A stretch of 64,000 bases of DNA from Xiphias gladius (lineage: Eukaryota; Chordata; Actinopteri; Istiophoriformes; Xiphiidae). Numbering within the stretch: the stretch's first letter is position 1; the number at the start of each line of letters is the position of its first letter. This document shows positions 1-64,000 of the stretch, piece after piece. Under the pieces are notes generated by a model. That model was not told the origin of the DNA and made no database searches. It worked only from the letters and a program-made list of their open reading frames with translations. The stretch lies in contig NC_053414.1 in assembly GCF_016859285.1 (NCBI RefSeq), positions 30,869,505 through 30,933,504 on the forward strand, written 5' to 3'. The translations under genes and the position numbers were made by a program.

Positions 1-640
1 GATTTAAATATTAGTTTAGATGTTTCTGACATTTTTTTTATGTAACTGTGGAGCACTTTGAAACACTGGTTTTAAAATATACTGTGCCATATACTGTAAA
101 AGTTAAACTTTGGCTTTGTATCTTTGCAGGTTCAGTGAATACAGCAGTTCATGATACTGACCTACATATACGTGAAAAGAGACACAGTCAGGTTGGTACT
201 TGCTCACACAAATACACCGTAGGTCATGTTTAATGGTAATGATGATCCTGTTCCTAAGCAATACTATTATTAGCTATGTTTGCTTAGTTGTCCTACCACA
301 AAGTGCATTCATCACGTCTCCTTATCTTATTTAGGGTTTGCAGGTGGTGTCACACATCTCTAAGCAAACATGTCTATCGTAGGGCGTTTTTCACAACTAT
401 ATGTAATTTGCTCTGGTCCGAATCACTTGATGAGTTTTTGAACTGCATGACTAAAAACCACATCAGAACGTTCGCTGCACTTGTTTGTCCAATGTTTCCA
501 GGGCAGGAGCAGGAAACTGTATACAGGGAGAATGTCATTTGTTCTGTTTCTGGACTAGCGCATATTTCAAAACAAGAAAAAGTAGTGCGTATTTCTGTAA
601 GAGAAACATTGCTGTGCAACTTAACATGGAGCAATTGTAC
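1..640. other. Intergenic DNA, no gene recognised
   Basis: Short open frames occur on both strands here, including a 168-codon one at 288-794, but none shows a family motif or splice-site support. The composition is AT-rich and unremarkable. Confidence 0.5.
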
Positions 641-649
641 AGTTGGCAT

Positions 650-805
650 TTGCAAATGTGGTCGTACCACGTTCCCACCGCTCCAGAGAAGCAAGACCAC
701 CTCCTCTCAAGGGTCTCGGTGCAGTTGTTTTAGTCCGCATCCAAGTGCGATTACTGTTCCCAAAAGAATCGCACCAAGGGGGAGTCCAATTTAACTGGAC
801 TAAAA
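650..805. repeat. MITE-like dispersed fish repeat fragment
   Basis: The stretch contains the words ggtctcggtgcagttgtttt and agtccgcatccaagtgcgat, which resemble a non-autonomous DNA element common in percomorph genomes. That resemblance is from memory. The terminal inverted repeats are not clear, so this is probably a truncated copy. Confidence 0.4.
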
Positions 806-1230
806 AGTGCAGGTGTTAAAAAACTCTTAATCTGTTTAACTGTAAATTAGCTGCATGAAAATAACCTCTACATATCTTCCTGCTGCCTTTTTTTATTCTT
901 CAGCCTTGAAGGAAGGGGGTGTACTTGGCGGAAAAATACTTCATGAAGTGAAAGGGTCAGGTGCATGCCAGTATTCTAAAAACAACAGGAATTAGTTGCT
1001 GTACTTGCCCTTCTGACCAACACAGTCGGCAGTTGGAGTTGCAGCAGCAACTCTGACACACAGCTTATAAAGGCAGTTAATGTACTTTAAATCCCTTAAC
1101 ATCCCATTGCTGCAATTTGCATAACAAATTATCCTGAGTCATAATACAGTCAAATCTGAACACACAGACCTGATGCACATTTTTTTAGATTCAATGTCGC
1201 ATACACTTTGATACCATTACTTCAGATGTC
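806..1230. other. Non-coding intergenic stretch
   Basis: AT-rich DNA with no reading frame, RNA gene or repeat structure that I can support. Confidence 0.45.
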
Positions 1231-1235
1231 CATTG

Positions 1236-2200
1236 AACATAAAAGAAAGCCTTTATTGTCCTTGTATAGAATACAACAAAATTAGAAGTGCTACTCCTAA
1301 ATAGTGCATTTAAAAGACACATAACAACAGGAAACAAAACAACCTATGCAGAAAAAAAGCCACAGACACCAACACAGCTTCTAAAATAAAAGTTTTTAAA
1401 AAATGCAATTATTGAACATCATATTGCATGCAAGTTATTATTCAATGCTTGTTAAGTGTGCTTATGGCCTTGGAAAAGAAACTGTCTCTGAGTCAGTTTC
1501 TTTCTGAGTCAGTAGTCCTGTAGTGCCTGCCAGAGGACAACAGGTCAAACAGGTGGTGTTCAGGAAGGCCACCAGCAGCTTTTCTCCAAGACTGTTTTTC
1601 CTGAGCAGTCTCAGGAGGTGCATCACTGCTATGACTTCTCAACAATCTCAGTGGTGTTGGCAGACCAGGAGAGGACCTAAGAGATGTGGGTTCCCACAAA
1701 TTTGAAGGTGGGAACTCTTTCCAGACAGTCCCCATTGATGTAAAATGGGGGAGTTTTTCCTTTGTTTTTGTGATGTTCAGTACCAGGTTGTTTACTGAAC
1801 ACCATCACACTGTCAGTTTCTGGACCTCATCTCTATAGGCCAAGATAAGTCCGACCTCAGTAGTGTCATCCCTTTATTTGATGATGGTGTTGGTGGGATG
1901 GGTTGGAGTGCACTCAGAGGTGTATAGAGCATAGAGTAGTGGACTCAGCGCACAGCCTTGTGATGATCCGGTGCTGAGCGTGAGGGTGAAGGAGAGGTGG
2001 GGAACAAGGTTAACAGTTTGTGGGCAGATAACGAGGAAGGGAGAGACCTAGGTCTATAGTTCGCCGACTAGTATGTCTGGAAAGATTGTTTTGACTGCAT
2101 AGCCTGAAACTGTCAATGGTTGGCTTTGTGTGGACAGGGATGATGATGGCAGGGTGGGATGGTTTCTTGTGTTAGGGAAAGATTAAAGATTTTAGTTAAT
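1236..2200 (-). mobile_element. Non-LTR retrotransposon (LINE) 3' remnant, broken reverse transcriptase
   Basis: Read on the minus strand, 1990-1490 gives the C-terminal half of a LINE reverse transcriptase. The box GSSQGCALSPLLYALYT is clear. The catalytic F-A-D-D region follows but is broken: it reads as a stop and then R-D-D-T-T at about 1880. Further on come W-C-S-V-N-N-L-V-L-N and a degraded L-R-L-L-R segment. Stops and frameshifts interrupt the frame, so it is a dead copy. The low-coordinate end near 1240-1260 carries AATAAA on the minus strand, as expected for the 3' tail. It is probably of the Rex1/L2-like non-LTR class; the exact family needs a repeat library. Confidence 0.72.
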
Positions 2201-5044
2201 ACCACTGAGAGCTGTTCAGTTTAAGGTTTTAGGTTTTGAGTTTTAAGTAATCCATTGATAGTTATCTGTAAACTCATCTGTACTTTGCAAACTCTTCCAG
2301 CTCAATTCTTCATTTGATTGCTCCCTTCCTGTGTTTTTCTTCCACCAGGGCGAAAGTTTACTATATTCATCAGGAACTGTTGACTGTTCCCATCTAACCA
2401 CAGTCTATGATAAACTGGAGGCTCATCGCATGGTGCCAATTCAGACAGCCACTGATGATAAGGTTTTAGAGCAAACAACGGACCTCGAACATACAGCACC
2501 TGTGCAGTAAATATTTGTGTGGACCTGCTCAAATCATCAGACTGAGCTTTGATGTGGTCATCAAGAAAGTCTCTAGATTTAGTCTTCTTTAGATCTTTTC
2601 AGATAAACTTCATTTGCCTCCACAAAATAATAAAACAAATGGACACAGAAAGTTGGACTGTGTTTATTGATAAATGTTTTTTAATCTCCTGGGTTACTTC
2701 AGTTAAAAGGGGTGCAAAAATACAAAGTGTTTCAGTGTTGCCTTTTTAGATGCAGCAAATGACAAGAGGAGTGATTTCAGAGACAGTATGAAATGTAAAG
2801 GTCCTGATGACCTCATATCAGCAATGTTTGTAGGTAATCTAAAGGATCGATTTGATGTATACATTTCACTATTTTGTATTAATGTTATTGTTCTGGTTTT
2901 ATCAATTTTTGCCTCCTTTTGTCTGTTCTTTGTTGTGATGCATTTCTTTGTTACTGACTCTTTGTTTCACATTATTTAACCATAACTTCACCCAATTCAA
3001 TTCAAGCTGTTGGCTCCAGCCCCAGTAATGCCCAAAGCCGGAGCTTAGCATGTAGTTAGAGTAGCACTCTCTGAGTGTTGCTATCAAGGGACCTGCTGCC
3101 ATCTGCAGCTACTGTCGAGCTATATGGGGGTCTGCAGGAAAAGAAGTCCGTTGGTGCTTCTATAGCCGTCAGAAGCACATGTCTGAACCATTGCACCAAA
3201 ATTGAAAACTAAAGAGTAGAGGGTTAGCAAAAAATATTGTAAACTCCTGTGAATGAGTCTCAATCAGTATGTATTTGAAAAGGAGCACAATTTAATAGAC
3301 TCCCACTTAGGGATGGGTGGTTTGGGAGGTGGGCTGCCCACCTCTGATTAGAGGGCATTAACAATCCTTTTTATATATAGGTTTCATGATGTAAATAAGT
3401 CCCAATGATTGACTCTATATCATCATTAAAATAAAATAAACTTAATCAATGCATTTGTCTACATACTATCAACAGTAATTATGGTGAAATCAGGCTTGAT
3501 GCAAGAGGAAAGATTTTCACTATGGTCTGTCTTAAAATTGCCTTTGTGTTATGTTCATTTTATGTTCTGCATATGTTCCTTACTTTTACAATGTTCCTAG
3601 AGAGATTTCAAGAAGGAGAAATTACACAGAAATGTCAAAAGTTTCGTATTGAGACATTTGATAATTAGAATCCATAGAGGATAGGAGAACTGGACTCTGT
3701 CTCATTAGATGTGGCTGGTGAGGTTGAAGAGCCAGTGGAAGCTGGAACCTCCTGTTAGAACAACATGACAGCAAAAAGAAAAGAAAAGAAAAGACAAAAC
3801 AGCTGGGAACGTGAAAATGACAGAATGACTTTAAATTTTAGGGAAAAAAGATCCGACGTGAAGATAGTATAAACACTAACAAGAAGGACGTCACAGGACA
3901 TGAATGAGAGATAGAAAAGATCCTTAGTCTACTGTAGTCTGACTCCTCATTATCCTAATTACAGAACAATGGACAGTATATTTACAATTACTTTATGTCC
4001 ATCATCAAAAATAAAATCCTTTGTGTAATGTAAAGTTTTCCTTTGTTGTATGAAGCAGAATACTCTGGGCTCTCTGTTCCAACCAGCCATCTCCCGTGCA
4101 GAAAACAGTTAACATTTGAAGCTAACAGTTTGGTGCAGCTGCTGTAAAAAAAAAGGGGGGATTCATCCATAGGAATGAGGACGCTAAGGATAATAGACAA
4201 TGGGTTGCATTGCTATATGTAGGTTAATACTGTGTACAATTTTTGTTTCTCAAGATTCTCTTTAAACCGGTATTTCCAGTGCATATAGTATCCATTACTC
4301 CATAAAGTATCCATATAGTATCCCCTATGTTATACTCGTGTCATAAATAAGGTTTTTAATTTAACAGAGGGATCTTCTTTAAATGTCTGTTAGTGTCGGT
4401 TTGAACAGTTTTGTTTCAATTAGGGCATTTTAAATCTTCTGCAGAATGCAGCTGCTCCAATTAGAAAGCCAGAAATAGAGAGAGACACCCTCTGAAAACA
4501 CTGGAAAGGGCAAGAAAAGGCCACTCTATCCCAATAACAGGAAGGTACACCCATGGTCACAGCCACTCACTGAAGGTCATGTTGCAAGTAAATTACTAAT
4601 CGGACTGTTCCTGCATCTCACCTAAAAACCTTCATCAGTTACTGAGTACTGAATTCCCCCTGCCCCAACCGTACCACGGTGACACTCCATGAGCGCTGCG
4701 CCCATTCACTGTCTTTCAGTTTTATGCCACCATCATCAGTATCTATGTAGCTGCTGCTTCCACGTTCTTTAGCAGCAAATATGACTTGCAATGCATTTAT
4801 CAGCTTTCATTTGAAATTATAACAAAAGGGATTCTATGATAAAAGCTTTTTATTTTCATATCTTGGAAACCAAACAACACAATACTACTTTTTGGTGCAG
4901 CAAGAAAGTGAGGAGTTGCTGTGATTTGGTATAGCTAAGGTTTATTTAGAAGAAAACCCAAACAGTTAAGAATTTACTTCCAAGTTCTTACCTGCCAAAT
5001 TGCAGGCACCAGAGGACGTTCCCTCTTACCCTGTTGTGTTAAGT
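2201..5044. other. Gene-poor intergenic stretch
   Basis: Only short frames below 80 codons occur (for example 2302-2532 minus and 2549-2749 plus), with no recognisable motif. A small purine run of aaaag units is at about 3775-3800. No tRNA or exon-like pattern was seen. Confidence 0.5.
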
Positions 5045-5049
5045 CATTT

Positions 5050-5098
5050 GAGTGAGTGAGTGAGTGAGTGAGTGAGTGAGTGAGTGAGTGAGTGAGTG
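5050..5098. repeat. (GAGT)n tetranucleotide microsatellite
   Basis: About twelve uninterrupted gagt units. On the minus strand the repeat reads as a run of Thr-His-Ser-Leu, which makes a spurious 60-codon frame at 4974-5156. Tract length is likely polymorphic. Confidence 0.95.
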
Positions 5099-5895
5099 TG
5101 TGTATATCGGCATGAAGGATCGTCAAAGAGTAAGTGCAATGAGAACACAGTAACATTGTATTGTTTGTAGATTATAAAAATCTAATGAGGAAAATTGGAC
5201 TTATGTGCAAGTAGGTGACAGTTACTTAAGCCGTCTCAACCCCAATTGAGACAGTGAACATTACTAACACCAGAGGTGAGAATGGGCAGTGAAAAAAAAC
5301 TGACACGATCATAAACTCTGAAGTATTAATGGTGGGATGTTGAATACAGAAAAGTAAAGCACTGATTCTGCCTAAAGAAGACTGCAAGGTTTGAGACATG
5401 TTACAATCCAAAACAGTTTCTAATCCAACCCTTTTTTGTGTGTTCTTCATGCGGTTAAGTGCCTGAATTTGTGCACATATTTATATTATATTTTCTCACT
5501 GTTCTGCATTTGACTTATTTGTATTATCACTGTGCAATTTGGGGCCTTTTTTACCCAAGGTGAGTTCCAAAAATGTAACATTTACTCTCCACATAATGTG
5601 GTTGCAGTTACTGACATTGCATACATCTAAAATGTATTTCTTAGGAAATAACAGCAGTATCTTGATATATATATAACAAAGTTCTACAGCCATGCTGTAG
5701 CTTGTTAGCATCCTGACACAGACTGTTGGAAATGCCATTATTTTCTGCAGGACTTTGCTCATGAACCAGAGTACTGGAATTTCAAAGGAATCCATTTAAC
5801 AGTTCAAGACATTTCAATAGAAAGCAAAAATGTCAACCTCATGTTGGTGCTAGAGGGAATCACAAAACTCATTGGGACACATCACCCGTGCACCA

Positions 5896-6660
5896 TGGTT
5901 AATAATAATAACCATAAGTTTATTTATAAAGCACTTTTCAAAAACAATTTACACAGTGCTTTATAAAAACATAAAAGCAAAAAGAAAAATTACAACATAA
6001 TGTTAAATAAAAGTACAGAAATAATCACAAGTGCTATTAAAACGTAATTGCACTAAAACACAGTAAAAACATAAAACCATAGAACTGTTCCAGTGAATGT
6101 AATTCTAAAATCAACAGATTTAAAAGAGGAAAGAGCTAGCCTGCCTGATCTCCTCCTACAGGTTGTTCCAGAGTCCAGAAGCCCTGACTCCAAAGGCTGG
6201 GTCTCTTCTGGTTTCTAGCCTCAACCTAGGAATTACTAACATACCTCTGCCGGAGGATCTCAGGCTGCATTCAGGCTCGTATGGCATTAGCATGTCAGAG
6301 ATATAAACAGCCAACCCCAAGTGTGCCTTAAAAGTAATCATTAGAATCTAAAAAATACAGGTAACCAGTGTAGGGATACTAAAATGGATATTATTTGAAT
6401 TACTTTATTTGATTTAGCAGTGTTTTAGCAATCTTGCTGAAGCATTCTGGACCAAGTTTGAATAGGTTGTATTGGATAAAAAATGAATACAGCAAGTTGA
6501 AGTAATCTAACTAGGATGTAATGACAGCATGGAGGACCTAAAACTGTACTTGATATACCTACCCAATGCTTAAGACTTTCAACTGAAGTCACATGGTTAA
6601 CTGTATCAAAAGTAGAAGTGCTGTCAGTGCTATGACCTGCCCTAAATCCTGTCATTTATC
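5896..6660 (-). mobile_element. L2-like LINE 3' remnant
   Basis: On the minus strand 6655-6425 shows an RT-domain relic (FDTVNH followed by LKHWVGISSTVL), the pattern of the L2-type A-F-D-T-V-D-H...W-V-G-I-S-G-T-V-L block. Then 6341-6156 gives the usual end of such ORFs (LRSSGRGMLVIPRLRLE, then RASGLWNNL). A terminal tail follows near 5970-5900 with TTTATTTATAAAGCACTTTT on the plus strand. The two blocks are not in one open frame, so the copy is truncated and inactive. Confidence 0.72.
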
Positions 6661-9120
6661 AAAGAGCCTGTTGCCATTCATATAATCAGCGACTATTCTT
6701 TCCAAGACCCTGTCCAAGAAGGGAATTTAGATTTTGGGCAGATTGGTCAGGAGATGCAAGAGACGGTTTTTTGAGAATTGGTTGAACTAAAGCTAATTAA
6801 AAATATTCAGGCACTTGAATTAATAAAGGCTAGAATAAATGGAGAGATTGAATTAAATATTTCTTTGAATAAATAAGGTGGAAGAATGTCCAGTGAACAG
6901 GATGATGATTTCATTTTAGTGATGATATTGGTAAGATGTTACCAAGGTGCGGGGTGTGTTACAACAAAGGTCAGCAAGAGGCTTGGAGGGTAGGGTAATT
7001 GGGTTCCTAACAGCCTGAACCTTATTAGAGAAAAATGATCAAAACTTCACATTTTTTTAAGTGAGGGCTCAATAAAAAGTTCTCTACATAAAAAATTATT
7101 TTGTAAACAACCCCTGGATAAGACCAGATCTGGGGTGTGGCCCCTATTGTAAGCAGCTTCAGATAGAGCCCTAAGATTTTTAGGTGACTCAACAAAATCA
7201 GTTCTAGAATACCTAAAACTTATTTTTACACAACACCGCTAAGCCACCCCATGCCCAGTAACTCTAGGCTCAATAAAGAAAGTGCAACCTGGTGGACAGT
7301 ATTCAACAAGTGGGACGTGTCACCAGCAGACAGCTGAGTTTCTGTTAACAGAAAAAAGCAATGAGATCATTTTGCATTTCAAAAGATTTGCTAGCTAGTG
7401 ACTGGACACTGATAAAGCAACACTAACGTGTCCAAATTGATTATTAGCAGTCAGTATGTGGCTGCAGTGAGCAAGGCAGAGATTACCCCAATTAACAGAT
7501 TTGTGAGGTACGGTAGATTAATATGTGGCCTGTTATTGAGAGCTTCTGTGATGCCAGATACAGGAACAGGATTAGGAGCTTTGTGTGGGGATAGTTAGTC
7601 ACCTGATATGCCACTAATGTGTGTGATGATTCTAGTTTCTAGTAGGCTAGTGCCCCTCTCACTGGGTTGGAGGTTATTATTTTTGAAGAGATCTCTCCTT
7701 GCCCAGAATGAATCAAAATAACTGATGATGACATGGCCAGTTACTGGTCATGTCAGAGCAGAAATTCTACAGTCTAAAGGTCAGTGTCATTAAGACGTCT
7801 GAACTCACAGCCTTTCTTCAGTGTGGGAATTGGAACAGAAAAAAGATACTGTTTACCCAGACTTTGAATCGTTTCTGCAAGTAACTCAAAGTTACGATGA
7901 GTGGACATTAGGATGAAGGTCCAGGACAGAAGTGCTGTATTCAACAATATCCAAAGTGCTACAAAAGAATCTGACAGTGGGAGGGCATCCTTGTCACCCG
8001 CTGGGTTAGACAGAGACAGAGGGCTATAAACAATACATCCATTGTTCTCCAGCATTAGGGCCGAAGGAGTGCCTGAAATTAACACCAGGGGCACGTTTAT
8101 CCCCAACAAAACGTTGCAAAATGTTTATTTAAACAGAAAAGGTGGTGCTTTGAAAACCCTGTTATGTCATGCAAGCGTTGCAACTATGGTAGCTGAGAAG
8201 GCAATTCTGTGCTTTCATTTTGGAAGTATTTTCAGGGCCTGAGGAAATCAGTTTAAATATGTCTTTAATACTACAAAATACGCTCAATGATACAGTCACT
8301 GCCCTTGCTGTCCAGAATAGCAGAGAACACCCCAATCGTGTAAAGGGGTAAGTGGAAACTTTGCTTCACAATTATACTGATCCAACATTTGCCTCGCATC
8401 TCAGGATGACAAGGCAAACATTTCTGGTGAAGGATAATCTACTTCTTACCTTTGAGACTGGGGTACCATCTATATGAGCTACTTATTAGGCCTATCATTA
8501 TTGCTGATCACTGTTGTTGTGATATGATATTGTATTATTTATCATTATATATTTAGAGGAATAAAGTGAAGTAGAAAAGTTTAAGTGTCAGTCCAAAGTG
8601 GTACAAATACAGTATGTCTTAAAAGCACATTGCAGATGACTCTTAATAGGTAGGCCCATGTGATTCAAATATAGCCCACAGTACATTTATTTGTTACATT
8701 ACTCATACTGCCTAGCACATCTTCCTAAGGAAAAGAAATGCACCAGAGGCACTGTAATTACTAAATAAAATGTAGACAGACTTTAATAAGGTCCAGATCT
8801 ATATGCTTATGCTCTTATTATTGGAGATGCTCTGCCTTTGATGTTAAATAAGCATGTGCAAACAATATACTTGTGAATGTATTTTGATGTTACTTAAGTA
8901 CAATTCCCATAATGTATATAGCTGTATGTGAATGAGTGTGTATACGACAGCCATTATAAAAAGATTTGTGTCAGCTTGTTGTATAGTATCATAAGGGTGT
9001 AGAGGGGTGTGGCATGTACTTTTCCATAGGCCCTCTGTGAGAAAGTTGTTCCTTTCTCAGTAAACTTAAAACTGAAACACCCCAAAGAAATTGCTGTGTT
9101 CCATTTGGTTGCTGGCAAAC
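6661..9120. other. Intergenic, possibly old repeat sequence
   Basis: A 111-codon minus-strand frame at 7774-8109 has no domain I recognise and could be an eroded upstream part of the neighbouring LINE. The rest is AT-rich, with no exon-like or RNA-like structure. Confidence 0.4.
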
Positions 9121-9339
9121 TAAGACAGCTTCATTGGTGTTGCAAACCGGTTTGCATTGTCAAAAGGAACCTTGCATTATGTTTTTTCATACATTTGCAA
9201 TCTCCTGTCTGAACTGAAGAATGAACACATGTGCACACTGGCCCACAGAGGATGAGGTTGCCAACCTGGCAAAAGGCTCTCAAGACACAAATGGCTTGGC
9301 AGAATGTGAAAATAAGTCCCATATTTTGTTTTAAGATGT

Positions 9340-10402
9340 TATTCCTTTCACTCACCATTTCCATTGCTTGTATTTGGAGGGCCCTGAGTTCCAACATCTG
9401 CCTCCTCTGCTCACTGACCTGCTGTTCAAACCCCGGGTTGCTTCAGATGTGGACTTGTGCTTTCTCTTTTTGCCACGTTCTGCTGATGGTTTAGGTTGTG
9501 CATTTGATGGTTGTGACGTTGATGGTCCTGAACCAACTGGGTCTGATGAAGATCCAGAGTAGAAAGAAAAAATATTAAACCTAGTAGTCTCAAAATGGTA
9601 TTGGTCAAGACAGCAAATGTTAATTTTCCTCCGACAAATACATTTTGCCGTTTTCACATGGACTCAAACATGTCTCCATCTACTGTAAATGATAGTCATG
9701 TGCAAACAAAGCTACTTCAGACATCCAGTTAACCGAGCTTCAAGTTACCTTAGCCACACAAAAGCCATCCTTCAAATAAAAAGGTGTTAGCAACACTACC
9801 AAGTTACCCAGTAAAAGTAGATGGTAACATTAGAGCTACTTTGTATCCAACATGGTGGTTGGTAATATGACTAAGGGCATTTGATGACATCACTGAGTGA
9901 CCAAAAACATACTACTTAGATCCAATGTATAAGATTTAAGAAGTGCATGAAGGTAACAATTTCTTTTCGATTAACAAACTGCACTCAACTCATCTGTTGG
10001 TATAATTCATGTTGATGTGGCGCTAAGAAAACATCTACAATTAAAAATACCGAATGGCCTGGAAAATCACCAGCAAATGATGACAGTCTAGACCGTATCC
10101 ACACTGGGTTCATCAGCCAGGAGGTCCACCATTGAGGAGAAGAAGACCCAGCTGCTGGCACCATTTCCAGGCTTCTTATTGTAATCCACTATTGTTTTGT
10201 AACTAATAATAGAAACCCAGTCGTAGCAAATGACTTCAAGTTGCCCTAATTCCAACAAAAATGCCAGTACCAAAACAAACCTGTGTTTTAACTGTCTGAA
10301 CTTACTGTGGCATGCTTCTGCACCAAAGAAGTATCCTTCAGCCATTTGCCATTTACAAGGCTGCTTTGTGCACAGGCATGGCTCTGTATCTACATCACAC
10401 AT
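9340..10402 (-). pseudogene. Myb/SANT-like DNA-binding protein remnant (Harbinger-associated type or derived host gene)
   Basis: Three minus-strand pieces look like parts of one protein. At about 10370-10280 the piece ends FFGAEACHSKFRQLKHR, followed by a plausible donor gtttgt. After an acceptor attattag, 10198-10090 reads YKTIVDYNKKPGNG and then W-V-F-F...L-L-A-D-E-P-S-V. This is the K-W-R-x-L-K-x-x-Y-K...G-x-x-x-x-x-W x-x-x-x-M pattern of Myb/SANT-like (Myb_DNA-bind_4) domains. At 9545-9345 there is a Ser/Pro/Lys-rich linker (KPSAERGKKRKHKSTS) and a helical segment FEQQVSEQRRQMLELRAL. The linker and helix lie in different frames, shifted near acccggggtttg (about 9433), which suggests a dead copy. 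Such domains occur in the accessory ORF of PIF/Harbinger transposons and in host genes derived from them; I cannot separate the two. Confidence 0.5.
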
Positions 10403-10790
10403 TTAATTAGATTAGTAACAGAAAATATAGCAACGCTAAAATTGTGTTAGGAATCAACTTCAAAAAAAAGAAAAAGTACTTCTATGCCTTTGTTGGCGGT
10501 TTGAAACTGGTGCCCACTTTGGAGTAGTGGCAGGTGACGGTCCAGCAAGAGATAAATTCAGTGGTGCAGGAGCAGGAGACTTCACATACTATACAATTGA
10601 ATACATCAGGCTGCAGTGGACGCATTTGTAAAGGACTTTAATTGGATCCATTGTGCACACTGCCTTTTTTTAATACAGCAGGATTTATATACACGTCGCT
10701 GTTGATTGGGTAATCCCTCCGACACACCCACCAAATGAGAGAAAACATACATCAAAGCACATTGCACACTGTTGTACACCATTTCAAGGA
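10403..10790. other. Non-coding spacer
   Basis: No exon could be matched upstream of the Myb/SANT remnant. A 5' exon of that unit could lie here, but none is supported. Confidence 0.35.
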
Positions 10791-10849
10791 AACTTGTTCA
10801 ACTCAAAAACGATGCACATCCTTTTGAGATTGAAGGTGCCCCAGGCTCC

Positions 10850-11515
10850 AATGCAGCCACGAGACAAGTTGAGCCTCCCTCTGAAGGAGTTAATTGATCA
10901 CATTCAGTGGCTCTTACCCAAATACAGGACACAAAACACAGTTCAGAAACAATAACTAAGTTTATTGCTGACTCAGCAGAGAGACTAGAGGAGGTGTGGG
11001 GGTTTTTGGCCGAGGGGCTGAGGGAAGCAGGCAGTAGAGAGAGAAGGAGCTGTGAGGGGAGCAGGGAAGGCGGCAGTCCTGGAAGCCGGGGAATGGGTAG
11101 ATGATTGGGCAGGCAGGAAGGGTCTGGAGGGGCAGAGGGAAGCAGGTTGCAGATAAAGAAGGAGCCATTTGACGAGCAGGGAATGCAGCGGTCTTGGGGA
11201 GCCGGTGGGGTTTTGAATACTGGAAGGTGGCAAGGCAAGCAGGAGATCTGTAGCATGGCAGTCTGATAATCTGGCAGGCAAGCAGTGATCCTGAACACAA
11301 GGATACAAATGATAACATGAGGCAGGAAGGGAAAACAAAACAAAACACTGGAGTATCTAACAGACTGGTAAAAACAACCGTCTGGCAAAGAGTTGTTTCT
11401 AGAACTGGGGAATATATACTGCTGATTTGATGAGCTGATGGACTGTAGGTGTGCTGGCTGATTGGCAACAGGTGGCTGAGAGAGAGGGCGAGAGGGAGAG
11501 GAAGGAGCGCCACAC
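10850..11515. repeat. Purine-rich repetitive block
   Basis: The plus strand is strongly A/G-biased, with recurring motifs such as gcagggaa, gaagcagg and ggcaggca spaced irregularly. On the minus strand it gives long low-complexity Ser/Pro/Leu frames (up to 268 codons) in several registers at once, which argues against coding. It may be a dispersed fish repeat or a retroelement end; identity is uncertain. Confidence 0.45.
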
Positions 11516-11525
11516 TCTAGACGCA

Positions 11526-11550
11526 GACACACACACACACACACACACAC
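11526..11550. repeat. (CA)n microsatellite
   Basis: Twelve CA dinucleotides in a row, directly next to the purine-rich block. Confidence 0.9.
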
Positions 11551-11639
11551 ATTCAAACAGACAGATGGGAAAGACAGAAAACACAAGGAAAACACTAGAA
11601 ACACAACGGAAAAAAACTGGAGTCACGAACTAGACCGTG

Positions 11640-12245
11640 AATTTTTTCACATCTAGACTACATCATACCAGGTGTCAGTCTAAAACCACTATACTTAAAC
11701 TGGTCAAATCTGGACTAGATTATCTCAGAGAAGCTAATGACTCTTGAAAACACAATTTTGGATTTGGGAAACCTTTATTCTATTTATGGAAATGCAAAAA
11801 AAAAAGGAGTTTTCCCTGTTTTTTTTTATTCTACAGAAGTCTATAAAAGTCCACATCTCTCCATTCCATTTGATTCCTATGAAGATCTCTCCTTTCTCAC
11901 TTCAAAACAAAAGTAGGAAAGTTATTTTTACCTTTTGAAATACAATCAAAACATTTTCATAGATTGGTCAGTTTCTTAATTTACTCTTCAAATTCTTCTT
12001 TGAAACAAAAATTACTGTTGTACTCTACTTTCCTCTAACTGGGAACGGTCAGTTTCTCCCAATGCTTCTGCCAATGTAATTTTCTTCACTTTTGACAAAG
12101 CCTTTACTGTGGCCTGTGTTAGAGACATAATTTAGCCATTAGTGTGCTTGCTCTTCATTTAAGCTACATATGAAGACATTTTTATGAAAAGCTTTCTTTC
12201 AATGCATTGTCACAATTCTCAGCATTTAATTTATAAATCATTTAA
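11640..12245. other. Non-coding AT-rich stretch
   Basis: A 64-codon frame at 11744-11938 is compositionally biased (Phe/Lys) and shows no motif. Nothing else was found. Confidence 0.45.
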
Positions 12246-12249
12246 TTCA

Positions 12250-12640
12250 TCTGGTTCACCTGTCCACTAACCTCGGCCATCATTTTAAACCCCGCTCTTC
12301 TTCTCCTGCCCACCAGTTGTCCTCGTTGTGTTTCTGCCTTTGACAGTCACCTGACCTCACAGCAGCTTGCAGACATGATCTTCATTACTCCATTATCCAA
12401 ACAGTTTACACTGAAGACCTGCTGTAGTCTAGTCATTTGCCACACTGTGCATTGTGTCTCGTACTCGTAGCGAATCTGCCTACCTGCAGTTGTGATTTCT
12501 AACTTGTTTTTTTAGCTTTTTGACTGCCTGCCCTTGACCTTTTACCTGCTTAACCTGTTGTTGTCCTGTGTTATGCCTGCTGACAAGGTAAACGTTTTTA
12601 ATGCTCCTGCTTTTTGAGTCTGTGAGTCTGCTTTTGGGTC
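12250..12640 (+). repeat. Probable dispersed retroelement-type repeat
   Basis: The segment is rich in ctgcctg and cctgcttaacc words. It closes with tgagtctgcttttgggtc, an ending I associate with a common fish dispersed repeat. There is no coding signature. The assignment rests on remembered similarity and is tentative. Confidence 0.35.
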
Positions 12641-12809
12641 AAAAGCAGTATTTCTCAGTTTCCCATATTCTTACTGTCACTATTGCTGGAAAGTAATGCT
12701 GCAACTTTTGGTTGCATTCCTGATCTAACTACTGCTATTACTATTATTTTAAGTACTTAATGAGCCCTTTAACTACTACTTTATCCTCCATATCTAAGTC
12801 TGTCTTGGC

Positions 12810-13190
12810 TCCTTTATGACTGTCATTTGCACATCCCACTTTTGTCTCAATTTCCTTCTATCTGTCTCTCCCTCTTACACTCTGTCTCCACTTTTCCCTG
12901 TTCCTGAGTTTCTGTCCATCATAGTCATATGCATAGCTTCCACCCTGCCCCTGTTGTTCTTTATCTTTCATTTTACTTTTCCCTTTCTACTTCCCTTGTC
13001 CCCCTATTTTCTTTTTCTTTTTTCCCCAGTTTTATGTGCTTCTCAGGTTTACTTGTCTTTTGCGATTGATTCTCACTGCCTTTCCTTCTCTTTTTATGTC
13101 CTTCCTTCCTCTCTCCGTTTTTTCTTCTGCCCCTCCTTTCCATCTACCCCTCACCATTTTGTCATTTTATATCCTTTCTGTTCCCAATAG
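12810..13190. repeat. Pyrimidine-rich low-complexity block
   Basis: A run dominated by C and T (ctttttc, tcccctc, ccttcct words) creates overlapping Ser/Phe/Leu/Pro frames of up to 124 codons in two registers. It is best read as low-complexity DNA. Confidence 0.6.
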
Positions 13191-16040
13191 AAAGCACACA
13201 CTGACAATACAGATTTAGTGCAGACTTGTTTACAGTGTATGCCATGTATAAGGCAGGAGCAACCTGACCTGAGACCAAGTTTTTCTCAAACCAAACTACT
13301 TTAATCCATCAAATTCATGCATTGGGCAAGTTGTTCCAGAGGAAGTGGAGTGGCGTGAAGGTGAGAAAAAAATGTTATTATGACAAGTTTACATAAGTGT
13401 AAATATTGATACCAAGATATCTAATGTAGCCTGTTGTTATTGTTTAGATGAATTGTTTTTTTTATTTTTCAATTACAAAGTAAAGATTTTTTTGATGTTC
13501 TTAAAATTTACAAATATGTAAATACATATTTAAAAATACATTTTATAGAATAAGAAAAATACATGTCTACCAGGTTTAATCTTAACCACGAATAATTTAT
13601 TTCTCTACCATACTTCGTCTGTTCATGGATCGAAGCTGAAACTGCTTTTGCAAAGTATTTCCACTCTTGTGATATAGTTTAGTAAATTTAAGCATGATGG
13701 TGTGTTTAGCAGAAAACACAAAGCTGTACATATGAAAGAAAATAACTCCAGGAGATTGCAACTTTATCACTTATGCAGTTTCTGTCTAGAAATTGGCAAC
13801 AGACTCAGTACAAAATGTCTATTAAATGTTTAATTTGTGTTCTTTTGAGTACCTTTTCATATATTACATTATATTGAATTGTGATACATCATCAGTGGGT
13901 CAGGTTAAATGTATGCCTCTCAATTTGGTCATTTGTCTTTAGCTACAAAGTTTTCTTGATCTGGACCTGGTCCAATATGGTCTAGATGTGAAAAAAGCAG
14001 TGAAATCTCCTTTATTTTGCATTTTCACCAATAGAATAAAGATTCCAAAAATATTAAAGTGGGTTTCAGACAGCGTTAAGACTTTATCCAAAGTGTCTAA
14101 CACAAATTCACAACAGTAAGAGGAGCAAAAATGGGAGGATTGCTCACTCAGCGCTGTAAGTATATCTCTCCCTTAACTTCCGTCTAAGGGAAGGCCTTGG
14201 AGGCCTGGGAGGCCAAATCAGCATTGTGATGCAGCCTGCCAGTAAATCGGCAAACAATTCTGGGAATTGGCAAGACACAAAGCAGGTTCAAAAAAGCAGT
14301 TTGATGTCACAAGCCAAGTAAAACTAGTTTCTAAAATAAGAGTAAAAACCAGCACTTGAATGATGTATCTTTGGAAAGAACGGAATTTCCACATCATCTA
14401 ATACATCTCTGGCCAGCCTTTTTTCTTCCTGTCACAGAACATGCACTCCAGTAGGAGCGCCCTACTGGGACCACCTGTTAGTAACAGATACCGCTACTCT
14501 ACATCAGTCTTAAACAAGGTACATAAAGGTAGCATTCCCCTCAACTGTCAAGTATCATCAATATTACTCCCAGGTCTGTATCAGTAGTTAAGGATTTCCA
14601 GTAAGTTAACAGGTTTTAATAGCTAGGATGCCACAAATGCAATAACAGTAATAAGCAAAAGTAGGGTGGCTTTAGAGAGTAGGCCGACAAAGTGTCGGCT
14701 CCTGGAAATGATGATGGTTGCACTAGAGTGAAAGTCAGAGGATCACCCAAGTCAATAGAATGTAATCATTGAGCAACCTTGAATATCTGTTGCACATCCA
14801 TGGCAATAATAAAAATCCATCTAATAGTTGCATATGTCAATGTCATGGGGGTCCTGGAGGAAAAGTGAGGTATTACGGCAAGCATTAGATTCATTCTGAA
14901 CGTAATACCTTCAGTAATACCTATTCATTCATCAATACTGTACTGAAATACTGTAATAGAGTGTTAAATTGTTAATTGGCATAGCAAAATGCATGTTCAT
15001 TAATGGATCAAACAAATTTTAAACTGCATTAACACCAAATAGAAAAGGATAAAGTGACTTTTCACATCTAAAAAACTAATACCTGATCTATAAAGAATTT
15101 TTAAATCAACTATTTAATACAGTCATACCATATAAACCTTATTAGGAAGTGGGACCATTTTAATAAACAACTGATAACCGCTTTCACACTCTTTATGAAC
15201 TTTTAGCTCTGAATTATTATGACCCATAGTAGGCAATGTGTTATTTTTTATATCAGTTTTCACAGACTAACTCCATCATGTAACCTCTGACCCTACATGA
15301 AAAGGACAAACATGTTGAGAGTGACTTCTCTACCAGTTTATCAATGCTGCCATCTGCTGTTGCCAGAAACTCTGTAAGACCTAGCTCTAAAGCAGCAGCA
15401 TCTTCTGTTTTGTTCTATAAAGCAACCCAGTGGACTTCCACCAACAACAGTCAAAGCAATGGTCCAATGTGGTGGCAGCAACAATATTAGTGTCTCATAA
15501 TTGAGGCTGAGAGTAGCTCCAGATAAATAAGGTTCCTCTTCTCTGGCAACCCATGGTTCACTTTACAGAACTTATTGGGAATAGGCTGGTTTAATATGAT
15601 GGTATTTTTTGTTTTAAAAAAATGCCTACTATAATACACTATACAGAGAAAGACAAAGAAAGCCACACTAGGAGGAAGAGGGGGATGTGCAGCATAGGTT
15701 GTAAGATGAGGCCAGATGGCGGACATAATAGATCAGTAAACTTAAACTGTGACTGCGCAGTTACTTGGGCCATGTTAACAGGCTATATCATAAAGATAAT
15801 GTCTCAAAAATGTTACAAAATATATTGCATATCTATAGCCTACACCAAATTTAGGAGGCTGAATGGAGGTCTGTGTTCAGTGGTTAAAGTCAGGTGCCCA
15901 TATGAACATTGAAACTGGTTTTGCTTGTTGAAATCATTCCTCCTGTTCATACTTACCATTCAAAGAGCCCTTTCTAATGCACTTCCAATGTAAGTGATGA
16001 AAGACAAATTCAAAGTCTTTGGTCTGTGATAAAAATATAT
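13191..16040. other. Intergenic, no gene recognised
   Basis: AT-rich sequence with only short frames (15487-15726 minus, 15622-15912 plus). No exon with matched splice sites, tRNA or transposase motif was found. Confidence 0.5.
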
Positions 16041-16047
16041 GATTGAG

Positions 16048-16053
16048 TTTATT
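16048..16053 (-). terminator. Candidate poly(A) signal of the minus-strand gene
   Basis: AATAAA on the minus strand, about 490 bases beyond the stop at 16537. It is the first canonical hexamer found in that direction, but its use is unproven. Confidence 0.35.
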
Positions 16054-16536
16054 GGAAGTTAATGTGAGGCTTTAGCTGCCAAGTAGACTTGAAAAATTTT
16101 CATTTGTAATTCTTGTGTTGCTATACAGTATATTGTGATATGGTAAATTTCAAAGATAAAATATCAAGATGAGAACGTCTACTTGTGGCTAATCTAATTG
16201 ATTAAATAACGTCTGACAAGTGAGGTTCATCATCACATTCGTGGAAAAATCAAATATTGCCAAAAGTCGTGGTTGACTTTTTTATGTTCTCAAGATTACG
16301 CTTAAAATCTTTGCAAGATTGTTACTTTAACATTAATTGAAATTGAATTTTTTTTTTTCCCCAGTGTGGGACATAGTATGAAAAGTCTACTATAGGATAT
16401 TCTATTTTGACAGTTCATCTCTGATGTATATTTCATTCATTTCATTTCATTCCTTTTGGCATGTATCCTAGTATGAAATTGTAAAGAATATCAGAAATGC
16501 AATATATGATATTACGAAAGTCTTGTCCGTAACATT

Positions 16537-19190
16537 CTAGTACACATAATCCAGCATGATATGTGGATGTTGATCACTTGGAGGTCTCCATGGTATCGCC
16601 TTGAGGATGTTTTCATTCAAGTCTAAGTTCCACCAGCTCCTTAGCCAGCTGAAACATTTGGCTGCCAAGCAGAGTGCTCCAGCACAGAGGAGAGTCTTGA
16701 CAAAGCTGACACCACCACCTCCCTTCCTTTTTTTGGCTTCTTCATTAAAACCTAAAAACACAAATGCACAAAGGGTCACAAAGGGCATTAAGATCTGACA
16801 TATCATTACTTTCTGCATTAAATAAACTGGATTCTCTTTTATATGACACACCAGTGCTGATTTAAGTTTCATGTTAAGGTGGCAGTGGAGTGCATGTAAG
16901 TCAAAATGATCATATGATGTATAGTTTGTTCAACTCCTTAGCATTAAAATTAAAAGTTCATCCCTAATTACAAAATCACATTTTGTCACTCATCACTTGT
17001 GGTTACTAGTCTACGTAGATAAAGTATGCATAAATTTGGTGTTTTCTGTTTGTGGCTTTTGAGAAAACGTCTTCCACCCCAACAGGATGGACGTGGATGG
17101 AATTTTGCTTGTGGTTCTCACAGCATTGAAAAGTTACATTAAAAAATTTCAGCATCAATCTTCCTTTCCAGACCTACAGTAATGCCACAGTAACAGAATA
17201 ATCCATAAAACACAATGTAAACAGTGTCCACAGGGACTATTGCTTCAGCATTAGGTAGAAGCTGTGACAACATGATCTGTCCACAGAAAACCGGGCATTT
17301 TTTCTAGAAAAATACTTTGTTAAGCCATATATATTTTTCAATGCTGTGCACACCCCAAATAACACTCATTTAATAACCACTGTATTGAGGCAGCAGATGA
17401 TCTCATGGTCAGATGTATGAAAAGCCCTTAATCAATTTAGCTAGCCAGTTTTACACTTTGATGTCCACTTTTTGCGATTAAAAAATTTACAGAGACCTTT
17501 TTCACATGTAAATAACCCCACTGTAGAAATGCAAAGAACTATGAGACACACAGGATCAAACACTGACTGCACCTTTACCTTTATAAGGCAGCTCCCACTC
17601 AGACAGCCAATAACTTTGCCTCAAAGCTCTTTGCCTCTTGTTGGCTTTAGGTCTCCTGTATTTATGTTGCACTTCACTGGTGTTAGCCACAAGTCCACTG
17701 TTGTAAGGGGTTACATTGACAGTGTAATGAACTTGCTGGTCATAGCTGAGGGGCACTCTGTTGATATTTATTTGCTGGATGGAGGCTTCTGAGAAGAATC
17801 GCAAGTTATCATTTTCTGTTCTTGCTGTGGATCCATTGTAGGTCTCCTGTATGTTGAACATACTGACACAATTTGAAGGTTCTCTGTATCGTATCTCTTC
17901 TATATCTTGAACCACTTGTATATCATCATAATAGCCCATCTGGGAGAGAAAGGCGGTGAGATCTAGTTGTGGGCTCTGCAGGGCTCGGATCAGTTCAGAG
18001 CTGATTTCATAAGTCCTGTCAGGACTGAAGCTCCCAAAGGAGGCTCCATCATGCTCAGTGACATACACTGTCTCCACCATCCTGGTTCTCACCTGGTAAC
18101 TGATAACGATGCGGTCTATATTGTAAATAACACGGTTACCATCCAACCCATAATTTTCCCTCACGTACATTGGGAGGTTTGCAGATGCTGGGTAAGTTTC
18201 TGTGTTCAAGTTGCCAACTTCAAAGTACACAACCTGGAGAGAGGGGGAGATAGAAATAGAGAAAGGGAGAGACTATAACAACTGTAAGTGAATGAGATGG
18301 TAGAGGATAAAAAGGTATGCTTGCAGACTGTCAGGTAGAATATGAATGGATGGATGAAAATAACATTAGGGAGTACATAGAAGAGCATTTAGATTAAAAA
18401 AAGATGCATTTAAAAGGGTCACTCTAACTATTTAGTATTGAACTTCCAGGTTGGGGGACTTTTAATAGGCAGATTTTAAAAAGAACTGTCAAAATCGTTG
18501 CTTAGATAACCCGAATCTTATTTGCTAGTGTAAGTCAAACTCCAAAAAGCACTTGATCTGACACTTCCCATAATGCAGCGAAATAGTATGCTCCGCCAGA
18601 GCCACAGAAGACATACACCTGTTTTCACAGACTGAGTGGTATTCCTACGGCGGAGTAAAATGACCCTCATATGTAAAATTGTTGAAGTGCTCCTTTAATA
18701 AAAGAAAGGAGGAAGTAAACAAAAAAACCCCATCACAAACCTGTGTCTTTATTTTGCACCTCCCTCGCCTCTTCAGTACTGGCAGAAGTTCCTCAATATT
18801 GCCAAACACGTGGAAGCCATAGAAGCCTCTCTCTGGTTGACAGTCTGACACCAGCTGGGGTATCGTTGCATATGGTCAAGTTGCATATTAGCTGTACTTC
18901 TTTCTTATACACATAAGAATTTAAATAAAATTTACACATAATTTAATTGGAAACTCTATTTCTGCAGCGACATCACTCATCAAATACAACTACATGCATT
19001 ATCATGGCAAACCGTTGCCATTTGTGATCTAGTCTAATCTTACCTTCATGATGACCACAAAGTTAATAAGTTCACAGGTCACACAGTGGTTGGCAAACCA
19101 AAACAGGAGCTGAAGGCCGTGTCGTGGGAAAGGACGGCCAAACCTTGAATACTTCAGTTCATCCAGAGTGCAGAGCTGCCACTGAACCAT
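16537..19190 (-). CDS. Uncharacterised 376-residue protein, four coding exons
   Basis: Coding exons on the minus strand are 19190-19044, 18854-18741, 18233-17579 and 16751-16537. All junctions are GT-AG, and the phases (0, 0, 1) join into one 376-residue frame ending in TAG. Exon 1 starts MVQWQLCTLDELKYSRFG; exon 2 contains ERGFYGFHVFGNIEELLP; exon 3 is a long soluble region rich in Tyr/Asn/Ile with a basic stretch KYRRPKANKRQRALRQ near its end. Exon 4 has a KKRKGGGG linker, a hydrophobic Cys-bearing segment at about residues 320-342 (FVKTLLCAGALCLAAKCFSW), then an acidic-to-Pro-rich tail. There is no obvious N-terminal signal peptide. The late hydrophobic segment could attach the protein to a membrane, though its two lysines make a true span uncertain. 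I do not recognise the family and assign no function. The exon structure is strong evidence that it is a real gene. A non-coding first exon probably lies upstream. Confidence 0.85.
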
Positions 19191-19343
19191 GTTGGGGCTA
19201 GGGCTGAAAAACACCCAAACACCCAAACACTTGCACACATACACACTTACGTGCAAAATACTTTGTTAATTCTAGCAGATATGCAAACAAGTATAATCAC
19301 TGCAAACTCAAACAAATATGCGAGATGAATAGATAAATCCTAC

Positions 19344-19530
19344 CTTCCAGCTTCCGCTGCTACTGTCTGTGCCTGCTATATTTTCAACATTGCAAAGAAG
19401 CGCACAGTACATTACATACAAGATGTCCCTTTGTACCAAAATGCGTGCTCGGTCACGTCGTTCCTTGACGCACGTTCAAGTGGACGTCCCTGCTGCGTCA
19501 TTAGCGCGCAGCCTCGATCCTGATGCACTT
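19344..19530 (-). other. Probable 5' untranslated first exon of the minus-strand gene
   Basis: A good donor (CTGGAAG then gtagga) sits at 19344, and an acceptor (ttttcag) lies just upstream of the coding exon, which then begins at 19203. This implies a non-coding exon ending at 19344. Its 5' limit is unknown; the end given here is only the CpG-containing edge. Confidence 0.5.
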
Positions 19531-19554
19531 CTTTTCCCGAAAGCCTAAAGATAG
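19430..19554. promoter_or_regulatory. Putative bidirectional promoter between patl1 and the minus-strand gene
   Basis: About 210 bases separate the inferred first-exon donor of the minus-strand gene (19344) from the patl1 start codon (19555). The block is unusually CpG-containing for this AT-rich window (acgtcg, gacgcacg, gcgcgc). It includes tcacgt and tgacgc words, resembling E-box/CRE half sites. No TATA box is evident on either strand, as is usual for housekeeping divergent promoters. Function is inferred from geometry. Confidence 0.6.
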
Positions 19555-22500
19555 ATGTTTCGATTTCAGGTGAGTATTGTACCCTAAAATCTCACGTTCC
19601 TTACTCCGGATTTCGCGTCATACACTCAATAGAGAGCTGGTAGTAATTCCAGACTGCGTTTGATTTATATGGTGAATGTTGTCTATTGTTTATGCGGCTG
19701 CCAAATTCAATGCGGTTGGCGGCCTGTGAAGCAGCCCGCTTGCTTGGTGACATAAGCCGGAGGGAAGGTGAACGCTTTCTTAACCTGGTGACAACGAGTA
19801 CGTTGTTTAATAAAAATACTCTGTTATGAAAGGCTAGTGTGTGATAGGTAAACGCTCTGTTCAGAGGATGTGTTAGATTCAGGGCAGCAGTTTTCCATCG
19901 GCGTGGGTCCTGCGTGATGTAACGTCAGCATTAGCATTTTGGCTAACGGGTTTGCTTGCTATCTGCAGGGTGCCAGAGGGTCACGGAGAAGAAGTCGTGG
20001 GTTGTATTTACTCATTACTTAAAGTTGGATGTTTAAGCTACTAACTGGTACACGTAACATTTCCTAAATGTTTATGTCTCGAGTTAATCTGCTATTCATC
20101 TGTACCATTTTACTATTTTAGAAGCCATGAACGATCACTGCTGACTTAGCCAACCAGTATGTTAGGATAACTGGCTATTGTGTTGAAGTATTTTCAGAGT
20201 CACTGCTAAAGTTGTAAACTTATAATATACTAGAGGAGCAAGACTAGTGTTTAAGTCAAACTGGATTCTCAGCTCAATCTTTACCGTCTAAAACAGATTT
20301 AGCAAACTTTGACTACCGAAGAGAATCAGCTTCATGCTGCTGGAAATCTTATCATGCTACTAAGATTTTTGGCACCCAATTATAACACTAACAATTAAAC
20401 ACCTCATAAACTCACCGTGACCCATTGTTTCTAAAATTAAATCATCACACTCATTACAATGGCCCATGTGGCATTAGCAGCAGCATATTGATGGTCAATT
20501 TTACAAGTGTTGTCAAAAAGGTCCATAAATCTTAGTAGAGGAATGGTCAACTGGGAGCCCACATTCATTTAGAGTTTAGATGTGTTAAGCGTCTATGGTA
20601 TAATGTGATAACCCATCAGTTTCTTAATAAACTGACTCTCTATATAACATGCCATAAATCTCCAGACTTACTAATATAAAAAGTTGTTAAATTATAATGC
20701 CTTGGTGAACCTGATTACCAGTGCACTATTTGGTAGCAGGAAATAATGACAGACAGGAGAGAGGCTGCATTTACAAACTCTCCTGACAGTTGGTCATAAT
20801 GGTTAAATCCAAAAAAGGTGAACCTTGGGCCCAATCAGAGGTCCTGAGCACTCTGGACCAGGTTTCCATTAAGGAGATCTCTTTACTTTGCACTGTTCTG
20901 CTTTCCCTCAACCCTGACCGCTCGCCAGTCCCTGCCACTGAAAAACACCCCCACAGCATGATGCTGCCGCCACCATGCTTCACTGTTGGGATGGTATTGG
21001 GCAGATGATGAGCAGTGCCTGTTTTCTTCCAGACATGACACTTAGAATTTATGCCAAACAGTTAAATCTTGGTTTCATCAGACCAGAGAATCTTGTTTCT
21101 CACAGTCTGAGAGTCCTTTAGGTGCTTTTTTGCAATTTCCAAGTGGGCTTCCATGTGTATTTCACCAAGGAGAGGCAGTGACGGTTGTCCCTCTGGAATT
21201 TTCTCACATCTCAACAAAAGATCGCTGGACCTCAGCCAGAGTGACCATCATCTTGTTGGTCATCTCTCTTATTCAGGCCCTTTGCCCCTGATTGCTCAGT
21301 TTGGTCAGGTTGCCAGCTCTATGAAGAGTCCTAATTGTTCCACTCTTCTTCCATTGAAGAATCATTGAGGCCAATTTATTCTTGGGAACCTTCAATGCAG
21401 CAGAAATTTTTTGTAGCGTTCCCCAGATCTGTGTCTTGACACAATCCTGTCTCTGAGCTCTGCAGGCAGTTTCTTTGATCTCATGGCTTGGTTTTGCTCT
21501 GATGTGCATTGTCAGCTGTGAGACCTTTATGTAGACAGGTGTGTGCCTCTGTAATTCATTTCCAATCAATTGAATTTACCAGAGGTGGACTCATTGAAGT
21601 GTCGAAAAATTTCAAAGATGATCAAGAGAAATGGGAGGAACCTGAGCTAAATTTCAACTGTAATTGAATACCTATGTCAATGTGATATTTCCGTTTATTT
21701 GTTTTAATAAATTTGCAAAAAATTTCTAATATTCTGTTTTCACTTTGTCATTATAGGGTATTGAATGTAGCTTAATGAGGGGGAAAAATTAATTTAAACG
21801 ATTTTAGCGTAAGGCTGCAACATAACAAAATGTTTGAGTGCACTGTATGTTACTGCCTGTCAGTAGATGAGAAAAAAATCCTATTAGTTGATAAAATTTT
21901 AGTAACATGAAGAAGAATTGAAAATATAATATTTTAAAAAACCTTTATTTATTCACTTTTGCAGTTACAAAACCTTTATTACCTCTGCCAAGGAGGTTAT
22001 GTTTTCACTCGTATCTGTTTGTTTGTTTGTTTATTTGTTATCAGGATTATGCAAACAGTACCAAACTTGGTGGAGAGATGGGGCATGGGCCAGGGAAGCC
22101 CCTACCCCATCAGGGAACCCCTTACAGTTTGGTGCAGATACAATTAAAGAGGCGGATCCAGGAATTTTTTTATCCCTTCCTTAACATTGCAAGATACGGC
22201 GTTTTTTACTTTGGCAAAGGTCTCCGCTCTACTAAGAGCCAGTTTAGTATTACTAATATTTCTGTAGAAGAAAAACCTATAATTTAAAAATGTGTCATTT
22301 ACTGTGATTTACTTCACAGAATCTATTCTTTTGTGACGCTTAGTCACACTTTGAGTGTTACGTCAAGTCAAAATGGAAGTGAAGCTGCGCCAAAACTTCG
22401 CTAATTTTCAGAGTCCCAACCCTTCTATACATGGAAAACATGTCTGTTCCAGTAGTAGTTTAACATTTTTTTCAGTTGTTCCATGTCATTATTCCCCTTT

Positions 22501-25500
22501 CCCCTCCTGTTCCTTCTCTTTCTCCATTTATGCTTTGATCTCTTTTCTTTCTTCCCTGTCTCTGACCTCCATCACTTTCTTATATGCACTCTTTGACCAC
22601 ATCTCCATGTCCTGCCTCCCTCCCACCTTCACCTCACCCCATTCTTTGTCCGTCCATCTATCTTCCCCGCTGTCTTTGCAGTCCCTGGATGAAGACTGTA
22701 CGCTGGAGGAAGAAGACGAGGGATTGATAGAAGAGGAAGATGAAATTGATCAGTTCAACGACGACACCTTTGGAGCTGGGGCCATCGGTGCGTTATACAT
22801 AATTTATATTTGAAATTTGTTTACATTATATTATTGTATTTAGGTCATGTACAATTACTGCTCCAATGCTGATATGTAATCACACACTTTTGATAGAGTG
22901 TAGTTTGAAGAAGGTGGTCTATTGAAAATATACCTAAGGGAGATTCTTTTTTTCCAGTCTCTAAAATTTTTGATCAAAGTCAATAGACAAGATTGTTGTG
23001 CAGCTATATAACATGTTGAGATTTTAGTAGGGTATTTGTTTTTTTGTTTTTCTTAAGCTAGACAACCTTGAAGTGTCACTGGGACCAACAATCATAACTC
23101 GCATATCAATGCTAGATCTTCAGTTGTTTTGAGGAGGATGTCATTAGGTATTTTAGAAAATGCAGGAAATCTGTAACTAATACTAAAGCACAAAATAGAG
23201 TAAGTGAATACTATACATAATGTCACTTATAGCTGAGATGACAGTAACTGTAGCAGCAGGGATTTTTGCCTAAGTATTGAGATAAAAATTGTTTTTCCTT
23301 GTCTCTGAAAGACCTAACCTAGTTTCTGCACTTCTAGTTTTTTTTTAATTTGCCCAATAATTATTTTGTGACAAAAGTCAATATTTTTGGCCAGCCCTTT
23401 AAGTTGCCCATTGGTCGGCCGGCCGAGTGTTGGAGTTTCCCCATTTTGAAGTTGCACTTTCAAAATTTATTGGCGCAAACAGTTTCTGAGATAATATGCC
23501 ATCGGGGGGGGCGTTTACAGGCAGTGTTGCCAACTTGGCGCCTTTGTCGCCAGATTTACCGACTTTTCAGACTCCTTAAGCAACTGTTTTTCCAAAGAAA
23601 AAAGAAAGCAAAGCACCTTGCGACTAATCTAGCAACTTTTTGGACGAACCTTAGCTCCTTTCCTTAGAAGAGAGTTGCCAGTATTGCCCTGCGAGAGCAA
23701 GGTCCAGCAGTCCCTCCGCAGGCGCACTTCTCTCTGATCTATTTCAGTTGAATGGCAGCAGCACAGATGTGAATCAGCTTCTAACTTTCTCTCTGAGTGA
23801 TCATTTTACAAGTAATTATAGATGAACTCATAGCATTGCCATTGTCTTTAACTTATGTGTATGGTGATTTTGTCAGATGACGTTGTGGTTATAAAATCTG
23901 AATTTTAGCTGTGATTTGGAAGTGACTACAGGTTAAAATGTAGTCTTAAAGGGCCGCATTTCTGTCACTAATATATAATTTGTTCCATTGTCTGACAACA
24001 GAAACAGAAAAATGTCTAAATGAGAGCAGCTTTATTGGTAATTTGGCTGTATTAAAATACTGTAAATGTGAGCAAAGAGAGTAAGAGAGAAGCAAACAGG
24101 TAAAGGGTGGTCCAGCCATATTGCAGGTTTTGACCTAGTCTTGTTGGTACCTTTTTTTGATTCTGTTGATTTGAAATAAATTTGTTTCAGTAAAACGGCG
24201 TATTTAAATGAGTCATCTCCAAAAGGCCACTTTGATGATGATGATGGTTTCACGTTGGTAGGTTATTTACATTGTCTTTGGTCACCCTCATGAACACACT
24301 ACAAGGCCTTTGCGATTGTGAAATTGTCTTTGAGACAGTTTGTCAAATTCATTCACTAAAAAAAAAAACTAATCTGTCTCTAAAATATACCCAAGATTGC
24401 AGCACAGATGACTTTGTCATAGAACAACCAACCACTCTTTCTGGCTCCTCTCCTCTTCCAGATGATGACTGGCAGGAGGAACATAAACGCCTCGCTGAGC
24501 TCGATGAGCGGGATGAGCGGGATGGGCTTGGAGGAGGGGGAGGAGGAGGACGAGGACGAGGAGGAGGACGAGGAGGAGGAATGGGGGTGGGAAAAGAATC
24601 TCATTTAAGAGGAGCTGAGGACTCATCCTCCACCCATCTCCCTACCTCTGCAGGCCATCTCCCCCTCCCATCTTCCCTCCCTTCACTTAACTTCTCCTCG
24701 TCTTCCTCCGGACTGCCCCCACCAGGTCAGTGATGTAACTAGAGGAGACTGACTCTACTCAGGAATCCTACTCATTTCTCTTTGAGATTGCAGTATTCCT
24801 TACTCTTCTGGACATTTTCAGCTTTTGGCATCTTGTTACTTTATTAAAGTTTGAAGAGATTAAAATCAAAGTTGGCAGCAGGACAAATTGATTGGATAAC
24901 TGACGGAGTTGCTGGCCACAGAATTTTCCTAGAGTTTTTTTTGCAGTAATATGGAGAGCAATAATATACCCGTTGGAAAATTCAAACTAAAACTGTCATT
25001 TCAGATGTAGAGGATCGAGGGAGGGAAGGTGGCTTGGCTGAGTCCCTTGCCAGACTCATCCTTGAGGCTGACCCAGCCATCGCTGGAGTCGGAGCGACTG
25101 AGAGGCCCTGTCCATCCATAAGCTCTTCAGGATCCAGCCTGGCCGCTCTGCAGGGGCTGGATCGTCCCAGAGTCCTGCCCCAGCACTCCTCCATACCAAC
25201 TCAACCACACCAGCATCCCCGTCACCCCCAGCACCAGCTGCCTCCTGGGCCCTCCACTTCAGGTGAGAATGAGTGCAATTCTTCCATTACCAGCCCTTTC
25301 TTCTCACTTAACTAATAATGATGTGAAAACTGTCCTTAACTGTATTTTTCAAGTAGGAAGCTTTTATCTACTTTCTAGTAACAAATAATCATTATAATTC
25401 AATTTTTGCAAAAATAATGGTGCAAGTCAAACAAGTCATCAGCTTTTTTCATTTCCTGTCTGGCAACTTTGTCAGTCTTAAATCAATAAAGGATGTGAAA

Positions 25501-28500
25501 GTAGGCTGAATTGTAGTAGTAATCACCAAGTATTGCAGATTGCTGACAAATTTAAGTTAAAACCAATATAAAGCATCTAAGTAAGGTAATACTATACCAC
25601 AAGCCTCCAGAACAGCTTCAGTGCTACTTGTCATAGTCTCTGAAACTCACAAAACTACTGCAGGGATGAACAGCATGTATTGAAACGCTATCCCCTCATT
25701 TGGTGTTTTGATAATGGTGCTCTGTATGGGAGCATCTGTATTCATGGTTTTTCACCACTTGTTTATTCAGATTTTTATTTTAATTTGTTACCCATTCAGA
25801 AATTACATTCACATAGTGAATCCAACAATTCACCGGGCATTTTGTTCAGTCTGAACAATGGTGGTGTTATTGTTTAGCTAAGATTATATCATCTGTTTTG
25901 TCACTGTGTGGTTGTTGGTGTTAAATTCCTATCGAGTGTTTTTACTTTGTGACGCACAAAGTCGTTTTTCTGCATATAACAGCTGATGTTATGAGGGAAA
26001 AGAAAAACACCGATTTATCTTCAGCCACACAAAGCTACTCTGTGACAGTGTGGTTTACGTATTGGCCCAGTTTTACTGAAATTTGGTATGTTCTGATGTT
26101 CCCTGCACTACTCCAGGCCTTCATACTGGCCCTCCTCCATCATCAATGCTCAGCTACCAACAGCAGCAGCACTTGCTGCGCAGAGGATCTGCTCCTATTG
26201 GCCAGGTTAGTTTTTTAACTCACTATCTCTGTGTACTATTCTGTGTACCAGTATTTTTGAAAGCCCACAAAATAGTTGGTAAAAATGCAAACCCTACATT
26301 AATTCATGTCATATCAAGCAATGGGCCAAGTGGAAGGAGAAGCTTGTTGTTATACCAAGTGTTGTGGTGCACTTTTCATAAGGTCACATCACCATTCCTG
26401 ATGTGGAAATTTTGTATAGAACTGTAAAATAATGCTAAAAGACAGAAGTTGGCAGTGTTTTCTACAATCTGGAACTCCACTTTGTATTAGTGTTTTATTG
26501 AAGGTAAAAAGTAAAAAATCAAGAAGTAGAATTAAGATTGAAATATTTCCTGTATTTAACTTCATGCAGTGAAATATATTTTATATAACTGCTGTGCTGA
26601 ACATCCAGATCACTGCAGTAACAATTATTTAAACTTGTGTAAAATCTTTTTTTGTTTGAATTGAAATTCTCTCATTATCTCTCAATTTCACTCTTAGATG
26701 AACTCTCACAATATCTGGGAGAACAGTATGGGTTTTGGGCCGGTAAGTGTCACCCCTGGACTGGTCACACACATGGAGGTGAGGGACACTTGCTCTTCAG
26801 TTTCTTCTACAACACTGGGCATCTGTGTCTATACGTTACGTTTTTATTACGTTTTATGTTGGCATTTACAGCTTCACTGTATTAGTACTGTATAAAAGTC
26901 AATTGTCTTCGCATTGCTAAATTTCTGCGAAATGGCCACCATCTAAATCAACGTACCTGTAACTTAAACCTGCACAAACAATAAAAATTAAACCATAAAT
27001 GATAATGAGCAGGGTAATTGCCAGTGGAAATTGCAGAAAAAATTTAAATAAAATGAAATTAATTAATTAATTAATATAAAACAGTAATAAAAGTAACAGA
27101 ATAATAATAGTTAGGAGGAGTTCATAGGAGACTACAGTCTCAGGTTTATCAAAAAGGATAGAAAAGAGCCCCATACTTCACTTTTGAGTATAATGGTTAG
27201 TTTTTTTTCAAGTTCCAAACATAACATAAAATCCCTAATCCAGTGGGCATGGGAGGAAGGGACAGCATCTCTCCATTTACATAGAATAGCTTGTCGAGCC
27301 AGCAAAGAGATGAGGGCTAGCTTACCTTGTTTAGCTTTGGGCAAATACAGCAGTCGGGGTTAGGTTCAATTGGATATAGTAAGATTTCATCAAAGGTTTA
27401 GGATAGCAGTTTAAAAAAATCCAGTGGGAAAGGGCATGACCAGAACATATGAAGTGCATTTGTCACAAATAGGATCCACCTCAGGGTTAATTCTAGCCAA
27501 TTTTGTTTTGGAAATATGAGCACGATGTGCTACATTGAACTTGGTGAGTGTTGCATATAAGAGGAAAAGTTTCTTGTAAAGCGCCAGGTTCCAAATGTAA
27601 TCTGAAAATTTTACTCTAGATCTTGTTCCCAATTATTTCTAATAGCTGACATGGTGGAGCAGCTTGTGTTTGAGATGGAATAATGTAGAACTGACACTGA
27701 CTTTTTAAGGTAGAGTCTAATGACAGAAATGTGTCTGTAGGGTTATGAAGGGGTTTCTCCGGGATCTGGGATATAAGGCATTGCACACAATGTCTGACTT
27801 GAGTGTATTTTTTTCAAAAATGGATCTAAATTTATCTGTTAGTTGGGAGTGGGATGCAGAACAATTATTAATAAAACTTTTCAAACCCTTATGCCAGAAC
27901 TGGAATGACTCATCAAGAATGGATGGAACAAAAAAATTATTGATTGCAATTGGGCTTTGAAGAAAGGGAGCCTGAAGACCAGTTGGGTCCAAGTTCACAA
28001 AGAGTGACTAATAACTGGGTAGCCAAGATATTTAATAATCAAAGTGTTTCACTTAAAGCTCAAGTGCTTCCTTAGTCATCAGAAAGAGTTCACTCTTCTT
28101 GAAGTTGAGTTTGTAGCCAGAACAAAAAAGTTCCAATAATTCTAGGATGACTGGAAGTGACAAAAGAATCCTGTTGGCGCTAATTTGTATGAATTTATTT
28201 ATGGCCCAAATACAAATGAGAAACAAAGTGTTTGTCAAATATTACTACAGTTTTTCTCTTGCACTGTGTATGAAATAGTTCAATTCAATTTCAATTCAAT
28301 TCAGTTTTATTTATGTCACACCAAATCATAACAGAAGTTTCTCAGGGGACTTTTCATATAGAGCAGATCTAAACTGTACTCTTTATAGTTATATTTACAG
28401 AGACCCAACATTCCCCCATGAGCAATCACTTGGATAATAAAATGTCCATTACTGTATTTACACAAAAAATATTTCTCTAGATTTTATACGTTAGATTCAT

Positions 28501-31500
28501 TGTGTAAAGGGCATAACCAAGCTTTTGATTTTGGACAATACATCTGTATTTTTCTTAAATTTTATTTACCACCTTCTTTCTCTTCAGGATAGTCCACTAA
28601 TGTCTATAATCAAAGAGGTGGGCCTTCCTAAATTACCTCCTCAGGGTAGGAATGATGAAGGACGGGACTTGTCAGAGAGGGTCCCACCTCCACGGTCTTC
28701 TTCCCCTGTGATTGGCTCCCCTCCGGTAAGGGCAGTGCCTATAGGGACCCCTCCAAAACAGCCAATGAGCCACGCTCTGAATCATCAGGTGAGTAGCATA
28801 CAACTGTTGTATTTGCTCTACACTGATTCGTTACTGATATTTTTCCTCTGTCACTCCCTCCTTTTCATTATTTCTAAGGATAGAATGAACACTAAATCTG
28901 ATGCATAGGGCTTCACAGAAATATTATTTACAACAGTTATATCCTTTTTTAAAGTCATGCAATAACATATTATGTAATTGGTGTTGTCAGTTAGCCCTAT
29001 CATAGTATGTCTAGCAGTCTTATTATTTGTAATACTTAATTTTCTGCGTTTTGTTGTAGTATTGTAGATAGCATTGTCTCTGTTAACCTCGTCCTCTTAT
29101 TTCTGTGTGCACATCTGTATCTGTATGTGTAGACCCACCATCCCACAGCAGTTCATGTGAGAGCCCCGATCCAGCACAGATACCCACCTCCTTTCCCTGA
29201 GCGTCTGTCACCCAACACCCTCCTCAATATAGCTGTGAGTTTCCCTCTCTTCCATCTCCCCCTCTATTATTCAGCTTTTTATGCATATGAAAATTTTCTG
29301 GGATTCCTTTTTATTTCCTTTAATGCCACAACAGTAGTCAGCGAATTAGTATTGATAAACTGCGCTAATCACATCATGGTCAAAGCCTTTGATGGCGTTC
29401 AAGTTGTATTTTTCCTATTTCATATTAGATGCCGTTTCACGGGGGTCTATGAAGCCGCACTATATCTTGACCAGGAAAATTCACTTCCTAGAGTCTTTGG
29501 TGGTTGCCTAGGAACTGGTCCTGGCCAGGAAATATTTTGACACATTGCCCCCCTGTAAAATGCCATTTTTTTACTTTGGTTTTTAAAGGATTAAACAAGT
29601 GAGATGTGATGTTTTAATTAGTGAGCTTTAGAGTTGTTGGTAGGTGGATTTTTTTTTTAATTTTTTTTTTTTTTTACCTTTGGATTGAGCCATGCTAAGC
29701 TAAATTTGCCGGCTTATGGTAGTAACTTCATATTTATCATACAGGAGGGGTATTGATCTTCTCATCTAACTCTTGCCAAGAAAGCAAACAAGTGGATTTC
29801 CCAAGATGTTAAACCTTTCCTTTTTAAATAAGGACTAAAGATGAGAGAGACAAACCAACTTCCAGGTTCTTTATTCCAGGTTATTATTAGCTATAAGTAG
29901 ACTTATTATGTACTGTTTATGTTCAGAACTCTCCGCTGTGCCGCGGTCCATTCCCTCCTGGAGTTGGTCCAGTTTTGTCTCAGATTCAACGGGCCCAACT
30001 GCTCAATTCTCAGGTTAGTACCACACACACCTGGCACACAGTCTTTTTAGATTGGTAAGTTGCTGCTAACTCCCTGTGTCCTAGTTTTGCATGACAAGTT
30101 TGGTTAAGGTAATACCTGTTAGAACCTAGAATAACACAATCTGTAATGAGTCTTCATGAGAAATGTGGGTACTGCAGAAGTAATGAAATACAGAAGAAAA
30201 CACATACAAATACAAATACAAATACAAAAGAAAATCTAATTAAAGGCAAAGCAACAAACATTTAACAGAGACTTTGGGAATGACGGGGGGGGGATTATGT
30301 TTTTTGACTTCAATGCTTGCGGAATGACTACTCAGACATTTGGTGAAATGCAATTGTTTGATGTCTTAGCTGTACTCACATGAGATAATCAGGTTCACTT
30401 CTATATTTTCAGACATGCTGTTAGTGTTAGACATCTTCAGCCCAGCTTTGCTGAAAGACTAGAAACAGGACAAACATTTCACCTCCGTCAAAAATGAAAA
30501 ACAAAGAAAATTTAAACAAATCCAGTACAAATGGTCTCTTATTAACTGTCAAGCTGGGGTTTGTGCAGGTTTACACCAATATGCAAACCTGACAATCCCA
30601 TTATGAAAGGAGAACTTTGCAGGTCAAGAAACTGCTTCTGGAAAGAGTAACTCAATCAGGAACAGACACAAATTAACATGACTGCAAAAACTTTATTCAA
30701 TGAAGACCTTGGCTTGACCCCGTGTGTAGGGATAGAGCCCAGTGAATAGCAGCCAATATCAGATCCTCCGAGAGAGCCTTAGAAAGGGCCTTGACACTGG
30801 TGGGGGTGGGGTGGTGGAGGGGCGAAGTTGTGAACGGCATAGACTGCAGAGACAGACAACAAAGGTGAGGTGGTATATATGTTCTGCACGTGGGCTCTCC
30901 TATCATCATTGGATGATAGAAAAGCCCACGCGCGGGACCCAAGGAAATCATTGGATAATAATGGAGAGTTAAATGTTAAATGAACTGAACTTACATAGTG
31001 CATTTCTAGTCTTATCGAGCACACAAAGTGCTTTACAGTATATGCCACATTCACCCATTCTCACACACATTCATACATCGCATTCACACACACACACACA
31101 CACCGCAATTTGGGGTATGTATCTTGCCCATGGACAATTGGACATGAAGAATGGAGGAGCTGGGAATTGCACCACCGCCATTCCAGTTAGTGGACGACCT
31201 GCTTTACCACCCAGTGTGATAAGGAGATAAGGATGGCTGACGACAGTCTTCCTGCTTGAATTTGCGCTAAAAGCGTCATTACTGACACAGCAGCCCCAGT
31301 ACTTGAATAGTTCACCTCTAAATCACATGAATCTCTCTCTCCAACTCAGTCCTCGTATGTGTCTCTTTCCAGGTGGCAGGTTTTGCCCGTGGTGGACCAG
31401 CACCTGCATTGTTACCAGGTGGTGGAGGTTTCAGGCCATTCTTTGGGGGCCCTCCTCCTCCACACAGTCACCGAATGGGCCCACTGCCCCCTCATGGCCC

Positions 31501-32418
31501 CCCAAACCACGCGCCACCCATCCGGCACAATACCACCCACCTCCACCCTCAGCATCGCCGCATGCTCACCCAGCGAATGCAGAGTCGAGGAGGGTAAGGA
31601 AGTGCGTAAGGCAAGGCAAGTATGCAAGGCGTAAGGCAGTAATAGAGTAATAGAGTGTCACACAGCACTGTGGTCTTGGATCACTAATCAAAAAGCAAAC
31701 ATGATTCTAAACATGTCCTTGAGCAGGTTAAACATATAACATCACACACGAAAGAAACTTCAGAGATTGCAGCTTTCAGTTACAAGACAGTCTTTCCACC
31801 CAAAAGACCCCTGAGAAGACCATTACATCCTCATCTCTTTACCTCCCTGTAGGGACCGTGGCAGAACTGGAGGGGACCGGCGCAGTAGGGACCCCTACAG
31901 TAATCTGATGACTCAGAAAGAGAAGGAGTGGGTTACCAAGATCCAGATGATGCAGCTGCAAAGTACTGACCCTTACCTGGACGACTACTACTATCAGGTT
32001 TGTTTTTGACATTATTTACGAGTTAGGTGCCTCCATGTATTGGGCTAAAAAAAATCTGTCCCTTTTTAATGGATGGCTTGTTTTAGTTGGGTGTCGTTTT
32101 TCACTGACCTTAATAAGTTTTAGATAGGGATGTATAGAATCTCAGTGAGTTAAGTACAATAATAAGGGCTGCAACTAACCATTATTTTCATCGTAGATAA
32201 CAGTACAAAATCTTAATATATATATATATATTTTTTCCCTCTTAACTGCTAGTGTGGATGGTGTGATCATTTCTCACACTAAAGTCTTTTGGTGTTGGTG
32301 TATCAGAGACTGCCAGTGGTTCTAATTGAACCCTCAATATTGAGGCTGTCTTTTGAAATGTAGGAATATATCTTAGAAGTGTCATTGACTTTCCTTATTG
32401 GTAGGGATCTATTTGCAA

Positions 32419-32456
<38 letters not shown>

Positions 32457-35400
32457 CAGATTTCAAGTAGACACCAAGTGAACAACAATTGTGACAATCA
32501 ATTAATGGTTTAATTCATTTATAAAGCAAAAATGCCACAGTTGCTGCGGCATCTAAGTTACATCCACATTAAGAGAATTCAATTTGTAAACATCTTTCAG
32601 GCCTTTGTCCTCCCCCAAAAATTGAGCTTTTCCAAAACTTCCTTCAGAGTGTGTAGATCTTAAAATGTTGGCCTTGATATGCATTGCGCATTATTACAGA
32701 AAATATACCATGCATATCACACGTGTGGCCTGCATGACGCAAGCAACCGGATAAAGGGGCCTGGCACCCAGTAGTAGTCTTCTACAGAATCTCCTCATCA
32801 AGATTTCGAGAGACAATGAACTCTGGTGGGTAGAGGGAGTAGCCTCTACAGGGGCAGAATCCAGACCAAGCCTCTATGGCCAGTCGAATGGCTTGTTTAA
32901 CTGTGGAAAGACCAGACTCCACATACTTCAGGGAATTGGCTCCTGACCAATGAGAACCTATCATAGATGGGATGGGGGATTCCCTTTCTGGTTCTTCCTG
33001 TTCTCCTTCATCCCTATCAGAAGAGAGATTCCCAGAGGCTGCAGTAGATGGTGCATCCTCATGTTGGCTAGAAACAGAAGCTAAAGTAGCTAGGTTATCA
33101 CTCTTATCATAAGCCTCGAGTGGCGACTCTGAAGCCGCTGTGACAGCACCAACGGACGTATCGCCAAGCAATAAATTTTGAAAAATGGCCTTAGTCTGCG
33201 CAAACTCAGATACCAATTTTTCCACTTTAAGGGCCAAAGGTTCATCACACTTCCGTTTTCCGTGTGTGTCTGCGGCGCTTAGTACTCAAGGGGGGCCTAA
33301 TGCAGGCTTTCTTGAAGGATGCAAGCCAGGATCAGCAATGCCACCGTCACACCTGGCCAACCTCATGGTCCTCTCTGCTAATGGAATTAGCTGAAATTAG
33401 TGCAAGCATTATCCATCAGTACCTGTTTTAGGTCTTCGATGCTAAGACATGACGGACATCTGTCATGGCCACCCTCTGGGCTGGCCAGAGGTACCAAACA
33501 GGAGTTGCAAACGGAGAGCATAATTGACTTAGGGGGAAGTTTTTGTCATAAACCAACAAGATGGTCTCACAGGGGGTCGGGGAACGAGCCTGTTCCTAGC
33601 CCCACAGACACAGCAACGCACCTCAACAGGTGTAACGCCCTAGCACCGATAAGGCTAGGGATTTAGCAACAGAGCAAGTAACACAGCTAAAAATCCAATG
33701 AAACCAGCATGTAGCACTGTGAGGTTAGCGATGTAGCGGTAGAGCCAGAAAAACGCAGCTACTATCCAACTCAGCTGGTGTCGCTAGACATGCACACGAG
33801 CTAGCCTAGTAGGGGTAATTGTGGGAAATACAGTTAACAAGTGCTAAGTCAGAGGCCAAAGAGTGGGGGGAAGAAAACAATACTATGCTTCCCCGACCAG
33901 CAATGACCAACACAGTCGTTGTAAAAAGGCGAAAACACTTCGACAAGACTGGTCGATGAGAACAAAGGCAGAAGCTAATACAGCACAAAATAGTAATTCA
34001 CCGCAACAGGCGGAGGCGCTTAGCGATAGCAGGGCACGCCCGCCAGGAAAATAAAGGTGGCTACTTACCTGTAAAGTCCAGCGCTTTGTGGTCGGAGTTT
34101 GGGCAAAACTGATGGCGCAGATAAGCACAGGCAATGCAGCCTCTGGAGAAAATAATAATTTGATCAACCGACGGTCTGTCCCGCTCGTTAAAAGACGTTG
34201 TCTGGGATGCCGTTTTGACGTTTGCTAACGGAAAGGGGGGTGAAGAAGAGATTTAGCTATTTTCACGTTGTTATCATTGAGTTTAAACAATAATGGAAAT
34301 AATCATAATTTGCTGAGAGTTGTTTACTCTGTTTCAGAGTTGGTTGAGGATTACTGAAGTTGTTTGTGTGTGTGTACATGTAGAATTACTATGAAAAGAT
34401 GGAGAAACGTCAGGAAAAAGAGAGAGACAGCAGCAAAAAGGAACACACCACCAAACTCATTACTCCACAGGTCGCCAAGGTTGAACATACCTACAGACCA
34501 GGTAAATGACAACAGAAGACGCCATAATATTATCTGCTCTCCATAGCATGTGATCACACCCATGATTTGAATGAATTGAATGTTGATTTGTGTTTTTTAC
34601 AACAGTTCAGTTTGCAGGCTCTTTAGGTAAGCTGACGGTCTCTAGTGTCAACAATCCCCGCAAGATGATTGATGCTGTGGTGACAACTCGCACAGATGAT
34701 GAGGTCTGTTTGCATGTTTCATTCTTTCTCTTCTGTTGACGGCATGTACTCAGTGTTTCCTGTTTGTAAAAAACCGTTTCAACAGCATTATTTTTAAAGT
34801 TGTAATTGTGCCCTATAAGACAAATAGGCTAAAATTGACTAGCAATGGAGGGACTCAGTGTTTACAACTGAACACGCCCTGAAGCTGTTTCACAGTACCT
34901 GCCTCAAACCATTCTTTTCACTGCGGGGCTGTTATTGTGAAGCACTGCAGGAGGTGCAGAGTTAAACCAACTACACAGCAACTTTCCGTAGGCAGTCAGA
35001 AAAAAGTTGCGGAAACCCTCTGCTGCACATGCAACTGATTGTTTGCCCGGATTTGGTCGCATGGACAGAAAAGCCCCTTAGCTGCCAGGTGATGGGTTAG
35101 CTCACAAGTGGTCAATATTGTTGTATATCATGTTCTTAAAAATAAGGGCTTTTCTTTTTCTATCCACCTTACGGTGCTAACCATTATCTAACGGAAGTGC
35201 TGACAGTTTGAAAGCAATTCACAGTAGAGTGTTGAGCCATATTGTTCGTATTTTTGCTCTGCTCTTTCTTGAATATTTCTAAATTTATTCATTCTTAATC
35301 AGTTCTACTTTGTATTATTTTTGAAGTCTCGTTGGTCACTTTGCCTGACTGCCTGTCTGTCTCTAGGAGAAAAGAGAGAAGCAGGTTTGGAATAAGAGAC

Positions 35401-38400
35401 GACAGATCCTCTACACTGTGGAAAAGGTAGGACAAGTATGGCTGTACATGTAGAGTACATGTTCAGTCGAACTGCAGGATACACTCCCGTATCCTAAATA
35501 CACTTCTGTGACCCTGTTCTCTGTCCCTCCATCCAAACCTGTCCTGCAGATGTACAGTTTGCTGCTGGAGGTTCAAGACTTTGAGAAACGTTTTGTCCAG
35601 GCACCAGAAGAGGACAGGGAGGCTCTGCTGGAGCAGCATAAAACCAACACGGTGCAGCTGTGCAACTCTCTGCGGGAGAAGGAGTGGGAGGACAGGTAGG
35701 TTGGAGGGAGGGATGGATAGGTTAAATGAACTATATACCTGAACTACAAGAGCTGCACTTGGCAGTCCTTATTCTTATCCAGGCAGTGTAACAGTGGAAC
35801 TCTGTACAAGACCGCATGTGAGAGAGACTGTGAGGGATAATAAGAAGACATAATTAAAACAACCAAGATATGCCCAGCTACATACACTAATTCTTTCTCT
35901 TTTCCTCTTGATAAGAGTAAGTGATGAGCAGTGTGTGATGATCATGTCAGTGAGGAAGGGCAAGCGGCTCATATCCAGGCTACTCCCTTTCCTGCCCTCA
36001 CCCCAGGCCACCGCCATTGTCATGGCGATTGCACGCAATCTTCCTGCCCTTGCCAAGAAGGACAAGCAGGACCAGGTAACCACTTCAAGACATTACATTT
36101 TTCCATAAAAATCCAGATTAAGTGAAACCACAGAATATTCCACAGGTCTTTTAGGAAAATAACAGAGACTATGGGGGCACACTGGGCATCCACAGCCTAA
36201 TGTCCTCATTCTAAAGGTTTTTTGAAACAGCGAGCATTAGTCCTCATGGTTAGCTGTGTAATCATGGCAACCACAGAAACCACAGTGGGGGGAAACACAG
36301 GAGCTGATTTTACAAGAAACCTATCTGAGTTATCTGAATGATATACATCTTCACCATCAGAGAACAAACAAATCACTGAAGCAACATCAGCTCCTAAGTC
36401 AGATTCTGGTCTGAGACAAACAAAGTTTTATGATACTAGTTAGCAAAACTTTCCATATTAATCATATCAACCATTTCCCTAATATTTAGCAACACATCCA
36501 CTGTGTTTAGGAATAAATATTCAAACTAACAAGCTACCTGTTAGAATTAAAAAATTTACAGTCTGGGTGCATCAGACAATTTGAAGTAGTTTACATATTG
36601 TCCAGCAGGGGGCACTCTTAAAATTCACTGTTAGCATGACCTATAGCTGCCCTGTTGAACTATCAGTAAACTAAGCCAATAAATAACAATGGGGGGGGGG
36701 CACTAGCAAGCAAAGCCGTGCTGGTTGGATAGAGGACACCTAAGCATCTGAGAAGCAGCGTGTGGATATATTTTGGGTTGTTCATCGTATATAGCAAAAG
36801 ATAAGGCTGTTTCCCAACTTTGTAAAGAGCGCTGCATTAGTCTATAACAATAACAAATCTGAGGACTCACCTGCTCGCTTGTAACCCAAATGAGGCAGCA
36901 GAGGCACCAGAGGTTTAGAGATGAATGGAGCATCTGCTGTTGTTAAAATAGATGCAATGTTGTCTGTGAGGTAGGGACAACATTACTGCCTGTGCTTAAA
37001 GACTTTACTGTTCTATTTTCTTTAGTTAGGATATCTAAAAAAAACTTCTAAACAGGTTTCAGTGAAGTTTGATGTAAAGTTACTGATTAGTGTTTGGCAT
37101 TGATCAGTAATTTTTAATGAATTTGATAACACTGATTTTGAAAATTTTGGCTTCAGTGGCATGAAAATGTTTGAGCAATCCTGGTCAAAATTTCTGTTAC
37201 TGTCAATAGTTAATGAATACCTGATCTCCAAAAGGCATAAAGTTAAAGATGAAAGATTCTTTTCAACATTTTAAGCAAGATTCATGTGTTTTTGTTTTGT
37301 GGCGGTTTAGATTGGGGGGAAAAAAGGAAAGGAGCACCATAAGATTTTTTTTTTTTAATTAATTTACTATTATAAATTATTTTCAGACAAGGACATTTAT
37401 TCTTAGTGATAGTTTTGTTTGTCACAGCTCTCTTCTAAAGTTATCAGCGACCACGTGACAGGCTTACAAGTTACAACTGCGCTAGCACGATGTCAAAAAC
37501 GTCAAGCGTCTGGAATAACTTCCAAATTTGCGAAGAAGACACCCAAAAAGTAGAGTGCCAGATATGCGAACGGACACTGGCATTTCACAAATCTAAACAG
37601 AGGGTGGCAAATCAGCTGAAAACTGGAAGTCACAGCTGACTTGTCGCTGATGTTAGTGCGACCTGCGTGCTAACAAAGTACTTCATAACAGGGAAGTCCG
37701 ATTTTCGTCCTTGTCTCTTTCCGCTTCTTGAATCTTATCATCATGTTGATATGGAAGGATTGAGTAGAGTGATGTAGTTTGCAGCATGCACATTCACTGA
37801 TGTAAATTTAGCTGTTTGATTTTTACTGTAATACTTATTTGATTATTTTCGGAGATATTTTAACTGGTTTGATTCCACATTTATTATTGATGCTTCTCTC
37901 CTCCATAACTTGTGAACATAAAATAATATCAAATATCACAGGGTTTCTATTGAAAGTGTTTGGCAGAGGTGGTAAGCCAGCTAGATCCTGATGCTACTGG
38001 TCCTGTGATCAGTAAAAGCCTAAACAATAGCCACATTCCACAAATATATGCAGCTGTGGCAGCAAAGTGCCTGTGCTCTATTTTCCCTAAGTGTTTGTTT
38101 TATTTCACAAAAATGTATTAATTGGTATAATGTTAGCAAAACTAGTCTTTATTTCAGGTGAGCTAGTCCACACTTGTCATCAAATGCTGCAGAAAACCTT
38201 GTCTTGGCATCATGTGATAAGAACACCATCAATAAGACGTATGAATTTATCTGTGACACTTGATACTATAGAATACAGACAGACATAAGAGACATCAAAT
38301 GTTTGTCTTGTCTGTATTTTCCTATTGTATTTAAGATTTTGTCTGCATAATGAAATAGATCCAGTTTGATAAACATTCAAAAGCTCAGAGCTTCACAGCT

Positions 38401-40384
38401 ATCTGCACTGTGTCCCTGCACTTTGTTAACCAGGAGCTGCCTCCTATCTTCTGCCTGTGTCCTCCTTTCCAGGTGCTGTGCTGGTTAGTGGACCCGGTTT
38501 CTGCAGTGATCCAATCATTGTCAAGCGCCGCCCTCACAGACTTGCTTCAGGAGCTTCAAGGCACGGATGGCCAGCTGGCCACAGTACTGCACAACAAGGT
38601 GCACACACACACACACACAAACCCTTCTGACTGATGTAAAACACACAGTAACTCATTAACTTAAGACCAATGAAGAAAGAGAGAAAATGTTCTGGTCAGA
38701 CTGATTAATAATGTACTTTAAACATATTGTCCACTGATCAAACCAACTGTCTACTGCTTTAAATAGTTGGAGTGAACTGATACCTGACCAATACTGCAGT
38801 CCACTCTAGAAACAACAAAGTGACTTGACACAAGTATCTCTGGTACTTGTCTGCATGCACCACAAACTTTGAACTTTAAATTAAGACTGATGATTACATG
38901 ACCTTAAAGGACAAGGCTATTGATCTTCTACATTTTCATTGTTGACAACAAATTCCAATAGAATTGAAATGATTAGTTGATTAATCTATTAGTTGATCGA
39001 CAGAAAAATAATCAGCACCTATTTTGATAATCGATTAATTGGTGAAACAATGCCAAATATTCTCTAATTCCAGGGGTTTTTGTGCATTTCTTGGTCATAT
39101 ATCATTGTAAAATAACTATTTTTGGATATTTTGACTTTTGGCAAAAGACATTCAAAGACGCTATGTTCGGCTCTGTGAAGTTATGATGGGCTTTTTTTTT
39201 TTTTTTTTCATAAACTAAACAATTGCTCAAAAAAAGTAGACGGATCAAACGATAATGAAAATAATCTTCAGTTGCAGCCCTTGATTCCATTGACTCCAAA
39301 ACCAACAGTGAAAATAACCATCTTAACAAATATTGTTTGGATCCAGAGCGTGATATATCTTTTCCCCTATGCCATAGAGCTCCATTGTTATCTTAAAAAC
39401 TGTCTGTCCCACATACAACTTATCCTGCTGCCCACCTTTTTTAGGAAATTACTGAGCCTTTTTTAAAAACAAAACTATATATTTGTGAGCTTTTTTTTTT
39501 TTTTTTTTTTAAAGATTTACAGTTTCAGTAGGAAACAATGGGCTTGGTATTGAGTGTCACAAACAGGGAAATGAAGTTGCAAAGTATTAAAGAGAGACAG
39601 CCTAACACATTGTTGGCTAGGGTCTTTTCATGGGAGCTGTTGACAGTGAGAAAAATATAGAACAAGGTCAACCTTACACTTGGAAGTCCAACAAAGCACC
39701 AAACACATACACATTACACACACCTCTGTTTCTGTCTAGTTTGGTGTGACACTGCTGTATTTGATCCTGAGTGAAGGAGAGAGGATGCAAAGCTCTGACC
39801 CCAACTGTGAACTCATGGATGACAATCGATGGTAAGCTATTAATGTGTTGGTGTCAACCACTCATCCCAAAATGGCTTTGTTCCTTTCATCCCCATTAAC
39901 ACAAACTGGCCCTCTCTTCCTTTCCAGGACTGAGTTGGTATTTTCAGTAACAAGGGAGTTGCTCAGTGTTCCCTCCTCATCCCTCTCCTCTCCCCTCTTC
40001 ACCCCTCCAAACCTGCTCTCGCTCTTCTCGCGCTACGTCGATCGGCAGAGGCTGGAGCTGCTACAGAACAAGCTACAGTGAGTTACATCAACAAACACAA
40101 AAAGGGACATGTTGCTTTGGTTGGACAAGCCAGCTCAAAGAAAAAAAGCTGGTTGTACTGAAGCATTCACAGTGTTATTCCTTTAAATGTTTTTGATGAA
40201 GTATTTGGAATATGTTACGTATTTAGATTATTTAGAGTCAGAGTAAACCCCTAAGAACAGTAAATCAGGCTTTGCTTGAATAAACATGCTCTTTCATTGT
40301 TGCCTAATACTAGGATCACTGTGTATGAAAATAAAGACTAATAGTTTCTTTGCTTTTCTCAGGATCCCTGCTTTGTCCAGGTAG
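19555..40384 (+). CDS. patl1: PAT1 homolog 1 (mRNA decapping and decay scaffold), complete gene
   Basis: Coding exons: 19555-19569, 22682-22787, 24462-24725, 25005-25262, 26117-26205, 26698-26778, 28588-28788, 29133-29234, 29927-30013, 31373-31593, 31853-31997, 34384-34501, 34606-34703, 35367-35426, 35550-35695, 35916-36075, 38473-38598, 39740-39831, 39928-40077, 40363-40384. Every junction is GT-AG and the phases are consistent. The 2541 coding bases give 846 residues, longer than human PATL1 (about 770). Diagnostic PATL1 blocks appear in order: [101 protein letters not shown] and [13 protein letters not shown]. The PATL1 family bridges DDX6, the LSM1-7 ring and the decapping complex in P-bodies and promotes deadenylation-dependent decay. 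The conserved mid and C-terminal domains and the length favour patl1 over patl2. Confidence is high. Confidence 0.97.
20760..21848 (-). mobile_element. Tc1-like transposon remnant in patl1 intron 1
   Basis: Minus-strand pieces match Tc1 transposase: an N-terminal helix-turn-helix region at 21530-21280 ([18 protein letters not shown], then [13 protein letters not shown]) and the catalytic-domain hallmark [18 protein letters not shown] at about 20975-20920. The high-coordinate end carries ggctgcaacataacaaaatg and closes with cactgta, the usual Tc1-type terminus. The other terminus is missing or deleted, and the frame is broken, so it cannot be autonomous. Confidence 0.85.
21975..22180 (+). repeat. 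Dispersed repeat fragment in patl1 intron 1
   Basis: Contains ctctgccaaggaggttatgt, a gtttgtttgtttgttt run, accaaacttggtggagagat and ttaaagaggcggatccagga. I associate these words, in this order, with a repeat that is widespread in animal genomes. It has no coding capacity. Confidence 0.45.
22480..22680 (+). other. Long pyrimidine-rich acceptor region of patl1 exon 2
   Basis: About 200 bases of mostly C and T precede the ctttgcag acceptor at 22681. This is either an extended polypyrimidine tract or low-complexity DNA; the open frame that crosses it into exon 2 is incidental. Confidence 0.5.
23380..23710. repeat. Non-autonomous DNA element fragment in patl1 intron 2
   Basis: The words ggcagtgttgccaacttggc, tttgtcgccagatttaccga and cgactaatctagcaactttt resemble a fish DNA transposon known for its repeated agcgactttt units. 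The copy is eroded. The adjacent ggtcggccggccg is a small CpG-rich palindrome. Confidence 0.45.
27100..28260 (-). mobile_element. L1-type LINE remnant in patl1 intron 6
   Basis: Read on the minus strand from 28238 downwards: [12 protein letters not shown] (the G-Y-K-x-N-x-x-K-S-E block of L1 reverse transcriptases), then a linker segment ([11 protein letters not shown]), then [19 protein letters not shown] with its C-x-x-C continuation (the post-RT block), then [15 protein letters not shown] and W-I-R-D-F-M at 27330-27200. The order matches L1-type ORF2 C-termini. Pieces lie in different frames with stops, so the copy is dead. Only the 3' portion is present. Confidence 0.75.
28268..28435. repeat. 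Dispersed fish repeat tail
   Basis: Starts with caattcaatttcaattcaat and includes ttttatttatgtcacaccaa, atcataacagaagtttctca and acagagacccaacattcccc. I recognise these words, in this order, as a repeat present in very many copies in percomorph genomes. It abuts the L1-type remnant. Confidence 0.6.
30960..31235. repeat. Dispersed fish repeat with internal (CA)n, patl1 intron 9
   Basis: Shows the familiar order: ttctagtcttatcgagcaca, aagtgctttacagtatatgc, cacattcacccattctcaca, then a (CA)n tract at about 31079-31102, then gaggagctgggaattgcacc and gtggacgacctgctttacca. It is non-coding. Confidence 0.65.
32165..32560. repeat. MITE-like element with a 30-base poly(T), patl1 intron 11
   Basis: Begins with the terminal motif agggctgcaactaac, which recurs in inverted form at about 39268-39281, and later contains gacaatcaattaatggttta and aaaaatgcca, the internal words of the same family. 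A run of 30 T lies at 32423-32452 and a short (TA)n at about 32215-32231. Confidence 0.55.
32760..34230 (-). mobile_element. Probable DIRS/gag-type retroelement remnant in patl1 intron 11
   Basis: A 151-codon minus-strand frame at 33237-32782 is acidic and Ser-rich ([19 protein letters not shown]), with a short hydrophobic end ([19 protein letters not shown]). Upstream on the same strand at about 33480-33300, out of frame, is a Cys-containing patch ([19 protein letters not shown]) resembling the Cys-rich boxes at the start of fish DIRS-like ORF1 proteins. Base composition here is less AT-biased than the flanking intron. No reverse transcriptase or recombinase was found, and the termini were not defined. 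The class is a tentative inference. Confidence 0.45.
34740..35340. other. patl1 intron 13
   Basis: Roughly 660 bases of intron with no exon, RNA or transposon signature that I can support. Confidence 0.5.
36080..37480. other. Proximal part of patl1 intron 16
   Basis: AT-rich intronic DNA with a ten-base G run near 36690-36700 and a few short frames lacking motifs. The patl1 reading frame resumes at 38473. Confidence 0.5.
37490..37639 (+). pseudogene. BED-type zinc-finger remnant of a hAT-like transposase
   Basis: A 49-codon frame begins [12 protein letters not shown] and continues [17 protein letters not shown] to a terminal LKTGSH and TGA. The S-x-x-W-x-x-F start, the C-x-x-C pair and the closing His match a BED finger. 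The first His ligand is replaced (N-Q-L where H-L is usual). No catalytic domain follows, so this is a decayed hAT fragment in patl1 intron 16. Confidence 0.65.
38930..39285. repeat. MITE-like element, patl1 intron 17
   Basis: Contains tagttgatcgacagaaaaat, ttttgataatcgattaattg and aacaatgcca, and ends with the inverted motif gttgcagccctt at 39271-39282. A run of T at about 39191-39209 lies inside. It belongs to the same family as the copy at 32165-32560. Confidence 0.65.
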
Positions 40385-40552
40385 AAGTTACTACAGACAC
40401 CAACACAACCCCCTCCCCACTGATGCAGACCTTTCTTTTTGTGTGTGTGTCAGAGGAGAGAATGGTTTGCTCTTGAGGTGAATCCATGGTGGATAATTTT
40501 AATCCAGCAAAATCTCTAGTCACTTGTTTTTTTTTTTTTTTTTGTGTTTAGT

Positions 40553-40554
<2 letters not shown>

Positions 40555-40590
<36 letters not shown>
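40555..40590 (+). repeat. (GT)n microsatellite in the patl1 3' untranslated region
   Basis: About 16 GT units followed by alternating CG/TG (gcgcgcgtgtgcg). It lies between the patl1 stop and the candidate poly(A) signal, so it would be part of the mature mRNA. Confidence 0.9.
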
Positions 40591-40598
<8 letters not shown>

Positions 40599-40718
40599 CG
40601 TGCGAGCGAATGACAGTGATATAGAGTGCATGAGACATGTACAGTCTGAATGACGATAAAAATGAAATCTGCATTTTTAAATATCTTGTTTACAATTATG
40701 CCAGTGATGAACCTTCAA

Positions 40719-40724
40719 ATTAAA
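40719..40724 (+). terminator. patl1: Candidate patl1 poly(A) signal
   Basis: ATTAAA, the commonest variant of the hexamer, about 335 bases beyond the stop codon. A GT-rich tract containing gtggctc follows about 20 bases later. Confidence 0.5.
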
Positions 40725-40749
40725 AGTATTTCTATTATATAAAAATGTG

Positions 40750-42285
40750 GCTCTTTTCTTACCCTTTCTACACATCCTTGACATTTTGAATGTTTCAGTC
40801 CAATCTTACACTGCTAGAACTAAACAATGTGTATGTCAGTGTTCAGAGTACTCCATGGATTTAGCATTCCACTCCTACAAGACTGTCTGACTCACGATGG
40901 ACAGTTGTAAAAAAAAAAAAAAAAAAGGATAAAAATCAGTGCAGCAGAACCAAAGAAAATGTCTTTTTAGTTTTTCCTTGTTGAAACTGAGCATGACTGA
41001 GCTTGACTGATGATATTTGGTGGAAAATTTGGGTTATGTTAGTAGCAGATAGTGTAGCCTCAAGCAGGGATGAGGAGCAGACTACAGAGGTCAGGTAAAC
41101 TCACATCTTTCTAAGTCCACATCCCTTTTTCTTTTTATTTTCAAACTTGTAGTCTTCAGCCCTAACTGACACTGACTCAAGCACCCTCACTTGAGGCAGT
41201 TTACGAGATTTTGCTCCCTCTGTCAACTCAAGAGGCTATTCACAATGTCAATACTAATTTATATTGTCTATATTATATCTGAGTGTCCAGTTCTAAAGAG
41301 TTTTTGAATTAGAGAAGTGTGGGCCATTGCAACAATGGAATCATTTTAATATTCATGACCATGCTACTCTATTACACCCGAGTATCAACTCCCTTACGAC
41401 TTCGTAATATTGACAAGATAAAGCAACTTAAACATGACTTGAAAATGAGTGGTGATTGAGTGAACAGGGAAGTTACAGTGAGTTACAAGGTTTAAATTCA
41501 GTAGCCTGTTCATGAAATAGAAATATCCTGTCAAAGACATTTAAACATGGCATTAAAGTTGCATGCTCTATGCATTTACTGCCAGTTAAGGTTAAAACAA
41601 CGGAATCCTCCTCATTCAGAAGAAATGGGGCTGACACTCAACGCAATTTTCTGTCCTATAACTACTGCCTCAAAAGGGCAAGAATATGGGAGCTCTAGTG
41701 AGGTTGTATGTGTTTCATAAATTACGAATAAACAGTTGAAGTCCAAACCACAGTGTCTGCACAGGTTTAGAAATACAGTGAGTAATGAGTAGGCACCAAG
41801 GCAATGTGTGTACCTTTACTAGAACAGTGCATTTCATACACAAGGTAAAATACATTGAGACAAATACAACTGATTAAATGACATGAAATAATAAAACAAA
41901 CTTATTGTAAATGAAACAAAACCTTCACATTAAGTTAGAATGGGTTCCATGTTATCACTGTTATTTCTATGTAAAAATCTCAGGTAAAGTTAGTCCTGAT
42001 TAAAACAATAAAAAGGTAATAACCTTTTCTCTGCCATTTCCACTCCAGCATGTGGAGTTGATCAATACATTTAATTCTAATGATGAAACACTAATATAAT
42101 GTAGACTGTAAGTATCTTGCTATGTCTGCATGTGCCCAGGATAAGGACCATTCAGGTTTAAATATTCTGGCTTCATGTCCTCAGTTCTTGTCTGCTGCTC
42201 CCTGCAGCCCTGAAGAGACACAGCAAAAAGAGTTATTTTTGATTTGAGGGGGGAAAAGGAAAAGGACTGGGTTCAGTCTGCTTTT
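40750..42285. other. Intergenic stretch downstream of patl1
   Basis: AT-rich DNA with an A run at about 40910-40926. No exon, RNA gene or transposon motif was found. Confidence 0.5.
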
Positions 42286-42289
42286 GAAC

Positions 42290-43035
42290 AGTTTTAATGT
42301 TGAAGCACATCTGATGCAATCTGTCAAGGTATTCCAATTGGGAAGGACAATAATAACCAAAAGCCACCTTTAGATTTAACCCTTGGAATAACCAGAAGTT
42401 CTACACCACATAACCTAAGAACTGTGTTAATAGTGGGTAAGTAGGTCAGAGATGTACTGCTGCGCAAGGCTGTGTAGAGAATTATAGAAAAATAAATAAA
42501 ATTTAGCAATCAGTGTTTACAAGTTTTTCTGCATCAGCCTGAAACAATAGGCCTCTTACTCTGGATATATTTTTAACATGCTAAAAGGCAGTTTTCATTA
42601 TTTTGATGGCCTGGCTCTGGAAATTAAGGTCAGAATCAAGGATAACACCTAGATTTTTGACAAGTGAGGTACTTTCCAGGTAGAGAGGGACTTAAAAGGA
42701 ACATGTTTCTTGCCACAGAGTTTTAGCACCCATAACAAGAATTTTGATTTTGTCTTTAATGAGCTGCAGGATGTTTTGGGATATCCAGTTACTTATGTTT
42801 GTAATGCATTAAACGAGTAATTTAACAGGGTATAGGTTTCCAGTGGACAAGAATAGGTATAACGGTGTGTCATCAGTGTAATTATGATATTTCTGGATTA
42901 TATGGCCTTGAGGCAACATGTACAAATAGAACAAGAGTGGACCCAGTGTTGAGCCTTGAGGAACCTCACACATGAGGTCAATGTTCCTAGATGGAAAATG
43001 CCCAAGAGACACAAAAAGTCATCTCTCTAGGTAAC
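42290..43035 (-). mobile_element. L2-like LINE reverse-transcriptase remnant
   Basis: The minus strand from 43012 reads VPQGSTLGPLLFYLYMLPQG, then an eroded catalytic box (Y-T-D-D-T-P-L-Y where Y-A-D-D-T-Q-L-Y is usual). At 42660-42550 it reads VKNLGVILDSDLNFQSQ with a stop soon after. At 42410-42330 comes the terminal block (ELLVIPRVKSKGGF). Order and spacing match the C-terminal half of an L2/Maui-type ORF. At least two stops or frameshifts interrupt it. It lies just beyond the 3'-most SRCR exon. Confidence 0.82.
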
Positions 43036-43828
43036 GAGACAGTTTGTTAAAGAGATATGAATTATGTTATTAATGTTATGTGTTATGTGAAAATGGTAAT
43101 AGCCATAGTGAACTTGCAGAGAACTGATTAAGAGCATTTTAGCCTCTTTCAGCTCATTATTTTAGTTTAACAGTCCACAACATTACTGTTTTGGTTCAGT
43201 CTCACTGCTCTGATCGACCTCATTTCCAGATGCAGAAAGCAGCTGTTCTCTAGATACTGAACACAATGCTACATTTAACAGCCACAGAGTCAGATATTTT
43301 TTTGAGGAGTTGGTGGAGGTGGAGGACAAATCAAAACTAAAAGAAGAGGGAATATTGGACTTACATTTGTCAGGTGACCTGAAACATGACTTCAAATGAA
43401 TGCTGTTGTTGCTCGGTGTTTGCTGGATGTGTAAATGGACAGGTGTTTTTTGTCATACCAACTTTGTAACGTAACAAGACGTGTGGCAAATGTGTTCGCC
43501 CCAAAGGTGGCCAAAAGTGATTCGTTCAGGTTTAGGGGAATGAGAAATTACCTTTTTAAAGGTGACATATTTAGCATTTAAAAAATCCCTGTGAAGTGTG
43601 TGTGTTATAGTTAGTCAGCCCAATAAACAAGGGGGACCATGACCATTGGTAGTCTCCATCTCTCACTAGTCAGTGATATTAGCGACAAATAAGATTTTGA
43701 TTATCAGCAAAGATTCAAAAGCAAGCAACTCTAAGGAGGTCAAAGGTCTGTTCCGAAGAATAATCATTTAAGAGATAGAGTGTTTGTCCGCCTTCTTCAC
43801 TGAGACATAAAACATGTTAATGTCTCAC
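43036..43828. other. Spacer between the LINE and the SRCR exon
   Basis: A 70-codon minus-strand frame at 43183-43395 is Ser/Thr-rich without a motif. A transmembrane or cytoplasmic exon for the SRCR gene was looked for here and not found. Confidence 0.4.
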
Positions 43829-44143
43829 CTGTGCAGACCACATCAATAGCAGGAGAGGAAAACCACAGCTTTAGAGTTCCACAGTCCATCAGTGCAGACC
43901 CAGATCCATCACAGTCAGAGAAAAAACGCCACAGAGGTGTCTTGTTGAGAAGAGCGATCTCTTTGGTTGAAATGGCAGAACCACAGCCCAGCTGTTTACA
44001 CGCGACACAAGCATGCTTCAGGGCCCAGCCTGCAGACTCTGCGCTCAGCATTCCCATCTCATATCCAGGGTCCACCAGCAGTTCCCCAGCAAAGCAAATG
44101 TCATTATTGTAATCTCTGAGAACTCCATCATCCACCATCACAT
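43829..44143 (-). CDS. SRCR domain exon, intact
   Basis: A 315-base exon bounded by acceptor gttcag and donor gtgaga, phase 1 at both ends, as is standard for one-exon SRCR domains. The translation runs from V-M-V-D-D-G to V-V-C-T-G. Recognisable blocks are ESAGWALKHACVACKQLGCG, PLWRFFSDCDGSGSALMDCG and a final DVVCTG. Seven cysteines are present, including the C-x-x-C-x-x-x-x-x-C cluster and the D-C...D-C...V-V-C series. There are no internal stops. It belongs to the scavenger receptor cysteine-rich superfamily, extracellular ligand-binding modules of immune and mucosal proteins. It is part of the minus-strand array described below; whether it is still translated is unclear because its neighbours are damaged. 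Confidence 0.85.
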
Positions 44144-44321
44144 CTGAACAGTCTAGCCAGGGATTAGCAGGAAAAGCCCAGGTACATTTATACAGAGAGG
44201 GGTTGCCATATCTGACAAGAAGCCCATATGTAGAAATAGTGCTGCATTTTGTAGGTTACATACAGTGTTTCTATGATTTAGACAAGGCAGGTTTATTAGT
44301 GTTAAAATTCCATTATCGTAC

Positions 44322-44622
44322 TTTAAAAAAGAAAAAGGCTCTGGTTCTCAGAAGAAGATAAGTTAAGATTGAAAACAAAGTTGTGATAAACACAGCTGTA
44401 GTTCCCTTGGTGGGAATCGTCTGCAGTAAACACGAAGTGGACATAGTGATTGACAGCTGGTCGGGTTTTGCTGTGGGTTTGGTTGAAGCCAGTGACGATG
44501 AGTCTAAAGTGACCTCCAGGGTATTGTGGTTCCACGGAGCAGCTGGGAGTGAAGCTATGGCCTCTGCTGCTGTTCATCAGTGAATCCAAAATGAAGAGTT
44601 ATATTAGGTTGAAGCCGAACAT
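44322..44622 (-). pseudogene. Ig-like domain exon with a frameshift and a terminal stop
   Basis: Acceptor gtttgcag and donor gtacga bound a module whose ends imply phase 1 on both sides. The acceptor-side frame begins with VRLQPNITLHF; the main domain continues, one base out of frame, with SFTPSCSVEPQYPGGHFRL. Further on are D-D-S-H-Q-G-N-Y-S-C-V-Y (the D-x-G-x-Y-x-C hallmark of Ig folds) and FNLNLSSSENQSLFLF. The shift falls at a TTTTG run near 44590, and a TAA (44325-44323) precedes the donor by one codon. Either lesion would end translation. A base error in the homopolymers is the alternative explanation. Confidence 0.72.
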
Positions 44623-45185
44623 CTGCAAACAAAGAAGAAAATAGAAGAATGCAGGTGTAAATGTAACAGTTTGATTGTTGGTAGTAGTAGATTAGTGAGA
44701 ATGTTAAATGTACTTTAATCTGAAATTCAGTCAGTCTTTCCTATACGGTGGTTGAGTCAAAGTCATTGCGAGTGGCAGGCAGGGGCAGATTTTACCATTA
44801 GGCAAGGTACCTGCCTGCCTAAATAATAAATGGACTGCATTTATATAGCACTTTTTGTCCAAAGTGCTTTACAATGTGCCTCTCATTCACCCATTCACAC
44901 ACTGTCCTGACCACTGGGAGCAATCTAGGTTCAGTGTTTTGCGCCACATGTAGTCAGGAAGAGCCAGAGATAAACATAATGATGTTACTATACTAATTCA
45001 TACTGTATATACTCTGTCATAACTCATTATGCTTTTTTGTGCTTCTTAGGTCATCATCAATGTACACTACAGATTAATAGACCATTCCCTAGAAACAAGA
45101 GCAACTGCAACCCCTCCACACCACAAACTTGTTGCTAAGAACACTGGACGTCTCTGGTGTGTATACATCAAGGTTCGGATCCTAC
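44623..45185. repeat. Spacer with a short dispersed repeat
   Basis: At about 44825-44960 the words atttatatagcacttttt, aaagtgctttacaatgtgcc and attcacccattcacacactg mark a truncated copy of the repeat type also seen at 30960-31235. The remainder is unassigned. Confidence 0.5.
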
Positions 45186-45189
45186 GTTA

Positions 45190-45350
45190 AAGCAAAAGGA
45201 CCAATGCGAAAATGTAGAAGTAACCTCCTCTTTTAAAAGTACAAGTTCTGCATTAAAAGTTTTACCAAAGAGAAGCACAGAAATATTCTCTAAGAAATAT
45301 AGTTAAGGAATCAAAAGTAAAAGTACTAATCTGGCTGACTAGCTCTTTTC
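45190..45350. repeat. Dispersed fish repeat (AAGTAAAAGTAC type)
   Basis: Contains aaaagtacaagttctgcatt, then aaaagttttacc, then aatcaaaagtaaaagtacta. I know this word order from an abundant non-coding repeat of percomorph fishes. Confidence 0.55.
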
Positions 45351-45987
45351 AGTGTTATAGTATTACATACTTATATGCTTTTATTGTTAAAGATGCGTTA
45401 ACATGCAGTCTAAAATAATGCCTAAGCTAGTTGAGGAAGGGTTCATTTCAACAACTTGAAGTACCGCTGGATCGGTTAATCTGTGCTAAACATCATATTT
45501 TATAAGATTACATGTTTTCTATCTAAATTCTTAATCTGCAGATCTAGTCAAGTAGAAATGTAAAGGAGCATAAAATCGAAATTATTCAGTCCGTAATCTA
45601 AATGGTGATCTTATAAAGAATTGATAAAACATTGTTGAATGATCAGATAAAAGGGGCTGGTAGAACCAAAAAACAATAAAACTTTTCAATAAAAACTACG
45701 GCGATTGGTACAAACCAGAACCGTAGACTAAGTGATTTTACATTCATGTACATGAGCTCATAATCTCAGGTACATGTAAAATGAACTAACTGTATACTGT
45801 CTTTGTAAACCTATGCCAGTATACTGTCTTTCTCGTATTTAAAACATTAATAATCATATCATTTAAAACTTCAAATATTAGTTTGTGGCAGGTTTTTGGT
45901 ATCACTCATGGAAACATTTGCTTTACTTCATTTAGAGCTCAAATCTTCATCTGCTAAATGTAAAAATGCCACTGCTAGTAATCTCAT

Positions 45988-46290
45988 CTGAGCAGACCAC
46001 TTCAACATTAGAAGAAAAAAGCCACTTCTTCACTGTTCCGCAGTCCATCAGTGCAATTTCAGAGCCGTGACAATCAGAATAAAAGCGCCATGCAGGCAGA
46101 GGTACAGCCCAAATGTAAACTTTGCTGGTTGAAACAGCAGAGCCACAGCTGAGCTGTCTGCACACCACATCTGCCTCCTTCAGACTCCAGGAGCGCCAGT
46201 AGCTCACTAGTTTCCACTCTGACTTATGCTCCACCTCCACTTTACCAGTACAGTGGCTGCCCTCTCCCACTAGTCTGACATCATGGCGCT
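45988..46290 (-). pseudogene. SRCR domain exon with a lost splice donor
   Basis: The acceptor attgcag at 46291 is intact, and the frame gives a full domain: V-R-L-V-G-E-G-S-H-C-T-G-K-V-E-V, then LKEADVVCRQLSCGSAVS, then AWRFYSDCHGSEIALMDCG and V-E-V-V-C-S. Six cysteines are visible. Where the sister exon at 43829 has cag/gtgaga, this one reads cag/atgaga, so the GT donor is now AT. Without splicing, translation would run on for about 13 codons to a TGA at 45947-45949. It could therefore be a damaged internal exon or, less likely, a terminal exon. Confidence 0.75.
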
Positions 46291-46658
46291 CTGCAATTGA
46301 ATCAGTGACAAGTTACGTACAATACACAAAAATCAAAAGTACAGAAGGATCCGATTTCTCAGAAATGTCCCTAAAAATGTCCCAATTCAGATCTGTCTAG
46401 TTAGATTCTGATCATACATGCTCACATGAAATCCCAAATCCTTTCATAGTTTGACTTTGTTCAGTATTGGTCCCAGCACTGATTACACATATTGTACAGA
46501 CAGTAGACATTATCTTGATACCCCTCCATACTACTAAAAAATAAATGTAACTATATGGTGTTCTTTTTTTTTTAACCAACATTCAGTACAGCTATAGGAA
46601 GGATGTTCGAAAATGAAGTGGATACTTTTCCTTGCTGCATTGACAGACTCAGATTTAC

Positions 46659-46970
46659 CTTTTACAGTGAGACAGACATTTATTGGCTCAGAGAAAACTT
46701 CCAAACTAAAATCATAGTTGTAATCGCATTGATTGGTCTCTTGTCGGGCATCCTCTGCAAGAGGAAAGAGGAAGATGGCCGCCCCATCAACAGGTGACTG
46801 GGAGTGGGGTGTTCATTGTGAACACCAGATTTTTTGGATAGCGAGTACATTGTAAGGTGAATAATGGGAGCAGGAGATGGCAAAGCGCTGGCCTTTGAGA
46901 AGCTTTGTGTCGTTGTCAGAATCATGCTCTTGCACGGTATATATGTCAATGTAAGGTTTACGTTGATGTT
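46659..46970 (-). pseudogene. Ig-like domain exon with one in-frame stop
   Basis: A 312-base phase 1-1 exon between acceptor ttttgcag and donor gtaaat. The first half reads KLLKGQRFAISCSHYSPYNV; the second half reads VDGAAIFLFPLAEDARQETN, then C-D-Y-N-Y-D-F-S-L-E-V-F-S-E-P. The halves share one frame but are divided by a TGA at 46813-46815. The D-A-R-Q-E-T-N-Q-C segment matches the D-x-x-Q-G-N-Y-S-C region of the sister Ig exon, with the Tyr lost. Conserved splice sites and phase alongside a single stop suggest recent decay. Confidence 0.7.
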
Positions 46971-47439
46971 CTGCAAAAAAAATAGGAATTGCAAATTTTG
47001 CAAATTAACTAGTGCATGAATATTGGAACTATGCCTGAAGAAAATAAGGTTTGCTACTACGTGTGATATGTAAGAGGAGATATGCCAAGAAACATCCAAT
47101 TTTTTAAGAATGAAGTTGCAAATCTACATTTTCACAATTTTCCGAAGGTGTCAATTTATGAAGAAAATCAGACATTTATGACTATTCTAACACTAACCCT
47201 GAGTATTGCCAAGGCATTTGAACACACTATGTAAAATAATACACATTTAATATTACCCAAAACATTAAAACTTTTAGTCATCCAGGTTTTGTATATTTTT
47301 TTATTCCTGTGACACACATACAGATAACATACGTTATCTGGATAATGATATCGTAGGTCTCTGCATTAACACCTGGTATTCCTATATGTTTTCATTATCG
47401 AGACTCTGGAACTTACTTGTTAACAAAGATGGTGTGCCC

Positions 47440-48100
47440 CAGGTCAAGGGAGCAATGCTGCGCAATCTTAATCCATGGATGGACATCATCCACTTTTTGA
47501 ATTAGTCTTGTGTCATTTGAGAATGATACGGGTGAATCACTTCTTGAAACAATCCATTTATTTCTCAGTTCAGTTGAGCTCTAAGTCAGTTGCGAGCGTA
47601 CGTGCAGGGATACACTCATTCACTGAGTGAGAGATTCAAATCACTGATTCATTTGCACGGATACACTCACTCAGTGAGTGAACATGATTCGTTTGCAAAC
47701 TCCCTGCCGACAAATCAATGACTCGAATCACTCACTCAGTTCAATGAATGTACTACACTGTGATCGTGAGCCCTAAGTGATAGTCAGTGGCTCAAACTGC
47801 CAGAATCAGGACCAGAAAGTTCATGAGTAATACTCATTAGATCAGTTGAAAAGATTTAAAAATCATTAAAAACCAGCATTCATCTCTGATGTTCAGAAAG
47901 ATAAAATCAATATAAAATCAAGAATTATAAAGAAGAGTTTGGTATGTTTGTCAAAGCGACAGCACCTCCAGTTTTGGAAGCCACCATTCAACTGTCTTTC
48001 AGTTCAGTGGGTGGGATATTCTGAACAAATCTTTTGAATGAACTGACTCTAGTGATTTGGGACACTGAAAAGAAGTCCTTTGCACGTCACTATTTTGAAT
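47440..48100. repeat. Repeat block with GAATCACTCACTCA-type palindromes
   Basis: Variants of cactcactcagtgagtg recur in both orientations between 47600 and 47760, including an 8-1-8 perfect palindrome at 47664-47680. The wider block has words such as ttgaatgaactgactctag that suggest a dispersed DNA element. Ends were not defined. Confidence 0.45.
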
Positions 48101-48149
48101 CCCTTTTTTGCAAGGCAAAAATTGCTAGCTGACTAGTACCACCTATAGC

Positions 48150-48460
48150 TTTTAGGAGGAGGAGGTGGAGTTAGATGAGTTTTCAACTTGTGGACTGGTG
48201 ACGTTTCTTCAGAATGTGGTCACGCTGTAAGATTTGCATTTACTTATTTGCATTGAGATCCGATCACAACGCGAACCTGACCACCTCCAAATGTGGTCTG
48301 GCTGATCCAATCACAGTCTGACCCCAATGCGTTCTGCGTCCATTTACACCTTGTATTAACATGCATTTTCCCTTAAGTAAATGGGGTCTTAGAGAGTGAG
48401 TGAGTGAATGCAGCTTCTGAATGATTCGCTGCTCTTCAGTGAAGAGCACAGGTAACCGCC
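48150..48460. repeat. Probable non-autonomous DNA element fragment
   Basis: The words ggtcacgctgtaagatttgc, gagatccgatcacaacgcga and tccaatcacagtctgacccc look like a dispersed repeat rather than unique sequence. No coding potential; identity unconfirmed. Confidence 0.3.
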
Positions 48461-48764
48461 GCTGGCTGCAGTGACACTAATGCTAATACTAGGTGAGCAG
48501 GAACGACAGAGAAAGTGGTTCTTGTCGAACAGCAAGAGTCAGGAAATGCTAAGTGAATTTACTGAGGGGAGTCTGTGTATTACTGCAGAGCAGAGTGACA
48601 TGGACAATGTGTGTGAACAAGTAAACAGGGCCTTTTCTTGTAACCTTGAAGTATATGGGAATGAAAGCTGTAACCACGGTAACTGATAAATGCTTATTCC
48701 CACTGATGATAAACTAGACAAAAAAGTCTTTAGTTTTGTTGCCTAAAACCAAAAAAAAGAGATT

Positions 48765-48910
48765 AGAAAAGATGAGAGATGTAGACATACAAGTGCATGA
48801 AATTCCTGGAGCTAATTTGCAGTTGCTATGGGTTGAACTGGCACAGTTCTCAAGGCGAGACTTGTTGCCTTTACACTTGAACTGTTTGGATAAGACCAGT
48901 CCTTCTCCCT
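48765..48910 (-). pseudogene. Partial SRCR domain (C-terminal half)
   Basis: After an acceptor ttttccag the minus strand reads GEGLVLSKQFKCKGNKSRLE, then N-C-A-S-S-T-H-S-N-C-K-L-A-P-G-I-S-C-T-C. This is the second half of an SRCR domain (C-x-G-x-E-x-x-L-x-x-C...C). The first half, which should hold the V-C-R-x-L-G-C box, is absent upstream. It may be a relic, or part of an SRCR domain split between two exons. Confidence 0.5.
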
Positions 48911-49839
48911 GGAAAATGAGATACTCAAATGGTATTATGATTCTGAGGAGGAATCGTGAACAATTACATAACTCACATTTGGAATTATTCATCCAGTGAG
49001 ATAACTCTGAGAGTGTGGAATAACCCTTCTTGCTGGCCAAACAAGCTAGGTCAGGTGGAATTATGATTATTATTAATCTCAATTATGATTTTCTGGAGGC
49101 AAGTCTCTTTAATGATCTTAATTATTGTTTGCAAGGTACAGATCTTTTCAGGGTAACAGACTGAGATGCAAGTACAAGAAAGCACAAACAAGTTCAATTT
49201 GATTACAAACATATTACTAATACTACATTGACAAAAACTAAACACAAAAACTAAACAAAAAAGACACAAAAAAGGAAAAGGGAAATAAAAATACAAGGCT
49301 GTTGTGATTGAATAAATGAGTAGCATAGTTCAAATCTATTTTGGATGGTTTGTAAGACCTAAATTCAGATGAAATGACTATTTCTCCGAGAAATGGTGAG
49401 TCAAATCAATGGCACAGCATCTTATTTGTAATTTGCCAATTAAAGAATAAAAACCATGAAAGCACCAGAATTTAAGCAAGTCGACTGGAGGTTTGGTGGA
49501 ATACCTGCGTGTACACTTGGGAGTCTTCTTCTTATGTTGCAGAGTTGAGTCCAAATAAACAAACTCCCAGTGAAATTGTGTTGCACTGACCAGGATATGA
49601 AGCTGGAAGGTGATGAATGAGTAGGCCAGAGTCATGATCAGGACAGGGTCTGATGGAGGAGACTCTTCTCTTTTGTTGTTGTTGTTGTTTCTGTTCTCTG
49701 TGGTTTAGGTCTGACTGCAAATACGATGCATCCATTAATGTCTTGAGACAACATATACAAAATCTAAACTAAGACTACCTTTAGGAGTCAATAAGTTTAG
49801 TTCTTTGTTCTCCTCTGTCTTATAGGGGCCATGTGCTTC

Positions 49840-49840
<1 letters not shown>
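48911..49840. other. Spacer, no supported gene
   Basis: Minus-strand frames at 49378-49635 and 49532-49735 contain a hydrophobic stretch (LIMTLAYSFITFQLHILV) that could be a relic of a membrane-spanning exon of the SRCR/Ig unit, but splice support is lacking. Confidence 0.35.

Positions 49841-49845
<5 letters not shown>

Positions 49846-49929
<84 letters not shown>
49846..49929. repeat. Long (GT)n microsatellite
   Basis: About 42 uninterrupted TG units, the longest dinucleotide tract in the window. A second (GT)n of about 12 units is at about 50048-50071. Between them the phrase acttctatctttgtgaggac and its near-inverse cctcataaagatagaagtac form an imperfect inverted repeat. Confidence 0.95.
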
Positions 49930-49933
<4 letters not shown>

Positions 49934-50079
49934 GTACTTCTATCTTTGTGAGGACCAGTTTGAGTTTTGTGATGGTTGAAGTTAGGGTAAGGGGCTAGGG
50001 AAAGCATTATGACAATGACTATCCTCATAAAGATAGAAGTACAAGCATGTGTGCGTGTGTGTGTGTGTGTGTCTTTGGG

Positions 50080-51145
50080 GCTAGGCAACATGTTTGTGGT
50101 GTTCTGGTCTGTGTCATTGGGGTACAACATGTAGAATTTCTTGGTTCTCTGGTTGTTGGTAACTTTCAAGCTGTTTGCTGTTCTTATGCTGAATCTCCTG
50201 GTGACCTTCTTCAGCTCTTTGGTCTGTTATTTAAGTTCCAAAAATCACAGTAAGATTAAACATTGGTGCCTGCTAGTCTCTCTGGGTGACTGGTTCCTGG
50301 AGGTGAGTTATGATAGTGAGGTGATATTTATCCAAGTTGTGCTTGCTCCCACGGATGCCAACCAGACATATCAAGCTGCTAGCTCTTGAGTGCAAAGGGG
50401 CTTGAAGGGTCAAAGCCTGTGGTGAGGGTTCCTTATCTTGAATCTTGCCGTTTGGAGCTCTCAGTGATGTGTTGGCCAGCATTCCTGCTGGTTCTGTTGG
50501 ACTGTCTGCTCTAACAAAACTTCAGGGGACTTTCCCATACATTAGTCAGCATCAAAGTGAAGAGACAGTGTTGGCTTGATTGACCATAGAGAAAGGCTGT
50601 CTGCATCTTCAGTGTTGTGTATCTTTAGATTCAAAATGTAGAAGTAACTGCAGTTTTAACGTAAGACAGCTCACACTGCTACTGTGTTTTTAATGCAGTT
50701 TCATGAATACTGCTGAGGCTCTATGTATGATATCAGTTTAGGGTTTCAGTGACAGCTGATACAGGTGCAGACTTTTGGTTTGGGATGGAAAATGTGTCAC
50801 ATTGTCTAAATTTCAAGGGAAAATAATTAAAAATGTTTACAGAGTCATTTCATGATCCTGTGTGGATGATCTATAATGTTGATTAAATCCTGTATTGATA
50901 CAGTTTATCAGGAGTGAAGCTCTGCCTATTTACAATAAAGTCATCTCTAATCTGCAAGGATGTCACACACAAAATTCCCTCTAAACATTGATTTCACAGG
51001 TTTTCCAGCAAGCAGCTTTGTTTCTAAGTAGTGTAAATTTCCATAAACATGAGCTATAATGACATTACCCCAATGCTGCGCACACATCCTCAATTGTTTG
51101 TAAACTGCAAACCTGTCCTTAAGCTAATGCAAGCTCACAAGCCAG
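50080..51145. other. Intergenic stretch
   Basis: Short frames only, no family motif. No SRCR or Ig exon was recognised here on the minus strand. Confidence 0.45.
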
Positions 51146-51164
51146 CACTAGCTAGGGTAGAGGC

Positions 51165-51800
51165 TTAGGGTGCTTTCGCTCCCAGGACCCATGCCCAGAT
51201 CTGGGTACACTTGACCCCAAAGTCCAGTTCATTTGATTAGTGTGAACACTGTATTCCGTTGATCCGTGACCGGGTCACCTTGAGAAGGTGGTCTTGAGTA
51301 CAGTTCATGTGTACTCGGGTACGGGTCGCATCAGGTGTAAAAGCTACTGTACCAAAACACAGAAGAACTACTATTTAGAACGTGATATAACTATTTGACT
51401 GTCCCGTTCATTGCTGATAAAGTAGGAAGGCAGGCAAGAGGATTGTTCTTGACATTGTCTCCAAAATATCAATAATAGTAGGCAGGTGTGAAGGTCGACT
51501 CCATTATATGGGCTTGGGTCTGGTGATTTTCATGCTTTTCATGCTTTTCTACACTGGAGCGACAACATAACCACGTCACATAGTTGATGATGCAAGTGCA
51601 CTCTTCTTCTTTGTGTTTATTTCGTGGATTGCAAACCAACTAGGTGCATGCCTAGTCTATTGGAGTATGTAGATAGGCGACTGTACTCAGGTACAGAACA
51701 ACATTACTAATGTGAAAGCTGAGCAGCAGGGGCATGGAGAGGAGGGGCAATCGTACTCAGGCACAGTACAAAGCAATTGTACCTAATATGAAAAGGTCCT
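51165..51800. repeat. Probable MITE or non-autonomous DNA element
   Basis: Repeated internal words (gtactcgggtac, gtactcaggtacag, gtactcaggcacagtac) occur in a region opening with gggtgctttcgctcccagga, the style of hAT/PIF-like non-autonomous elements of fish. Terminal repeats are not well matched, so boundaries are approximate. Confidence 0.4.
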
Positions 51801-52063
51801 TAGTTACTCTGAATGTGTACTGTGTTTATTTACAGCAGCAGCCTATAGTATTACTTTATTCTTAGGTCTCTACCCAAATGCAGCTAACTAGTTAACTTTG
51901 GTATTAGTTGTTGAGCTTGCTAGCTTAAGAGGCAGGGGACATGTAATTTGCAGAAAGGTGAGAGAGTGGTGACTACACTATTAACCAAGACAAGTTGACT
52001 TTACTAAAAAATTGAGGCAACCTATTACGTGAAAAAAATATAAGTAATGGATAATGGAGGAAC

Positions 52064-53151
52064 TACACTCACCAAGCACTTCATTATGAACCCCCATAAA
52101 CCTGTTTATTCATGCAATTATCAAATCAGCCAATCATGTGGCAGCAGTGTAATGCATAAAAACCTGCAGATACAGGTCAGGAGCTTCAGTCAATGTTCAC
52201 ATCAAACATCAAAATGGGGTAAAATCTCAATGCATTTGACTCTGGCATGATTGTTAGTGCCAGACAAGCTGGTTTGAGAATCTCTGAAACTGCTGATCTC
52301 CTGCGATTTTCCCACAACAGTCTATAGAGGTTACTCAGAATGGTGCGAAAAAAATCCAGTGAGCGGCAGTTATGCAGATGGAAATGTTGTGTTGATGAGA
52401 GAGGTCAGAGAAGAATGGCCAGACTGGTTGGAGCTGACAGACAGGCTACTGTAACTCAGATAACCACTCTTTACAACTGGCGAACCTTGAGGTAGATATA
52501 CTACAACAGATGAAGACCACATCAGGTTCCACTCCTGTCAGCCAAGAACAGAAATCTGTGGCTGCAGTGGGCAAAGGCTCACCAAAACTGGAGAGTTAAA
52601 TACTGGAAAAACGTAGTCTGGTCTGATGAATCTGGATTTCTGTTGAGGCACACAGATGGAATTTGGCATCAACAGCATTGATTGACCCAACCTGCCTTGT
52701 GTCAGCAGTCCAGGCTGCTGGTGGTGTAATGGCTATCTGAGTATTGCTGCTGACCATGTGCGTCCCTTTATGGCCACAATTTACCATCTTCTAATGGCTA
52801 CTTCCAGCATGATAATGCACCATGTCACAAACAAAAGTCATCTCAAACTGGTTTCATGATACATGACAATGAGTTCAGTGTACTTCAATGGCCTCCCCAG
52901 TCACCAGATCTGAATCCAGTGGAACACCTTTGGGATGTGTTATAATGAGAGATTGGCAGCATGAATGTGCATCTGACAAATCTGCGGAAATTATGTGATG
53001 TAGTCATGTTAACATGGACCTGAATCTCCAACACCATGTTTCCAACATCTTGTGAAATCCATGCAGTGATGAATTAAGGCTGTTTTGAGAGCAAAGGGAG
53101 GCCCTAAGCAGTATTAGTATGTTGTTCCTAATAAAGTGCTCGATGAGTGTA
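52064..53151 (+). mobile_element. Tc1/mariner-type transposon with both terminal repeats, dead transposase
   Basis: The ends are inverted repeats: tacactcaccaagcacttc at 52064 against the reverse complement of gtgctcgatgagtgta at 53136-53151, with 22 of 28 bases matching over the full ends. Plus-strand transposase relics follow in order: LNAFDSGMIVSARQAGLRIS (N-terminal DNA-binding part, from about 52226), QATVTQITTLYNW, then SGLMNLDF (the W-S-D-E-S-x-F catalytic region, eroded) and QSPDLNP-like sequence at about 52900. Several stops and frameshifts make it non-functional. It differs from the two other Tc1-like copies in this window. Confidence 0.8.
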
Positions 53152-53327
53152 ATTTCTTTGAGTGAAATTGACTTAAATGCTGAATAGATTGTGAGAAACA
53201 TTTTAAATTCCTTACAGCCAAATTATTTGTACTCAAAATATTTACTAAATAAAAAACTGAACATTTAAACCTTCAAGAAGGTAGGATTTATTGCAGGACT
53301 GTTGTATTAGACTGCATTAGTTTTAGT

Positions 53328-53361
53328 TTGGTGTTCCTAATAAAATGACAATTAAGTGTAT
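53328..53361. repeat. Second terminal-repeat-like sequence of the same transposon family
   Basis: The phrase ggtgttcctaataaaatgac followed by aattaagtgta repeats the 3' terminus at 53124-53151 (gttcctaataaagtg...gagtgta), about 200 bases further on. It may be a solo end left by a nested or partial copy. Confidence 0.5.
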
Positions 53362-53504
53362 ATTTACACAGTTAAGTCACATGATTATTTATTTTGTAAT
53401 GACTTTTTAATTAATTAATGCCGAACACTTTGGGGTTCCATACATCATTAACTAATCACATTAGTTCTTGGAGTTAGGTTAAAAATGCCCTGTTCACTAT
53501 TAGC

Positions 53505-53710
53505 ACATCCACACTGTAAGTAATTTCAAGCTGGTTCAACTTGCTACCCTGCTTGCTACCCTGCTGCCTTAAAAATTTGAGTTACTTGAATTTAGGTTGA
53601 ATAATTTGTTTCAAAGTTTTATTTATGAGTTTTGAAAGCAAAACCATCTGACTTAACTGAACTTGAAAAAACAAGTTCGATAAATTTAAGATATTCATCT
53701 GAATCAACAT
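53505..53710. repeat. MITE-like repeat
   Basis: Contains cacactgtaagtaatttcaa, ctggttcaactt and ttgagttacttgaatttagg, in the style of an abundant fish MITE with aagttgaatt-type units. A 12-base unit (cttgctaccctg) is duplicated in tandem at about 53541-53564. Confidence 0.5.
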
Positions 53711-54094
53711 ATCTGTTTTGCAGACAATTGTGACATTTTTTTCCTATTTACATTTTCTCAGTTTGAAGAGTTAGTTCTTCATTTAACATGTCACAGCCAC
53801 TGTGTACCAGAGTTAGCACAAATAATACATTAAAGGCTGCTCTCAGTGTCTTTGTTAAAATTTATGGAGGTAGGGGCTGAATTTGATACTAACTTTATTG
53901 TGGTTTGCATTGTTTTAATTGCTATGAGAAGAAACAACCATAGCTTAATTTGATATGTATTATAGTGTCCTGTTCCTTTCAGAAATTTGTTTAAAAAGGT
54001 ATTGTATAGGTATGTTGGGCAAAGTCACTGTTTCATTCAACTTTTCTGTTTTGACAGAAGTAAAGATAAAACAGGGAAGTCAGGTCACTGTATT

Positions 54095-54290
54095 ACCTGA
54101 GCAGATCACGTAGAGACTGGAGGCAGAGGTATCTTTCCCCTGCACTCTTTTGCGTGCTGTACTGCCTCTGCACTCCTTCAGGGTCAACTGAGTGCCTTTG
54201 TCAGGTGAAATTAACCTCCTATGCTGGTTGCTGGTCAGCGTTGTTGGTGCTGTGTGTTATGGAAACCACAGAGCCACAGCCCACACTCAA
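54095..54290 (-). pseudogene. Degenerate SRCR domain exon
   Basis: The minus strand reads V-G-C-G-S-V-V-S-I-T-H-S at about 54270-54235 (the L-G-C-G-S-x-x-S box). In another frame at about 54205-54097 it reads KGTQLTLKECRGSTARKRV and then SASSLYVICS, ending in a good donor (tcag/gtaata). The pieces are separated by stops and a frame change, so this module is dead. It is the most upstream member of the array found in the window. Confidence 0.55.
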
Positions 54291-55320
54291 AGGTCTACTA
54301 CGTTTCAGGAGTTAAAACTACAAGCAAACATTGCATGGCAAGTGACAACCTATAGGTCACAACAGCTGTGCATTCTGTACTTCAGGGGACTTGTAGAACT
54401 GACTTGTCCTTGACATAGCAATTTTCTAGTATTTACCTCCACTTTTAACTAAATATACTTTTGGTCTTACACATTTGTGAAATAAGTCGGTCCTGTAGAA
54501 AAAAACCCTCATTTTGGGTTTCACCTCCAAATCTCTATGATAAGGAACCTTGCGTAGATCCTGGTAAAGCAAATGTTTTACTACAGACATACTACAGACA
54601 TGAATACGACATAAACTGAAAGAACAATGCTTCTGCTAAGTACAAACTGCTTCACTATTCAGAGGTACTGACCAGTGGAATGGCTTGGGTGTTTTTCTTT
54701 TGGTTTCAGACTGGAGATCTCTGTCGCCAGCAAAACAAAATACAACAAATGAGAACATTTTTAATTTAGCTCTGATTTCATGTAAACACAAGTCTGAACT
54801 ACATTCAATTTTAGTAACTCACTCTGTGAAAACAGCAGGGCTGTACGCTGCACTCTCTTATGTACACGTTTGTTTTCACTCTTTTGAATAGCCTGCAGCC
54901 TATAGCTTGTTGACTCAGTACCATGACCAACATGACCATCATGTTTGTGGAAGTCATCCTTGTTGTTATGGGACTACACATCTGCTTGACTGATCACTAG
55001 CCCTGAAAGTATCTGGAACTTGCATTTAGTATCACCTCCTGAGCAATGTCCAAATTTACTGCCAGCACTCATCAAAGGTGTGCTAGGAGAACAATAGAAA
55101 CAAAAGCGGAACCTGTGCGATGGCTCCTCACTACATTACATTACATTCTTGCAGTGGAAAAATGGCTTTTGCTTTTCAGAATGTAATAACTCAAGAAATA
55201 TTTGATGGATTACTGAGGCATTTGGCTCAGACACTCATGTTCCCCTAAGGATGACCTGCAATCACTTTGATAATTCCTTGACTTTCCAACTATTTAACAA
55301 CAATTAGTCCAGTACTTTGG
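54291..55320. other. Intergenic stretch
   Basis: No further SRCR/Ig module, signal-peptide exon or RNA gene was recognised. Short frames only. Confidence 0.45.
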
Positions 55321-55329
55321 TTTAGGACC

Positions 55330-56150
55330 AAATAGTCACTTCAGAAAATATTCAGACCCCTTCACTTTTTTGCACACTTTATTGTGCTGTAGACCAAGAA
55401 CCCGCTCTGTTAGTTACTCTAACAGAACTGTTGAAGGTGTCTACGGAGATTGGAGAACTTGCTGGAAGATCCTGCTGGAACTCATCACCACTCCATCAAG
55501 CAGGCCTTTATGGTAGAGTGGTTAGACAGAAGCCACTTTGAGTAAAAGATACATGACAGCTCACTTGGATTTTGCCACATGGTATTTAAAGGACTCTGAG
55601 AGCATGAGGGAAAATATTCTCTGGTCTGATGAGACAAAAATTGAACTCTATGGGTAGAACTCCAAACACTATATCTGGCAAACACTAGGCACTGCTCATC
55701 GCCTTACCATACCATCCCTACGGTGAAGCACAGTGGAGGCAGCATTATACGGGGGGGATGTTTCTCAGTGGCAAGGACAGGGAGATGAGTCAGAATCGAG
55801 GGGAGGTTGAACACAGCCAAATACAGAGAGATCCTTGAAAAAACCTGCTCCAGAGTGCATGTGACCTGAGACTGGAGTGATAGTTCACCTTTCAGCATAC
55901 AGCCAAGAAAACACTGGGGTGTCTTCAGGACAAGTCTCTGACTGTCCTTGAGTGGTGCAGCCAAAGCCCAGACTTAAACCCGACAGAACATCTGTGGAGA
56001 GACCTGAAGATGGTAGTTCACAGACAAAGAATAGGATAAACTTCCCAAATCCAGGTGTGCAAAGCTTGTAGAGACTTACCCAAGAAGTCTCAAAGCTGTA
56101 ACTGCTGCCAAATGGGCTTTGACAAAGTACTGAATTCCTAATACTTACTG
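55330..56150 (+). mobile_element. Tc1-like transposon remnant
   Basis: Opens with attcagaccccttcacttt, the usual Tc1-type terminus, and carries the eroded transposase hallmark GGSIIRGGCFSVARTG at about 55735-55785 and AAKAQT (for the S-P-D-L-N-P region) near 55960-55980. The far end is near aaagtactgaattcctaata and lacks the full terminal repeat. Multiple stops are present. Same broad lineage as the copy at 20760-21848, in opposite orientation. Confidence 0.82.
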
Positions 56151-56164
56151 AAGACATTGTACCT

Positions 56165-56395
56165 GCTAAACTAATAGCATTCCTATCAGTCTCAGCTGTA
56201 CTTTGTGTTTAGTGCTAATTAACAAATGTTAGCATGAGTACTGAGCTAAAGCAAGATGGTGATCATGGAAAATTCTTCACATGCTAAACATCAAGTGTGT
56301 TAGCATAGACTTTAGCATTTAGCTCAAAGCATTGCTGTTGCTACAGTAAGTACAGCCTCACAGAGCTGCTGGCATGTCTGTGGACAGTTAGACTG
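56165..56395. repeat. Dispersed percomorph repeat
   Basis: Contains ctgtactttgtgtttagtgc, taattaacaaatgttagcat, ttagcatttagctcaaagca and acagcctcacagagctgctg, in the order of a very abundant fish repeat. It directly follows the Tc1-like remnant. Confidence 0.65.
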
Positions 56396-56975
56396 TTCAT
56401 TCATTTAACATGGATTTTTCTTGAATGTCTGAGTACATACATCAACATTTCTTGTCTAAATATATAATCCTCATAGTCATAATGCCATTTATTTGAAGAA
56501 ATGTCCTAGAATTTGAGTTGTGATTTAAAATAAGCATTTATTTTGCAAGAATAAAAGCAAGTTTATAAATGATAAGGAAATGTGTCATTGTTGAAGAAGT
56601 AATCCAACCATGGCACAGTTTGACTATTTTTAGGATAAAAATGTATCACTCTTCACCCTCTCTCACAGAAATGAAGCATGGATTAAAAAAACGTTTTTGT
56701 GGTTCAATCGTTTGGACAGTGATAATTTCATTGCTTTCCCATTATAGCCTGATTTTAGGAGCGAGAACTACGTGCCAAAAGCTGACTGAGGTTGTTGTTA
56801 GGGCTAATCTTGCTTAAAAGGGGCTTGCACTTGTTAAAATTTTAAGAACTGACGCTCTACACTGATAACTGAGGTGCACGCATCGATTTGACTCAGTTTA
56901 AAGTAAAGGACGCCGATTACACACTAATTCGTAGAAATGGCATAAATCACCCGCAAACATCAGACGATGCTAAAG
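56396..56975. other. Intergenic stretch upstream of the tRNA-Lys 3' end
   Basis: An 82-codon plus-strand frame (56569-56817) shows no motif. No other feature. Confidence 0.45.
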
Positions 56976-56981
56976 TAGAAT

Positions 56982-57054
56982 CGCCCGAACAGGGACTTGA
57001 ACCCTGGACCCTCAGATTAAAAGTCTGATGCTCTACCGACTGAGCTATCCGGGC
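56982..57054 (-). tRNA. tRNA-Lys (TTT anticodon)
   Basis: Read on the minus strand, 73 bases fold as a complete cloverleaf: acceptor GCCCGGA with TTCGGGC, D arm with GCTCAGTCGGTAGAGC, anticodon stem CAGAC/ATCTG closing a loop with TTT, and T arm GGTTCAAGTCC. The discriminator is G and no CCA is encoded. A and B boxes are canonical (tagctcagtcgg, ggttcaagtcc). It is intronless. The usual T run for RNA polymerase III termination is not seen in the first 40 bases downstream. Confidence 0.97.
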
Positions 57055-58745
57055 TCTAGCACGTCGTGATTTATGTCCTAACTTGTACTTTTTCTCGGTA
57101 CCCACCATAGTAATGCCTTATAAGAAAGCACAGCAGAATACCTCTGGGACTGCAACCGTCTGTCAGGCAGGTAATGATATGATTAAAAAGTATGTTAATC
57201 GATAGATACAGCTCAGTAAAGTACTACTTATTGTATTTCCCGACGGAGTGTGTCAACCATAGTGTCAACTCGCTGTTTACTATGAAAAAAAACTCCCTTG
57301 GCATTTGTACCTGTTGTCCACAAGCAGCTTCCCGTCCAGAACACGATTAACACTTCCGATTTTTTTCAGAATAAAAGAAGCACCACTCCAACTCTACAGC
57401 ACTAACTCAAGATTTAAAAGAATAATTTTAACACAAATCTTAAAATCCCGGCTCATGACGTTCGTTGTGTTTAAATCACATTGTACAATAACATTTGGGT
57501 CTTGGATCCTGCTCAGTTTATCCAAATGTTTTTGTTTTCTCTATTGTGCTGTAATGTTTTCTGCCACTTCAAATTTTTAGTAACAACCTGACCAATAAAC
57601 TGATCATAGCTAGACATCTTTCACAAAACTTACTATTGCATATTATTCAGATAATGATTTGCTTGCCATTTAAGGAGTGCAAAAATTTTTTTATGGTGAA
57701 TCTATTTCACCACTAATTAACTACTACTGCTGTAGCAGTTCTAATGTGGCCATAATTTGGCATAAAATATAAAGGGTAATGCAGTTTTAAAAATATTTGG
57801 TATTGTATTATTTGTGTGGTATATGAAAGACATCTGCTTTAGTAGATGAATTTGTCATCTGCTATAACTCTACCAGTGCACTTGTGAGGCCTCACAATTT
57901 TTGTTTTCACAGGAATTTCAGATACCCTGAGACAATGGATAAATAATCCATTATCTGATAGAAAGGATGAACAGTTTAAACACGTTTTCGACAAATTTGT
58001 GGAAATAACACGTGCTTTGTACACCAAACTTGTCTGCAGGTGTGTTTTAAGAGTAATCAATTCCAAATTACAGTGTGTTAGGTGTGGTTATTCAGTATTT
58101 AACCTCTGCGATGAAAAGTTGCTGCTTATAGAGGCAATTCACGTTATACAATTAAGGCAATAGTTCAGTAGTTCTGATTTAGCGTGACGGTTACCGCTTT
58201 CACACTCGCCCTTTTACTTTGAAGGCTTACACAACCAAATAAGATGTCATACCGGGTTTTTGTGCACTACTTTGAAATTGCTGGCACAAACAGCATGGTA
58301 AATCCAGGATATGTAGCTTCTAGCTACAGAAATAGAAAAAGAACGTGTTTCAGCTTTTCACCAAAATCAATAGACACCTATATCTTTAGTCACCGTCTAT
58401 AAGAACGATGCCCTTGATGTTCGGGTAAACAGGCGTCATATTTTGGCGTCATACTGCAGCGCCTTCTACAGACCGCAACGCTGCTAAAACATGCAGCACA
58501 ATAGTAAACATCGGGAGTGGGTCCCAAGCACAAACACAACATTACCAGTCCCGAACAGAAAGAGGCACAAGAAGGCGGCTCGGGTGTGGCTCCGCTGTCA
58601 GTTCCGCGATTATTATTTCCTCAATAGTTGTTCCCAGGTCTGTTGTTCAAAGTAATGTGTTATTAGCAATACGATAAAAACTCCGTCACCGCGGCATGCA
58701 GTGACATAGGACCAAACTTTATTATCTGTTCTCCAATAACGTTCA
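57055..58745. other. Spacer between the two tRNA genes
   Basis: Mostly AT-rich; the part at about 58420-58620 is richer in CpG (cgccttctac, ccgcaacgc, ggcggctcgggtg), which could mark an unidentified promoter. No exon with support was found. Confidence 0.4.
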
Positions 58746-58751
58746 ACAGGT

Positions 58752-58843
58752 GGCTCCGTGGCGCAATGGATAGCGCATTGGACTTCTAGTCAAGCACTTG
58801 AGGAGTGATTCAAAGGTTGTGGGTTCGAGTCCCACCGGAGTCG
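58752..58843 (+). tRNA. tRNA-Arg (TCT anticodon) with a 19-base intron
   Basis: The gene starts ggctccgtggcgcaatgg and ends cccaccggagtcg. Acceptor arms GGCTCCG and CGGAGTC pair; the anticodon loop is CTTCTAA with TCT. The intron occupies 58789-58807, one base after the anticodon, the canonical nuclear position. Removing it leaves 73 bases with a full cloverleaf. A and B boxes are present (tggcgcaatgg, ggttcgagtcc). A TTTT terminator follows at 58847-58850. tRNA-Arg(TCT) is intron-containing in vertebrates generally, which supports the call. Confidence 0.97.
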
Positions 58844-59205
58844 CACTTTTGTCCAGTTTCAGAATGTACGTGCAGCAATGAGGGATTTCTTGACATATTT
58901 AGTAGATCTCGTGCGTTCTGTGAAATTGTTACATTAAAGTGGCAATCTCGAAGATTTTCATTTATTTAAAAGTCTGTTAAGTCACCATCTATCGCCGAAT
59001 GAGGTAACACAAAGGTGACATAGCCTATGGTCACTGATGAAAGTACTGCAATATTTATATATTTTTACTACCATGAACTGGATGTCTGTGGCTGCTAATG
59101 CAAATCGACCACTTCCTACTGCTGCCACAGTGAGCTTGTTGTATGCACCATTCTTTAGCTAACTTCCATTTTGCTCTGCCTCTTTTGCTGTTATTTTTAC
59201 ACACA
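58844..59205. other. Non-coding spacer
   Basis: No feature recognised apart from the polymerase III terminator directly after the tRNA. Confidence 0.45.
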
Positions 59206-59209
59206 GGAC

Positions 59210-59950
59210 AGGTTACATAATGTGGAGAACGAAAAATGACTTATACTATCAAGTAATGATTCAATAAATACAAATATGAATGCTTAAATAAGTACTCAAG
59301 TAATTAATTAATATTTTGAATTGATAAAACATCAGTTAAACACTGACATAAATACAAAAATGCAAACTTAAATGAATAAATGCTGCCAGTTAGGTGAAGT
59401 AGAACTGTGCAGAGATAATATAAAGACATTAATTCATTTATTACAAATCTACATTATTTATTAATTTCTGTATTTATGTGTGTGTGTATCAATGAGGTAG
59501 GTGGAACTGATCTCACTGTAAGGCAGGCCCTTGAGACAGGATTGATTCAGCTCTACTTTTGTCTTGCTCGTGGTGTATAAAGCTGAGCTGTCCCAAACAA
59601 CAGCTACTGATGTTAGCTTGTGCTGGAGCATCTAGCTGGTGTGTGCAATCATGCTTTACAGAGAGGTTAGTACCACCTACATCATTAACATACACACAGA
59701 AATACATATGTAAATAAATGAAGAAATGTAGAAATACAGAAAAAATAAAAGTATATTTGTAGACATGCTCTGCTGGTGTAGATATTTATTGTTTTATTTT
59801 TCAGCCAACATTTATTTAGTTATTAATTTAATTATGCATTAAACTATTAATTATGTATTTATTTAAGCATTGGTTTATTTCTATCGTATTTATTTAAGTA
59901 TTGATTTATACATTAATCAATAAGTCATTTTTAGCGCTCCGTAACATACA
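59210..59950. mobile_element. Non-autonomous palindromic DNA element (MITE-like)
   Basis: The two ends are long imperfect inverted repeats. From 59226 the sequence reads gaaaaatgacttat followed by attcaataaatac and gaatgcttaaata. The reverse complement of the right end near 59945 reads taaaaatgacttat, then aataaatac and caatgcttaaata. The matched arms span roughly 70 bases each, with the outer tips ttacataatgtgg and ttacggagcgct less alike. The interior has only a 64-codon frame. No transposase is present. Confidence 0.62.
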
Positions 59951-60660
59951 AACACAAATGACAACTTTATACTGTTCAGACATATATTTACTCAATTGTT
60001 AATAGAGTTTTCGGTGTTGCTGGGGATTACAGACAGTGGAAAAAGTGAAAGTATTAAAAAGTGAAACAACAGCCATGTAAAACTACTACATACACTTGTT
60101 AGCGTGCAGTTTGTAGGTTCAGAATGAGGCATTAGGTATAAACAGGAGAGAAGAGCCATTTAATCCAACCACTAGATGGAGGCTGTTTTACAAAATGTCA
60201 GACTATGTGCAGTCTAACAATCTCCAGCCATACAGAGTCATGGCAAGAAAGAGCAGTGAGGTTATATTACAACATCAAAACAGCCAAAAGGGACATAGGA
60301 GAGAAGGGAGGAAGTCAGTGAGACTTTACAGGCAAAGTGAGACAAGAGTGTGGCATTTTGATTCAGTTAGTGATCGGATCGGTGATTATGGGAATGCTGA
60401 GGACATCAGTGGCCTTTCTTCTTCACCTGGCTGCATGTCTGGCCGTAAGAAACTCCTATTTCTCAGAATATCATAATAAATTCTGTGATTTCTAATCATT
60501 CCAAATTTAATGCAGATAGTTTTGGTTGTATGTGTGCAGGTTTTGAGATACGGCGTCTGTTTGCCTTCACCACAAAACAATAAAGGTGATTGGAATTTCT
60601 TTTGTGATGGCCACATCACTAAAAAATTAAATTTACAAAACAACAGCAATCTCAATCAGA
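59951..60660. other. Intergenic stretch
   Basis: A 93-codon plus-strand frame (60195-60476) is Ser/Arg-rich without a motif. An 89-codon minus-strand frame partly overlaps it. Neither shows splice or domain support. Confidence 0.4.
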
Positions 60661-60665
60661 AATGT

Positions 60666-61046
60666 TACACTGAATAATTCACACCTCACTGTGAACAGTG
60701 TTTATAGGGACTATTTGGTAAAAAGTAGTTCTGCTGTTAATTTATTTTAATATAATTTTTCAACATTAAATGAATAGCTAAAGACAAGCCAGACAGGGTA
60801 GTACTCTCTAGTGTCACTGTTTTTTTATGTATGTTTTTTCTGTAAGATTCAGTACCTGTGGTGTACACTGAATAATTCACACCTCACTGTGAAAGTTCTG
60901 CTGTTAATTTATTTTAATATAATTTTTCAACATTAAATGAATAGCTAAAGACAAGCCAGACAGGGTAGTACTATCGTATACTGTATACCTCTAGTGTCCA
61001 CTGTTTTTATGTATGTTTGTTTCTGTAAGATTCAGTACCTGTGGTG
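60666..61046. repeat. Tandem duplication, two copies of about 0.19 kb
   Basis: Copy 1 is 60666-60863 and copy 2 is 60864-61046. Both begin tacactgaataattcacacc, share tgaatagctaaagacaagcc and end cagtacctgtggtg. Copy 2 lacks a segment of about 32 bases after cactgtgaa and has an extra atcgtatactgtata insertion. The rest is nearly identical, so the duplication is recent. Confidence 0.92.
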
Positions 61047-61686
61047 TTGTTTTGGATTAGGGGTGATCATTCCATCTCCATCATGTCTGCTCTTGATAGT
61101 TAGGCTACTTGTGTGGAAGGTCACCTGGCTGTCTCCTGCCTGGAACATTACAGATGAAAACAGGTTTAGTAGCTCTAATCTGGTCCAACATCGTGCTTTC
61201 TCCCTGATCAAATTTAAAATTAACTACATACCTCCATGCCTTTTTTCTTTTCTTCTATTTACCTAAAACTGCAAAGATTGTAGATGTTTGTTTATTTTGA
61301 TTGTAGATTCTCTTCTCTTTGAAAAGCAATCCCTGATTTATAATAAAACTATGTGAATCATTAAATTAGAGAATTTGTGTGACATTAGCATGTTCACCAC
61401 TTAAATTGTCAAAACTGTCACTTATTTTCCTGATCAGCTGAGGGCAAATTTTAGAGGGTTAACTGTTGCATAAAAATCATGAAATTTTACAGTAAAGCAT
61501 AGCCACAGCATGCCAAACATGAAGCATTTATTCTTTGCAGTGCTACAGTTTTTATCCAGTTATAACATGTTTGTTGGCTATCTTTAGCTATACTGTAAGT
61601 TGTAGACTTGTACTGACAGTATCCCACTAGTCCAGGGTAACCCGCAGTGTATCACTTACTCAACTTGTCTTTCTGTCTCTGTCCAG
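61047..61686. other. Region upstream of the first visible fgl1-like exon
   Basis: A signal-peptide exon would be expected upstream. A hydrophobic plus-strand frame at 60994-61266 was considered but lacks a convincing start and donor. Nothing is assigned. Confidence 0.4.
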
Positions 61687-63213
61687 GCCCCTGTGCCGTG
61701 TGAGGAGCAGGTGGTCCGTTTGGAAGCGGAGATTCAGGGCCTGATGAACGTGATCAATGACCAGCACCGCTACATCCAGGAGCTCCACAACAGCCAGACC
61801 CAGCAGCTGGAGCACATACCTAACTCACACCTGGGCCCTGAAAACCTGTACAGAGGTACAGCTAGGTTTCGATGAGGGATACATACTGCGCACCAAAGTG
61901 TTTGCTTGCCTTCCCCAAAACACTTCCTATAGTTTATCAGTCTATCTGTTGGCTTTCCTACCTGCCTAGCTACTTGGACACACATAGAAAGGGTTGCTAA
62001 TAGTGACACAGCCCTTAGAGAATTATCACCAACTCTGCAGTTCACCCCAGCTCTACAGAGCTTTTTAGCCTTTTTTAGCTCAATGTTTTGTCTGCAGGAG
62101 GTGTTTTAAACAAAAAGCCCTGACAAACCCACTGTAAACAGCAGACAGACTCAGCCAGAGACCAGCTGGTGAACATAGTGGAGCATTTAGCAGCTAAAGA
62201 GCCAGATATTTCCTTCAGGAGTTGATGGAGACCAAAAACGGCTAGAAGGGAGGGAATATTGGACTTAACACTCAACTAGTGATCTGAATCAAGAATCCAA
62301 ATGAATGCTAATCCCGCTTTGTGCCTACTATGTGTATCCATAGGCAACTGTTTGCTGGCTAAAGCAACTTTGTAATAGTGCAGGTTTTGGTGTGGAGTTC
62401 CTCTGCCTCCGAGTGTCCAAGAAAAACCTTTCCATGTGTTCAGACAAGCTCAATGGAAAAATTAAAGATTTTGGCAAACCAAAATGGAGCATATCCCCAC
62501 AGACAAACTTTTATCAAGCGGCCAATCAGCAGCTAGCATTTTGGAGATAAGTCAACACACCAACACACGCATATGTTGGTGTGTTTCTGTTGCCTTCTAC
62601 TGCATCCAATTCATATGCTGTACCTACCTGTTTTGAATATTTCACCTTGTATATTTGTGTGTGTATGTGCAGACTGTTCCGAGGTGTTTGCAGATGGTAA
62701 CGTGGCCAGTGGACTCTATGTGATTCGTCCAGACAGCTCTCCCACCGCACTGAGTGTTTACTGTGACATGAATGATGGAGGAGGATGGACGGTCTTCCAG
62801 AGGAGGAGAGACGGCAAAGAGAGCTTTGACAGGTGTGTGTATGTTTGTGCTTTAAACATATAAAAAAAAGGAATTTATACTCTACATGGGTCAGGGAATT
62901 TGACATTGCAATCAGTGTGTGCACTGTGTGCAGAGCGTGGGTGGAGTACAAACATGGATTTGGGGACCTCTACTCACCTGATGGAGAATTCTGGCTGGGC
63001 AATGAACCTCTACATTATCTCACCTCCCAAGGTGTGTGTACCTGTGTGTGTGTTTGTGTGTGCGCGTTTGGATGGTGTATCAAACATTACAGGATGGTTG
63101 CCTGTGTAACTAAGTGTCTTCTAGGAAACTACGACTTGCGCATTGACATGGAGGACTTTGAGGGTAATCAGCGTTACGCAGAGTACAAGAACTTCAAAGT
63201 AGGCAATGAAAAG
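61687..63213 (+). CDS. fgl1-like: Fibrinogen-like protein, closest to FGL1; partial gene, four exons visible
   Basis: Exons 61687-61855, 62673-62832, 62934-63031 and 63125-63213 join in frame (phases 1, 2, 1, 0) through GT-AG introns. The first visible exon has a Cys-led coiled-coil segment (CEEQVVRLEAEIQGLMN...YIQELHNSQ), like the short coiled coil ahead of the FGL1 domain. The rest is the N-terminal half of a fibrinogen-related domain: DCSEVFADGNVASGLYVI, VYCDMNDGGGWTVFQRRRDG, GFGDLYSPDGEFWLGN, LHYLTSQGNYDLRIDMEDFE and RYAEYKNFKVGNEK. The motif order and the short N-terminus resemble FGL1 more than angiopoietin-like or ficolin proteins. FGL1 is a secreted, mainly hepatic factor. The upstream signal-peptide exon is not identified and the 3' exons, with the Ca-binding and C-terminal part, lie beyond the window, so paralogue assignment is moderate. 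Confidence 0.88.
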
Positions 63214-64000
63214 GTAAAACAGAAAGAAAAGTTAGAAACAAGTTAACAAATCATTAAGTCTCTTGTTGAGGGTTGTTTCAAGACTTTATTTTGCAAGACT
63301 TGCAAAATAAAGCCGCTTCCTCCGATTAGTTTACATTTTCAGCAAGTTATCTTCCTCTCTTTTAACTTGTTTTTGGATAATGATTTAAATTCTCCAGAAT
63401 GGATTAACTTGATTTAATCATGTGTCTGTCCATATTCCACTGCACTCTTTTTCTGTCCTGTAAAACCAGCTTGTAACCCACTCTGTGTGTCCGTCTTTCC
63501 TCCAATTTGCATTTTTTTTCTGTCTTTAAATTCGCCTTCTTCCATTCCCATAACAGTAGGGGTTTTATTTAGACTATGTATGTTCTTTGTATTTTATGAC
63601 TATGGAAACAACAGCAAGGATGTCTGGTTCCAGGTCTGCCAGCTGTTTCTGTCTCTTTCCTTTTATTCTCCACTCATCCTTTTTTTTCTTTTTCTCCTCT
63701 TCATACGTCTACCACTTAGTGCTCTTTAATTTTCCTCTCAATGCTTTTTCCTTTTCCTCTTATCTCCAGCCATCCCCATTGCCTCCTTTCTCTTTCCTCT
63801 ATCAATCCCATCCCCTCGTAATAATATTTTGATGTCATTTAGTATAATCATGCTGCTCTATTCAGAACAAAACCTCATCAGTCCATCCTAGATGGAATGT
63901 AAAATACGCTACATTTCTTTTAGTCCACACTTTTGATTGTTTATAATGTTTTTTATTACGATATTGGTATTTTTTCCTCACTGAATGGCACTCTGGATGC
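63214..64000 (+). other. Intron of the fgl1-like gene, to the window end
   Basis: Pyrimidine-rich at about 63640-63800. A plus-strand frame at 63487-63729 was checked for the next fibrinogen-domain exon and does not match. An inverted repeat (tttattttgcaag / cttgcaaaataaa) lies at about 63286-63311. Confidence 0.6.

Follow-up and report, generated by a model that had tools for sequence, protein, structure and literature searches.

A Probable Degenerating Member of a Fish SRCR-Ig Receptor Family in a 64-kb Window of the Xiphias gladius Genome

Introduction

Does a row of SRCR and Ig exons in which open and broken modules are mixed represent the remains of a gene, or a working receptor gene that leaves the dead exons out? 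Modules in phase 1-1 may be duplicated or removed with the reading frame left intact. The question is raised by the minus strand of a 64-kb window (C15:30869505-30933504, the whole stretch of DNA that was analyzed; positions given without a contig name are counted from its first nucleotide). An initial annotation had described six modules there and considered both a pseudogene and a gene that skips its damaged exons.

Two systems from mammals are relevant to this question. In ruminant WC1 each SRCR domain is encoded by one exon, and cattle have additional SRCR exons, inside genes as well as outside them, that are broken by stops or frameshifts, according to the accessible part of PMC2681482. 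Bovine WC1, a group B SRCR multigene family, therefore resembles the locus in its single-exon SRCR domains and its broken extra exons, but it is mammalian and the same part of that source does not mention Ig exons. The second system is the primate lineage III KIR, where skipping of exon 3 is described as constitutive in the accessible part of PMC7516082. As in the window, a broken Ig exon is involved and its omission preserves the frame; the skipping was, however, reported in expressed genes, and nothing points to it in the window locus. Broken domain exons can, as far as these partial sources go, sit in live genes. A live gene is conceivable in the window, although nothing found here favors it. 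A survey of the literature by titles and abstract openings, with most subscription journals outside its scope, yielded no comparable fish SRCR-Ig family.

Results

The SRCR and Ig exons occupy positions 43829-54296 of the minus strand and consist of four good exons and two weaker SRCR remnants. Read along that strand, the first is an SRCR relic (54097..54296), in which the core and the C-terminal end are separated by a frameshift. Its 5′ half is not clear, but its donor is kept, and it stops exactly at TGCTCAG|gtaata, the form that this border takes in the exons of a related array on contig C7. The second is the C-terminal half of an SRCR module (48791..48908), which is similar to the type-1 SRCR of C7 and scores 13.7 bits with Pfam, below the cut-off. 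Between these two remnants sits a plus-strand fragment of a DDE_3 transposase (52754..52942; Pfam PF13358, 37.6 bits), and the DNA around it repeats in L015 at 76-85% identity. The four good exons follow. An Ig exon of 312 nt (46659..46970) has retained its AG and GT and is interrupted by a single in-frame TGA. A type-2 SRCR exon (45988..46290) is open over 303 nt and has kept its acceptor, but its donor is lost, the border being TCAG|AT instead of the TCAG|GT typical of the family. The next Ig exon (44322..44622) is frameshifted; it has an AG acceptor, a TAA at its 3′-end and no normal donor, and the 301 nt that it measures to the nearest GT are about 29 nt fewer than the 330 nt of the C7 Ig exon. 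The last module is another type-2 SRCR exon (43829..44143), open over its 315 nt and bordered by AG and GT.

The order of modules given in the initial annotation was thus recovered, although the half SRCR and the relic are weaker than the other four. Its proposal of phase 1-1 exons holds for those of 315, 312 and 303 nt (the last measured up to the lost donor), all of which are divisible by three; the half SRCR, taken between its own AG and GT, is 118 nt long and lacks this symmetry. A stop, a frameshift and a donor loss are indeed present, each in a separate module. The decay is not graded, however: the lesions are few, their order is not monotonic and the progression is not smooth.

All modules except the relic were compared with Pfam, where the cut-offs are 26.1 bits for SRCR and 21.8 bits for Ig. 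Two of the four SRCR modules exceeded the former (45988..46290 with 51.8 bits and 43829..44143 with 28.7 bits), and in both of them, as judged by the borders, the SRCR domain is contained in one exon. The Ig module at 44.5 kb reached 18.1 bits, less than the cut-off, and the two halves of the one at 46.8 kb matched no Pfam family. The modules were also searched for with a custom aligner, which compares profiles with DNA and reads through frameshifts and stops; reversed sequence was the control. When the relatives from C7 served as queries and the reversed 64-kb sequence as control, the C7 Ig query scored 192 at 44.5 kb and 63 at 46.8 kb against a best control of 47. The half SRCR scored 63, narrowly above its best control of 57 (the next control was 42), and the relic was absent among the matches listed for the window. 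A few other places surpassed the best control marginally, by at most 5 points (e.g., 48 versus 44 at +12260). In a scan of 94 kb with family profiles, the half SRCR, the relic and the Ig module at 46.8 kb were absent among the matches listed. In a two-piece test the relic scored 80.6 and the best control 71.4; the family-type border at its end is further support for the relic. We accept four modules as firm and the half SRCR and the relic as likely.

The 94-kb scan (C15:30859505-30953504) produced no convincing further SRCR or Ig exon. One plus-strand SRCR candidate at 58573, with the peptide RRLGCGSAVS, was rejected as probably a chance match, without proof. It scored 68.9 against a control of 45.5 in the 94-kb scan and, at 58732, 83.1 against 71.4 in the two-piece test, which is higher than the relic; the rest of the candidate needs many frameshifts to be aligned as an SRCR, and at 58752 a gene for tRNA-Arg begins. 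Another possibility considered was an SRCR gene with two exons, of which the half SRCR would be the normal second one. In three loci with half-profile matches the second exon, where one was seen, starts earlier in the SRCR domain; for this reason, and because the half resembles the single-exon type 1 of C7, this possibility was rejected, though not strongly. The translations contain six cysteines in 45988..46290 and seven in 43829..44143. Group B SRCR domains have six to eight cysteines and those of group A six, as given in the accessible part of PMC2906472, and a count of six fits group A as well as group B.

The search for relatives covered the 690.8 Mb and 1298 contigs of the genome. Pfam family PF00530 had 98 matches, many of them spanning only about half of the profile. 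The better SRCR of the window found at least 35 places, two of them inside the window; the top-scoring match outside was on C7 (42% identity over 100 residues), and weaker, shorter ones reached up to 50% over 47 amino acids, in both cases among the matches listed. The window Ig had five matches, each in a different locus; outside the window C7 again gave the best of them (50% over 77 amino acids, among the matches listed). At the DNA level, the Ig-plus-SRCR stretch identified itself, its sister in the window and a place at C15:23.17M (92 nt, 74%); inside the SRCR, 45 nt are 89% identical to C7. The lesions therefore lie in what is, among the matches listed, the sole copy of this gene, with no more than 42% identity for the best-scoring SRCR elsewhere and 50% for the Ig. 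This is one of the two marks of a unitary pseudogene, the other being an intact orthologue in related species.

The array at C7:28382526-28387496 has the order SRCR2-SRCR1-SRCR2-SRCR1-SRCR2-Ig. It shares with the window the type-1 and type-2 SRCR exons, the same kind of Ig, the CAG|GT phase-1 borders and the presence of some broken exons, but unlike the window, from which it has diverged to the identities given above, it is mostly open. A frameshift is found in its second SRCR2, and its second SRCR1 exon has kept the donor GT with an A instead of a G as the preceding base. Beyond the array, another SRCR2 carries two frameshifts, and a stop interrupts an Ig. On C7, too, one locus combines open and broken exons, so this pattern belongs to the family and is not specific to the window. 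A decayed SRCR1-SRCR2-Ig triplet at C15:23165633-23167646 has frameshifts, a stop and GA in place of a donor, and its Ig provides the 92-nt DNA match; it differs from the window locus in being on the opposite strand, 7.7 Mb distant, and in having other lesions. Two loci are open. In one, at C18:13415199-13417925, an SRCR and an Ig are both open, with another open Ig-like frame seen by eye between them. The other, on C4, is an SRCR-Ig locus with at least nine SRCR places and one matching Ig, where inspection by eye showed one more Ig-like frame as well as a hydrophobic segment followed by a tail. The decayed triplet, a second case of decay besides the window, the mixture on C7 and the open C18 and C4 loci count in favor of decay.

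These comparisons bear on whether errors of assembly or sequencing make an intact gene look broken. We consider this the least probable of the alternatives and only a very slight chance, because the damage exceeds single bases (a shortened Ig, half a module, a relic) and other copies of the family, at C15:23.17M and on C7, are similarly damaged.

In a tree of 12 hand-chosen SRCR domains the pairing of the two SRCR exons of the window received moderate support (85/83), and the pair fell within a well supported group of six type-2 domains (99/98); their DNA is 75% identical over 109 nt. The end branches were 1.44 for the open exon 43829..44143 and 0.35 for 45988..46290, the one with the lost donor, a difference of about fourfold, although the value of 1.44 may be inflated since the 5′ half of the open exon aligns poorly. 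The exon annotated as intact is open with AG and GT, then, but it is the faster-changing of the pair and not the best preserved. Relative-rate tests on the pair were significant with two of four outgroups, without correction (P = 0.027, 0.049, 0.33 and 0.29). Of 21 residues invariant in the four outgroups, the 44.0-kb exon kept 12 and the 46.1-kb exon 17.

Pairwise dN/dS values were calculated by NG86 with bootstrap ranges; being near saturation, they reflect history more than the present. Values per exon had been proposed in the initial annotation; against C7 they were 0.36 (0.16-0.58) for the 46.1-kb SRCR and 0.51 (0.26-0.93) for the frameshifted 44.5-kb Ig, but 0.85 (bootstrap 0.51-1.37) for the open 44.0-kb SRCR. 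The last value is compatible with the absence of constraint, and as far as the sequence can tell there is little sign of constraint on this exon. The better constrained SRCR of the pair appears to be the one without a donor, 45988..46290. Between the two window exons dN/dS was 0.43 (0.17-0.88), an average over both lineages; this value and the 0.51 of the Ig indicate that the locus was constrained during part of its history.

The value of 0.36 may be taken in favor of a truncated live gene, in which the donor loss makes 45988..46290 the last exon and a short secreted SRCR protein is produced. Beyond the lost donor the frame stays open for about ten codons before it meets a stop (ORF 45947-46312), as this proposal would require. 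What lies upstream, however, is a stop-bearing Ig, a half module and a relic, with no known first exon, and we judge such a gene very improbable.

Discussion

Very probably, the locus is a fish SRCR-Ig receptor gene in decay, one copy within a birth-and-death family. The initial annotation had suggested a pseudogene, and the evidence agrees: three kinds of lesion occur in adjacent exons, no close copy is among the matches listed elsewhere, and the 94-kb scan gave no convincing further SRCR or Ig exon. Three of the four good modules carry lesions, and the two remnants add to the damage. If four or five lesions were spread evenly over four modules, the probability that at least one stays undamaged would be 0.84 or 0.74, so the open exon is explicable without selection. 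Several observations count on the other side. The exon 43829..44143 keeps an open frame through all its 315 nt, and its borders are good; there was earlier constraint (dN/dS 0.43 and 0.51); two of the four relative-rate tests were not significant; and two hydrophobic stretches on the minus strand, described below, could be membrane exons.

The following course of events is proposed. The relatives in the genome consist of SRCR and Ig modules with one exon each, in phase 1-1 at the borders checked, and gain or loss of such modules keeps the frame. Duplication of one type-2 SRCR exon would have given rise to 43829..44143 and 45988..46290, as the tree and the DNA identity suggest. Constraint then presumably weakened, and lesions would have hit the modules independently. 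Those seen are the stop, the altered donor, a frameshift accompanied by shortening, truncations and, between modules, the fragment of a transposon. To judge from these sequences, the locus probably no longer encodes a working receptor.

The other explanation advanced in the initial annotation was a working gene that skips its dead phase-symmetric exons and keeps 43829..44143 in frame, comparable to exon 3 of the primate lineage III KIR. Module lengths that are multiples of three, phase 1-1 borders and one open exon with both borders intact are what such a gene would have, and the broken domain exons in or near live WC1 genes (PMC2681482) and the constitutive skipping of KIR exon 3 (PMC7516082), as far as the accessible parts of these sources describe them, are precedents. 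The open exon, however, is barely constrained against C7, the stop-bearing Ig should normally be spliced in, since its two splice sites are present, and one undamaged module of four is what chance predicts. Moreover, neither a first nor a last exon was identified in the 94-kb SRCR/Ig scan and the search for a C4-like tail, although similarity is a poor guide to exons of this kind. We therefore regard a skipping gene as highly unlikely, and give an equally low chance to a locus that is still transcribed, whose splicing bypasses the dead phase 1-1 exons and whose product is either a receptor of reduced size or a secreted piece of SRCR. If skipping did occur, it would be a good example of frame-neutral exons that let a receptor shrink and yet function, and a fish counterpart to the skipping of KIR exon 3, with several exons involved together.

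As a decaying copy, the locus would be an ordinary remnant that, taken singly, alters nothing. It would show birth-and-death evolution caught at one moment, in a fish SRCR-Ig family whose Ig module is common to five loci of the genome and in which open and broken exons are mixed both here and on C7. Within the window, a tail like that of C4 found no match (best E 0.88). The minus strand of the window contains six hydrophobic 20-mers; four lie below 30 kb, and the two in the 30-64 kb interval, at 34440 and 30234, could be membrane exons.

Related Array and Neighboring Features

An SRCR-Ig array related to the minus-strand SRCR/Ig locus of the window was found on another contig of the same genome (C7:28382526-28394765, L011/L012). 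It contains two near-identical SRCR type-1 exons, a similarity that indicates a recent duplication. Broken exons are intermingled with open ones in this array, which is better suited than the window for testing exon skipping.

Within the window, repeated DNA was located at 50646-50953 and at 52080-53154, the latter with a DDE_3 transposase fragment; both have copies in the flanking DNA (L015) at 76-85% identity. An isolated SRCR-like peptide, RRLGCGSAVS (58573-58665, plus strand), lies on the strand opposite to the SRCR/Ig locus and was unconvincing as an SRCR exon despite scoring above the reversed-sequence controls in two tests. ARAGORN predicted a tRNA-Arg gene (anticodon tct) at 58752-58844 on the plus strand.

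Near the window end, two adjacent plus-strand open frames (62537-63240) match consecutive portions of the fibrinogen C-terminal domain (PF00147; Pfam 59.1 and 61.8 bits), which identifies them as predicted exons of a fibrinogen-related gene.
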